This document shows positions 1 to 57,776 of a stretch of DNA of 57,776 nucleotides, one piece after another. The position numbers and the translations under genes were made by a program. The notes under the pieces are model-generated. The model searched no databases, had not been told where the DNA came from, and saw nothing but the letters and a program-made list of their open reading frames with translations. Numbering within the stretch: the first letter of the stretch is position 1; each line of letters begins with the position of its first letter. The DNA is from Streptomycetaceae bacterium (GTDB taxonomy: Bacteria > Actinomycetota > Actinomycetes > Nanopelagicales > Nanopelagicaceae), in NCBI GenBank assembly GCA_007280125.1, contig QYPT01000025.1, positions 1 through 57,776 of the forward strand, written 5' to 3'.

Positions 1-24
1 GCTACCGAGCTGCTCCACCCCGCG
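1..24 (-). tRNA. initiator tRNA-Met (fMet), 5' portion only, truncated by the window edge
   Basis: Reverse complement of 1-24 is CGCGGGGTGGAGCAGCTCGGTAGC, the characteristic 5' half of bacterial initiator tRNA. Confidence 0.85.
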
Positions 25-77
25 TCGGTAAGCGCAATCGTAGGTGATGCGCGCCTACTACGCCAAATCCTATGAAG

Positions 78-2918
78 TTACTTGCGGGCTTGAGCAGAAA
101 TCGCTGCAGCAATAGCTGACTTCAAACGATTTTGGGCTTGTCCATATGCAGTGAAATCGCCCTTCGCAAGTGCAGCTTGTCCATCAGCAAGTGCTTGCTT
201 TGCACTTTGTAGTGCAGCAGCGAGATCTGATGATTTCGAACCTGCAGCACCTGTTGATGTCGTAGTAGAAGTTGCTCCAGTTGTTCCGGAGTTTCCACCG
301 AATACTTGATCAAGTGCGCCTTGCAATGTGTCGTCGTAACCAATTTGATCACCGAAGGAAACAAGCACCTTTTGCAATAGTGGGTAGGAAGCAGTGTTTG
401 CAGTTGCACGAACGTAAACAGGTTGGACATACAACAATCCGCTTCCAACTGGAAGCGTCAGCAGGTTGCCTAGCACAACATCTGATCCACCTTGGCGAAG
501 AAGCGAGAGCGAATTGGCAACAATTGGTTTGGCTTCAAAATTGGAAGCAACTTGTGAAGGTCCGGCAATGTTTGTACTACGCGGCAACTGCAAAACGGAA
601 ATCTTTCCATAATCAGGTCCTGGATCAGAGTTAACCGCAGCAAATGCTGACAAGTTCTCACGCCCACCAATAGGTACAAATGGCGTTGTCAGTGAGAATG
701 CAGATTTAGTTTCACCTGGCATCTTCAGTGTTAAGTAATACGGAGGTTGCGCGCTTGCATTTCCGCCGAATGTTGAAGGGTCACGCGGTACGCGCCAGAA
801 ATCTTGACCGCCATAGAAAGCACTGGCTGTTCTCACGTGATACGTGCTTAAAATGTCACGCTGAACACGGAATAGATCCTCTGGGTAACGAATGTGTGCG
901 AGAAGTGATTTAGAGATGGTGCTCTTGGCTTTGACTGAATTAGGGAAAGCCTTACTCCATGTCTTAAGAACTGGATCCTTAGCATCCCATTGGTACAAGG
1001 TGACAGTTCCATCATAAGCATCAACAGTTGCTTTCACAGAGTTACGAATGTAATTAATGCTTGCATTTGATTGTTGAGTGATGGATGCAGAGTTTGTTGT
1101 AAGCGCATCTGATGTAGCAGTCGAGAGAGTGGTGCTCTTTGAATATGGGTATCCGGCACTTGTGGTGTAGCCGTCTATAATCCAAATTATTTTTCCGTCT
1201 ACCAAGGCTGGGTATGGATCTCCATCAAGAGTTAACCATGGGGCAACCTTCGCCACCCGATCGCGCGGATTGCGCACGAAGAGAATCTTTGAATCGTTAT
1301 TAATAAGGTTTGATAGGACGATGCGCTGTTCTTGATATTTGAGTGCAAAGACGAAGCGATTAAAGAGGGATCCCATAGGGACGCCACCTTTACCGGTATA
1401 CGTGACGTTCTTTTGTCCATTGGCTGAAGAGTCATCTGGATAATCAAGTTCCGTTGGGGTTGACGATTTTGCTCCACCAATAATGGAGTAATCCGGAACA
1501 TTCTCGCCAAAGTAAACACGAGGTTCAAAAGTTCCAAGGCCCTTTGTTGGTGGAAGGTCTCCAACTAGGAATGAAGGTTTTCCGTCGGCGTCTCTTACGT
1601 TTCCGTACGCTGCAACAAAACCAAATCCGTGTGTGTAAACCAAGTGATCATTAATCCAGTTACGGCTTGGATTTCCTGCAAGGTTGAGTTCACGCACAGC
1701 AACAACGGTGTCACGTGCAACTCCGTTGACGGTGTAGCGATCAATATCAAGGGACTCAGGGAAGCCGTAATAAGGCTTAATCTGCTGTAACTGGCGGAAG
1801 GTTGCAGATAAAACGTTTGGATCCATGAGGCGAATATTTGAAATTGTTGATGCGTCTTTGGAGAGCTGTCCTGCAGAAGTTGCGATTGTTGCCTGGTAGT
1901 CAGTGACTTTTACATTATCAATACCGAATGCTGCACGCGTAGAGTCAATGTTCCTTTGGATAAATGGCGCTTCCTTAGATGACTCGCTTGGCTTTACTTG
2001 GAATTGTTGAATCACACTTGGATAGACACCAGAAATTAGCACTGAAGAAATCACTAGAAGTGCAATACCCGCTGTCGGAAGAACCCACGAACGCCGAACG
2101 ATATTTGCAAAAAATAGAAGTGAGCAGATAACTGCAATGCCAGCCAAAATTGCCTTGGCAGGCAAGACGGCGTTTACATCTGTATATGTAAGACCAGTTA
2201 TAAGTTTTCCGTCTTTGAGTGCGAGGTGATAACGATCGAGCCAGTAAGCACCTGCTTTGAGTAACACCAAGATTCCTAGTAGAACTGAAAGCTGAACTCG
2301 GGCTGCAACCGTGGTGCGATCCTCGCGCGCTTGTAAACGAATTCCTCCATAAAGGTAATGGACGACAGATGAAGCAATCAGAGAGAGAATCAGTGTCGAG
2401 ATGCCCCACTCAAGAAGTGATTGCCAAAATGGCAATCTAAATGTGAAGAAAGAAATATCTAACCCAAATTGAGGATCTTTCACGCCAAAAAGAGTTGAGT
2501 TCTTGAAGAGGAGCCATGATGCCCACAGTTGGGAGCCGCCAGAACCAGCGAAATAAAAGAGTGCAACGGCCAAGCCGCTCGTGACTAATAGCCTAATCGG
2601 CTCAATTTGTCCACGGTAGCGTTCTAAATTATCTGCTTCGATATTCATTGGTGCATACATTGGACGTCGGCGGAAAGCGATAATTACATTTGCGATGATT
2701 ATCAGTGAGGTTGCCAATCCAAATGCGACAAAGAGGAAAGCCTTAGTCTCAAGTGTCGTCTTCCAGACATTCGTGAAACTTACCGAACGAAACCAGAGCC
2801 AATCCGCGTAGAAACCGCTCATGGATATAAGGGCGACGAGGATAACTCCGACAATAACCGCTGTTATTACGAAGGGACCGCGACGATTGGGCAGATTGGG
2901 CTGGCGATTAAAACTCAT
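78..2918 (-). CDS. UPF0182 family large membrane protein
   Basis: 946 aa ORF, multiple N-terminal TM segments, long extracytoplasmic region, UPF0182-like motifs (GFYADWLWF, DPQFGLDISFFTFRLPFW). Confidence 0.9.
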   Translation of the reverse strand: MSFNRQPNLPNRRGPFVITAVIVGVILVALISMSGFYADWLWFRSVSFTNVWKTTLETKAFLFVAFGLATSLIIIANVIIAFRRRPMYAPMNIEADNLERYRGQIEPIRLLVTSGLAVALFYFAGSGGSQLWASWLLFKNSTLFGVKDPQFGLDISFFTFRLPFWQSLLEWGISTLILSLIASSVVHYLYGGIRLQAREDRTTVAARVQLSVLLGILVLLKAGAYWLDRYHLALKDGKLITGLTYTDVNAVLPAKAILAGIAVICSLLFFANIVRRSWVLPTAGIALLVISSVLISGVYPSVIQQFQVKPSESSKEAPFIQRNIDSTRAAFGIDNVKVTDYQATIATSAGQLSKDASTISNIRLMDPNVLSATFRQLQQIKPYYGFPESLDIDRYTVNGVARDTVVAVRELNLAGNPSRNWINDHLVYTHGFGFVAAYGNVRDADGKPSFLVGDLPPTKGLGTFEPRVYFGENVPDYSIIGGAKSSTPTELDYPDDSSANGQKNVTYTGKGGVPMGSLFNRFVFALKYQEQRIVLSNLINNDSKILFVRNPRDRVAKVAPWLTLDGDPYPALVDGKIIWIIDGYTTSAGYPYSKSTTLSTATSDALTTNSASITQQSNASINYIRNSVKATVDAYDGTVTLYQWDAKDPVLKTWSKAFPNSVKAKSTISKSLLAHIRYPEDLFRVQRDILSTYHVRTASAFYGGQDFWRVPRDPSTFGGNASAQPPYYLTLKMPGETKSAFSLTTPFVPIGGRENLSAFAAVNSDPGPDYGKISVLQLPRSTNIAGPSQVASNFEAKPIVANSLSLLRQGGSDVVLGNLLTLPVGSGLLYVQPVYVRATANTASYPLLQKVLVSFGDQIGYDDTLQGALDQVFGGNSGTTGATSTTTSTGAAGSKSSDLAAALQSAKQALADGQAALAKGDFTAYGQAQNRLKSAIAAAISAQARK

Positions 2919-2927
2919 GCACCAACG

Positions 2928-3707
2928 CTACCGATTTCGTTGCCAAGTGCAATGTGAGATGGAGGTTTGGGCATCTTTGAGCACAGAAATGGCTTCTGTG
3001 AGGGTTTCCACCGAATAGACCGTGAGGCCCGAGGGGATGTGATGAACATCGTCGCAATTGCTCGTTGGCGCGAGAAAAACCGTGGCTCCTGATCGCTTTG
3101 CTGCAATCAATTTTTCATCGATTCCACCTATGGGGCCTATAACTCCCTGAGCATCTATCGTCCCGGTACCAGCGATCGTTCTACCGTCAAGAAAATCATT
3201 GGGAGTTAATCGCGCAATCACAGCCAGTGCAAATATCAAACCGCCACTTGGGCCGCCAGTGTTCTTTACCGAGATTCTCACTTTGACTTTACGTGGATCC
3301 ACGGGTGTACCAATTTTTTCTAGATAGGAGAAAGCTGAGACCGTTGCAGCGCTTTGAGAACCATCCATATCTGCTTTATTGACTGCATTAATTTCTTGTG
3401 AACTCTGCTCCGGTGGATATACAACGCTTCGAGGTAGAACGATCGAGTCTGCCTTTGCCCACGAATAGAGAACATTCGCGCCAAAAATTGGTGAGCCAGG
3501 GCTAGTTGCGAGCACTGTTACCAAGAGCAACTTCCCCGATGTCGGATACGTGGGTGCACCTTCAATGGTGATCATTTTCTCAAGAACGTCAGTACCCGCT
3601 CCAGGCTGCAAGACAACATATGGCAACGGCACTAATCCAGCTAACGTCAAAAAGATGCCAACAATAAATAACGCGAATCGTGGAAGAGGAGAGAATCGCA
3701 TGTGCAC
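2928..3707 (-). CDS. PDZ/Lon (S16)-type membrane-anchored protease, YlbL-like
   Basis: N-terminal TM; Lon-like GGPSGGLIFALAVI with catalytic Ser, and GTIDAQGVIGPIGGIDEKLIAAKRSGA. Confidence 0.85.
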   Translation of the reverse strand: MHMRFSPLPRFALFIVGIFLTLAGLVPLPYVVLQPGAGTDVLEKMITIEGAPTYPTSGKLLLVTVLATSPGSPIFGANVLYSWAKADSIVLPRSVVYPPEQSSQEINAVNKADMDGSQSAATVSAFSYLEKIGTPVDPRKVKVRISVKNTGGPSGGLIFALAVIARLTPNDFLDGRTIAGTGTIDAQGVIGPIGGIDEKLIAAKRSGATVFLAPTSNCDDVHHIPSGLTVYSVETLTEAISVLKDAQTSISHCTWQRNR

Positions 3708-3724
3708 TGTCTCGAGTGAGCGGA

Positions 3725-3952
3725 CTACGCGTCCTTCTCGGGACTTTCTATTTTTTCATCATTCTCAGGCGCAACATTCTCTTGCGCTGCACGAAACGAA
3801 CTTTGAAAGCGCTGAAATTGTGTTACAGAACGAGTCGTCACATTTTCAAACCTCTCCTGAAATTTGGTAACCCAAAGGACATAGCCCAAAACCCCAATTA
3901 GGGCAGTGATGGGAATAATCCACCACACGAGGGCGGAGAAAGTCGTTGACAT
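3725..3952 (-). CDS. small membrane protein of unknown function
   Basis: 75 aa ORF with one TM; preceded by TAGACT-N6-ATG leaderless-type promoter. Confidence 0.6.
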   Translation of the reverse strand: MSTTFSALVWWIIPITALIGVLGYVLWVTKFQERFENVTTRSVTQFQRFQSSFRAAQENVAPENDEKIESPEKDA

Positions 3953-4042
3953 AGCGTGAGTCTACCCTGCTCGGGAAGAAAGCGTGGCTTCGGGTTGTTC
4001 TACTACGTAAGGGTAGAGTTTAAGAAGAGTGATGGAGGAACT

Positions 4043-5341
4043 GTGACACCGTTTGGTTTTACACCGCCTGGGGATTCTGATGATTCGGAGAATTCCAATA
4101 ACGGGATGCCTGATTTCTCTGCACTCTTTGAGCAACTTGGAATTAGCCCAGAGAATCTCAAAGACTTCACTAACTTAGGATTTCTTAGTTCAGCGAATTC
4201 CAATTCATCAGCCAGCGAATTTACTTTTCCTATTGGAATTACTCGAGATATTGCTAAGAAGTTTGTTAGCGCTAAGGGCTCTTCGCCAATCGGTACAACG
4301 GACTTAAGTCAGATACACGATGCCATGGAGATTGCTGAACTCTGGCTCAATGAAGCAACTGTTTTCCCTGCTAGTTCCAGTGCAAAGAATGTGATGACCC
4401 GTAACGACTGGGTCGATTCCACCATGGCAGGTTGGCAACTTACTGTTGAACCACTGGCTCTCGGACTTGCCCAAGCGCTCTCATCTGTTATCGAAGGTCA
4501 AGAGATGCCTGAAAATTCAATGCCAGTCGAGGCTGTCGCTGGCTTACTTCGTGGGTTTATCGCGACCATGATCGCAACTCAGTTGGGTCAATATGTAGGG
4601 GGATTAGCCGAGAGCGTCACCGGCGCCCATGACGTGGGATTGCCGTTGCTCAATCCATCACAACCAGCACTTCTTCCTCAAAATATTGCGCAATGGAGCA
4701 TTGATATTGGTGTTCCTGAGTCTGAGATTCGCATTTTTCATGCACTGCGGGAAGGTGCGGTGGCGCGATTATTTGATAGCAATCCATGGCTTGTCGACTA
4801 CATGCGTATGGCAATCGCAGATTATGGAAAAGGTATTCACATCGACGTTGAAAAAATGCAACAACAGGCACAAGAGGCAATGGAATCCGGTGCAATTGAC
4901 CCTGACAATCCTGAATCTCTTACTCTGGCACTCAACCAAAGATTATTTACACCAGAGGAAAGTCCGCAACAAAGTGCAGCGCTTGCTAAATTAGAAACTG
5001 CTTTGGCTCTCATTGATGGTTGGGCCGATGACGTGACAACTCTTGCAGCTGCAGATCGATTGCCTTCGTTGAATTCATTACGAGAAACTTTGCGTCGACG
5101 TCGCGCGACTTCCTCGCCAGCGCAACAACTTTTTTCATCACTCTTTGGACTTGAAGTTTCTCCACGGATGGCTCGCGAAGCGAGCGCCTTCTGGTTGGCT
5201 ATTCGCGAACTGCGCGACGTGGCTGCTCGTGATCAGATTTGGAGTGGCATCTTGCCAACGCACGAAGAGCTCAACGAGCCTTCGACATATCTATTCAGTG
5301 TCGAAATTCCCGATGACCTCTCGGGCCTAGCCGGAATCTGA
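4043..5341 (+). CDS. zincin-like (DUF2342 / putative Zn-dependent metalloprotease) family protein
   Basis: Family hallmarks DVGLPLLNPSQPALLPQNIAQW, ALREGAVARLFDSNPWL, LRETLRRRRATSSPAQQLFSSLFGLE; GTG 4043 preferred over track start 3956 because of GGAGGA upstream. Confidence 0.8.
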   Translation: MTPFGFTPPGDSDDSENSNNGMPDFSALFEQLGISPENLKDFTNLGFLSSANSNSSASEFTFPIGITRDIAKKFVSAKGSSPIGTTDLSQIHDAMEIAELWLNEATVFPASSSAKNVMTRNDWVDSTMAGWQLTVEPLALGLAQALSSVIEGQEMPENSMPVEAVAGLLRGFIATMIATQLGQYVGGLAESVTGAHDVGLPLLNPSQPALLPQNIAQWSIDIGVPESEIRIFHALREGAVARLFDSNPWLVDYMRMAIADYGKGIHIDVEKMQQQAQEAMESGAIDPDNPESLTLALNQRLFTPEESPQQSAALAKLETALALIDGWADDVTTLAAADRLPSLNSLRETLRRRRATSSPAQQLFSSLFGLEVSPRMAREASAFWLAIRELRDVAARDQIWSGILPTHEELNEPSTYLFSVEIPDDLSGLAGI

Positions 5342-5367
5342 TTGCCTCACGTTCCATAACTCTCATT

Positions 5368-5515
5368 TGCCCTTTGAACGGGGTACCCCTCACGAGTCGG
5401 GAAAACCCCCCCTCCTTATTTTTTGGCAAAGAAAAGCGAAGTCCCCGGGCGCACGATTCTTTATCTGCCTTCCCCTTGCAGATACAGAACGGTTATCCGA
5501 GGACTTCGTAGACTG
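5368..5515 (+). ncRNA. candidate structured RNA in intergenic region
   Basis: CGAAGTCC(5437-5444)/GGACTTCG(5501-5508) long-range stem enclosing TATCTGC/GCAGATA hairpin; adjacent C-rich segment with TTTGCC/GGCAAA pairing. Confidence 0.35.
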
Positions 5516-5601
5516 AAACTTAAAGTATTTCTCCTTGAGAATCAACCGAGATAGAGAGATTTATTCTCACTTGACCCCCCTTTTTTTGCTACCGTGGAGA
5601 G

Positions 5602-6243
5602 GTGATGGCGGCTAATGAGGACGATTTCGATCAGCAACTGCCAGGTCTTAATGAAGGCGAAATTATTGTAATTCGCTCCAAACGACGAAAAAGAACGATT
5701 TCTGCCTATCGCCAAGGCGGAAGAATCGTTGTTTCTATCCCTGCAAGGCTGACAAAGGCCGAAGAGCGATCGGCAGTTCCTGAAATGGTTGCCAAGATTC
5801 GGGCCCAAGAAATAGAAAAGACCGTCGATGAATCGGCGCTGGCCACCCGTGTCGATGAATTATTGGGGCTCTACGCCCCCGAAATTACAGAGCGCCCAGT
5901 GAGCGTAACGTGGAGGACGATGCGAGAGCGGTGGGGCTCATGCACCAACCTTGATGCCACGATTCGTATCTCCAGCCGGCTTCAACGCACCCCTTCCTAT
6001 GTCCTGGATTTCGTCCTCTTCCACGAAGCGGTCCACCTTCGCTATGGAGACCATGGACCGGCCTTCAAAGCAGTTCTGGCTAGGTACCCAATGGAAGAAC
6101 TGGCTCAGGCCTACCTAGATGGTTATGAAGCGGCTGAATCTGACCTCACCGTGCCCGACTTGCCCAATCAGTCCTATGAGTCCCCAAAAGATCTCTTCAT
6201 GAACTTTGCGACACGCTCAAAAAACTCCTCCTCCACCCACTAA
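5602..6243 (+). CDS. DUF45/YgjP-type (SprT-like) metallopeptidase
   Basis: HEAVHLRYGDHGPAF zinc motif, WRTMRERWGSC motif. Confidence 0.85.
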   Translation: MMAANEDDFDQQLPGLNEGEIIVIRSKRRKRTISAYRQGGRIVVSIPARLTKAEERSAVPEMVAKIRAQEIEKTVDESALATRVDELLGLYAPEITERPVSVTWRTMRERWGSCTNLDATIRISSRLQRTPSYVLDFVLFHEAVHLRYGDHGPAFKAVLARYPMEELAQAYLDGYEAAESDLTVPDLPNQSYESPKDLFMNFATRSKNSSSTH

Positions 6244-6347
6244 TTAACCGCTTTTCCCGCCTCATGCGGGGTAATGTGACGCTCGTACGCTCGCGCATTT
6301 GTCGGGAAGCTCTCCCGTTAAACCGTTAGCGTCGATTGGAGGAGAAA

Positions 6348-6530
6348 ATGGCGGAGGCATACATCGGCAAGCTTGAGGACAACAGCGGGGCTTACTGCGT
6401 TAAGTGCAAAGAGAAGCGCGCCTTCACAGGCGAAGTAAAGGTCTCAGACTCTGGTCGTCGCATGGCGCAGGGCATTTGCTCAGTCTGTGGCACCAAACTC
6501 AATCGCATTCTTGGTAAGGCACCACAGTAG
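6348..6530 (+). CDS. DUF5679-type small zinc-ribbon protein
   Basis: CVKCKEK...CSVCGTKLNR; GGAGGAG SD before ATG 6348. Confidence 0.8.
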   Translation: MAEAYIGKLEDNSGAYCVKCKEKRAFTGEVKVSDSGRRMAQGICSVCGTKLNRILGKAPQ

Positions 6531-6609
6531 TAACACTCACGTTGTAGACCTGCCTGACCGAATAGGTCACGCAAGCAATACGTTAGTAAGAAGTAAATAA
6601 GAAGTAAGG

Positions 6610-6643
6610 ACTGGCGTCTCCCACAAGGAGGCGCCAGTTTTTT
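6610..6643 (+). terminator. Rho-independent terminator after the DUF5679 gene
   Basis: ACTGGCGTCTCC-cacaa-GGAGGCGCCAGT followed by TTTTT. Confidence 0.85.
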
Positions 6644-6744
6644 CGTAACCGAACTATCACCATCAGTTGATGAATCACAGATGATCTGTGAGCGCTGTGC
6701 CAAAGCTTCCTGCGCTACCACGGATTTCTTGCATTCTAATCCTC

Positions 6745-7836
6745 ATGAAAACTTCATTGCCTGCAAGCGCTCGCCCTCAATTGAAATCCGGAATTACTGT
6801 TCTGCCGCACGGTGAAAACACCTATATCGGTTTCAGCGATCATGGAATCGAATTTGAAGGCGCACACGTGCGACCGATCGTTGGCGCTCTCACCGGAACT
6901 CAAACATGCCAAGAAATACATGAAAGCCTTGGGCATGACCTGGAATTAGTGACATCCCTAGTGATCGAACTTGATGGTCTGCACTTTCTTGACACCATTA
7001 GGAGCGCAATCACCTTACAGGATCGTTTTCACTCACCGAATGCACATCGGCAATCGCACATTGTCGATAACAGCAATGACGCAACTTTCCAGCAGATCCA
7101 AACCAGAATTCGCCCCGAACTCACACTGACAACATGGCTACCAAATGTTGATGACGGTGGCGTTTCACACATCAACGCTAGGCAAGATTGCGACGTGAGA
7201 ATCTACGGAAGTTCACGAATAGCCGGCATTATCTATGGAATTCTTTTGAGTAGCGGAGTTTCAAATACACGATTGGCTACTCATACTCAGTCCCCTTTAA
7301 TCTCCGAATTAGACTTATGTTCAAGCATTTTTCGCCCCTCCGATATAGGTGCCTCACTAGTGGAAAGAGCCTCCGCTCTTGGAAAAGAGCTATCGCTCTT
7401 TCCGATCAACCCGCCTTCTCCTAGAAATGCCATCGCCATCAACGTCGGAGCACCTGACCCCGAGCTCCTGCAAGAGTGGATGAGCGAATGCACACCGCAC
7501 CTCTTTATTGAAGATCCAGAGTGCGCATCATTGATTCTTGGGCCATTTGTCGTGCCAGGTACAACCCCTTGCTGGCGCTGCACGGTTCTCACAAAAGACG
7601 ATGAGTACATTGCCTGGAAGCAGGTTCAATGGGAACGGCGGATTTCGCCCCACTCTGAAACACCCGTATCGGTGGCACATTACGTAGCAGGTTTGGCCGC
7701 TTTAGAAATCCTTCGGTTCATTGATACTCAACATTCGGACTTGCTCGGATCAACGCTACGAGTTAACTACTTAGCTGCCAATGAAACCGAACGCAGGCGA
7801 TTTTCATTTCACCCTGCGTGCGGTTGTCATTGGTAG
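6745..7836 (+). CDS. ThiF/E1-like protein (TOMM cyclodehydratase-related / leader-binding-like), orphan
   Basis: CWRC...HPACGCHW zinc cysteines, overall resemblance to the ocin-ThiF-like family; ATG 6745 preferred to 6688. Confidence 0.65.
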   Translation: MKTSLPASARPQLKSGITVLPHGENTYIGFSDHGIEFEGAHVRPIVGALTGTQTCQEIHESLGHDLELVTSLVIELDGLHFLDTIRSAITLQDRFHSPNAHRQSHIVDNSNDATFQQIQTRIRPELTLTTWLPNVDDGGVSHINARQDCDVRIYGSSRIAGIIYGILLSSGVSNTRLATHTQSPLISELDLCSSIFRPSDIGASLVERASALGKELSLFPINPPSPRNAIAINVGAPDPELLQEWMSECTPHLFIEDPECASLILGPFVVPGTTPCWRCTVLTKDDEYIAWKQVQWERRISPHSETPVSVAHYVAGLAALEILRFIDTQHSDLLGSTLRVNYLAANETERRRFSFHPACGCHW

Positions 7837-7873
7837 ACCTAATTAATTATTAGGTCAGTAATTAAGCTAATAG

Positions 7874-8215
7874 TTAGGCCGCGTCGCTCTGATCCAAACG
7901 AGGGCGACCAACAGTTCGCTTGCGAGCAATGACAGATCCATCTTCGAACAACTCTCCGCCCCAGACTCCGCATGGTTCATTGCGAGAAAGCGCTGCATCT
8001 AAACATTGAGTACGCACTGGGCATGCACCACATAGCGACTTAGCAACGTTGATGATCTCGGCCTTATCCGAGAAGAAGATTTCTGGATCTGCGTTATGGC
8101 AAGGCAAGGTAAAGGCAATGTCGGATCCGTAAGCGCCTGTTACATCGCCTAATCCGCTCATCTGGCCATCTTGCGCCCAGCCTGGTACTAACAGTTCACT
8201 GAAGAGAACAGTCAT
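7874..8215 (-). CDS. whiB7: WhiB7/WblC-type transcription factor
   Basis: WhiB Cys motif (C-HN..., CGACPVRTQCLDAAL), EPCGVWGGELFEDG and C-terminal AT-hook RKRTVGRPR; ATG 8215 has AAGGAAGG SD, GTG 8224 is the track start. Confidence 0.9.
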   Translation of the reverse strand: MTVLFSELLVPGWAQDGQMSGLGDVTGAYGSDIAFTLPCHNADPEIFFSDKAEIINVAKSLCGACPVRTQCLDAALSRNEPCGVWGGELFEDGSVIARKRTVGRPRLDQSDAA

Positions 8216-8274
8216 TGTCCTCACCTTCCTTCTCTTTTATCTTTCTCTGTTTGGGTAGTTGTCGGTTGTATTAG

Positions 8275-8317
8275 GGAAAAGAAAAAGGGCCCGAATCCTT
8301 TGTGGATTCGTGGCCCT
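8275..8317 (-). terminator. intrinsic terminator/attenuator in the whiB7 leader
   Basis: Minus strand AGGGCC-A-CGAATCC-ACAAA-GGATTCG-GGCCCT followed by TTTTCTTTT; lies between uORF and whiB7. Confidence 0.85.
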
Positions 8318-8335
8318 TGGGGTCCTATCTCGGTT

Positions 8336-8485
8336 TTAACCGATTGGGCTCCAAGATGCCATCTCACCAAAGGCGGGATACCACGCTGTGCGCTTTGAGG
8401 CACGATTAGCTGTGGCTGCGTATGAATGTGAATGAAAAGAAGTCGCTGAAGGCGCAACTGCGAAAGTAGCTGTAAACAACTGCAT
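8336..8485 (-). CDS. whiB7 leader uORF, 49 aa (MQLFTATFAVAPSATSFHSHSYAATANRASKRTAWYPAFGEMASWSPIG)
   Basis: ATG at 8485 preceded by GGGAGG with 6-nt spacing; TAA at 8336-8338 lies inside a hairpin loop just upstream of the terminator. Confidence 0.75.
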   Translation of the reverse strand: MQLFTATFAVAPSATSFHSHSYAATANRASKRTAWYPAFGEMASWSPIG

Positions 8486-8594
8486 TTTGTGCCTCCCGTT
8501 TCTGTTTTTCATTTCTATACAAATCACGTGATCATTCAATCGCGTGAATGGCAAGGGTAAAGCAAAGGTTGATGATGATGCAAATGAATTATCA

Positions 8595-10265
8595 CTAACT
8601 GGTCAGTAACCCAGCCTCACGCAGGAATCGGCTCGGATTCTGACGATAACTCAGTGCTAAATGTGTCCGCGCACGCGTAACTCCAACGTAGAAGAGTCTC
8701 CGATCTTCCTCGACCGCGCTCTCATGCGTAGGCAGAGTTCCCTCATTTACTCCGATTAGAAAGACCTGCTCCCACTCCAAGCCCTTAGCCGCGTGAAGGG
8801 TTGCCAAGGTTGTTACGGGCATAACCGGTGGATTGTTCTGCTCGGCCCTATCTTCGAGTTCGCGCAAATATGTTCGCAACGTTTTAGGAGTGAATGCCGC
8901 ATCGGCATCGAGTTCGCGAGCCAAATGCATGAGCGCGGTAATCCCATCCGTGCTTTCACCGCTAATAAAAGGCTGCGAAATCGTGCGCAGTTCATCAAGC
9001 CAGGTAACTCCCTCTGTCGGAATTACAGATGCTCGTCGAATTTCCTTTAGAAAATCGCGTACATCAGTCCGCTCAAAGAAACGTTCGTTATTGCGTACTT
9101 GATAAGGAATCTGCGCAGCTGCACACGCACGAGCAAGCGTATTTAATTGTGCATTTGTTCGGGCTAGTACGGCTATATCTTGAGCAGCAATACCAGTTGA
9201 GGTCATAGCAATGATTGATTGCACGACTCCTGCAACTTCACTTGCTTCGTCCTTATATTGCGTTACTTCGGGCTTATTGCCATGGGGATTAAGCGCAACA
9301 ATTTCTTGACCCATTGCGCCACTTCGCAAGACGCTATTTGCAGTAGAGATGATTTCCGGCGTTGAACGATATCCAGTAGTCAAGCGAATAACTTGTGCCT
9401 CTGGAAATCGATGAGTGAAATTATTGAGAAATACGGGTGTGGCACCTGCAAATGAATAAATAGTTTGAGCAGGATCGCCAACAACACAAATTTCTTGGCG
9501 GTTACCCAACCAGGCATTGATTAATCGTTGTTGTAATGGCGAAACATCCTGATACTCGTCAATAGTGAAAAAACGATATTGATCATGAACTCTCTCGCGA
9601 ACTTCGCGCTCTTCTTCAATCATCGCGGTGGTTAAGAGCAAAACATCTTCGAAATCAATAGTCCGCTCTTGTCGTTTCAGGCTTTCGTATGCTTCATATA
9701 CCTGTGCAACTTGGCCTGGATTTATACGGTTTCGTTCGGCGCGAACTTTCGTCTCCTCCATGTAATCCTCAGGAGCAATCTGCGAAACTTTCGCCCATTC
9801 AATCTCGGAAGCGATATCACGAAGTAATTCGCGCGAAGTAATACTTAATGATGAGGTTAGTCCGGTGCGAGTAATTGCCTCAGTAATGAAGGCGGTCTTT
9901 GTTGTTAAGAGATCAGGCGTACGACCACCAAATACTTGTGGCCAAAAGAAGATCAATTGCTTGAGGGCTGCCGAGTGAATTGTTCGGGCCGCAACGCTAG
10001 GCACGCCTAATAATCGAAGCCTGGCGCGCATTTCTCCCGCTGCTCGTGCGGTAAAGGTTAGCGCTAAGACTTTCTGTGGATTCATCACGCCAATTGCGCT
10101 GGCATATGCAATGCGGTGAGTAATTGCTCGGGTTTTTCCTGTACCTGCGCCAGCAATCACGCAGACAGGTCCTCGCGAGGCAAGTGCGACTTCGCGTTGC
10201 TCATCATCAAGGGCAGCGAGAATTTCTTCTGCGCGGAGTTCGTTGGGTTCGTTTACGGCCTCCAA
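8595..10265 (-). CDS. uvrD2: UvrD/Rep-family DNA helicase, UvrD2-like
   Basis: AGAGTGKTRAITHRI Walker A, DEYQDVSPLQQRLI, VGDPAQTIYSFAGA; position next to whiB7 and nudC. Confidence 0.85.
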   Translation of the reverse strand: MEAVNEPNELRAEEILAALDDEQREVALASRGPVCVIAGAGTGKTRAITHRIAYASAIGVMNPQKVLALTFTARAAGEMRARLRLLGVPSVAARTIHSAALKQLIFFWPQVFGGRTPDLLTTKTAFITEAITRTGLTSSLSITSRELLRDIASEIEWAKVSQIAPEDYMEETKVRAERNRINPGQVAQVYEAYESLKRQERTIDFEDVLLLTTAMIEEEREVRERVHDQYRFFTIDEYQDVSPLQQRLINAWLGNRQEICVVGDPAQTIYSFAGATPVFLNNFTHRFPEAQVIRLTTGYRSTPEIISTANSVLRSGAMGQEIVALNPHGNKPEVTQYKDEASEVAGVVQSIIAMTSTGIAAQDIAVLARTNAQLNTLARACAAAQIPYQVRNNERFFERTDVRDFLKEIRRASVIPTEGVTWLDELRTISQPFISGESTDGITALMHLARELDADAAFTPKTLRTYLRELEDRAEQNNPPVMPVTTLATLHAAKGLEWEQVFLIGVNEGTLPTHESAVEEDRRLFYVGVTRARTHLALSYRQNPSRFLREAGLLTS

Positions 10266-11185
10266 CTGTCACCGCCTTGAAGATCCTCCATTGCTCCCGG
10301 TCCATACCAATGTTCAATCATGCGGCGTGCAACACTAATTGGTGGTGGTAAAAGTATGTCTTGACTTACAACTGCAGCTTTCATTTCAGCCCGAGAAAAC
10401 CAACGGATTTCTGTTATTTCAACGCCATCTGCAATTGCAGTTGATGGGTCAGATGTGACCGCCTCGAATGCAATCATGATGGATGCTGGAAATGGCCATG
10501 GTTGCGATCCGAGATACGAAACCGAATGCACTATGACGCCAGATTCTTCTGCCACTTCTCGTACAACGCATTGTTCAAATGATTCACCGGGTTCAACAAA
10601 ACCTGCGAAATTTGAGAATCTTTTATCTGGCCAAATCGGTTGGTGGCCCAAGATGATTCGATCATCTAGATCTTTAACGAGAACGATAACTGCAGGGTCT
10701 GTACGTGGGTGATGTTGGCTCTCATCAACATCACAAATGCGCACAGCTCCACCTAGGTCAACTCGAGTTGGTGCGCCACAACGCGAGCACATCGGATGCA
10801 CCCGATGCCAATTGCCCAATCCAACCGCATGCACCGCAAGTCCAGCTTCTAGGTCAGAAAGATTGCTGCCGACTTCTCTCAAAGTGTGAAAATCTGGATC
10901 TTCAGGATCCACGGCTGGGATATGCCACGCGAAATAACTTTGCCCATTACTTCGATCTATACCCAAGAAATATTTTTCGCCATCGCCCTCGACTTGGGTT
11001 GAGTTACGCAAAACCAAGGCATCCAGTGAGGATTGAAATCTGTCTCCGGCCAAAATAAGAATTTTCGCCGTTAACCAGAGTTCATCTAACTTGGCAGGGT
11101 CAGTACGCAATTCACTGGCACGGTCAATGCTGGGTTTGGCAAGGATTAGATTGCGGAGACGTCCCGCTGGCTCTGTCGCGCTCAT
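10253..11185 (-). CDS. nudC: NAD(+) diphosphatase NudC-like Nudix hydrolase
   Basis: Nudix box GFVEPGESFEQCVVREVAEESGV and NudC motif SQPWPFPAS. Confidence 0.9.
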   Translation of the reverse strand: MSATEPAGRLRNLILAKPSIDRASELRTDPAKLDELWLTAKILILAGDRFQSSLDALVLRNSTQVEGDGEKYFLGIDRSNGQSYFAWHIPAVDPEDPDFHTLREVGSNLSDLEAGLAVHAVGLGNWHRVHPMCSRCGAPTRVDLGGAVRICDVDESQHHPRTDPAVIVLVKDLDDRIILGHQPIWPDKRFSNFAGFVEPGESFEQCVVREVAEESGVIVHSVSYLGSQPWPFPASIMIAFEAVTSDPSTAIADGVEITEIRWFSRAEMKAAVVSQDILLPPPISVARRMIEHWYGPGAMEDLQGGDSWRP

Positions 11186-11212
11186 GATGGGCGACACTAC
11201 TAGCATGAGCCC

Positions 11213-12016
11213 ATGCGCCTCACATCATGGAATTCGCTACACGGGCTGGCTATGCCACCTGATGAGGCGGTCGATAAGGTCGCCCTATTAGCCGCCGAAA
11301 TCGCTCTTCTCTCCCCCGATGTGCTTGGCCTACAAGAAGTTGATCTCAATTTAGAGCGCTCAGGCAATCTCAACCAAGTCGCCGATGTGGCGGCAGTATT
11401 AAAGACCGAGCATTGGGCATTTGCCCCCTCGCTTATGGGCTCCCCCGATGAGGATTGGCGAAAGACTCTCCATACCGATGTACGAGTAGTAACCGCACAT
11501 AGCGCGCCATTTGATTCCGGTTATGGAATTGGGCTCGTATCAAAGATTCCCGTTCTCTCCTGGCATCGTTTAGAACTTAAAGGCTCACCAGTTGGAATGC
11601 CTATGACCTGGCCAGTAGATGGAAAGATGAAACGGTTCTATGTTCGCGATCATCCTCGCTCGGCACTCGGCGCTGTGCTTGATAATGGATGGCTCATCAT
11701 TAACACACATCTCTCATTTGTTCCTTTTTTTAACCTCTTTCAACTGATGAAGGTTAAAAAATGGGCGAATACACTCCCTGTTAAAGACAAGAAAAAAATT
11801 CTTATTATGGGCGACCTCAACGTCCCCTTCGGTTTCATTGTTCGAGGGATTAACTGGAATTCTTTAGCGTCACAGAAAACTTTTCCAAGTTGGATGCCTA
11901 AAGTGCAGATTGATTATCTTCTCTCGCAAAAAGTTGCCTCAGAAGATGTCGTGCACGTTCCATCCACACATAAAGGCATGAGCGATCATCTTCCGCTGAC
12001 AGTAGAGGTTGACTAG
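11213..12016 (+). CDS. endonuclease/exonuclease/phosphatase family protein
   Basis: LGLQEVD, GDLNVPF, SDHLPLTVEV motifs. Confidence 0.85.
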   Translation: MRLTSWNSLHGLAMPPDEAVDKVALLAAEIALLSPDVLGLQEVDLNLERSGNLNQVADVAAVLKTEHWAFAPSLMGSPDEDWRKTLHTDVRVVTAHSAPFDSGYGIGLVSKIPVLSWHRLELKGSPVGMPMTWPVDGKMKRFYVRDHPRSALGAVLDNGWLIINTHLSFVPFFNLFQLMKVKKWANTLPVKDKKKILIMGDLNVPFGFIVRGINWNSLASQKTFPSWMPKVQIDYLLSQKVASEDVVHVPSTHKGMSDHLPLTVEVD

Positions 12017-15000
12017 TACTTCTCCACTAAATCAATAAGGTCTTGCTCTGATTGCAAATCTGATGGTCGGGCTGTAATCCCTGTTGGAACATAATGGAAA
12101 CCGGCGCTAACTTTTGTTACATCTACGCCCACTAGTTTTGCCCATGCAAGGCGATACATGGCAAGTTGGATCGCTGCCGACTCACCTAACTTCTTAGATC
12201 CAGTTTTCCAATCGATAACCTCATAATGATCACCGTTTTTATACACGGCATCTATCCGTCCGCGCACAAGAACTCCTGCAATGATTGTTTCGAAAGGAAC
12301 TTCTACTGCATGAGGATGACGTGTTCCCCATTCACTGGATAGCCACGATGCTTTGAGGGATTCGAGAGTTTGGTCAGGTTCTAATTGATCGATCGGATCT
12401 AGGTCATCTTCATCAAAGAGAGTGGCTTGACCAAAGTATTTTTCAACCCACAAGTGGAAAACGGTACCTCTGCGTGAGTATTCATCTTGGGGCCGTGGCA
12501 TTGGCCGACGGATAGAAAGTGCTAATTCTTCAGGGTTTTCACGCAGTGCCACAAGAGTTGATACCGATAAACGAGGTGGCAGGAATGCAGATGCTCTCTC
12601 TTTACTGGGCTTCATTTCGTTGATGAGCGCATGTGCATCCCGAATCCAGGATTGGTCATCAGCTTCCTCGGCATGTACTAAATCATGCGGTGCACTTTCG
12701 CGAACTAAAGTATGTGCTTCATCAAATTCCTTGCGGCGGATGCCCAATGGGTCTCGTGGCCACATCTCTGATTTAGGGTTTTCTAACTTGGGATTAACTG
12801 CGCCATCTTCTAATTCGCATTCGGAGAGGATGATTCCGCCATGGCTCTTTGCAACCTCAAGAACACTTGCAAAAAGAGCGCTCGGTTCAACCGCGGTCTT
12901 CCCATCGCGCCATCGCGAAGTTGTACAGATTAAGTGAGTACGGGCACGAGTAACAGCCACATAACCAAGGCGAATCTCCTCAGTTAGCTTTTGCTTATCG
13001 CACTCCCCTTCAAATTCCTTAAGCTTCTTACCTACCTCGGTATTCGTTGAACATTGAGAAATATCAATCATAGGAAGTTCGTGATTATCACCGCGCAAAG
13101 GAAAGGGAATGTGTTTTTCATTACTTAACCAGTTATCGCGCTCTTTACCTTTATTGGGAAAGCTGCCCTTAGCAAGGCCGGGGACAGCAACCACATCCCA
13201 TTCGGCGCCCTTGGCATTGTGCACTGTAAGAATTTGCACTACATCCCTACGGATCTCGGGTGCTCCAGATTTGAGTCCACCTTCTTCATCCGATGCCACA
13301 TCAAGCCAGGTAAGAAATTCTGAAGCAGTTCCGCCGCCACGTGCAAACTTGGCGGCTTCATCAATGAAGCGATCTAGATGTCTTCGGCCATTTTGAGTTC
13401 CATCGCGTAATAGAACTTCTACATCTAGAGCCAAATAGTCTTCGATCTCGCAGATGAGATCAACTAGCGGTCCGCCAGCGCGAGAACGCAATCGGCGAAG
13501 ATCGGCAGCAAAATTGGTAAGTCGCGTGTACCCAATCTGAGTGAATGCGCTCTTATCTGCTTCTGCAATTTCATCAAGTGATTCGATGATGCTCCCTGAG
13601 AATTGATCATCTGCCTCTTCTTGCAACGGGTTTCCTGCAGCAATTTTCGCAATGAAAGTCTTTGAATTCTCTCGTGATTTATCACTTAATGAGCGCGAAT
13701 AACGCCCCAAAGCGGCAATATCTGCTGCTCCTAGATTAAGTCGCGGCCCCGTAAGGTGCCGCATGAGAGCGGCCCCAGATTCTGGGTCGGTGACTATGCG
13801 AAGTAATGCGATGACATCAGCAACCTCTGCAACATGAATGAGACCACCAACGCCGAGAACCTCTACCGGGATATTCACACTACGCAAAGCAAGTTCTATC
13901 TCTGGAATTTGAGTACGTGTGCGAGCAAGCACAGCAAATGAGGTCCGCTTATTCTCTGGTTGGGCCGCTCTTTCAGAGCTAAACCACTTAGGGGCGAAGT
14001 ATTCGGCAATAGCTATCGCCTCAGCTTCTTGTGTCTCAAAAACGCCACATGCTAATTCACCAGGTCCGGCTCCGTTGCGCGCAACAAGCGGTGCAACATG
14101 TACTTTGGCATCTTGGCGAATAACCGAAGAGATCTCATTAGCCAGAGTCAAGATGATTTCATCATTGCGAAATGTTGTAGAGAGTGAAAACTGACCAGCA
14201 CCTTGCTGATGTGCATTCTTTGGAAAATGCTGTGCGAATGCTCCGATAGTTCCTGCAGAGGCTCCACGCCAAGTGTAAATCGCTTGGCATGGGTCACCGA
14301 CCGCCATGACGGGATGTCCTCCACCAAAGAGAGCCGAAAGCATACGCACTTGCGATTGCGAAGTGTCTTGGTATTCATCGAGCAATACAACTTTATATCG
14401 TTCGCGTTCGGTTTGACCTACCTCGGCAACTTCTACCGCTACCTTTGAAGCCAGGAACATTTGGTCATCAAATGACAGTTGACCATTCTTTTGTCGTCGC
14501 TCAATAAAGGAGGCGACCATCGGCAAGATGGAAATTCGCTGGTTAAGTACTTTCTGAACATCTCGAACTTCCTTATTGGATTTGGTGCCCAAGGAGTCAA
14601 TGTGATCGAGAATTTTCATTGATTCATGAATAATTTCATCAGGGCTACATTGGTGTTCCAACATGTATTTGGTAAGCCCGATGACATCGGTAATCACGGT
14701 GCTCGCTGCGCTCTCTGATTTGAAATCTGGATCATCCCAATTGTGAACAAGATCAGATGCCATCTGCCACACTGCCGCATCACCAATCGGGTCATCAGCA
14801 GCATCGATTCCAAAACGAATCGCTTGCTCTCCAAGTAAGCGTCCGGCATAGGAGTGATAGGTCATAACAGCAGCGTCAATCGCTATGTTTTTGGGCAAAA
14901 GGCCAGCAGTTCGCAGTTGACGCAGACGGCTACGAATTCGTATTCCTAATTCGCCTGCTGCTTTCCGTGTAAAAGTCAGACCAAGAATCTCATCAGGTGT

Positions 15001-15204
15001 TACTAAACCATTAGCAACCAAGTAAAGAACGCGCGCGCTCATTGTTTCCGTCTTGCCCGATCCCGCACCAGCAATTACAACAGCAGGCTCTAAAGGCGCC
15101 GCAATGATAAGTGCTTGTTCTGGTGTAGGCATGCGCACTTTGCTATCAACGCTAGCCAAAGCTTTTGCAATATCCGCTGGTGAATACTTAATAATAGATG
15201 TCAT
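12013..15204 (-). CDS. adnB: AdnB-like helicase-nuclease subunit (UvrD helicase + PD-(D/E)XK nuclease)
   Basis: AGAGSGKTETM Walker A; DEYQDTSQSQVR; C-terminal RGRIDAVYKNGDHYEVIDWKTG. Confidence 0.8.
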   Translation of the reverse strand: MTSIIKYSPADIAKALASVDSKVRMPTPEQALIIAAPLEPAVVIAGAGSGKTETMSARVLYLVANGLVTPDEILGLTFTRKAAGELGIRIRSRLRQLRTAGLLPKNIAIDAAVMTYHSYAGRLLGEQAIRFGIDAADDPIGDAAVWQMASDLVHNWDDPDFKSESAASTVITDVIGLTKYMLEHQCSPDEIIHESMKILDHIDSLGTKSNKEVRDVQKVLNQRISILPMVASFIERRQKNGQLSFDDQMFLASKVAVEVAEVGQTERERYKVVLLDEYQDTSQSQVRMLSALFGGGHPVMAVGDPCQAIYTWRGASAGTIGAFAQHFPKNAHQQGAGQFSLSTTFRNDEIILTLANEISSVIRQDAKVHVAPLVARNGAGPGELACGVFETQEAEAIAIAEYFAPKWFSSERAAQPENKRTSFAVLARTRTQIPEIELALRSVNIPVEVLGVGGLIHVAEVADVIALLRIVTDPESGAALMRHLTGPRLNLGAADIAALGRYSRSLSDKSRENSKTFIAKIAAGNPLQEEADDQFSGSIIESLDEIAEADKSAFTQIGYTRLTNFAADLRRLRSRAGGPLVDLICEIEDYLALDVEVLLRDGTQNGRRHLDRFIDEAAKFARGGGTASEFLTWLDVASDEEGGLKSGAPEIRRDVVQILTVHNAKGAEWDVVAVPGLAKGSFPNKGKERDNWLSNEKHIPFPLRGDNHELPMIDISQCSTNTEVGKKLKEFEGECDKQKLTEEIRLGYVAVTRARTHLICTTSRWRDGKTAVEPSALFASVLEVAKSHGGIILSECELEDGAVNPKLENPKSEMWPRDPLGIRRKEFDEAHTLVRESAPHDLVHAEEADDQSWIRDAHALINEMKPSKERASAFLPPRLSVSTLVALRENPEELALSIRRPMPRPQDEYSRRGTVFHLWVEKYFGQATLFDEDDLDPIDQLEPDQTLESLKASWLSSEWGTRHPHAVEVPFETIIAGVLVRGRIDAVYKNGDHYEVIDWKTGSKKLGESAAIQLAMYRLAWAKLVGVDVTKVSAGFHYVPTGITARPSDLQSEQDLIDLVEKY

Positions 15205-18200
15205 TCCATCACCGCCCGGCCGTCACTTTGAATCGGACAGACATTTCGTAGATTGCAATCTCTGCATCGCTTATTTGCCACCGCTAAGAAAGTTGCGGCG
15301 CCCATGCCATCGGCAATCCCAGCAATCTCGGATTTAACAGCTTCGAGGTCAATTGGCGGTTGGTTGCGCGCGGTGCCATCTTTACCATCGGCAAGATAGA
15401 CAAGATCGGCACCAGCACTGATACGACTCTCGTGATTGGCCGCAAACCCACCTTCGATTATCGCCAGCTGATATGCCTGCATCTGTTTATTCACTACAGC
15501 ATCAGGAATGGAAATAATGGTTTTTCCGGTTTTGAAATCGATGACAAAGAGAGCGCCCTCTGCTGTTACTTCAAGACGATCTACGCTTCCACGAATCTGA
15601 GCGCGACCTACGACTACATCAAAACTGACTTCAACTCCAACAATGGTGTTGGAACGTGCCGAGTGATAGCGAACAAATCTATGAATCATTTCCACGGCGC
15701 GTTCGAGTTGCATAGAACTAACCCACCCGGTTGAGGGATCAATAAGTTTCCAAGCAGTTTGGAGTTTGCCCACTAAATCGGCCTCGGTTAGCGTTGCATC
15801 TTCTTCCATAAGGGCAGCAAAGGCGTGAATGGCAGAGCCCAATACTTGAGCGGTGCTATCGCCATTTTGTCCGCCACTTTTTTCAAGAAACCACTTCACG
15901 CCACATTCTGTGAAACTCTCGGCGCTACTTGGAGAGACAGGCACTAAGGCGTCAGGGGCGATAATTGGAGCGCTACTACTTATCGGTGCCACGCCAGCCC
16001 ATGAATCCACATCTGCTTCTTTGAGGCCTTCTCTGCCCAAGCGAGCCAAGATTTGCGCTGCAAAATCGCGATTTTCCCCATGGAGTTCACTGCGCAAGGT
16101 CGCAACTAAAGCTGCTGGGGTAATTGGGCGTGGCACTGGCGTCATTACAGGGTCGGTACTCCACTCACCCAAAACGTGAGTGGCAATTTCTTCGAAATAG
16201 GTGGAGGGCTCATCTTCTTCTTTTTGCACCGCCGAAACTATTAATTGACTCTTGGCTCGAGTAACGGCCACATGCAAAAGGCGACGTTCATCCTCAACTA
16301 ATCCACTGGCAGTAAGCGCATCCAATTCTTTACGGGCCATAGCGCCATGTCGAATACGTTCAACCAGGCGTTCGGAGCCAAGCAGTGATCCGCGCTGGCG
16401 CAAGTTTGGCCACACGCCCTCTTGCAGGCCTGCAATAGCAACGATTTCCCATTCGCGACCTTTAGACGAATGTACCGTCAAAATCTCTACAACATCTGGG
16501 CGCTGACCTTGTGCAGTAATGACATCACCAAGAATATTTTCTTGAGAAATCTGTCGAATGAAACTTGTCGCCTGAGAATGCGGAAAGCGTTCGGCAAATC
16601 GACGTGCTGATTCAAAGAGTTGCATCATCGCATCAAGATCGCGATCTGCAGATGCCCCACGTGTGCCACCGCGCAGTGCCTGGCGCCGCCAACTTTCGGA
16701 TAATCTCTGGCCATCACTTGCCAAGGCGTTATTCCAGATTTCCCACAATAGATCTTCGGCTTGAGTAGTGCGAGCTCGTAGAACTTTACGCGCCTTCGCT
16801 AATAATTCATGAATACGTATGAGTGAATCAGCGCCTTCAATAAAAATTTCACCTTTATCAATACCTGCGATAAGTAACTCGCTACCCGATCGTTGATCAT
16901 CAGCGCTACGTGCAGCAATCAGTGCTCTACGAATTCTGCGAATTGAAACTGAATCTGCTCCACCAAATTCAGCTAACAATAGTTTTTCACAATTATCAAG
17001 TGTGAGAGTTTTGTCTCCGGTTGCAATCTGAGCAAGCAAAAGGAATGGGGCTATCGATGGGTTACTCGATAGCGCAGCTATTTCGGAGGCAACTGGAATC
17101 CCTGCTTGAGAAAAAGCTCGGCGAAGTACAGATGCACCCGCACCAGGAGTCCGCAGTATTACTGCCATTTCACTCCAGGGGGTCTTATTAATCAAGCGGG
17201 CATAGCGAAATTGATAGGCAATAAACTGGGCTTCTTCACTTGCTGACCTAAAGCGACCTACGACAACTCCCTGATGATCTGTGCCTAAAGGTGCAACGTG
17301 GCACTCACGTTTTCTCTGCACCGCACTTCCACGAAATTCACTGGCGACCACCTGTCCCACTGCAAAGATTTCGGGGGTGCTTCGAAAAACTTCATGTAAA
17401 ACAATCTGCTTACCCTTTTCAACATACCAATCTAACTCGGCGCTCAACTGATCAGGGTCTGCGCCACGAAAGCGACCCACCGCGCTATCGCCATCAGCGC
17501 AGAGAACAACATCGCTTCCGACTAGTTCGCGCAGAAGCTGGCGTTGGGCAGGATCACTCTCTTGAAACTCATCGATAAGAATTGTTGTAAAGCGAGCGCG
17601 AAGTTCGACCGCGATCTCTGGATGTGCTCGTAAGTGGTAATAGGCTTCGGCAACAATCTGGCTGGGGTCAATGCGCAACTTCGCATCTCCTGCAGAATCG
17701 GTCTGCAAGTCCATAACATCTTGATACTGCTTCCAAAAGATTGCTGCCGATTCCCAATATGTTTCGCCATGTTCTTTGCCCAATTGCGCTAATCGATCTG
17801 GTGTCAGATTTCTCTCTGATGCGCGCAAAATTAAATCTCGTAATTCTCGTGCAAAGCCGTTTGTTGTCAGTGCCTTCTCTAAATCTGCTGGCCAATAATT
17901 CTTACCCGATGCGCTATCTCCATCTAGCAAGTCTCGAATAAAACTCTCCTGCTCGGGACCTGACATAAGAATTGGTTCAGATGCGCTTTCAACTGCTTTC
18001 ATTTTTAATATTGAAAAGGCCAAAGAGTGAAATGTCCTAGCAATCGGCTCTTTCATAATTGCCGTAGTTCGAAGCGCTACGGAGTCACGCAATTCGGATG
18101 CTCGCTCGCGTCCATAGGTAAGCATCAAGATTGAGTTGGGATCTTGCCCTTGGACCACTCGCGAGAGAGCTGCTTCAACAAGTATTGAAGTTTTGCCTGT

Positions 18201-18347
18201 CCCAGGCCCACCCAACACAACCAACGGGCAACCGCGATGGGCAACCGCTTCTTGTTGTTCGGCACTAAAGAGCAATTCCCGAGTTTGGATGGGACGGCGG
18301 ATTAGTGATCCGACCTGGGCACCTGACTCTTTACTCACGGAAGCCAT
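15201..18347 (-). CDS. adnA: AdnA-like helicase-nuclease subunit with Fe-S nuclease domain
   Basis: GGPGTGKTSILVEA; DEFQESDPAQ; IRGSVDRLEV...FVIDFKTGKT; C-terminal CRDCNLRNVCPI cysteines. Confidence 0.8.
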   Translation of the reverse strand: MASVSKESGAQVGSLIRRPIQTRELLFSAEQQEAVAHRGCPLVVLGGPGTGKTSILVEAALSRVVQGQDPNSILMLTYGRERASELRDSVALRTTAIMKEPIARTFHSLAFSILKMKAVESASEPILMSGPEQESFIRDLLDGDSASGKNYWPADLEKALTTNGFARELRDLILRASERNLTPDRLAQLGKEHGETYWESAAIFWKQYQDVMDLQTDSAGDAKLRIDPSQIVAEAYYHLRAHPEIAVELRARFTTILIDEFQESDPAQRQLLRELVGSDVVLCADGDSAVGRFRGADPDQLSAELDWYVEKGKQIVLHEVFRSTPEIFAVGQVVASEFRGSAVQRKRECHVAPLGTDHQGVVVGRFRSASEEAQFIAYQFRYARLINKTPWSEMAVILRTPGAGASVLRRAFSQAGIPVASEIAALSSNPSIAPFLLLAQIATGDKTLTLDNCEKLLLAEFGGADSVSIRRIRRALIAARSADDQRSGSELLIAGIDKGEIFIEGADSLIRIHELLAKARKVLRARTTQAEDLLWEIWNNALASDGQRLSESWRRQALRGGTRGASADRDLDAMMQLFESARRFAERFPHSQATSFIRQISQENILGDVITAQGQRPDVVEILTVHSSKGREWEIVAIAGLQEGVWPNLRQRGSLLGSERLVERIRHGAMARKELDALTASGLVEDERRLLHVAVTRAKSQLIVSAVQKEEDEPSTYFEEIATHVLGEWSTDPVMTPVPRPITPAALVATLRSELHGENRDFAAQILARLGREGLKEADVDSWAGVAPISSSAPIIAPDALVPVSPSSAESFTECGVKWFLEKSGGQNGDSTAQVLGSAIHAFAALMEEDATLTEADLVGKLQTAWKLIDPSTGWVSSMQLERAVEMIHRFVRYHSARSNTIVGVEVSFDVVVGRAQIRGSVDRLEVTAEGALFVIDFKTGKTIISIPDAVVNKQMQAYQLAIIEGGFAANHESRISAGADLVYLADGKDGTARNQPPIDLEAVKSEIAGIADGMGAATFLAVANKRCRDCNLRNVCPIQSDGRAVME

Positions 18348-18378
18348 TCAACCTGACTCCGGTGACATTGGACTGCAA

Positions 18379-18750
18379 TTAAACGCTAGGGACTGCGTAA
18401 AGACCTTCGAACATCTTGGCCATCTCATCAGGAGTGTTATCTGGCGTGATGATCCATTGTTGGAATTCTCCACCAGTGAAGGTGAATATATAGGCGGGAC
18501 GTTTTCCATAAACGGCAACAAAGTTCTTTCCTTTGCGAAGGCGCCACGTACCTAGTGCAACCACATATGGAAGCCCTGTCCCTGGCGCACGAAGGCCACG
18601 CAAGACTTTCGTTGTCCATGCTTTTGCAACAGGCTTCACGGAAAGCAATTCTTTATATTTCACTTGGACATTACCGTGAAAAGCAAAGATCTTCTCTGTT
18701 GTTGAGAGCGATAAGATGACATAAGTGCCAAAACGTTCCAAGTGAGGCAT
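18379..18750 (-). CDS. hypothetical protein, possible PH-like domain
   Basis: 123 aa ORF between argG and adnA on the same strand; no firm family. Confidence 0.55.
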   Translation of the reverse strand: MPHLERFGTYVILSLSTTEKIFAFHGNVQVKYKELLSVKPVAKAWTTKVLRGLRAPGTGLPYVVALGTWRLRKGKNFVAVYGKRPAYIFTFTGGEFQQWIITPDNTPDEMAKMFEGLYAVPSV

Positions 18751-18755
18751 GGGGG

Positions 18756-20186
<1,431 letters not shown>

Positions 20187-20203
20187 CTAACTGACAGCGA
20201 TTA

Positions 20204-22099
20204 CTAGGCGTTGGCTCGTTTAGCGCGCGCCGTAGCACGTGCTCGTTCGTCGCCATTGAGGGTAACCTTGCGGATCCGGACAACAGCAGGGGTTACTTCA
20301 ACGCATTCATCTTCGCGGCAGAATTCAAGAGCGCCTTCCATGTTGAGCTTCTTAGGCGGAATCAAACGCTCTGATTCATCAGTGCCCGAGGCACGCATGT
20401 TAGTGAGCTTCTTTTCGCGAACACAGTTAACGTCCATATCTTCGGTGCGTGAGTTCTCACCGATAACCATGCCTTCGTAAACTTCATCGCCTGGCTCGAC
20501 GAATATTGTTCCGCGATCTTGAGTTCCATACAGGGCGTAAGAAGTAACTACACCCATGCGATCTGAAACAAGAGAACCTGTTCCGCGTGTGCGGATATCG
20601 CCGTGCCATGGCTCGTAGCCATCAAAGACGTGGTGGAGTAAACCAGTACCGCGAGTTTCTGTAAGGAACTCAGTACGGAATCCAATAAGTCCACGGGATG
20701 GAACCTTGTAATCAAGACGAACCCAACCGGTTCCGTGATTGACCATTTGCTCCATGCGACCTTTACGAAGCGCCATTAACTGTGTCAAGACACCCAAATA
20801 TTCTTCAGGTGCATCAATAGATAACCGCTCCATTGGCTCATTAGTTTTGCCGTCAATAATCTTGATAACTACTTGTGGCTTACCAACTGTTAATTCAAAT
20901 CCTTCGCGCTTCATGATTTCAACAAGTACGGCAAGCTGAAGTTCTCCGCGACCTTGTACTTCCCATGTATCTGGGCGCTCAGTGTTAAGAACACGGAGTG
21001 AAACGTTACCGACCAATTCAGCATCGAGGCGGCTCTTCACTTGACGTGCAGTGAGAAGTTTTCCGCTCTTGCCAGCAAGTGGTGATGTATTGATACCGAT
21101 TGTCATAGAAATAGATGGCTCATCCACGATGATCAATGGGAGTGCAACTGGATTATCATTGTCGGCAAGAGTTTCGCCCAATGTAATTGTTTCGATACCT
21201 GCAACAGCAATGATGTCGCCAGGGTGAGCTTCTAGAGTTGGTATGCGCTCTAGAGCTTCAGTAATCAAAAGTTCTGAAATCTTTACGCGCTCCATTGTTC
21301 CGTCAGTCTTAATCCATGTAACTTGCTGACCCTTTTTGATAACACCTTCGCGGACGCGGCATAGTGCCAAGCGGCCAAGGAATGGTGATGAGTCAAGGTT
21401 GGTGACGTGCGCTTGCAACGGTGCGCCTTCGTGATAGACGGGTGCTGGAATTGCAGAGAAGATGGTGTCGAACAAAACGTCGAGGTTTTCTTCAACCGGC
21501 ATTCCGCCATCTGCTGGACGAGTCAATGATGCGCGACCAGCCTTTGCTGATGCATAGACAACGGGAAATTCGATCTGAGATTCATTGGCATCTAGGTCAA
21601 GGAATAGTTCGTAGGTTTCGTCAACAACTTCAGCAATACGTGAGTCGGGACGGTCTACCTTATTAATAAGCAAAATAACTGGAAGGTTCTTTTCTAGTGC
21701 CTTGCGCAATACGAAGCGCGTTTGTGGCAGCGGGCCCTCAGAGGCATCGACCAGCAAGATAACGCCGTCAACCATTTCAAGGCCGCGCTCAACTTCGCCA
21801 CCGAAGTCAGCGTGACCTGGAGTGTCGATGATGTTAACAATGGTGTCTCCACGCTTTACAGCGGTGTTCTTGGCAAGAATCGTGATGCCCTTTTCGCGCT
21901 CAAGGTCCATCGAGTCCATCATGCGCTCTTGGCCTTCGCCTTGCTTCTTGTAGGCTGCAAATGCCCCTGACTGCCACAACATGGCATCAACAAGAGTGGT
22001 CTTTCCATGGTCAACGTGAGCAATGATGGCTACGTTACGAAGATTTTCGCGCTTCTTGACTGGTAATCCAGCTAAGTGCGCGGTTGATGGCTTAGACAT
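20204..22099 (-). CDS. typA: ribosome-associated GTPase TypA/BipA
   Basis: [55 protein letters not shown]. Confidence 0.95.
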
Positions 22100-22257
22100 T
22101 GTTCCTCAGATTCACTCGATTGTGCTCATGATCAACATCAATAGAGCGTGCGCAGAATACCATCCAGCGTGCATAACCCTTAAATCGTGCTGTTTTTAGG
22201 CGTAGTAAATGATTGGAATACAGAGGTAATATAAGAAAAACTAATAAGGAGCTAGAG

Positions 22258-23610
22258 ATGACTCAGCCAGTGCCCAATCCAGAACTTGGCGCAAAAGTAT
22301 TTGCAGCCGATCGTGCCCATGTATTTCATTCATGGTCTGCCCAGGCACAGATTGCACCTATTCCAGTTGCTGGCGCTGAAGGCTCATATTTCTGGGATTA
22401 CGACGGAAAGAAATACTTAGATTTCTCTTGCCAATTAGTTTTCACAAATATCGGTCACCAACATCCAAAAGTTGTTAAAGCTATTCAAGAACAAGCCGCT
22501 GTACTAGCGACGATTGCCCCGCAGCATGCAAATATTGCACGAAATGAAGCCGCTGCTCGCATTGTTGAATTAGCCGGACCAAAGTTTAATAAAGTCTTCT
22601 TCACCAATGCTGGTGCTGATGCGATTGAAAATGCAATCCGCATGGCGCGCTTACATACTGGTAAGCAAAAGATTTTTTCAACATACCGTTCCTACCACGG
22701 CAACACTGGCTCTGCGATTAACGCAACAGGAGATCCACGCCGCTTCCCAAATGAGAACAGCACTGGTCACGTCCATTTCTGGGGTCCTTATCTTTATCGC
22801 TCATCCTTTTGGGCAAAAGATGAAGAACAAGAATGTGCACGTGCACTTGAGCACCTAGAGCAAACAATTATTTTCGAAGGCCCTAAAACGATTGCCGCGA
22901 TTCTGATTGAGTCAGTTCCAGGAACTGCTGGAATTCTGGTTCCGCCTAAGGGATATCTAGAAGGCGTTCGCGCGCTATGCGATAAATACGAAATCCTTTG
23001 GATTGCGGATGAAGTTATGGCAGGCTTTGGTCGCACAGGAAAGTGGTTTGCATTTAAGCATTCGGCAGTCGAACCAGATCTGATTGTCTTCGCCAAGGGC
23101 GTTACATCCGGATATATTCCACTTGGTGGAGTAATCATTCCTGATTACATTGCAAAAACTTTTGATGATCGTGTATTCCCAGGCGGCCTTACTTACTCAG
23201 GTCATCCCCTTGCTTGCGCTACTGCCGTTGCAACTATCGATGCAATGAAAGAAGAAGGCATTGTTGAAAATGCAGCGCATATAGGCGAAACAATCTTGGG
23301 CCCTGGTCTTCGCGAATTAGCAAAGAAACATAAGGTCATCGGCGATGTTCGCGGTGCAGGAGTTTTCTGGGGGTTGGATATCGTCACTGATCGCGAATCC
23401 CGCAATCCAATGGCTCCTTATGGTGCGTCAAGTCCTGCAATGAACGAACTCATTACAGCATGCAAGAAGAATGGCTTGATGCCATTTCCAAACTTCAATC
23501 GCTTGCACATGACGCCACCATGCAACATCTCCGAAGCCGATGCTCGTCTTGGTTTAGAGATGTTGGATAAAGCGCTTACCGAAATCGGAAAGCACTACAC
23601 CGGCGCTTAA
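22258..23610 (+). CDS. class-III PLP aminotransferase
   Basis: WIADEVMAGFGRTGKWFAF and FAKGVTSGYIPLGGV; ATG 22258 preceded by AAGGAG. Confidence 0.9.
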   Translation: MTQPVPNPELGAKVFAADRAHVFHSWSAQAQIAPIPVAGAEGSYFWDYDGKKYLDFSCQLVFTNIGHQHPKVVKAIQEQAAVLATIAPQHANIARNEAAARIVELAGPKFNKVFFTNAGADAIENAIRMARLHTGKQKIFSTYRSYHGNTGSAINATGDPRRFPNENSTGHVHFWGPYLYRSSFWAKDEEQECARALEHLEQTIIFEGPKTIAAILIESVPGTAGILVPPKGYLEGVRALCDKYEILWIADEVMAGFGRTGKWFAFKHSAVEPDLIVFAKGVTSGYIPLGGVIIPDYIAKTFDDRVFPGGLTYSGHPLACATAVATIDAMKEEGIVENAAHIGETILGPGLRELAKKHKVIGDVRGAGVFWGLDIVTDRESRNPMAPYGASSPAMNELITACKKNGLMPFPNFNRLHMTPPCNISEADARLGLEMLDKALTEIGKHYTGA

Positions 23611-23613
23611 AAC

Positions 23614-24153
23614 TTAATTGTTCTGCGAACTCTTCGAAATGTAGAAGGTGTGTGTCCACGTACCGTCAGCGTTTTGAACTGATTCAGCCCAACCGCGTGC
23701 GCCCGCGTACTTTCCTGAGCCACCAACTACTGGACGAATCGTCTTAACGCCGATCGAAAGTGTTGGAGAAACAGTGTTGTACAAGGCGCTTCCACCGACA
23801 ACTATTTGATCGGATTGAGTTCCGATACTAAAAGTCAGTGCGGCGATGCGAACTTCCATTCCCTCTGAAGGCTGATTACTTCCAGTAACGGTCAGTGTTC
23901 CCGTGAGGTAGCCGGCTTTAGATGAGGTGAGTGGCAAGTAAAAAGAAAGAACATCCCCCACGCTTGCACCTGGATTACCTAAATCAATTCGCTGGCTATT
24001 GGTTGCATCAACTTTTCCGTGAGTAACTTTGATTACTTGGCTGAATTCACTCTTACTTGTAGTGGATGCATAACTGGTAACCGCGAGGCCGGCTAATAAG
24101 CACGTAACCACAGCGATTATTGATACTCGTTTTTTTGATTTGATTATGTTCAT
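23614..24153 (-). CDS. exported protein with allene-oxide-cyclase/dirigent-like barrel
   Basis: Signal-like N-terminus; GGSGKYAGARGWAES...GTWTHTFYI pattern. Confidence 0.55.
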   Translation of the reverse strand: MNIIKSKKRVSIIAVVTCLLAGLAVTSYASTTSKSEFSQVIKVTHGKVDATNSQRIDLGNPGASVGDVLSFYLPLTSSKAGYLTGTLTVTGSNQPSEGMEVRIAALTFSIGTQSDQIVVGGSALYNTVSPTLSIGVKTIRPVVGGSGKYAGARGWAESVQNADGTWTHTFYISKSSQNN

Positions 24154-24192
24154 AGCTTTTCTCTCCGTTTTTTCTTCGCTGATTGCGCCCTG

Positions 24193-25266
24193 TTATACGT
24201 TAAACCTAAATTCAACAACGTCGCCATCATGCATGACGTACTCCTTGCCTTCCATGCGCACTTTGCCATGGGCCTTTGCCTCAGCCATTGAGCCCGCAGC
24301 AACAAGGTCATCAAAAGAGACAATTTCAGCCTTAATGAAACCTTTTTGGAAATCAGTGTGGATGACGCCCGCTGCCATTGGCGCGGTATCTCCTACGTGA
24401 ATTGTCCAGGCACGTGCTTCTTTAGGTCCCGCAGTTAAATATGTTTGAAGTCCAAGGGTTCTAAATCCCACATGTGCCAAGGTAGCAAGACCTGGTTCGG
24501 TCAGGCCGATTGATTCTAGAAGTTCGAGTGCATCCTCGTCGCTAAGTTCAGCGAGCTCAGCTTCAGTCTTTGCATCTAAGAAAATTGCTTCAGCGGGTGC
24601 AACGAGAGCTGCCAATTTAGCGCGCAGTTCTTGATCATTTAATTCAGCAGCATCAACATTGAATACATAAAGAAAAGGCTTAGCGGTCATGAGGTGCAAT
24701 TCGGCAATGAGAGAAAGGTTCACTTTGCTACTAGAAAGTGGCTTACCTTCATTAAGGATACGTTCAGCTTCTTTGACTTCATCCACCATATGTTGACGCT
24801 CTTTGTTAACGCGCGCTTCTTTTTCAAGTCGAGGCAAAGCTTTCTCAATTGTTTGTAAATCTGCGAGCGCCAATTCTGTGTTGATGATTTCCATATCGCT
24901 TGCTGGATCTACACGACCTTCAACGTGGATGACATCGCCGTCGCTAAATACGCGGATCACCTGGCAGATTGCATCAGTTTCGCGAATGTTTGCAAGAAAT
25001 TTATTTCCAAGTCCCGCGCCTTCCGAGGCGCCCTTCACGATTCCTGCAATATCCACGAAAGAGACAACTGCCGGCAGAAGCGTTTGTGATCCGAAGATTC
25101 CTGCAAGCACGGCTAAACGTGGGTCCGGCACGCCTACAACCCCAACATTGGGTTCAATCGTGGCGAAGGGATAGTTGGCAGCCAGGACGTTGTTCTTGGT
25201 CAAGGCGTTAAAAAGGGTGGACTTACCCACGTTGGGCATTCCGACGATTCCAATTGAGAGGCTCAC
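24193..25266 (-). CDS. ychF: redox-regulated ATPase YchF
   Basis: [55 protein letters not shown]-terminus. Confidence 0.95.
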
Positions 25267-25317
25267 AAGGAGTAGAGCCTACGGGTCTTCGTCAGTGGTT
25301 CCTGCCACGATAGGCCC

Positions 25318-26481
25318 ATGACCATTCTTATAGGCGCAATCGCCCTGGCTTTGGGCGCAATTATTGGGTACTTGTTGGCGAAATCACGCACGGCAGGAGT
25401 CGCTGCCGAGTTGGCGCTGGCAAAAGGCTCGGTCGCATCGCTAGAAAAACAGATCACCACGATGCAAAGTGCGCAGACGGAGACAACACGTTTAGCAACA
25501 GAACTTGAGGCGATGAAGAAATCTGTCGAAGTTTTATCATCTCAAGCACGTGATGCTGCGATTAGTCGAAGTACGGCAGAAGAAGGCCTTCGTAAAGATC
25601 TCACCAACATGGCACAAGCAAATAAGGCTCTGCTCGATGAAACAACAAAAATCGCAGGCGCACTAACGAGTTCGCAAAAGCGTGGCAAATTTGGAGAAGC
25701 TCAATTAGAGCTATTGCTAGAAACTTCTGGGCTTATCGAAGGTGAACATTTCACCAGACAGAAATCATTTAAAGATGATGACGCGAAAACTGGAATTCCC
25801 GATATCACCATTTCAATGCCGGGCTCAAGCATGCTTTTCATTGACTCAAAGTTTCCTTTTGAGCGAATTCTTGAAGCGTATGAAACATCCGATCCAGATA
25901 AGCGTGAAGAGCTCATTACTCAGCATGCTGAAGATTTACGCAAACATGTTGATGCGCTCGCTAAACGCGGATACGCCGATAAGGATTCCTCACCAAACTT
26001 TGTAGTTCTCTTTGCTCCCTTTGAATCTATTTTGACGGAAGCACTCCGGATTAATAGCAACTTACTTAACTATGCATTTGCAAAAGGCGTCACCATTGCT
26101 ACTCCGACAACGATGATGGCGCTGCTTCATACAGTTGGTTACATTTTCAGCCGCAATCGGTTAGCCGAGAGCGCCACGGAGATCCAGGAATTGGCGGGGG
26201 CTTTCCTCAAGAATGTTGGTGCGCTTCACGCAAAGATTTTGACAGTTGGCGAGCGTCTCAAAAGCACGCTTAAGGCCTATAACGAGATGATTCCCACCGC
26301 AGAGAGCACGGTGCTCAGCCCCGCGAAGAAGATCATGAATCTTGGAGTGTCAGGTGATGACAGTAAACTTAAGTCACTGCCTGAGGTTTCAGAGAATGTG
26401 CGCCTGCTCAAGACCAATCTTGCGCTAGATGCACCTGATGACTTTATTGATGCAGAAGAGCTCGAAGAGGAGAACGAATGA
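25318..26481 (+). CDS. rmuC: DNA recombination protein RmuC
   Basis: Coiled-coil N-terminus; GKFGEAQLELLLE; IDSKFPFE; ATPTTMMALLHTVGYIF. Confidence 0.9.
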   Translation: MTILIGAIALALGAIIGYLLAKSRTAGVAAELALAKGSVASLEKQITTMQSAQTETTRLATELEAMKKSVEVLSSQARDAAISRSTAEEGLRKDLTNMAQANKALLDETTKIAGALTSSQKRGKFGEAQLELLLETSGLIEGEHFTRQKSFKDDDAKTGIPDITISMPGSSMLFIDSKFPFERILEAYETSDPDKREELITQHAEDLRKHVDALAKRGYADKDSSPNFVVLFAPFESILTEALRINSNLLNYAFAKGVTIATPTTMMALLHTVGYIFSRNRLAESATEIQELAGAFLKNVGALHAKILTVGERLKSTLKAYNEMIPTAESTVLSPAKKIMNLGVSGDDSKLKSLPEVSENVRLLKTNLALDAPDDFIDAEELEEENE

Positions 26482-26873
26482 CTTCCCGAACAGCGCAAAG
26501 ACCGGCAATCTCACTATCTAAAAAAGGTCTGACAAAACAAGGTGTTGGCGTATTACAGACGCTTCTCATTGGGCTAATTACTTTCGCCGAATTGGAGTTT
26601 CGCCACGGTGTCGGAATCCTCACCGCCTTGGCACTCTGCGTTTGCGCAATCGCTGGCGTCCGCTTTGGACGAAAAGGAAGCGAGTATGTCTGTGCAGCAA
26701 CTCCCCCGTTGGCTTTTGCCGGCGTAGTTTTTGGTTCGCTTATCCTCATCGATGGATTACATCCCTCGAGAATTGGCGTTGATTTTATCGCTGCCCTTGC
26801 AAGCGTTGCAACGTATTTAATAGCAAGTGCTGCTTACAGCTGGATTAACTACTTTAGATCACGCAAAGGTTAA
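26478..26873 (+). CDS. small membrane protein of unknown function
   Basis: 131 aa, several TM segments; 4-nt overlap with rmuC. Confidence 0.7.
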   Translation: MTSRTAQRPAISLSKKGLTKQGVGVLQTLLIGLITFAELEFRHGVGILTALALCVCAIAGVRFGRKGSEYVCAATPPLAFAGVVFGSLILIDGLHPSRIGVDFIAALASVATYLIASAAYSWINYFRSRKG

Positions 26874-27646
26874 ACATCCCACCAGATTGTTGCTAGGTCG
26901 CGCTCGCCCGTTCCGGGATGACTCTTGAGGAACTCCCGTACTTCATCCAACCGTTCCTTGGGTAAACAGAGTCGTATACGCATAAATTCACTATCTTGTT
27001 CAAAATCAATCGATGATCTCATCTGTCCTGACCAATACTCAGCCTTGGCGCTAATTCCTATTTCTTTCAATACAGCGACTAAGTCTGTCGGTACTGGCCC
27101 AACCGGTCGATCTAAATTCCAAAAATGCTTCCATGCCGCTGACATATTTGCTAAAGGGTGATGCACTGGCATTTCAATAATTACGCGCTTGTTTGCGTGG
27201 GAATTCATTTCAGAAAGAAACGGTCCAATATCAGAAACATTATAAACAACGTGGTGAGCGGTAGCAATATCAGCTGCCGGTACCTCATCGGCTATACCTG
27301 GCCAGAAACCATCAAAAGTTTCACATGTGACGTCACGTTCGGATGCATTGCGAGAGAACATTTCAAGCATCTCAATTTGATGGTCTACCCCTATGACATG
27401 TGATGCTGGAGGAGTCAGCGCGAAAGTTGCGATTCCACCTCCGCAACCGATATCTAAAACAGAACCATCGTCGGGCAAAACTTCTAGGGCTCTCTGATGG
27501 GAGATTGTTAACTCAATTTTTTCAGGAATTTGGAAGAGTGCAGGCGGATGAATCCATGGGCTTTCCTGCGCCTGATCCAAAATATCCTTAGGGATTGCCC
27601 ACTTCGATAACGCTTGCGCCCAATTATCTCGCTCCGAAGTGGTCAC
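26870..27646 (-). CDS. class I SAM-dependent methyltransferase
   Basis: GSVLDIGCGGGIATFAL motif I. Confidence 0.8.
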   Translation of the reverse strand: MTTSERDNWAQALSKWAIPKDILDQAQESPWIHPPALFQIPEKIELTISHQRALEVLPDDGSVLDIGCGGGIATFALTPPASHVIGVDHQIEMLEMFSRNASERDVTCETFDGFWPGIADEVPAADIATAHHVVYNVSDIGPFLSEMNSHANKRVIIEMPVHHPLANMSAAWKHFWNLDRPVGPVPTDLVAVLKEIGISAKAEYWSGQMRSSIDFEQDSEFMRIRLCLPKERLDEVREFLKSHPGTGERDLATIWWDV

Positions 27647-27649
27647 TTC

Positions 27650-27826
27650 CTACTTTCCGCCAAGGATGCGAGAGAAAAAGCCTCCACCAGATTTTGCTGG
27701 CTTCGCATTTTTGTCGCATGAGCAGCGTTGTCCCTTAGGTACACCCTGAAGCGCCTGTTCAATGTGATTGCCACAGCCAGACCATGTTGGCTTACCGCAC
27801 GTTCTGCATGTAGTTCTGCTGCACAT
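27650..27826 (-). CDS. 58-aa cysteine-rich small protein (MCSRTTCRTCGKPTWSGCGNHIEQALQGVPKGQRCSCDKNAKPAKSGGGFFSRILGGK)
   Basis: Open frame just below the ORF-track length cutoff; six cysteines, 2 nt from the next CDS on the same strand. Confidence 0.75.
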   Translation of the reverse strand: MCSRTTCRTCGKPTWSGCGNHIEQALQGVPKGQRCSCDKNAKPAKSGGGFFSRILGGK

Positions 27827-27828
27827 AT

Positions 27829-29493
27829 CTATCCCTTTTCTTTAGTTTCTTTAGTTTCGCTAGTTAGTTGTAAATGAGCTGGTGAATTACTCCATGTGAA
27901 GTAACCGCCATCGAGATTTAATGCATTAAAGCCATGTTCTTTTAAGAGTAGAGCCGCAGTATGACCACGTTGGCCAACCTGACAGTTAACTACAACATTC
28001 TTATTTGTGAACTCTGCAATGCGTTCGCGAATTTCATCGACAGGGATGTTGATCGAACCCGGAATCGTCCCACGAGCATATTCGCCGGCACCGCGGACAT
28101 CTACCAATGCGTAACCTTTTTCACGATAAGCATCAACTTCGTGCCACTGAACGTTGCCAGTTAATTTCGAGACTAGATTCTCTGCAATATAACCAAGCAT
28201 ATTCACTGGATCTTTTGCTGAGCCAAATGGTGGCGCATAGGCTAATTCGAGATCAGCTAATTCTGGTGCCGTTATTTTGCCACGTATTGCCGTGGCAATT
28301 ACATCAATGCGTTTATCGACTCCATCTTTTCCGATGCCTTGTGCGCCAAGAATTTCACCGCTCGTTGGATCAAGTAGAAGTTTAAGAGACATTGTTTGCG
28401 CTCCTGGGTAGTAACCAGCATGCGAGCCAGGATGTGTATGAATGGCTTGATAAGGCCGCTTTGCAGCAAGGAGCTTTTTCTCATTCCAACCAGTTGTCGC
28501 AATGATGAGATCAAATACTTTAACGATTGCGGTACCGATTGTTAGTACCGGGCGAACCGTAAGGCCATTAATGTGATCAGCTACAACTCGTCCGTGACGA
28601 TTAGCGAGGTTTGCAAGAGGAACGAGTGTTGAAGTGCCATCGAGTGAATCACGTTTTTGAGCAGCATCTCCTACAGCGTAAATATCAGGATTGCTTGTTT
28701 GATTGAAATCGTTCACTTCAATTCCGCCGCGATCTCCAATTGTTAAACCAGCGCTCTTGGCCAAAGCAGTGTCTGGGCGAACCCCGATAGCCATGATTAC
28801 AAGATCACTTGAGAGAACGCTTCCACTTGCTAAAGAGACAGATTGCGCCGTGATTGCTGTGACGCTATCGCCTAGATAGACATGCACGCCGTTTCGCACC
28901 ATTTCCGCGCTCACAAAAGATGCCATTTCAGGGTCAAGTGGGGCAAGAAGTTGAGGAGTAGCCTCAACAATCGATGTCGTAATCCCTTTATGTACGAGGT
29001 TTTCAGCGATTTCCACGCCTATGAAACCGCCGCCAATGACTACCGCTGTACGCGGGGCAAGTTTCACTTGCTCAACAATAAGCTCAACATCTTCGACTGT
29101 TCGAAGTGTCATCGCGAGTTCTGCTCCTGGCAGATTTGGGACTATCGGTGATGCACCTGGGCTCAAAATCAATTTGTCGTATGAGAGCGATGAAATATCA
29201 CCTGACACTAAATTTCGGATACTTACTGTTTTAGATTGCGCATCTACTTCCAGCGCCTCGGTCAAAACACGCACATCTAGCCTGAATCGAGCATGCAAAG
29301 ATGCAGGAGTTTGAAGAAAGAGCGCTGCCTCATCCTCAATGACGCCACCGACGTAATAAGGCAATCCGCAGTTGGCGTATGAAACATGGCCACTCTTCTC
29401 AAGCACGATGATTTCTGCATCAGCATCTAGCCTGCGCAGACGAGTTGCTGCAGACATTCCACCTGCTACTCCTCCTACAATAATTATTTTCAT
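27829..29493 (-). CDS. CoA-disulfide reductase-like FAD oxidoreductase fused to rhodanese (CoADR-Rhd)
   Basis: IIVGGVAGGMSAATRLRR; SYANCGLPYYVGG; C-terminal rhodanese CQVGQRG. Confidence 0.9.
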   Translation of the reverse strand: MKIIIVGGVAGGMSAATRLRRLDADAEIIVLEKSGHVSYANCGLPYYVGGVIEDEAALFLQTPASLHARFRLDVRVLTEALEVDAQSKTVSIRNLVSGDISSLSYDKLILSPGASPIVPNLPGAELAMTLRTVEDVELIVEQVKLAPRTAVVIGGGFIGVEIAENLVHKGITTSIVEATPQLLAPLDPEMASFVSAEMVRNGVHVYLGDSVTAITAQSVSLASGSVLSSDLVIMAIGVRPDTALAKSAGLTIGDRGGIEVNDFNQTSNPDIYAVGDAAQKRDSLDGTSTLVPLANLANRHGRVVADHINGLTVRPVLTIGTAIVKVFDLIIATTGWNEKKLLAAKRPYQAIHTHPGSHAGYYPGAQTMSLKLLLDPTSGEILGAQGIGKDGVDKRIDVIATAIRGKITAPELADLELAYAPPFGSAKDPVNMLGYIAENLVSKLTGNVQWHEVDAYREKGYALVDVRGAGEYARGTIPGSINIPVDEIRERIAEFTNKNVVVNCQVGQRGHTAALLLKEHGFNALNLDGGYFTWSNSPAHLQLTSETKETKEKG

Positions 29494-29882
29494 TATGTTG
29501 TTACCAATGGCAAGCCTGTTGCGATCCAGTCTGCGACGCCGTTAGTTAAATTAAACATAGATGTGAATCCCGCTTTTTCCATTGCTACAGTAGCAATTCC
29601 AGATCGACGTCCACTATGGCAATAGACCGCATATGTCTTCGTCTTATCAAGCTGCGCAATTTGATTATCGAAAGTTGTTGCCTCTACGTCAATATTGATC
29701 GCTCCGGCAATGTGTCCTGTCATAAATTCCCCAGCCGTTCGAACATCAAGAATGACAACTCCGGCTTCTTGGGTTTTTGCAGAAAATTCAGTTGAGTTCA
29801 GATTTGTTATGGCGCTACCTGTCGAAGAACAGGCGGTCAAGGTAACTGCGGTTATAAGTGCTAGTGCGATTCTTTTCATCAT
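29493..29882 (-). CDS. rhodanese-domain lipoprotein
   Basis: Lipobox LTACSS; CHSGRRS rhodanese loop. Confidence 0.85.
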   Translation of the reverse strand: MMKRIALALITAVTLTACSSTGSAITNLNSTEFSAKTQEAGVVILDVRTAGEFMTGHIAGAINIDVEATTFDNQIAQLDKTKTYAVYCHSGRRSGIATVAMEKAGFTSMFNLTNGVADWIATGLPLVTT

Positions 29883-30169
29883 TACGCCAAACTTAGAAAT
29901 AGTTTTTGGAGTTTTTCTGTAACCGCTGGCGCATTGCTCTTGTCATCCTCAATGCATTCTTTGAGATTGGCCGCGATTAAAGTAAATGCCGCAGTATTTA
30001 CAGCCTTTCCTACAGCTGCCATTTGATTAACGATCTCTTCGCAACTGCGACCTTCTTCAAGCATGCGCACCACGGCACCTAATTGCCCATGCGCCCGTTT
30101 GAGTCTCTTAGTGAGAGCGTCAAGCTGGACTGGGTCTGAGAGCACGTGCGCTGGAGCTTTACTGGCCAT
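29882..30169 (-). CDS. cstR: CsoR/FrmR-family repressor of CstR (persulfide-sensor) type
   Basis: RLKRAHGQLGAVVRMLEEGRSCEEIVNQ and NLKECIE (Asn at the CsoR His position, as recalled for CstR). Confidence 0.8.
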   Translation of the reverse strand: MASKAPAHVLSDPVQLDALTKRLKRAHGQLGAVVRMLEEGRSCEEIVNQMAAVGKAVNTAAFTLIAANLKECIEDDKSNAPAVTEKLQKLFLSLA

Positions 30170-30207
30170 CTTTTCCCCCTGTTTTACGAGTAGAAGGGAA
30201 CTCTAGC

Positions 30208-30223
30208 ATACCCCTGGGGGTAT
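30208..30223. promoter_or_regulatory. putative CstR operator upstream of cstR
   Basis: ATACCCC-TG-GGGGTAT perfect inverted repeat, 39 nt upstream of cstR ATG. Confidence 0.75.
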
Positions 30224-30236
30224 AGGTCAAATCGGC

Positions 30237-30383
30237 TCAGTGATGCCCTTTTAAGATCATTTTCACCATTCGGATGTTGATTGCGATAAATCTCCAGCTT
30301 TGAATCAGCAAATTCTTTCGAGCTCTTAATGTGGCAGGCGTAGGAAGCGGAGCTTTGGCCACGCTGCTCTCTTCGTTTTCCAT
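30237..30383 (-). CDS. 48-aa basic small protein (MENEESSVAKAPLPTPATLRARKNLLIQSWRFIAINIRMVKMILKGHH)
   Basis: GAGGAGG SD 5 nt upstream of ATG 30383; immediately downstream of the SQR-like gene. Confidence 0.6.
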   Translation of the reverse strand: MENEESSVAKAPLPTPATLRARKNLLIQSWRFIAINIRMVKMILKGHH

Positions 30384-30410
30384 AACTATCCTCCTCGGGT
30401 GCCAGTGAAA

Positions 30411-31868
30411 TTATTCAGGGATGAGAAACCAAAAAGGTTTCGCTTTAGCTTTATATATAAACATCACGTGCAGGAGGTATTTGATCCAATGAGCCGCTAG
30501 TCCGATCTCACCAAAAGTATCTACTGTGCTACGTCCACTGCCTGGGTATTTTTGGTAATCAGGTACCACTGGGTACATGGTCATTGCAGCGGCAGTTCCG
30601 GTACGCATTCCTGAACCAGCTGACGCTATGCATGCTGCACCCATATTCGCCATCGAAGCTTTATGTGCAGGTGCCGATTCACCTGTCCGAATCCGATCCG
30701 TGATTGTTAATGCGACCGTCTTGCCCATAACTCCAGATGGCATGCCTGTTCGCGGAGGTGAAGGCGCAATTAAAATGCCCACGGAACTTTTGCGCGGTTC
30801 TGATATTTGATGTGGTGGAGCAAATGCAATTCCGACACCAAAAATATTCGAGAACAAAGGCGTTTGATAGGTGCTTGGCCAGTCTTCTGCACGCCATTCA
30901 CTAAATACTTTCTGAGTGTAATTAGCGTCGACTTTCATAAATCCGCTTGGTGCAAACATTTCAGCAGATATATCTTCGCCCATCACATTGAATGCCTGCA
31001 TATCCACTCCCCTAAATGGCGGAAGTAACATTGCAAAATCGAAAGCGAGAGTTCGTTTAACACCGTCTAGTTGCTCATAGTGAATCACATTTTTTTCAAT
31101 TTTCTCTACGTGAGATTGCAAAATGGCGTGAACTCCCCTTTCCCGAAAGAGAGACTCTGTCCACAACTTACTTGTTGTTTCAAAACCATTTTGTGTGAAG
31201 GTCATGCCCCCAACTCCAAAATCGCCAAGTTCGAATTCATTAGTTAGATAAACCACGTCTGCCAAATCGCGCACGCCAGCTAATCTCAACTCATGTTCAA
31301 CATTGAAGGCATATTCAAAGGCAGCACCTTCACACGTGCAAGTTCCGTGACCAACTCCAATGACAAGAGTTTGGCGCAAGCCTTCCCTGAGTTTGTTGAT
31401 TACTTCTTTCAGGTGAGCTGCTGCTTCGATTGCATGAGTTGGCGTGCATACTGAAACGGTGTGCCCATCCGGGCCGAGTCCAGGAGTGGCTGCAAAATTG
31501 AGTTTCGGGCCTGTGGCATTTATTAAAAAGTCATATTCGATTTTGTCTTTTTCGCCAACCCTTGTTGAATCAGTGTATTGAATCTCAACAAAAGGACGTT
31601 CGTGCAAACTATTTCCTTCTGGATGAATTGCAGTAGCCAATGCCTGATGAAGAACAATCCCTTTGCGATGATAGATCGGAGCGAGAGGGAAAGTCACTTG
31701 TTCCTTTGTCATTTTTCCCACGCCGACCCAAATGTTGGATGGAATCCAATTCCATTGTGAGTTGGGAGTGACAACAACAACTTCATGTACCTTGCCGAGC
31801 ATTCGGCGTAAATGCAGCGCCGCTGTATGTCCGGAAATCCCAGCACCTAAAATAACGACTCGTGCCAC
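30411..31868 (-). CDS. sulfide:quinone oxidoreductase-like FAD oxidoreductase
   Basis: VVILGAGISGHTAALHLRR; INATGPKLNF; C-terminal membrane-proximal helix; cysteines in GHGTCTCEGAAFEY and AACIAS. Confidence 0.8.
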   Translation of the reverse strand: MARVVILGAGISGHTAALHLRRMLGKVHEVVVVTPNSQWNWIPSNIWVGVGKMTKEQVTFPLAPIYHRKGIVLHQALATAIHPEGNSLHERPFVEIQYTDSTRVGEKDKIEYDFLINATGPKLNFAATPGLGPDGHTVSVCTPTHAIEAAAHLKEVINKLREGLRQTLVIGVGHGTCTCEGAAFEYAFNVEHELRLAGVRDLADVVYLTNEFELGDFGVGGMTFTQNGFETTSKLWTESLFRERGVHAILQSHVEKIEKNVIHYEQLDGVKRTLAFDFAMLLPPFRGVDMQAFNVMGEDISAEMFAPSGFMKVDANYTQKVFSEWRAEDWPSTYQTPLFSNIFGVGIAFAPPHQISEPRKSSVGILIAPSPPRTGMPSGVMGKTVALTITDRIRTGESAPAHKASMANMGAACIASAGSGMRTGTAAAMTMYPVVPDYQKYPGSGRSTVDTFGEIGLAAHWIKYLLHVMFIYKAKAKPFWFLIPE

Positions 31869-31880
31869 TTTAACTCTCCT

Positions 31881-32249
31881 CTATTTTGCTGCTTCTTCTT
31901 CTTTAATTTTGGCGCGTACTTCATCCATATCTAGCGCCTGCACTGCGTTAATGAGTTCATCAAAACTAGGGGCAGGCATTGCTCCTGGCTGACTGAAAAC
32001 AAGAATGCCATCTTTGAAGGCCATCAAGGTAGGGATTGAGGTGATGCCAGCACTACCAGCAAGCTCTCGCTCTGCTTCTGTGTCTACTTTCCCAAATGTT
32101 ATTTCTGGATACTTGCCCGACGCCGCATCGAAGATCGGGGCAAACATGCGACAGGGACCGCACCAGGCGGCCCAAAAATCTACTAAGACTATTCCATTTT
32201 TTAAAATCGTACTTGCAAAGGATTCATTGGTGAGGTTTAATGTGGACAT
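31881..32249 (-). CDS. trxA: thioredoxin
   Basis: FWAAWCGPCRMFAPIFD active site. Confidence 0.9.
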   Translation of the reverse strand: MSTLNLTNESFASTILKNGIVLVDFWAAWCGPCRMFAPIFDAASGKYPEITFGKVDTEAERELAGSAGITSIPTLMAFKDGILVFSQPGAMPAPSFDELINAVQALDMDEVRAKIKEEEAAK

Positions 32250-32263
32250 ACCCCCTAGGGTAT
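32248..32263. promoter_or_regulatory. putative CstR operator overlapping the thioredoxin start
   Basis: ATACCC-CCTA-GGGTAT inverted repeat, same motif as 30208-30223. Confidence 0.7.
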
Positions 32264-32282
32264 CACAAAATCATCCCTCATT

Positions 32283-33512
32283 TTAGAGAGATTTAATTCC
32301 TAGAGACCATGCTCCCAACAATGCAACTGGAATTGCAGCAAAGAGACATAACCAGCCATACCCCAAAGTTCCAATAATCACTCCTGCAAGTGCTCCCCCT
32401 CCGGCGCCCATCAGGTTCATAACTAAATCACTGGCTCCTTGTGAGGATGGTCGCAAATGGCTTTCCACTGATTCTGATAGCAGTGCCGACCCTGCGATGA
32501 GGGTGCATGACCACCCAAGTCCTAATAAGAAAAGTCCAAACCCCAAACGAACGGAATCGTGTGGTGAAGCAGTTCCTGAAACGAAACTTGATAAAAGCAA
32601 AATTATTACTCCACCTTGAATTACACGCACTCTGCCAATTTTGTCACTTAAGAATCCAACAACAGGAGAGAAGGCGTACATACCTGCGATGTGAACGCTA
32701 ATCACAATACCAATAATCGTGAGTGTCGCATCAAAATGTGCCATGTGTATTGGAGTCATTGACATAACCGAAACCATCGCAACATGTCCTATTGCAATTG
32801 ATGCAATCGCGAAGAGTGCAGAAGGATTCTTACGGATTAAAGCCAAAGCCTGCTTTACGGGAAGTACGGGGTGGTGCACTTTTGAGATATCACGAATGTG
32901 AATTGCTGTGAGATAAGGATCTGGTCGCAAGAATAATTGAATAACTATTACTACTAGCATCAGTGAGATTGCTGCAATTGAATAAGGTCCAACAAGTCGT
33001 GGTAGACCAATATATTCCGCAAAATTTCCTGAAGGTTCCATCAAGTTAGGACCAGCTACAGCTCCAATTGTTGAACCCCATACGACAAAAGAAAGCTGGC
33101 GAGATCGAGATTCACTTGTCGCAAGATCTACCGCGGCAAAACGTGCTTGATATCCTGCTGCGGATGCGGCACCTAACATGAATGTTCCGCAGAGCATCAT
33201 GAAAAGAATTCGCTGCGCACCGCCAACAACTGCGAATATCGCTCCAAGGAGTCCAATTGAATAACCCAGCGAGAGTCCCAGTCGGCGACCACCGCGTTGA
33301 GTCAAACGCGAAAGCGGTAGAGCCATTGCAGCAGCTCCCAGTACCGAAGTAGTTTGGGCCAGCCCCGCTAGCGTTTCAGAATTAGAAATAGAGGAAACCA
33401 ACAAGGATCCAGCAGCCACTGTGCCCGCAACACCAACTCCGCTGAGTACCTGCGATAGCGCCAACACTTTGACAACTTTGCCTTGAATTCTTGAGGTCTC
33501 TTCGCTTTGCAT
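32283..33512 (-). CDS. MFS transporter
   Basis: 409 aa, about 12 TM helices, LSDKIGRVR loop. Confidence 0.85.
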   Translation of the reverse strand: MQSEETSRIQGKVVKVLALSQVLSGVGVAGTVAAGSLLVSSISNSETLAGLAQTTSVLGAAAMALPLSRLTQRGGRRLGLSLGYSIGLLGAIFAVVGGAQRILFMMLCGTFMLGAASAAGYQARFAAVDLATSESRSRQLSFVVWGSTIGAVAGPNLMEPSGNFAEYIGLPRLVGPYSIAAISLMLVVIVIQLFLRPDPYLTAIHIRDISKVHHPVLPVKQALALIRKNPSALFAIASIAIGHVAMVSVMSMTPIHMAHFDATLTIIGIVISVHIAGMYAFSPVVGFLSDKIGRVRVIQGGVIILLLSSFVSGTASPHDSVRLGFGLFLLGLGWSCTLIAGSALLSESVESHLRPSSQGASDLVMNLMGAGGGALAGVIIGTLGYGWLCLFAAIPVALLGAWSLGIKSL

Positions 33513-33541
33513 TTAGCGATAGTAACCAAAGAAATCGTCTA

Positions 33542-33556
33542 AACCCTTTAAGGGTT
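33542..33556. repeat. inverted repeat AACCCTT-T-AAGGGTT (possible operator)
   Basis: Perfect 7+1+7 palindrome between divergent MFS and ALDH genes. Confidence 0.5.
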
Positions 33557-33653
33557 GCCACTCGGAAAAGTCCTAGGAACGCGCGAAGAGTCAGGTTTAG
33601 CGTACCCATCACGGGGAAAGGCACCCTTGCCAACCCCTCGTCGAGGAGAAAAC

Positions 33654-35180
33654 ATGGGAAAGATATTTGTTGCACCAGGACAACCTGGAGCGATTGCGGT
33701 TTATAAGAGTAGATACGACCACTGGATTAATGGAGAGTTTGTTGCTCCATCATCCGGGCAATATTTTGAGAATGTAAGTCCAGTCAACGGAAAAGTATTT
33801 TGCGAGGTTGCTCGTGGAAATGCCGCAGATGTTGAACTCGCACTCGATGCAGCTCATGCAGCTGCGCGCGCATGGGGTAAAACCTCGGTTACTGACCGAT
33901 CAAATATCCTGCTCAAAATCGCAGATCGTATGGAAGCGAATCTTGAATCGCTTGCACTCGCGGAAACGTGGGAAAACGGCAAGCCAATTCGGGAAACGAT
34001 GGCCGCTGATTTACCACTTGCTATCGATCACTTCAGATATTTCGCTGGAGCTCTTCGCGCACAAGAAGGTACTCTCGGAGAAATCAATGATGACACCGTT
34101 GCTTATCACTATCACGAGCCACTTGGTGTAGTCGCGCAAATCATTCCATGGAACTTCCCAATCCTTATGGCAGTGTGGAAACTAGCACCGGCATTGGCGG
34201 CAGGTAACTGCATTATTCTTAAGCCAGCAGAGCAGACTCCAGTCTCTATCCACTTCTGGATGGATCTCATTAAAGACCTGCTTCCACCTGGTGTCCTTAA
34301 TATCATTAATGGTTTTGGCGTTGAAGTTGGCAAGCCACTTGCATCCTCTCGCAGAATTGCAAAAGTTGCTTTTACTGGCGAGACAACTACTGGTCGATTA
34401 ATCATGCAATATGCCGCTGAAAACATCATTCCCGTCACACTCGAACTTGGTGGCAAGAGCGCAAACATCTTCTTCCGCGATGTCGCAGAAGCCGATGACG
34501 ATTTCTACGATAAGGCACTTGAAGGCTTCACAATGTTCAATCTCAATCAGGGCGAAGTTTGTACGTGTCCGTCACGCGCCCTTATTGACGCTCCGATATA
34601 CGACAAATTCCTAGCTGATGCCACGGCGCGTACTAAGGCCGTAATTCAAGGCAATCCATTGGATACCGACACCATGATTGGTGCTCAAGCTAGTAATGAT
34701 CAGCTGCAGAAGATCTTGTCGTACATCGATATCGGAAAAGCAGAAGGTGCCCGCCTAGTTATGGGCGGAGAAAGAGTGGATCTCGGCGGAGACCTTTCCG
34801 GCGGGTTCTACATGGCGCCAACTATTTTCGAAGGAAATAACTCCATGCGTATCTTCCAAGAAGAAATCTTCGGTCCAGTAGTTTCTGTCGCGAAGTTCGA
34901 TGGCTTTGATGATGCAATGAAAATCGCCAACGACACGCTGTACGGTCTTGGCGCAGGAGTGTGGACCAGAGATATCAACACTGCCTATCGAGCTGGTCGT
35001 GAAATTCAAGCCGGCCGTGTTTGGACTAATTGCTACCACGACTATGCAGCACACGCAGCGTTTGGTGGTTATAAGTCTTCTGGTATTGGTCGAGAGACTC
35101 ATAAAATGATGCTTGATCATTATCAGCAGACGAAGAACTTGCTCGTTTCTTACTCTCCGAAGAAACTGGGCTTCTTTTAA
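33654..35180 (+). CDS. aldehyde dehydrogenase (ExaC/AldA-like)
   Basis: [37 protein letters not shown]; Cys in [14 protein letters not shown] 33654 with GAGGAG SD. Confidence 0.9.
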
Positions 35181-35195
35181 CCACTAAGCAACAAC

Positions 35196-35235
35196 GCGAG
35201 GGCCGCAGCCAATTGGTGCGGCCCTCGCGCTTTTG
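35196..35235 (+). terminator. Rho-independent terminator after ALDH
   Basis: CGCGAGGGCCGCA-gccaattgg-TGCGGCCCTCGCG then CTTTTG. Confidence 0.85.
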
Positions 35236-35250
35236 TTCTACAGTTGATTC

Positions 35251-35667
35251 GTGATCGATAACTTACCCTCGAGAGTTGATGTAACCGAAGAAGCTTGCGT
35301 GCTTCTTCGAAAACTAACAGCGATGCATGGGCCTTTAATGTTTCATCAATCCGGTGGTTGTTGTGATGGATCTTCACCCATGTGTTATCTGGCGGGCGAA
35401 TTTCGTGTTGGTGGGTCTGATGTTTTCCTAGGCAATTTAGTTGTTGATCAGATTGCTGAGCCTATTAAAGTGTGGATTTCACTTCCTCAATTTGAATATT
35501 GGAAACATACTCATCTCACGATTGATCTTGTACCTGGAAGAGGTGCCGGATTCTCTTTAGAGGCTCCAGAAGGCTTCCGATTTCTTATTAGGTCCAGACT
35601 CTTTACCGATGAGGAATGGGCTTTGTTAGAGAACTCTCCAGTGCTTACGGGAGCCTACGAAGGTTGA
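35251..35667 (+). CDS. DUF779 family protein (ALDH-associated)
   Basis: HGPLMFHQSGGCCDGSSPMCY; immediately downstream of ALDH. Confidence 0.85.
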   Translation: MIDNLPSRVDVTEEACVLLRKLTAMHGPLMFHQSGGCCDGSSPMCYLAGEFRVGGSDVFLGNLVVDQIAEPIKVWISLPQFEYWKHTHLTIDLVPGRGAGFSLEAPEGFRFLIRSRLFTDEEWALLENSPVLTGAYEG

Positions 35668-35739
35668 TTCTTGGGGTGAGAGAGCGCTGACTCCCCTGTA
35701 TTTGGAATTCAACTCTCTTCACTCCGCTACCCTTGCCAC

Positions 35740-37233
35740 GTGATAAGCGCTGAAAAAACCCTGCCCCTCATCATTCAAGGTGGCATGGGTATTGCTGTCT
35801 CGTCATGGCAACTAGCTCGAGCTGTTTCGCAAACCGGTCAATTAGGTGTTGTCTCTGGAACCGCCATTGATGCGGTCTTTGCTAGACGCTTACAAGATGG
35901 TGATGTAACGGGCGACCTTCGTAGAGCACTTAGGGCTTTCCCTATACCCGCAATGGCTGAACGAGTTATGGCCAGGTACTTCAGTGAAGGTGGGCGAGAT
36001 CCAAGCCATCAGTATGCAAGTGTTTCTAAATTAACAATTAGCCCAAATGCCGAGGCGCTTGAACTTCTTGTCCTTTCTAATTTTGCAGAAGTATGGCTGG
36101 CCAAAGAAGGACATGATGGAATTGTAGGAATCAATTACCTCGAGAAGATTCAGATGGCGACGCCAAGTGGCGCTTACGGCGCGATGCTAGCTGGTGTTGA
36201 TTACGTGCTGATGGGTGCGGGAATTCCGGCTGAAATTCCACAGATGCTTAATGATCTTGCCTTGCATAATAATGCTTCGCTGAATATTGCAGTCGATGGC
36301 GCAACCACGCAATATAAATCTACGTTCTACCCTAAAATTTTTACAGGTGTTGATCTGCCACCATTACATCGTCCTAAATTCTTAGCAATTATTTCTGCGC
36401 ATATCCTTGCAACATATCTAGCCAAAGATGAGGTAACTCGTCCGGATGGTTTTGTCATCGAAGGATTTAACGCTGGTGGCCATAACGCTCCTCCACGAGG
36501 AACAATGATTCTCGATGATGATGGGCAACCAGTATTTGGACCACGCGATGAAGCCGATATTGAAAAGGTAGCCAAAGTCGGTTTACCTTTTTGGCTAGCG
36601 GGCGGATATTCCACACCAGCACATGTCCAATCTGCCTTGGCAAGTGGTGCAACTGGGGTCCAAATTGGAACTCTTTTTTCTCTTGCATTTGAAACTGGAC
36701 TTGATGAAGGACTTCGCAAGATCATGATTGATGAATTGCGTGCTGGAAGTTTGGTTGTGCGTACTGATCCATTCGCATCTCCAACAGGTTTCCCTTTCAA
36801 GGTTGTGACTCTTCAAAATACTTTGTCAGAAACACCTCTATATGCGGCTCGACCACGTCTTTGCGACCTTGGATATTTGCGCGTTCCTTACGAGCGCTCT
36901 CCAGGCACACTCGGGTATCGATGCTCGGCAGAACCAACACATGTTTTTATTAAGAAAGGCGGGACCGCCGAGGATGCGCTCGGTCGCAAATGCCTTTGCA
37001 ACGGCCTCATGGCCAATATCGGTCTGGGCAACACGCGTGGAGATGGCTACGTCGAACAACCGCTTTTGACCTTAGGTGCTGATCTCAGCGGTGTTACCGA
37101 AATGCTAAAAGTCTTTCCTAATGGGTGGAGCGCGAAAGAGGCAGTGAACTATTTGTTAAATGTCTCGAATATTTCATCCAAGAATTCAGCAAATGCAACG
37201 GACTCCGAAAGAGGCATTAGCCAACCTTCTTGA
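35740..37233 (+). CDS. nitronate monooxygenase / 2-nitropropane dioxygenase-family protein
   Basis: IIQGGMGIAVSSWQLARAVS; GFNAGGHNAPPRG; LASGATGVQIGTLFSLAFETG. Confidence 0.75.
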   Translation: MISAEKTLPLIIQGGMGIAVSSWQLARAVSQTGQLGVVSGTAIDAVFARRLQDGDVTGDLRRALRAFPIPAMAERVMARYFSEGGRDPSHQYASVSKLTISPNAEALELLVLSNFAEVWLAKEGHDGIVGINYLEKIQMATPSGAYGAMLAGVDYVLMGAGIPAEIPQMLNDLALHNNASLNIAVDGATTQYKSTFYPKIFTGVDLPPLHRPKFLAIISAHILATYLAKDEVTRPDGFVIEGFNAGGHNAPPRGTMILDDDGQPVFGPRDEADIEKVAKVGLPFWLAGGYSTPAHVQSALASGATGVQIGTLFSLAFETGLDEGLRKIMIDELRAGSLVVRTDPFASPTGFPFKVVTLQNTLSETPLYAARPRLCDLGYLRVPYERSPGTLGYRCSAEPTHVFIKKGGTAEDALGRKCLCNGLMANIGLGNTRGDGYVEQPLLTLGADLSGVTEMLKVFPNGWSAKEAVNYLLNVSNISSKNSANATDSERGISQPS

Positions 37234-38111
37234 CCACGAATTCTGCGTGAGAAATCATCCGCCATTAATTGGTAGGGATCACATGCTTCGAAATTCTCAA
37301 GCGTTTTAACCCCATTAACAGTAATCTCGATTGCGCTTGGCTCATTATGAGAATTGAAAGCATGATTTCCAGGCATTGATAGAGATCCATGCTCGCCCGT
37401 GACGTCAAAGTACAAAGTATCGGGAGTGTTCATAGAAGTGACTGTCTCTGCCGTTGCATTACCGATTGTAAATGTGGTTCGAACGGTTTCATCCGTACCT
37501 TTTGAGTGCCATGTGACTTCAGTTTCTATATCACTATGAGGGGCAAAATCTAATAACCACAATGGGGCCACTGTTGAGTAAGGGCCGAGATCATAAGTGC
37601 CGCCTCCTCCTAATTCAGGAAGGGTACGAATATTGTCTATTGGTAGTCCATCATAAGTAAAACATGCGCGGATAGATTTGGCTTCTCCGATAATCCCTGA
37701 ATCATAAAGTTCTTTGAATCGGATTGTTCTGGGATGCCAACGATTCCAACTTGCCTCCATGAAGTACAGGCCAGTTTTTTCTTTTACTTCAATGGCTGTG
37801 CGTAACTCATCCGCACTCATCGCGACGGGCTTCTCACACAAAACGTGCTTGCCTGCCTCCATAGCTTTTATTGACCAAGGAATGTGCAGCGAGTTGGGTA
37901 GCGAAATATAAACGGCTTCAACATTGGGATCGGCGATGAGAGCTTCATAAGAATCATAAGTACGGCCAGATGGTGAAAGCGCTTTCGCTCTTGTCTCATC
38001 CATTCCTGCGACGGCGTAGATTTCGCCGACGTCAGATTTCATGAGGGCCGGGTATAGCGCCTTCTTTGCAATATTGCCTGCGCCAATGAAACCCCAACGT
38101 ACTTTTTCCAT
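37149..38111 (-). CDS. Gfo/Idh/MocA-family oxidoreductase
   Basis: WGFIGAGNIAKKAL; GKHVLCEKPVAMS; GGGGTYDLGPYS. Confidence 0.9.
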   Translation of the reverse strand: MEKVRWGFIGAGNIAKKALYPALMKSDVGEIYAVAGMDETRAKALSPSGRTYDSYEALIADPNVEAVYISLPNSLHIPWSIKAMEAGKHVLCEKPVAMSADELRTAIEVKEKTGLYFMEASWNRWHPRTIRFKELYDSGIIGEAKSIRACFTYDGLPIDNIRTLPELGGGGTYDLGPYSTVAPLWLLDFAPHSDIETEVTWHSKGTDETVRTTFTIGNATAETVTSMNTPDTLYFDVTGEHGSLSMPGNHAFNSHNEPSAIEITVNGVKTLENFEACDPYQLMADDFSRRIRGQEGWLMPLSESVAFAEFLDEIFETFNK

Positions 38112-38135
38112 GATTACCTTTCGAAGTGTAGGAAG

Positions 38136-39143
38136 TTAAAGTAAAAAACCTTGTGGAAATGGATCCTCAGGATCGAGAGTCCATGTCGCCTCGCCCATGA
38201 CCCAGGCGCGTCCGGTGATGGTCGGGACAATTGCTGGAAGTCCTCCGACAGTAGTGTGTTCGAGCACTCGTCCTTCAAATCGTGAACCAATCCAAGATTC
38301 ATTCATCAAGACATCATCGTCGGTAAATAACCCTCTCGCAACCATTTGAGCGAGGCGGGCACTAGTGCCTGTTCCGCAGGGAGAGCGATCAAACCATCCT
38401 GGGTGAATCGCCATTGCATTTTTCCAGTGCATCGGCCCATCACTGCCAGGAGCAATGAAATCAATGTGATGACAAACGTTAATCTCAGGATTTTCTGGAT
38501 GAATTGGTCTGTTCTGTTCATTAATGGCATCGGAAATTGCTAATCCGGCATCGAGAATCTTCTGCCCATTCGCGCGGACGAACTCTAAGCCGATTCTTTC
38601 AATGGGAATAATTGCGTAAAAATTTCCGCCGAAAGCCATGTCATAAGTAATTTTTCCAAATCCTGGAACATCAACAATTTGATCAAGGCCCATCGAAAAT
38701 GAAGGAACATTCGTAAGTGTGACTTTTTCGGCTTTGCCATTCTTGACTGCCACATCAACCGTTACTAAGCCGGCAGGAGTATCAAGTCGAATAGTTGTCA
38801 CTGGTTCGACAACGTTAACCAAACCTTTTTCTACCAATACGGTAGCAACTCCAATAGTTCCATGGCCACACATCGGCAAACACCCGGAAACTTCAATATA
38901 CAAAACTCCCCAGTCGGCATCGGGACGAGTGGATGGTTGCAATATTGCGCCGCTCATTGCGCTATGCCCGCGAGGCTCGTACATCAACCATTCCCGGATG
39001 TAGTCCATGTTCTTCAAGAAATATTGACGGCGCTCAAACATGGTCGAACCTGGAATCGTTTCTACCCCGCTTGTGACAACACGAGTTGGCATTCCTTCTG
39101 TATGTGACTCAACCGTTGTGACGGTCCGCAAACTGGGTCTCAT
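38136..39143 (-). CDS. proline racemase-superfamily enzyme, probable 4-hydroxyproline 2-epimerase
   Basis: VESHTEGMPTRVV; MCGHGTIG and SPCGTGTSAR (both catalytic Cys); start ATG 39143 preferred over 39287. Confidence 0.85.
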   Translation of the reverse strand: MRPSLRTVTTVESHTEGMPTRVVTSGVETIPGSTMFERRQYFLKNMDYIREWLMYEPRGHSAMSGAILQPSTRPDADWGVLYIEVSGCLPMCGHGTIGVATVLVEKGLVNVVEPVTTIRLDTPAGLVTVDVAVKNGKAEKVTLTNVPSFSMGLDQIVDVPGFGKITYDMAFGGNFYAIIPIERIGLEFVRANGQKILDAGLAISDAINEQNRPIHPENPEINVCHHIDFIAPGSDGPMHWKNAMAIHPGWFDRSPCGTGTSARLAQMVARGLFTDDDVLMNESWIGSRFEGRVLEHTTVGGLPAIVPTITGRAWVMGEATWTLDPEDPFPQGFLL

Positions 39144-39162
39144 GTAGATACCTAAACTACGG

Positions 39163-40062
39163 CTAGTTCTTTCGCTTTGCGTAAAACTCCATTGCTTGAG
39201 CAATGTCTTTGCGACACTGAGCTTCTTCAGCTGCCGGCAAAGGTAAGCGAGGTAAACGAGTCGGGCCACCGTATCGGCCAACAACATCCATCGCTAATTT
39301 GATGGATTGAATAAATTCCTTGCGACTGTCCCACATAAAGAGATTATGAACGGCGGCATACGCAGGTGCTGCCTCTGTGAATTTGCCAGCCAATGCTAAG
39401 TTGTAAATTTCTGCTGATTCCTTAGGGAATGCATTAGGGAAACCTGCGATCCAGCCAACAACCCCTCCTGTAGCAAGTTCTAGTAAAACATCATCGGCAC
39501 CAATAAGTACTTCAATTCGTGGTGCATGATGATGAATCTTCCAAACTCTACGAACATCTCCAGAAAACTCTTTAATCGCGACTACGTTTTCAACTGCATC
39601 AGCGATTTTGGCTACGAGTTCTGGAATTAGATCGATCTTGGTATCAAAAGGATTGTTGTAGGCGATAATCGGGAGTCCAACTTTTCCGACCTCGCGGTAG
39701 TGGGCTACAACTTCATCATCATTCGCGCGGTAGGAGGTTGGAGGCAAAAGCATTAGCGCCGTTGCTCCAACTTCAGCGGCATGTTCTGCCCACTTGCGAG
39801 ATTCAGTTGCACCATAAGCGCCTACTCCCGCAACGATATTAAAACCTTTAGGTGCGGCTTCTATTGCAGTCACAAGCAATTTTGCGCGCTCTTCTGGTGT
39901 AAGAACTTGATACTCACCTAGAGAACCATTTGTAATTGCGCCATGGGTGTCATTTGCGGCTAGCCATTGAATATGCTCGGCATATTTTTCAAAATCAAGA
40001 CTTAAGTCGCTACGAAATGGTGTTGCCGTTGCAGTCAGAATGCCATGCCATGGTTTTGTCAT
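39163..40062 (-). CDS. dihydrodipicolinate synthase-family (DapA-like) aldolase/deaminase
   Basis: GITTA-like GILTATATPF, NGSLGEYQVLTPEER, YNNPF, AIKEFSGD catalytic Lys. Confidence 0.9.
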   Translation of the reverse strand: MTKPWHGILTATATPFRSDLSLDFEKYAEHIQWLAANDTHGAITNGSLGEYQVLTPEERAKLLVTAIEAAPKGFNIVAGVGAYGATESRKWAEHAAEVGATALMLLPPTSYRANDDEVVAHYREVGKVGLPIIAYNNPFDTKIDLIPELVAKIADAVENVVAIKEFSGDVRRVWKIHHHAPRIEVLIGADDVLLELATGGVVGWIAGFPNAFPKESAEIYNLALAGKFTEAAPAYAAVHNLFMWDSRKEFIQSIKLAMDVVGRYGGPTRLPRLPLPAAEEAQCRKDIAQAMEFYAKRKN

Positions 40063-40112
40063 AGAGAGCAATTTAGTGCTTGCGGACTAGTTAATCAACG
40101 AGGGCTCTTAAA

Positions 40113-41114
40113 TCACATTCCGCTGATTCGCACAGCGGCAAGAGATACGCCGTCCACAATTACCCACGCAATCATTCCCATAAATAGCGGGCGCGGTCCA
40201 ATTGATCGGATTGACTTCCATCGGACTCCGGACCCCAATGCAACCAAACCTGCTCCGATAAGAACTTTGCTAGTCAGAACAAGGTCATCATGAAAATGTG
40301 CGGGAACTGCTAGAACATTTTGGAGTGCTGCAACGGCGATAAATCCCAGGACAAAAAATGGAATAAACGGGATTCTTGCACTGGCATTTTCGCTCTTGCC
40401 CTGGCTCTTAAGGTACTTTCGATGGCGAAATGAGAGAGTCAGCACGATTGGCGCCAACAAACAGACTCGAGATAATTTAATAATAATTGCTGCAGAAACA
40501 GCCGCTGGACTCCAGACCGATGCTGTTGCAACCACTTGTCCGACATCATGTACTGCAGCCCCTGCCCACGCGCCGAATGTGCGATCACTTAGATGCATCA
40601 GGTGGCCAAGAAAAGGTAAAACTACAATCGAAAGGGTCCCACAGAGTGAAATGAGCGCTATTGCGTAAGAGGTTTCTTCTTCAGTGGCTCGAGTTTGTGG
40701 TCGAATTGCAGCTACCGCTGTTGCGCCGCAAATTCCAAAACCAATGCCAATTAGCAACCCAAGGTCACCTGTCATCCCAAAGAGTTTGGACAACAGCAAG
40801 ATTCCAATTATGGTGAAAATGACCACGACAAGTACAGTGAGTAATCCTTTGAGGCCGATGGCTCGCAATGACGCAATGCTTACCTGCGCCCCCAAAAGGG
40901 CAATACCAATTCGAAGTAATCTCTTAGAAGCAAAATTATTCGCAGGTGCCGCCCAATCTGGCCATACCGTAAAGTTTGCAACAATAAATCCAAACGCGAC
41001 ACACAACGCCAAAGGGCTTATCGCGGGTTGGAACGAATTAATCAGGAACGCAATTCCAGTTATCGCTCCGATTAGCGCTAGGCCAGGAAATTTATTAAGA
41101 ACACTCTTACCCAT
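40113..41114 (-). CDS. YeiH/UPF0324 family putative sulfate exporter
   Basis: GIGFGICGATAVAAIRP; AGAAVHDVGQVVA; GVRWKSIRSIGPRPL. Confidence 0.85.
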   Translation of the reverse strand: MGKSVLNKFPGLALIGAITGIAFLINSFQPAISPLALCVAFGFIVANFTVWPDWAAPANNFASKRLLRIGIALLGAQVSIASLRAIGLKGLLTVLVVVIFTIIGILLLSKLFGMTGDLGLLIGIGFGICGATAVAAIRPQTRATEEETSYAIALISLCGTLSIVVLPFLGHLMHLSDRTFGAWAGAAVHDVGQVVATASVWSPAAVSAAIIIKLSRVCLLAPIVLTLSFRHRKYLKSQGKSENASARIPFIPFFVLGFIAVAALQNVLAVPAHFHDDLVLTSKVLIGAGLVALGSGVRWKSIRSIGPRPLFMGMIAWVIVDGVSLAAVRISGM

Positions 41115-41127
41115 GAGCAATAACTCC

Positions 41128-41682
41128 TCAATCGAGCAGTTTTCTACGTCGATCGAATTCCGCCCAAATACCAATAAAAATAAGAGCTCCGAGAACTAGA
41201 TAGATTTGCTCGCGATGGCGCACTAGAAAGTTATCTTTTTTATCAGGAGTGACAGCCGGGCTAACTACTTCAGGTGAGGTTCCCGTTGAGGCCCCTGCAG
41301 AAACACTAAATTGATACGTGCCTTCGGCCGGATGTCCATCACTGGACACGACTCTCCAAGCAACATTTACAACCCCTTCGCTTGAAAGATCCTTGATGCC
41401 AACTGTTAGGGTCGCGCCAGAGGTTGTAGCGACTCCATCATCAATGCGTACCCCAGCTTCGTCGGTAATTAGAATTACATTCGTCGCGGCACTCCCAATG
41501 ACAATTAAATCCTCATCAAATTCGATTGCGACCGTATCTGGCATAACGGATACCACAGCCCCAGAGGAAGGATTAGAAGTTAAAACACTGCTATGTGCCT
41601 GACTAGATGGGACGGCTACGACTAATAAAAGAAAGACCGATATCCCGAGAACCGCAAATCTCAAATGCTTATTCGTATTCAT
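41128..41682 (-). CDS. CopC-domain protein with C-terminal TM
   Basis: SQAHSSVLTSNPSSGAVV; WRVVSSDGHPAEGTYQF; C-terminal TM helix. Confidence 0.85.
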   Translation of the reverse strand: MNTNKHLRFAVLGISVFLLLVVAVPSSQAHSSVLTSNPSSGAVVSVMPDTVAIEFDEDLIVIGSAATNVILITDEAGVRIDDGVATTSGATLTVGIKDLSSEGVVNVAWRVVSSDGHPAEGTYQFSVSAGASTGTSPEVVSPAVTPDKKDNFLVRHREQIYLVLGALIFIGIWAEFDRRRKLLD

Positions 41683-41726
41683 GGGTTGCACTCTAACTCT
41701 CTTGACCTCAGGGGTACAGTAATCAT

Positions 41727-42434
41727 ATGACCAACGCTGTCGATATCAAATCAATGAATGTCGTAAGAGATGGCAAAGTACTGATTCCTAGCTTGGATTT
41801 CTCTGTTCCAAGTGGAAAAATAACGGGACTCCTTGGTCCTAGTGGAGGCGGGAAAACAACAATCTTCCGTTGCATTGTCGGAGTGCAACAAATCACTAAA
41901 GGGTCGGTATCAGTGCTAGGTATGGAAGCCGGTTCCATTGGTCTCCGGAGCAAGATTGGATACCTCACGCAGAGTGCGAGTATCTATTCAGATCTTACAT
42001 GCGAAGAGAACTTGAGATACTTTTCAAGAATTCTTGGGAGTTTAGAGATTTCTGTAGATGAAATGCTGCAACTTGTTGATTTAGAAAGTAATCGCAAGCA
42101 ATTGGCGTCCACTTTATCGGGAGGCGAGAGGGCAAGGCTTGCACTTGCCACTGCATTATTGGGCTCGCCTGAATTACTTATTCTTGATGAACCGACAGTT
42201 GGGTTAGATCCAGTCTTACGTATCGAATTATGGAAGCTCTTTCATCAGCTTGCTAATCAGGGCAAGACTCTCATTGTTAGTAGCCACGTTATGGATGAAG
42301 CTGAACGTTGCGATGAACTCATGCTTTTACGAGAAGGCAAAGTGCTCGCAACTGGCACACCTAAAGAGCTTAAGGCAAAAACACAATGCACCGAGATGGA
42401 AGATGTCTTTATTTCCCTGGTGAGTGCACAGTGA
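41727..42434 (+). CDS. ABC transporter ATP-binding protein
   Basis: GPSGGGKTTIFRCI; LSGGERARLALATAL; LLILDEPTVGLDP. Confidence 0.95.
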   Translation: MTNAVDIKSMNVVRDGKVLIPSLDFSVPSGKITGLLGPSGGGKTTIFRCIVGVQQITKGSVSVLGMEAGSIGLRSKIGYLTQSASIYSDLTCEENLRYFSRILGSLEISVDEMLQLVDLESNRKQLASTLSGGERARLALATALLGSPELLILDEPTVGLDPVLRIELWKLFHQLANQGKTLIVSSHVMDEAERCDELMLLREGKVLATGTPKELKAKTQCTEMEDVFISLVSAQ

Positions 42435-43159
42435 ACGCGCGTAGAATTTTCTCGACGACCCAGAGAATTCTCTCTCAGTTGCGCCATGATCCACGCACTG
42501 TGGCACTCATGATTGTCGCACCTTGCTTGTTGATGACAATCCTTAAGTATGTTTACCAAGCTCAACCTCAGACCTTTCAACATGCAGCAGCGGCTTTGTT
42601 GGGTATTTTCCCGATGTTGGTAATGTTTCTAATAACTTCGGTGGCAACACTTCGAGAGCGATCATCTGGAACATTAGAGCGCTTGCTGATTCTCCCAATT
42701 ACTAAATTAGAGTTTATTTTGGGCTACGCATTGGCTTTCGGCATCGCAGCCTTTGTTCAATCCATAGTTGTCTCTTCTGTGGCAATCGGTCCGTTGGGAC
42801 TAAAGGTTGCAGGCTCCCAATTCATGATGATTACCGTTGCAGTTCTAGACGCGTTACTAGGGTTGGCAATTGGATTGTTTATTAGTTCTTTTGCAAAGAC
42901 AGAATTCCAAGCGGTTCAATTCCTACCCGTTGTTCTTTTTCCCCAACTGCTTTTAAGTGGCCTACTTGCACCCGTTGAATCCATGCCCGGGCTCTTTCGT
43001 TTTATTTCTCACTTCTTGCCCCTCACATATTCAGTAGATGCAATGAAAAAGGTCATAATGGGGCAAGGCTCCTTAACCCATGACTTTGAATTGATTGCTC
43101 TATTTCTTCTTCTATTCCTGGCAGCTGGCGCGGCTACCCTGAAGAGAAAGAGCAAATAA
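42431..43159 (+). CDS. ABC-2 type permease
   Basis: Multiple TM, RERSSGTLERLLILPITKLEFILGY; start GTG 42431 overlapping the ATPase stop. Confidence 0.9.
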   Translation: MNARRIFSTTQRILSQLRHDPRTVALMIVAPCLLMTILKYVYQAQPQTFQHAAAALLGIFPMLVMFLITSVATLRERSSGTLERLLILPITKLEFILGYALAFGIAAFVQSIVVSSVAIGPLGLKVAGSQFMMITVAVLDALLGLAIGLFISSFAKTEFQAVQFLPVVLFPQLLLSGLLAPVESMPGLFRFISHFLPLTYSVDAMKKVIMGQGSLTHDFELIALFLLLFLAAGAATLKRKSK

Positions 43160-43166
43160 CAGGACC

Positions 43167-43442
43167 ATGCGAAAGATTCTTATCCTGCACTCTTCTGACA
43201 ATGTTGCTGTCTGTCTTTCGGAAATTGGCAATGGTGAAGTCATCGAACAAGATGGTAAGAAGTTTTCCGCATTAGAAAGCATTCCTCGCGGACATAAAAT
43301 AGCAATTGCAAATATCGAACTAAATGAAGGAATCATCAAGTACGGCGAGCGTATGGGGCATGCGATATCTCGCATAACTGCTGGCTCACATGTTCACGTC
43401 CACAATGTTCTTGGTGATCGCCTTTCAAGTGGTGAAGTATGA
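43167..43442 (+). CDS. SAF-domain (UxaA N-terminal-like) subunit
   Basis: DNVAVCLSEI...IPRGHKIAIANI...IIKYGERMGHAI...GSHVHVHNV. Confidence 0.85.
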   Translation: MRKILILHSSDNVAVCLSEIGNGEVIEQDGKKFSALESIPRGHKIAIANIELNEGIIKYGERMGHAISRITAGSHVHVHNVLGDRLSSGEV

Positions 43443-44248
43443 AGATTGAAGGTTTTGATCATGGGAGTCGGGGACTAGGTGTTAGGAATTACCAACTAAT
43501 TCTTCCCTCGGTGGTCTGCTCTACTCATATTTCTAGGCGTATTGCTAACGCTGTTAACGCGGTGACTTTCTCCCATCAACATGGTTGTGGGATTATTGGT
43601 GCCGATGTTGCTGGTATCGGTGACTTTTTTGCATCGTTAGCCGACCACCCCAATGTTTCTTCTGTCCTCATAATCTCTCTTGGTTGCGAAACCATCCAAG
43701 GTCAAGAACTAGCAGAGAAACTTGTCGCGAAGAATGTGTCTACTAAGTATCAAATTATTCAAGATTCAGGCGGCGTAGAAGCCACCGTCACAGCCGGTAC
43801 TGCTTCGGCGCGGAGCTTGCAAGATTCATATCCCGCTAAGAGGATTCAGCTGAAGGATTTTCGCGTTGGAATTGATGCCCCAAGTAATTCAGCAATCATT
43901 AGGGACTTAATAGGGGCCTTGAGAGCCCTAAATATCCAGACAGATTTAGTCAGTGGGAAGAGTCCCGCAGATAGTTTTTCCCATCTTATGGAGAAGAAAG
44001 TGCATCTCATTCTCTCTTTCCCGACGGGAGATCAGCCTGCCTCAGGTTTTCCTCTTATTCCTGTAATCAATATTGCGAGTGAAAGCGCATTGCATCAAGC
44101 AATATCAGCGGATTTCGACCTACCAGCGGAGACCACTGTCGTGAATATTGTGAAGCTAATCTTCGAAGTTGCGAATGGACAAGAAACGATTGCAGAAACT
44201 AATAAGTCTGGAGAAATTCTTGCTCCACGTTTGGTTCGAAGCACATGA
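43439..44248 (+). CDS. UxaA/GarD-family paralogue A (short; N-half motifs retained)
   Basis: GVRNYQLILPSVVC, FSHQHGCG, SLGCETIQ; lacks ECGGSD...SGITANP block. Confidence 0.75.
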   Translation: MKIEGFDHGSRGLGVRNYQLILPSVVCSTHISRRIANAVNAVTFSHQHGCGIIGADVAGIGDFFASLADHPNVSSVLIISLGCETIQGQELAEKLVAKNVSTKYQIIQDSGGVEATVTAGTASARSLQDSYPAKRIQLKDFRVGIDAPSNSAIIRDLIGALRALNIQTDLVSGKSPADSFSHLMEKKVHLILSFPTGDQPASGFPLIPVINIASESALHQAISADFDLPAETTVVNIVKLIFEVANGQETIAETNKSGEILAPRLVRST

Positions 44249-45399
44249 ATAATTCGCCGCTAAAGGCCTACCTACGACCAAATGGATCATGGGGTTTACG
44301 AAACCATATTCTCGTTTTGCCTTTGCACTCGGCGCTTTCATCCTCTGCTCGCGCTATCGAAGAAGCATCCCAAGGCGCAGTAGCTATAACTCACGATTGG
44401 TCAGGAGAAATTGACGCAGACCTCGAGCGAATTGTTTCTACTCTTGCTGGATTTGCTTCTAATCCTAACAATTTCGCAACTATTTTCGTGACTCTGGATT
44501 CGCCTAATGAACGGAGAATCATTGAGCGGGCTAAATTACTTGGCCTGTCGAACTTTGTACATCTCTCTCTCGCTGACGTTGGTTCGATGCACAAGCTCGT
44601 CGATGTCGGAACCCGTGAAGCAGACCAATTAATTGCACGCGCATTGTTACAAGATCGGATTCCGGCTCCTTGGTCAGCAATTGTTCTAGGACTTGAATGT
44701 GGAGGTTCCGATGCATTATCTGGAATCACAGCTAATCCAGCACTTGGTGTTGCTAGTGACATGCTTGTCGATTTGGGTGCAACATCGATTTTGGCAGAGA
44801 CCACGGAAATTCTCGGCGCCGAACATCTTCTAGCGGCGCGAGCAATCACTCCAGAAGTTGGCGTTGAAATTGTGAACACCGTCTTGCGTTATGAGAGCTC
44901 TATTAATTACGAAGGAATTGATTTGCGAGGTGCTCAACCTTCACGCGGAAACATTGAGGGTGGATTGTCAACGCTTGAAGAAAAATCCCTTGGTGCGGCT
45001 AAGAAAGCTGGTAACGCTTTATTTACTGGAGTACTTGAATATGCAGAGGTTCCTGCTGTACCTGGTTTGTTCTTTATGGATACACCCGGTCATGACATCG
45101 AACAATTAACTGGTTTTGCTGCAGGTCATGTAAATATCGTAGTTTTCACATCAGGACGTGGAACACCAACAGGGTCAGCAACTATGCCTGTAATCAAAGT
45201 AGCTACGAATACGCCGATGGCTACATCACTCAAGGATTTGATTGACCTTAATGCAGGAACAATTGCCGATGGAGTCGAAAGCCTTTCAGAGGTAGGAAAT
45301 CGCATCTTTAATGAAATTGTTGCGGTGGCTAATGGAAAAGAAACTAAAGCCGAACGAGGCGGACATCACGAATTTTCTCTCTCGAGGCTGTATAACTAA
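44245..45399 (+). CDS. UxaA/GarD-family paralogue B (C-half motifs retained)
   Basis: LECGGSDALSGITANP, LEEKSLGAAKKAG, SGRGTPTGSATMPVIKVATN; N-half motifs degenerate (THDWSGE, TLDSPNER). Confidence 0.8.
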   Translation: MNNSPLKAYLRPNGSWGLRNHILVLPLHSALSSSARAIEEASQGAVAITHDWSGEIDADLERIVSTLAGFASNPNNFATIFVTLDSPNERRIIERAKLLGLSNFVHLSLADVGSMHKLVDVGTREADQLIARALLQDRIPAPWSAIVLGLECGGSDALSGITANPALGVASDMLVDLGATSILAETTEILGAEHLLAARAITPEVGVEIVNTVLRYESSINYEGIDLRGAQPSRGNIEGGLSTLEEKSLGAAKKAGNALFTGVLEYAEVPAVPGLFFMDTPGHDIEQLTGFAAGHVNIVVFTSGRGTPTGSATMPVIKVATNTPMATSLKDLIDLNAGTIADGVESLSEVGNRIFNEIVAVANGKETKAERGGHHEFSLSRLYN

Positions 45400-45421
45400 C
45401 CAACTAGGTAAGGAGTACGCC

Positions 45422-46831
45422 ATCACTAAAGAAGGCCCCAACCTAACCACCCGACGTGTTGTTTTTCTGGTTATAGCGGCTGCAGCCCCAATGGCAGCAA
45501 TGGTGGGAAATGTTCCTTTGGCACTTCTCTACGGAAACGGCGGCGGTCTACCTGCTGCATTCCTTCTCGCAACCTTGGTTCTCATTTGCTTCTCCGTTGG
45601 CTACGCAGCCATGAGTCGAAAAGTAATTAACACCGGTGCTTTTTATACATACATTGCGCGCAGTCTCACTAAGCCAGTTGGAGTCGGATCGGCATACGTT
45701 GCTCTCGCTGCCTATACAGCTCAAGCTTGTGGATTAGCTGGTGCGTTCGGATATTTCATGCAGCAACTAGTGCTCGCCGCTGTTGCGATAGATATCCCTT
45801 GGTATGTATTCACGGCTATTGGAATTCTCTTAGTTGCAATTCTCGGTTACAGGTCAGTCGAGATGTCAGCAAAGGTTGTTGGGTTCTTCATGATTGCAGA
45901 GTTTGCAATTCTCTTCGTTTTCGAAGGGTTAGTGCTTAACAAGAAACATTTTGAATCATTCCCTTTGGCTTCATTTTCCCACAGTCAAATCTCTTCGGGC
46001 CCTATCGGTATAGCAATGCTCTTTGCTTTCACTAGCTTTATCGGCTTTGAATCAGCCGCCCTTTACGGTGAGGAAACAAAAGATCCAGAAAAAAGCATTC
46101 CACGCGCAACTTACCTTGCGGTTTCTTCAGTTGGAATTTTCTACATTCTCTCTACGTGGATCATTATTGGTTCAGTAGGTATTGATAATGTCCGTACTTT
46201 ATCTAAAAAAGATGGCGGTCTTTTTGTATTAAATCTTGTCCAGCAATATGGTGGAGAAATACTCTTCGATGTCACCGCAGTCCTTCTGTGTACGAGTGTT
46301 TTGGCAGGATATTCAGCCATTCATAATGCAGCAAGCCGATATCTATTCGCACTTGGCCGCGAATCCATTATGCCAAAAAGATTTGGTCAACATCACAAGC
46401 ATTATTTCAGTCCACATATTGCTAGTGTTGCAATCACTGTCGTTGCAGTAGTAACTGCAGTTGGTTTTGCAATCAGCGGCGTCGATCCCTATACCGTTTA
46501 TGCGGCAAGCCTGATTGCAGTAGGTACTTTGGGGATAGTTGCCCTTCAGGCGATGGCTTCCCTTTCAGTAGTTGCATTCTTTTGGAGGCGTCCTGATAGA
46601 CAGTTATGGCAAGGAGTTATTGCCCCAATCATCGGATTTGTTGGTCTTGTTACCGCATTCTTCTTAGCTGCAATGCACTACAACACTTTGACCGGGACCG
46701 ATAGTAAGACTGTTAACTTGGTCCCATTTTTACTCTTAATCATTGCGATAGGTGGAATTCTCTACGGCCACCGATTGCGAACTACAAAACCTGATGTATA
46801 TGCCGAACTTGCATCATCTAAATTGCGATAA
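45422..46831 (+). CDS. APC-family amino acid permease (possible AUC start)
   Basis: TTRRVVFLVIAAAAPMAAMVGNVP; FTSFIGFESAALYGEETKDPEKSIPRATY; TAAGGAG 6 nt upstream of an in-frame ATC; track start 45311. Confidence 0.85.
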   Translation: MTKEGPNLTTRRVVFLVIAAAAPMAAMVGNVPLALLYGNGGGLPAAFLLATLVLICFSVGYAAMSRKVINTGAFYTYIARSLTKPVGVGSAYVALAAYTAQACGLAGAFGYFMQQLVLAAVAIDIPWYVFTAIGILLVAILGYRSVEMSAKVVGFFMIAEFAILFVFEGLVLNKKHFESFPLASFSHSQISSGPIGIAMLFAFTSFIGFESAALYGEETKDPEKSIPRATYLAVSSVGIFYILSTWIIIGSVGIDNVRTLSKKDGGLFVLNLVQQYGGEILFDVTAVLLCTSVLAGYSAIHNAASRYLFALGRESIMPKRFGQHHKHYFSPHIASVAITVVAVVTAVGFAISGVDPYTVYAASLIAVGTLGIVALQAMASLSVVAFFWRRPDRQLWQGVIAPIIGFVGLVTAFFLAAMHYNTLTGTDSKTVNLVPFLLLIIAIGGILYGHRLRTTKPDVYAELASSKLR

Positions 46832-46845
46832 GAGTCTTAAAGCTC

Positions 46846-47715
46846 TTATTCGATATATTCCCATCCATCGCCTACTTTTCGAGCGATACCACGTTTCTCC
46901 AATTCCTTAAGGTATTTCTTATGACCCTTCTCTCCGCTGCCTCTAAATAATGGCATCAGTCGAGGCAGTTGATTCGGTATGAGTAGGGCAATTTTTACAA
47001 GCCATGACTCGCTATTTCTTGGATAGATTTCAAAGCGAGGCTTGTTAAGCATTTTGTAAAACGATTTAACTACATCTTGGGTGCTCTGTGGTGGATCCAT
47101 AAATTGTAAGGAATTGCCGCCTTCAATGGCTTCTTTGTGCAACATAGGGGTATCCGTTGCAGATGGAAGAACCGATCCTGCTTTAATCCCTTTACTTGCT
47201 AGATCTAAACTCATTGAAAGCATCGCTCCACGCAGACCAAATTTCGACGCTGTATACATTGGTGTTTCACCGAGTGGAAATATTCCTCCGAGTGAGCCAG
47301 TCGTAATAATTCGGGGATCGATTGCTTTCTTCAGAAGAGGTATTGCACTCCTAATGAAAACTAATGGTGCCACTAAATTAATATCAAGCTCGCGCTCGAT
47401 GCTTTCAATCGAGCGTACATCGAATCTCTCAGTCGAAGTAATCGCGGCATTCGGGATAAGAACATCAATATGTCCATATTTCTTTTCAATGACCGTAATT
47501 GCCTTCTTGATTTCATTTCTATCAGTGAGATCACAGGCAATGTACATATGACCTTCGCCCGAAAGACCAGCGATTACTTCTGCAAGTTTCTTGTCATTGC
47601 GAGAAATCAAAACTAAGTGGGCACCTTTGCCAGCAAATTCTCGAGCGAGATGAGAGCCAACTCCTCCGGCGCCACCAGTGATAACAAATACTTTGCCAGC
47701 AAATGAATAAGCCAT
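46846..47715 (-). CDS. short-chain dehydrogenase/reductase
   Basis: VITGGAGGVGSHLA; YTASKFGLRG. Confidence 0.9.
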   Translation of the reverse strand: MAYSFAGKVFVITGGAGGVGSHLAREFAGKGAHLVLISRNDKKLAEVIAGLSGEGHMYIACDLTDRNEIKKAITVIEKKYGHIDVLIPNAAITSTERFDVRSIESIERELDINLVAPLVFIRSAIPLLKKAIDPRIITTGSLGGIFPLGETPMYTASKFGLRGAMLSMSLDLASKGIKAGSVLPSATDTPMLHKEAIEGGNSLQFMDPPQSTQDVVKSFYKMLNKPRFEIYPRNSESWLVKIALLIPNQLPRLMPLFRGSGEKGHKKYLKELEKRGIARKVGDGWEYIE

Positions 47716-47781
47716 GCCATAGCCTCTCGTCAATAGTATGATTTCGCAACGTTGTGATAGAAGTTAGATTAGGGGTTAAAA

Positions 47782-49197
47782 ATGTCGGATGATGCAAACG
47801 GTATGGATTCCATGATGGATGAGTTGTACCCCTACCGAAACTCCTCGCATACTTATTCCTCTATTCCAGATGAAGGCCGATTGCCTGCAGAAGTCATTGC
47901 AGAAGTTCGAGCTTTTGCAGCGCGCGAAGACTCAATTGGTGATACCGGGCGAGTCTCAGGATCGCTGTATAGCGGAGACCACAGTCATTACCATTCCCTT
48001 AGCCAAGTCTTTGAAGAATTTGCACATGTGAATGTTTTACAAAGGGATATGTATCCATCTGCCACGAAATTTGAGGCGGAAATTATTGCGATGGCTATAG
48101 ATATGTTGAACGGTAGTGGACCAGACAGTGATGCATGCGGTGTTGTGACTAGCGGCGGGAGCGAGAGCTTGATAACCGCTCTTTACACTTATCGCGAGCA
48201 GGCTTCACGTGAACGCGGAATCACACAACCAAATGTTGTCATTCCCGTAACAGCTCACGTCGCACTTGATAAAGGTGCACATTGGTTAGGGATTGAGATG
48301 CGTCATGCGCCTTTAGGAGCCGACCACCTTGTTGATGTGTCGAAGATGGCGGAATTAATTGATGGGAACACAATTGCTATTGTGGGTTCTGCCGGCAATT
48401 ACGCTCATGGGTTAATAGACCCGATCCCAGAGCTCGGGCAATTGGCACTCAAACATGGAATAGGTTTGCATGTTGATGGGTGTCTTGGTGGATTTATTTT
48501 GCCTTGGATTGAAGCAAACGGTGTCGCCGTTCCTCAGTGGGATTTTCGAGTTCCTGGTGTAACAAGCATTAGTGCAGATACTCATAAATATGCTTATGCA
48601 TTGAAAGGTACTTCAGCTCTTCTCTATAAGACTAGGACTTTACGTTCATACCAATACTTCACATATCCTGATTGGCCCGGAGGCTTGTACCTATCACCGG
48701 GTTTTGCAGGGTCTCGTAGTGGCGGACTAATTGCATCAACATGGGCATCAATGTTACTTATGGGCAAGAGTGGCTATCGCAACGCTGCGAAAGAAATTTA
48801 TGATGCTGCACAGAAGATTGTTGATGGAATTCGAAACAATATTCCTGAAATTCAGGTTGTTGGTGATCCTCTATTCCTAGTTGCTTTCACTTCAGAAGAA
48901 CTTGACGTCTATCTAATCAATGATGAACTCAAACGACGTGGTTGGAGAATGAACGCACTTCAGATGCCACCTGGGCTTCATTTTTGTGTAACTCGTCCAA
49001 ATACTGGAGAGAATGTCATAGAAGATTATTTGGTGGATCTCAAAGCTTCTGTGGAATATGCCAAGGAACACAAGGGCGAGGTAGCGCAAAGCGGGGCAAT
49101 GTATGGATTTGGTGGCACGCCTAAAGGGAATGCAACTTTGGCATTTGTCATGAGCGGATACCTAGATGCTATGCATGAGTTAGCTCCAGCGGAATAA
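47782..49197 (+). CDS. PLP-dependent decarboxylase/lyase, sphingosine-1-phosphate-lyase-like
   Basis: GRVSGSLYSGD; SADTHKYAYALKGTSALLY PLP-lysine motif. Confidence 0.85.
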   Translation: MSDDANGMDSMMDELYPYRNSSHTYSSIPDEGRLPAEVIAEVRAFAAREDSIGDTGRVSGSLYSGDHSHYHSLSQVFEEFAHVNVLQRDMYPSATKFEAEIIAMAIDMLNGSGPDSDACGVVTSGGSESLITALYTYREQASRERGITQPNVVIPVTAHVALDKGAHWLGIEMRHAPLGADHLVDVSKMAELIDGNTIAIVGSAGNYAHGLIDPIPELGQLALKHGIGLHVDGCLGGFILPWIEANGVAVPQWDFRVPGVTSISADTHKYAYALKGTSALLYKTRTLRSYQYFTYPDWPGGLYLSPGFAGSRSGGLIASTWASMLLMGKSGYRNAAKEIYDAAQKIVDGIRNNIPEIQVVGDPLFLVAFTSEELDVYLINDELKRRGWRMNALQMPPGLHFCVTRPNTGENVIEDYLVDLKASVEYAKEHKGEVAQSGAMYGFGGTPKGNATLAFVMSGYLDAMHELAPAE

Positions 49198-49204
49198 TCT
49201 CCTT

Positions 49205-50749
49205 ATGGAGCGCTGGATACTTGCAATTGATTTAGGCAATGGAGGCCCAAAGGTTGCCGTGGTTGATCTTCATGATCACCTGCTTTCAGTCAGTGTCCGC
49301 ACAGTAAGTGTAAAAATTGGATTGGACGGCACCGCAACTCAAGATGCTAACGAGTGGTGGGAACAAGTAGTCGCGGGCGCTCGTGAAGCAATTATTGCAA
49401 GCAATGTTAATCCTGAAGGTCTGCATGCAGTTGCCATTACAGGTCAATGGGGCTCAACAGTTCCCGTTGACTCTCATGGAATCCCCGTGGGTGATGTGAT
49501 GCTCTGGTCTGATAACCGTGGTGAAAAATATATGCGAGAAATTATCGGTGGGCCAATTAGTTATCAGGGCTTCGCACCACACAAAGTCATTCCGTGGGTG
49601 CGCAAAACAGGCGGAGGACCAACGCCAAGTGGTGCAGATCCAACTGGGCATTCGATGGTGTTGCAACATGAAATGCAATCGACATATAACCGAGCAGCCT
49701 ATTTGCTCGAGCCCATTGACTACATAGGAATGCGCTTCACTGGCAAAGCGGGAGCAACACCTGCATCAATGATTCTGAGTTGGGTGACGGATAATCGTTT
49801 AGGGCGTGCTCTTAAATATGATGCATCTCTTGTACGCAAAGCGCGTCGTGACCCATTAAAACTCGCTCCCCTAATGCCCACTGGGTCAATCCTCGGAACA
49901 CTTTTATCCGACGTTGCGTCATCTCTTGGTGTGCCTACCAATGTCCCGGTCATTTGTGGAATTCCAGACTTACATTCGGCTGTTATCGGAAGTGGGGCAA
50001 TTAAACCCTTTGACACTCATGTCACAATCTCAACCACTGCATGGATTGGAGCACGTGTTCCATTTAAGAAAACAGACATACTGCACTCCATAGCAAGCGT
50101 TCCTGGGCTTGATAAGAATTTTCCTATAGTTGCCAACAATCACGAGACTGGTGGATCTGCACTTCGCTGGCTCAAAGAAAATATATTTAAAGACGAAAGT
50201 TATGAAAGTGCTCTAGCTAAGGCCGACACTGCTCCGGCTGGATCAGAAGGGTTGATATTTACGCCGTGGCTCAACGGCGAACGAAGCCCTGTAGATGACA
50301 AGAAGATTCGTGCATCTTTTCTCAATATCTCACTTCGTACCGATGAAGCGATGATGATTCGTGCAGTGATGGAAGGCGTTGCATTTAATTCACGTTGGCT
50401 CTTTGATTCATACGAAAAATTCTTAGGAAAGAAACCGGCTTCAGTCCGCATCATCGGCGGCGGAGCACAGTCAGATTTATGGTGCCAAATGCATGCCTAT
50501 GCGCTCAATCGACCCGTCGAACGCCCTGCCGATCCGCGCGATGCTCAACTCAAAGGAGTGGCTTCGTGGGCACGTATTTGCTTAGGTGAGTTAACTCTTG
50601 AAGCTGCGGGAGAACAAGCAATAGTCACTGACACGTTCTTGCCTGATGGACCGGATGCCAAAATTTATGCAGACTTATATGCTGAATATCGTCGGCTTTA
50701 CCCGATCCTTAAAAAGACACATCATCGTTTAAATAAAATTACGAATTAG
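49205..50749 (+). CDS. FGGY-family carbohydrate kinase (xylulokinase-like)
   Basis: AIDLGNGGPKVAVVD; GQWGSTVPVD; RIIGGGAQSDLWCQMHA. Confidence 0.85.
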   Translation: MERWILAIDLGNGGPKVAVVDLHDHLLSVSVRTVSVKIGLDGTATQDANEWWEQVVAGAREAIIASNVNPEGLHAVAITGQWGSTVPVDSHGIPVGDVMLWSDNRGEKYMREIIGGPISYQGFAPHKVIPWVRKTGGGPTPSGADPTGHSMVLQHEMQSTYNRAAYLLEPIDYIGMRFTGKAGATPASMILSWVTDNRLGRALKYDASLVRKARRDPLKLAPLMPTGSILGTLLSDVASSLGVPTNVPVICGIPDLHSAVIGSGAIKPFDTHVTISTTAWIGARVPFKKTDILHSIASVPGLDKNFPIVANNHETGGSALRWLKENIFKDESYESALAKADTAPAGSEGLIFTPWLNGERSPVDDKKIRASFLNISLRTDEAMMIRAVMEGVAFNSRWLFDSYEKFLGKKPASVRIIGGGAQSDLWCQMHAYALNRPVERPADPRDAQLKGVASWARICLGELTLEAAGEQAIVTDTFLPDGPDAKIYADLYAEYRRLYPILKKTHHRLNKITN

Positions 50750-51395
50750 TTTTAGATTCTATTTCTGAAATCTGCGCGATTAAGGCTCGAGAGACCTGGC
50801 GTAGCGCACCTTCGGGATCAACTCCTTGGGATGTTGCCCAAGCAATTGTTGCAAGAAGAACATCGCCTACCGCTTCCTCTGTTGGTGCACTAGGCGTAGT
50901 AATTTCTGTCGGAAGTTCAAGGGCAAGACGGTTTTTCTCAGCCCGGTAAAGCAATTTAGTGACGAGGGTAAGAGCTGGCTGTGCGATCGGGACCCCATCA
51001 ACTGCTGATGTTCGTCCTTTTTCTAGTGCTTTAAGAGCTTCCCAATTTTCAAGGACTTCATCACTAGATGAAACTTTTACATCAGCAAATACATGTGGGT
51101 GTCTGCGGATTAATTTATCGGCAACCGTCTGCGCAACATCTTCAATAGAAAATGGATGCGTAGGGTGCTCCTCGGCCATTCGCGCATGAAAATATACTTG
51201 CAACAATACGTCGCCAAGTTCTTCTTGCATTGCTTCGCGGTCGTTTGTTTCTACCGCTTCGATATATTCATAAGACTCTTCAAGGAGAAACTTGATAAGG
51301 GACTCATGAGTTTGCTCAGCGTCCCACAGGCATCCACCGGGTGAACGAAGCTGATCCATCACCGCAACTAGTCGTTGCAGGTGAGAAGTCGTCAT
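50739..51395 (-). CDS. mazG: MazG nucleoside triphosphate pyrophosphohydrolase
   Basis: LRSPGGCLWDAEQTHESLIKFLLEESYEYIEAVE; EELGDVLLQVYFHA; start ATG 51395. Confidence 0.9.
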   Translation of the reverse strand: MTTSHLQRLVAVMDQLRSPGGCLWDAEQTHESLIKFLLEESYEYIEAVETNDREAMQEELGDVLLQVYFHARMAEEHPTHPFSIEDVAQTVADKLIRRHPHVFADVKVSSSDEVLENWEALKALEKGRTSAVDGVPIAQPALTLVTKLLYRAEKNRLALELPTEITTPSAPTEEAVGDVLLATIAWATSQGVDPEGALRQVSRALIAQISEIESKTNS

Positions 51396-52006
51396 GGAGC
51401 AGGTGTTGGTGAAGCCGATGTCGCAGAACCTGCAGCATTTGCTGCAACGACATCCCCAAGTGCTGGATCCCACTTGCCGTAACGAGGATTCACAGTTACT
51501 TTCAACTTCTCTGCTTTAGCGATAATCAATTTCTGAATTTCAGATCCGGTATTGGCTTCTGGAATTCCCGCAGCAACAGCAGCGGCTGAAAGTTTTTCGG
51601 AAATAATAATGAGTTCAAGATATGCATCTAAATCATCTGCAGCTATTCCTGCGCCAACAAGTGCCTTAGGAAGAGCGTTCTTGCCACCAACTTGACCGAG
51701 GATTGTCTCGCGGCGAGCATCAATTTCCGCTTTAGTAACTACCATTTTGCCATCAGCTGCAACATCCTTGAGGAGTGCGGCCATCAAGTGAAAGCGCAAT
51801 TGTCCGCGATTGAGATCTTGGCCCGCATCTAAAGTCATTCCCGCTGTATCTACGTTCTTACGTTCTGCAAGAATGTCATCGATACTCTTTTGAACAGTTG
51901 CTTGAGTAATCTTGGTTGAGCCTAAAGATGCGGCAACGCCTACTTGAGAACACCCAGAAAGTAGAAGGGCGCTAGCTACTGTTAGAACGGCAATGATTTT
52001 TTTCAC
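51392..52006 (-). CDS. SurA-N-like lipoprotein
   Basis: GTG 52006; lipobox LLLSGCS; VGVAASLGSTKITQATVQKSIDDIL. Confidence 0.7.
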   Translation of the reverse strand: MKKIIAVLTVASALLLSGCSQVGVAASLGSTKITQATVQKSIDDILAERKNVDTAGMTLDAGQDLNRGQLRFHLMAALLKDVAADGKMVVTKAEIDARRETILGQVGGKNALPKALVGAGIAADDLDAYLELIIISEKLSAAAVAAGIPEANTGSEIQKLIIAKAEKLKVTVNPRYGKWDPALGDVVAANAAGSATSASPTPAP

Positions 52007-55000
52007 GTCGTACTCGCTTTCGGTGACAACTTCGCTGTCATGTTCGGTGCCAGGGTTGGCCTGACAAGAGTGTTTATGGCTTCGGTTACCCACGCCAGAA
52101 GAGAAGTATCCACCATTACAGGTGTCTGAGATGACGGTGACCACGCCGACCCGCTTGGAAGGGCGATAAGAAGGGCCCCTGTCGCGCTCTTGCACAAGGA
52201 ACCGGGATAAAGGCGAGTGAGGCGCAATTGCAAGGATTCGGGCAGCTTCACAGGATTTAGGCGAAGAAATTTTCCTTGCATGACAACTTCCGTGAGTTTG
52301 ACCTCTTTTGCCAAGGCGCGAAGTTCCGCCACTCCCAGCAAAAACGCGGCTTCTAGTGGAAGGGGACCGAATCGATCGACCAATTCTGCACGAATTTCTT
52401 CAACGGCTTCAGGTGATGTTACATCGGCTAGACGACGATAGAGATCCAAACGTAAACGCTCACCCGGGACGTAGTCATGTGACAGATGCGCATTTATTGG
52501 GAGTTCTACTTTGCATTCAAGTGATTTCTCTTGCGTCTCCATAATTCCTGCTTTGTAATCTTGTACAGCTTCTCCAACCATCCGCATATATAAATCAAAT
52601 CCCACATCGGCAATGTGACCTGATTGTTCTCCGCCCAACAAATTGCCGGCACCGCGAATTTCGAGATCTTTGAGGGCTACTCGCATTCCAGAACCTAGAT
52701 CAGTATTGGCTGCAATTGTCTTGAGTCGATCATGTGCTAATTCAGAAAGTGGCTGGTCGGTTGGGTATAAGAAATATGCGTATGCGCGCTCTCGGCCACG
52801 ACCTACCCGACCGCGCAACTGATGAAGCTGAGAGAGTCCGAAAAGATCAGCACGCTCGACAATCAAAGTATTTGCATTTGAAATATCAAGTCCGCTTTCA
52901 ACAATTGTGGTGCAGACTAAAACATCAAATTCGCGCTCCCAGAAGCCAAGAATGACATCTTCAAGCATGTGCTCTCCCATTTGCCCATGTGCGACTCGAA
53001 TTCGAGCTTCGGGAATAAGTTCTTGAAGTTGGGATGCTGCACGATCAATAGATTCCACTCGATTATGAATATAGAAAACTTGTCCATCGCGCAATAATTC
53101 GCGACGAATCGCTGCGGATATTTGTGCCTTCTCACTCGCTCCGACATAGGTCAGAATTGGATGTCGATCTTCGGGTGGAGTCGTGATTGTGGACATCTCT
53201 CGAATTCCAGTAACTGCCATCTCTAACGTACGCGGAATCGGAGTTGCAGACATAGCTAGTACGTCAACCGAGGTGCGAAGTTTTTTCAGTGACTCTTTTT
53301 GTTCAACTCCAAAACGTTGTTCTTCGTCCACGATTACTAAACCTAAGTCCTTGAAATTAACATCCGCTGAAAGTAATCGGTGCGTACCTATGATGACATC
53401 CACTGAACCTGATGTTAGATCTGCCAAGATCTCTTTACTTTCTTTCGCGCTATTGAATCGAGAAAGTCCAGCAACTCTTACTGGGAATCCAGAATAACGC
53501 TCTGAAAATGTCGTGCTGTGTTGTTGCACAAGTAATGTTGTCGGAACAAGCACCGCAACTTGTTTACCATCTTGAACTGCCTTAAATGCAGCTCGAATTG
53601 CAATTTCAGTCTTTCCGTAGCCTACATCTCCGCAAATAATTCGATCCATTGGATATGGGCGTTCCATGTCAGCTTTGACTTCATCGATGGTCGATAGCTG
53701 ATCAGCAGTTTCTACATAAGAAAATGCATCTTCAAGTTCGCGCTGCCATGGCGTGTCAGGTGAAAATGCAAAACCCGGAGCGCTAGTACGTGCTGCATAG
53801 AGCCGGATTAGTTCGCCCGCAATCTGACGTACAGCTTTACGCGCGCGGCCTTTAGCCTTTTGCCAATCTCCACTACCAATCCTATGAACTGTCGGAGATT
53901 CGCCACCTATGTACTTGCTGACTTGCTCTAACGAATCGGTAGGTACAAAAATTCGATCACCTGGCATTCCGCGTTTAGCGGATGCATATTCAATAATTAG
54001 ATATTCGCGAGTAATCACGCCTGTAGTTCTATGTACGAGTTCAACATATCGACCGATTCCATGTTGTTCATGTACTACAAAGTCACCAGCTTTGAGCTCA
54101 AGGGGATCAATTGTTTGTTTACGGCGTGAAGGAAGTCGATCTCCATCTTTTCCACTGCCCTTATTCCCCGATAGATCACGCTCAGTAATAAACAGTAATG
54201 AGGCAGAATGAGAGAGAAAACCGTGGCTTAGATTTGAAGTTGTCACATAAACGGTTCCATGGACTGGTTGAGCATTTAGCTCAGCAACCATCCGCACAGG
54301 TAGATCCGCATTTCTAAAGACATCAGCAAAGCGTTCTGCCATTCCAGCACCTAGCGCAGAAAAGACAACAGTGTGATTTTGTGCCAGAGAATCGGCAATC
54401 AATGCAACTGCTTTATCAGCGTCACCACGCATCGGTTCGATAGGGCTTACGTCAAGAAAGGCCGTCTCTTCGTCAAGGTCGCTTCCGAAGGAATTGAAAC
54501 TGCGAGTAGGCAAGTGTAAATCTTGCACCTGCTCTTCAACCTCTTCCCATGATAAATACGTTCCGTCGCCATCATGTAAAGGCGAAACTCCGCCACTTGC
54601 AGCGTTAGACCATGAAGCAGCCAAGAACTCTTTATTTGTAGCCAACAAATCGACCGAGCGAGAACGGATGCGCTCTTTATCCAAGAAAATCAATTCGGTG
54701 TTAGGAAGTGCACGTTCAAGAATGCTTTCTTGTTTATCAACCAGCAACGGAATAAGCGATTCCATGCCCTCGGTAATTATTCCATCAGCAATTCTCTCGC
54801 ATACCTCTTTTGCAGCGGGAAATGTTGCGGGCAGCAAACTAGCTTTGGCTCGAACTTCTGGGGTAAGTAGCAACTCTCTGCATGGATAGATTGCTAATTT
54901 GCCTATGACTGGCGTTGAGGTGCGCTGGTCGGCAACTTCAAAATAGTTGAGTTCTTCGATTTCATCACCAAAGAAATCCACACGAATTGGGTGGTCGGAT

Positions 55001-55539
55001 AAAGGAAGAAATATGTCAACGATCCCACCACGTACCGCATAATCTCCGCGGCGCTCAACAAGGTCAGTTCGTTCATAGGCTAGATCAGATAAATGTTGTA
55101 CTAGTTTCTCTAACTCAAGTTCTTGGCCAATTTCTAATTCAACTAAAGGGCTCTTGGCTAAGTCCGCAATGAAGCGATGAATAAGTCCTCGGGCTGGAGT
55201 GACAATCACGGGATGAGCATCTGTACCAATAGATTTTTCAAGTTGATACAACGCATGAATTCGGCGGGCAATTGTGTCGCTTCGCGGACTTAATCTTTCA
55301 TGAGGAAGGGTCTCCCATGCTGGAAATTCATAAACGTTGTCATGCAAAGTTCGCAATTCGGTAGCTAAATCCTCAGCAGCTCGACTAGAAGCAGTCACGA
55401 CAATGAGAGGACGATCTTTCGCGCGCAGCGCTAGGAGAAATGGATTGATTGATGAAGGAGCAACTATCGTGCGTGCTTCGCTCATGCTGGAAACTATGTC
55501 CACTGATTGAGACAGAGCAGGCAGTAATCCGCGCATCAT
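52003..55539 (-). CDS. mfd: transcription-repair coupling factor Mfd
   Basis: DYVVHEQHGIG-like motif, RIICGDVGYGKTEIAIRAAFKA, DEEQRFGVEQKE, SATPIPRTLEMA; start ATG 55539 with AAAGGAG SD. Confidence 0.95.
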   Translation of the reverse strand: MMRGLLPALSQSVDIVSSMSEARTIVAPSSINPFLLALRAKDRPLIVVTASSRAAEDLATELRTLHDNVYEFPAWETLPHERLSPRSDTIARRIHALYQLEKSIGTDAHPVIVTPARGLIHRFIADLAKSPLVELEIGQELELEKLVQHLSDLAYERTDLVERRGDYAVRGGIVDIFLPLSDHPIRVDFFGDEIEELNYFEVADQRTSTPVIGKLAIYPCRELLLTPEVRAKASLLPATFPAAKEVCERIADGIITEGMESLIPLLVDKQESILERALPNTELIFLDKERIRSRSVDLLATNKEFLAASWSNAASGGVSPLHDGDGTYLSWEEVEEQVQDLHLPTRSFNSFGSDLDEETAFLDVSPIEPMRGDADKAVALIADSLAQNHTVVFSALGAGMAERFADVFRNADLPVRMVAELNAQPVHGTVYVTTSNLSHGFLSHSASLLFITERDLSGNKGSGKDGDRLPSRRKQTIDPLELKAGDFVVHEQHGIGRYVELVHRTTGVITREYLIIEYASAKRGMPGDRIFVPTDSLEQVSKYIGGESPTVHRIGSGDWQKAKGRARKAVRQIAGELIRLYAARTSAPGFAFSPDTPWQRELEDAFSYVETADQLSTIDEVKADMERPYPMDRIICGDVGYGKTEIAIRAAFKAVQDGKQVAVLVPTTLLVQQHSTTFSERYSGFPVRVAGLSRFNSAKESKEILADLTSGSVDVIIGTHRLLSADVNFKDLGLVIVDEEQRFGVEQKESLKKLRTSVDVLAMSATPIPRTLEMAVTGIREMSTITTPPEDRHPILTYVGASEKAQISAAIRRELLRDGQVFYIHNRVESIDRAASQLQELIPEARIRVAHGQMGEHMLEDVILGFWEREFDVLVCTTIVESGLDISNANTLIVERADLFGLSQLHQLRGRVGRGRERAYAYFLYPTDQPLSELAHDRLKTIAANTDLGSGMRVALKDLEIRGAGNLLGGEQSGHIADVGFDLYMRMVGEAVQDYKAGIMETQEKSLECKVELPINAHLSHDYVPGERLRLDLYRRLADVTSPEAVEEIRAELVDRFGPLPLEAAFLLGVAELRALAKEVKLTEVVMQGKFLRLNPVKLPESLQLRLTRLYPGSLCKSATGALLIALPSGSAWSPSSQTPVMVDTSLLAWVTEAINTLVRPTLAPNMTAKLSPKASTT

Positions 55540-55661
55540 CACTCCTTTCCTAGCAATAGAGCCACACAACAAATGCCAATATGCCCCACAGTGCAAAAGT
55601 CCCAGGGCTCCGAGACGGGGTACATGTGAGTCTAGAGCAGAAACACCTGCATAATTAGCGC

Positions 55662-57776
55662 ATGTCTGCTGAGAACTTAGTCGTTGGAGAATTCAATGAC
55701 GATGCCGAGCTTCGCAGCGATGTTCGCAGACTCGGTGACCTGTTGGGTCAATCTCTCGTACGTCAAGAAGGCCTGGAACTCCTTGAACTCGTTGAAGCGG
55801 TCCGAAGCGCAGTACGAGAGGGTGGTGGCGCCGAACTTCTTGCCAATGTAAGTGTTGAAGAATCAGTCCAATTAGTACGCGCCTTTAGTACCTACTTCCA
55901 TTTAGCAAACGTGGCAGAACAAGTTCATCGTTCTCGCATTTTGGCACAAGTGCGCATTGATAGTGGATCCTGGATTTCACGTGCAGTAGACAAAATCATC
56001 AGCGCAAAAGAAAATCCAGTTGCAGGGCATGAAATTACCAATGCAGATATTGCTTTGTGGCTTTCAGATTTCATGGTGCGCCCAGTCTTTACTGCACACC
56101 CAACAGAAGCTGCTCGTCGTTCAATTTTGGGAAAATTAGGACAGATCGCTGATTTATTAGACCAGGAAACTTCAGTTATTCAACAAAGGCGTCTTGGGGA
56201 AACTGTTGATCTTCTTTGGCAAACAGATGAATTAAGACTTGGTCAACCAGAACCTCTGGATGAGGCGATGAATGCTCTTTACTACTTAGATGATCTTTTC
56301 CGTGTAACAGTTCCCGAAGTTCTAGATGACTTAGCGCAAGAACTTAAAAGATTAGATTTCGACTTGCCTCCGACGAGCCGTCCATTGTCATTTGGTACAT
56401 GGATCGGTGGTGATCGCGATGGCAATCCAAACGTGACTCCAACAGTTACGCGAGAGACTTTAGTTCTTCAGGCAGGACATGCAATTCGTGTAACCCTTGA
56501 TGCGATGAACGAAATTCGCCAAGTGCTCTCTATCTCAACAAGAATTACTGGCGTCTCCCCCGAACTTCTGGCATCAGTTGAGCAAGACCTAGAACTCATT
56601 CCAGAAATTGAAGCGCGCTACCGCAGAATCAATGCTGAAGAGCCGTATCGATTAAAGGCCACGGCAATTGTGCATCGACTTAATCTCACTCGCATTCGTC
56701 ATGCGCAAGGTGCTGGGCATGTTCCACACCGCGATTACAAGGACACTCAGGAATTATTGAGTGACTTAACTTTAATGCGTGATTCACTTTTTGCTCACCG
56801 AGGTGAATTAATTGCAACAGGATTGCTCGAGCGAACAATTCGGACGATCGCTACATTCGGACTTACGCATGCAACTATGGATATTCGCGAGCATGCGCAA
56901 ATGCATCATCATGCCCTCGCTCAATTCTTAGGCGAAGATTATGCGCAACTCTCCACCGAAGAGCGCTACGAGAAACTCGGAGCCGAGCTCACACAGGTAA
57001 ATCGCTGCAATCCCACTCAACTCGATGCACTCGGCAAGAAGACACTCAATACTTTTTCAGCTGTAGGTGACCTTATCGATCGCTTCGGCCCAGAAGTCAT
57101 CGAGACATACATTGTTTCAATGACTAAAGGGGCCGATGACTTGCTCGCAGCAGTCGTCTTAGCAAAAGAAGCCGGCTTAGTTGATTTATCTAACAAGAAA
57201 GCTCTTATTGGTTTTGCGCCACTGCTGGAGACAGTTGCTGAATTGCGTTCTGCCGATGTAATTCTTGAGGCGCTACTTACACAACCTGCCTACCGTTCCT
57301 TAGTAAAACTTCGTGGCGACGTTCAAGAAGTGATGTTGGGATACTCGGATTCAAATAAAGACGCCGGAATTACTACCAGTCAATGGGAAATTCATCGCGC
57401 TCAACGACGCTTACGTGATGTTGCCTTGACCCATGGCGTGAAATTACGACTCTTCCATGGACGTGGAGGATCTGTCGGACGTGGTGGTGGGCCTACATAT
57501 GACGCACTCATTGCTTTGCCTTGGGGATCCATCGATGGACAAATTAAAATGACCGAACAAGGTGAAGTAATCAGCGATAAGTATTCACTGCCTTCACTTG
57601 CACGCGAAAATGTTGAGCTTTCATTAGCTGCTGCCCTTGAAGCAACCGTTCTTAATCGTGGTCCCCGCCAACCGCGTGAAGACCTGTTGAAATGGAACGA
57701 TTGCATGGACCTTCTCAGTGAAAGTTCTTTTGCGCATTACCGAAAACTGATTGACCATCCTGATTTACCTGCTTAC
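55662..57776 (+). CDS. ppc: phosphoenolpyruvate carboxylase, 3'-truncated by window edge
   Basis: Open 705-codon frame to the window end; VFTAHPTEAARRS, FGTWIGGDRDGNPNVTP, LFHGRGGSVGRGGGPTYDAL; absent from ORF track because no stop is in the window. Confidence 0.95.
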   Translation, partial: MSAENLVVGEFNDDAELRSDVRRLGDLLGQSLVRQEGLELLELVEAVRSAVREGGGAELLANVSVEESVQLVRAFSTYFHLANVAEQVHRSRILAQVRIDSGSWISRAVDKIISAKENPVAGHEITNADIALWLSDFMVRPVFTAHPTEAARRSILGKLGQIADLLDQETSVIQQRRLGETVDLLWQTDELRLGQPEPLDEAMNALYYLDDLFRVTVPEVLDDLAQELKRLDFDLPPTSRPLSFGTWIGGDRDGNPNVTPTVTRETLVLQAGHAIRVTLDAMNEIRQVLSISTRITGVSPELLASVEQDLELIPEIEARYRRINAEEPYRLKATAIVHRLNLTRIRHAQGAGHVPHRDYKDTQELLSDLTLMRDSLFAHRGELIATGLLERTIRTIATFGLTHATMDIREHAQMHHHALAQFLGEDYAQLSTEERYEKLGAELTQVNRCNPTQLDALGKKTLNTFSAVGDLIDRFGPEVIETYIVSMTKGADDLLAAVVLAKEAGLVDLSNKKALIGFAPLLETVAELRSADVILEALLTQPAYRSLVKLRGDVQEVMLGYSDSNKDAGITTSQWEIHRAQRRLRDVALTHGVKLRLFHGRGGSVGRGGGPTYDALIALPWGSIDGQIKMTEQGEVISDKYSLPSLARENVELSLAAALEATVLNRGPRQPREDLLKWNDCMDLLSESSFAHYRKLIDHPDLPAY

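Follow-up and report, generated by a model that had tools for sequence, protein, structure and literature searches.

The leader of the whiB7/wblC gene on the stretch of DNA analysed here (57,776 nucleotides, hereafter the window) very probably works as a translation-stress attenuator, in which a ribosome on a short upstream open reading frame (uORF) would decide whether transcription stops before the gene or reads through into it. Attenuation of whiB7/wblC by a uORF has been published and is called typical for actinobacteria in passages of PMC10727445, PMC9618640 and PMC11550727, which cite Lee et al. 2022, and the original prediction was right to treat the ribosome-mediated mechanism as established in mycobacteria and Streptomyces. 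Judged by its sequence, the leader described here is a real, conserved and well-supported further case. It extends a switch sensing drugs and starvation, known chiefly from work on mycobacteria and Streptomyces, to freshwater actinobacteria with small genomes (the source draft genome is 1.86 Mb, with four WhiB genes); among the matches listed in the literature search, none dealt with whiB7 in this freshwater group. The comparison also supplies evidence for the exact pairings that exclude one another, a seed alignment of the element, an RNA without a match in Rfam, and an indication of which codons to mutate in testing the mechanism.

Comparison between genomes shows selection on the uORF, the terminator, pairing between the two, the promoter and the orthology of the gene. 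The idea of an intact attenuator, which had been drawn from the letters of this one leader, is now supported by codon-level selection, conservation of the reading frame, own-genus complementarity and a covariance-model match.

The whiB7 Locus and Its Promoter

On the minus strand, a uvrD2-like helicase gene is followed by a promoter, the uORF, a terminator (8318-8285, with a U tract reaching 8277) and whiB7 (Table 1). A NUDIX gene recognised by Pfam lies upstream of uvrD2, and the order NUDIX-uvrD2-whiB7 recalls that of the locus in M. tuberculosis. The assignment of a WhiB7-type gene from its GVWGGELF and GRPR motifs is borne out by searches with the product, which matches the WhiB domain (PF02467, E 1.8e-16) and has WhiB7 of M. 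tuberculosis as its top PDB match (7kif, E 1.1e-25); together with the UvrD-helicase and NUDIX-domain neighbours, this match identifies the gene as a whiB7 ortholog. The gene has its own Shine-Dalgarno (SD) region, as had been proposed. An NCBIfam search with two proteins returned no family for either. In one relative (L025, genome G006), the whiB7 match spans only residues 20-107 and contains in-frame stops, possibly from a frameshift or an assembly error, and the uORF and terminator there are intact.

Table 1. Features of the whiB7 leader and its surroundings, in window coordinates.
Feature	Position	Strand	Basis or remarks
uvrD2-like helicase, upstream neighbour	8595..10265	minus	Pfam; start codon uncertain; upstream of whiB7 in most relatives
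TGATAATTCAT, AT-rich, adjoining the -35 element on its upstream side	8584..8594	minus	AATTAATT-like in most genus members
-35 element TTGCAT	8578..8583	minus	genus comparison
-10 element TACCCT, TANNNT type	8554..8559	minus	19/19 genus members, spacer always 18
Hairpin TCACG-C-GATT-GAAT-GATC-A-CGTGA at putative transcript 5' end	8524..8547	minus	folding by inspection
uORF Shine-Dalgarno GGGAGG	8492..8497	minus	sequence inspection
uORF, 49 aa, MQLFTATFAVAPSATSFHSHSYAATANRASKRTAWYPAFGEMASWSPIG	8336..8485	minus	conserved in genus; pN/pS; whole-codon indels
Strand 1, antiterminator arm GGC-AT-CTTGG	8351..8360	minus	uORF codon 42 (final base) through codon 45; pairing comparisons, folding
Small hairpin TCGGT-UAAA-ACCGA around uORF stop codon	8330..8343	minus	folding; other-family counterpart with covariation support
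Strand 2, CCAAGGGCC, left part of terminator, target of uORF end	8312..8320	minus	own-genus complementarity, compensatory changes
Intrinsic terminator (predicted)	8277..8318	minus	-23.6 kcal/mol; arms nearly invariant in genus; equivalent in relatives
whiB7 Shine-Dalgarno region, AGGAAGGTGAGG	8219..8230	minus	AGGTGAG or near variant in most relatives
whiB7/wblC	7874..8215	minus	WhiB-type FeS activator, 113 aa, four Cys, GVWGGELF turn, GRPR AT-hook core

A promoter of the form TTGCNN-18-TANNNT is common to all 19 genus members, here as TTGCAT-18-TACCCT (8583-8554). The position of the AT-rich stretch just upstream matches that of the WhiB7 box in its targets, as given in passages of PMC3905903 and PMC7157823, and the stretch is likely to be a WhiB7 autoregulatory box. 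Transcription would start near 8547, and a hairpin similar to that at the presumed 5' end folds, by inspection, in 16 of the 19 genus members, with stems that differ. In the window this hairpin holds most of the ATCACGTGAT palindrome (8532-8523), which had been placed at the likely promoter: the palindrome is indeed present, but the promoter lies upstream of it, and since in the genus alignment just one other genome, whose WhiB7 is identical, shares the palindrome, we rejected it as a promoter element.

A uORF under Selection

The uORF has every part first ascribed to it, namely an ATG at 8485, a GGGAGG SD and 49 codons ending in SWSPIG; its TAA lies at 8338-8336, and 17 nt separate it from the terminator. 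Its C-terminus, KRTAWYPAFxxxATWSxIG, is nearly invariant across 20 same-genus genomes. In 19 genomes of the genus, pN/pS is 0.34 over the last 21 codons as against 0.62 over the remainder, and all length differences are whole codons, which together are evidence for translation and for selection that is strongest at the uORF end. We therefore take the leader to contain an SD-led uORF that is, on this comparative evidence, translated. The peptide had been called divergent, which is true of its N-terminal part but not of its C-terminal W-S-x-I-G, the family version of a W-S-P-P-V that is common across the class.

At 8369-8393 (minus strand) and at the loci of the same genus (19 genomes), AAG, CGC and TTT codons are invariant including their wobble positions, and a TAT codon is nearly so. 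The near-fixed AAG, CGC and TTT codons sit outside the known pairing segment, upstream of strand 1, and are unexplained.

The Terminator and Its Conservation across the Class

Folding places a Rho-independent terminator between the uORF and whiB7, with a 5' arm AAGGGCC-A-CGAATCC (8318-8304), a loop (8303-8299), a 3' arm GGATTCGGGCCCTT (8298-8285) and a U tract TTTTTCTTTT (8286-8277). Of the 13-bp terminator originally described, the hairpin, the single bulge (an A) and the U tract are all present, but the stem has 14 bp. The uORF stop codon sits in the loop of the small TCGGT-UAAA-ACCGA hairpin, as had been noticed, and the leader as a whole folds more stably than all 200 of its shuffled versions (z -3.5). 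A search of the 4227 Rfam families gave no credible match, the best being a microRNA model at E 0.12.

Within the same family, 106 leaders had usable length and a terminator, and in 105 of these a frame stopped 5-45 nt ahead of the terminator. About 99 of the 106 share the arrangement, with the uORF stop 5-22 nt upstream of the terminator; seven, whose uORF was atypical or was miscalled by the automatic procedure, were excluded from the pairing test, leaving 99. In other families of the Actinomycetia, 57 of 59 leaders have a GGCC-type terminator and, 8-32 nt upstream of it, the end of an SD-led uORF, often W-S-P-P-V. A covariance model (R1) built from 30 leaders of other Actinomycetia families, with no member of the window's own family, matches the window leader over its full length (8359-8283, E 1.5e-6) and also matches most of 32 family loci, which points to homology in both sequence and structure with the RNA element of those families; it has no second significant match in the 57.8 kb window. 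Conservation of the uORF and covariation among relatives had been named beforehand as points on which the reading should stand or fall, and both were found.

Two genera of the family have whiB7-like genes with different short uORFs of 27-31 aa before a terminator (L114, L117 and L120), ending in ...FWYAMIPPTE or ...FWYGATPPTPEL; no uvrD2 neighbour was detected within the stretch fetched for these loci. The record L218, publicly deposited as Streptomyces griseus isolate MH-21oct19-64, clusters with freshwater actinobacterial MAGs, and its label looks wrong.

Pairing between the uORF and the Terminator

Three strands compete in the leader: strand 1 (8360-8351) within the uORF, strand 2 (8320-8312) in the left part of the terminator and strand 3 (8291-8285) in its right arm. 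Strands 1 and 2 differ between genera in compensatory sets (CTTGG/CCAAG, TTTGG/CCAAA, CCTGG/CCAGG and CCCGG/CCGGG), and the energy of their pairing is -22.2 within genera as against -18.4 (sd 0.71) when genera are permuted, with none of 20,000 permutations as strong. In 21-nt windows, own-genus pairing exceeds cross-genus pairing in 13 of 13 genera, whichever direction is taken; when the windows are lengthened, a single genus (g10) departs slightly from this, in one direction. In the window's own genus the difference is small (own -18.2, cross -17.7) because the genus is nearly invariant and the helix is shorter (GGC-AU-CUUGG). The adjoining 5-mer is fully complementary in 80 of the 99 leaders, compared with 9% for 5-mers elsewhere in these uORFs, and the outer extension of the helix, taken alone, has moderate support (191 of 20,000 permutations). 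An independent class alignment gave a covariation of 0.284 over the helix and the stop-codon hairpin, as against 0.180 (sd 0.015) in shuffled alignments and at most 0.204 when the pairing was slid. These comparative data support a three-strand switch in which uORF and terminator sequences would together form an antiterminator.

Both halves of the alternative pairing first proposed, CTTGG (8355-8351) with CCAAG (8320-8316), are present, but that pairing is insufficient by itself as an antiterminator: its overlap is limited to basal stem bases, so most of the terminator can form alongside it, and it is the longer helix that excludes the terminator. A second proposed pairing, between the W-S-P codons and the terminator GGGC, did not survive comparison. 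UGGAGCCC:GGGC (GCCC:GGGC) is not conserved in the genus, where the codon after Ser is CCA, CCT, CCC, TCA, CTT, ACC, CAG or TTG, and it was rejected. In genus g17 (L035-L051), the uORFs contain an exact copy, up to 8 nt long (GGATTCGG), of the terminator 3' arm.

RNA or Peptide, and the Question of Chance

The uORF end might instead be conserved for its peptide, with the C-terminal block (W-S-x-I-G, elsewhere W-S-P-P-V) acting as a nascent-chain arrest element that responds by a specific stall near the stop codon rather than by general slowing. Conservation of the uORF within the genus is highest in its last residues, and W-S-P-like ends are found repeatedly in the class, as such an element would have it. 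We nevertheless consider it improbable, since a stall at the last codons would put the ribosome over strand 1 and so favour termination, and since the Trp codon is dispensed with in several ways: it has become Arg CGG with a matching terminator change in one genus, it is replaced in genus g12 with pairing kept in another register, and Trp is lost in most of genus g16. RNA pairing explains the Trp codon changes better than a peptide does, and these changes, with compensation or kept pairing, argue that it is chiefly as RNA that the uORF end has been conserved. On balance we lean towards reading the W-S-P or W-S-x-I-G end as an RNA constraint whose codons are a decoy of the terminator 3' arm; in sister genera the decoy spans the whole 5' arm (GGATTCGG, an exact 8-nt copy in one genus), so that antiterminator strength would be tuned by lineage in streamlined freshwater actinobacteria.

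That the leader should be no more than a housekeeping terminator behind uvrD2, with a chance frame before it, is scarcely credible, for although intergenic terminators are common and the uORF starts about 110 nt past the uvrD2 stop, the terminator sits after the uORF, about 280 nt past uvrD2, the uORF is under selection with its frame kept, the arrangement is conserved class-wide with pairing evidence, and WhiB paralogs lack it (none of 12 paralog leaders).

A loose criterion is passed by 5 of the 41 ORF leaders in the window, whiB7 included; only two of the five, whiB7 and the gene at 35299, combine a terminator below -20 kcal/mol with an SD scoring 5/6 or more, and the gene at 35299 is preceded by an ordinary end-of-gene terminator. 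At loose thresholds the arrangement alone is thus not rare, and it is the conservation and pairing tests that carry the claim of an attenuator. A strong but ordinary terminator-like hairpin, GAGGGCCGC...GCGGCCCTC, follows a gene end at 35198-35236 (plus strand).

A Probable Kinetic Switch

The attenuator would work as follows. Transcription would begin near 8547 from an autoregulated promoter, and a ribosome would translate the uORF behind RNA polymerase. If it moved freely, it would cover strand 1 (uORF codons 42-45), strand 2 would pair with strand 3 and transcription would stop before whiB7. If a ribosome-targeting drug or a missing aminoacyl-tRNA stalled it before about codon 41, strand 1 would be free to pair with strand 2 before strand 3 had been made, which would open the base of the terminator and allow read-through into whiB7, and the WhiB7 product would then boost its own promoter. 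Induction by drugs and output through a regulon would be expected of such a switch.

Folding with a ribosome mask places the boundary at codon 41: the probability of the strand 1:2 helix is 0.91-1.00 with the A site at codons 26-40 (the upstream range scanned) and at most 0.06 from codon 41. In equilibrium folding of the window sequence the terminator wins in all cases, even with strand 1 free, so the switch would have to be kinetic, as in trp attenuation.

Relation to Known Attenuators

The mycobacterial whiB7 leader, a uORF with a Rho-independent terminator according to Dinan 2014 (PMC4128351) and to PMC9618640, which cites Lee 2022, resembles the one here in its length (about 330-350 nt), its SD-led, Ala-rich uORF with a terminator right after it, the AT-rich box by the -35 element and the complementarity of the uORF end to the terminator 5' arm. 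It differs in the peptide and length of the uORF and in its more GC-rich terminator stem, and strand 1 in the presumed mycobacterial loci is TCCGTGG in place of GGC-AT-CTTGG. With the Streptomyces wblC leader (Lee 2022, as cited in parts of PMC12421871 and PMC11550727) the present leader shares the order of parts, the terminator position and a W-S-P-like uORF C-terminus (WSDPA in presumed Streptomyces loci), whereas the Streptomyces uORF is longer and GC-rich, and in several sister genera of the present group the antiterminator takes in more of the terminator arm. In attenuators of the trp-operon type, too, ribosome position in a leader ORF selects between mutually exclusive RNA hairpins, but the present uORF has no run of one regulatory codon and would be a general translation sensor rather than one for a single amino acid.

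In the sensing part of the uORF, Ala makes up 20.6%, against 11.7% in UvrD2, and Asp and Glu are nearly absent. In mycobacteria, WhiB7 has a reported role in alanine starvation (cited in a passage of PMC10727445), and by analogy this, with the Ala-rich sensing part, makes it plausible that the uORF could also sense Ala.
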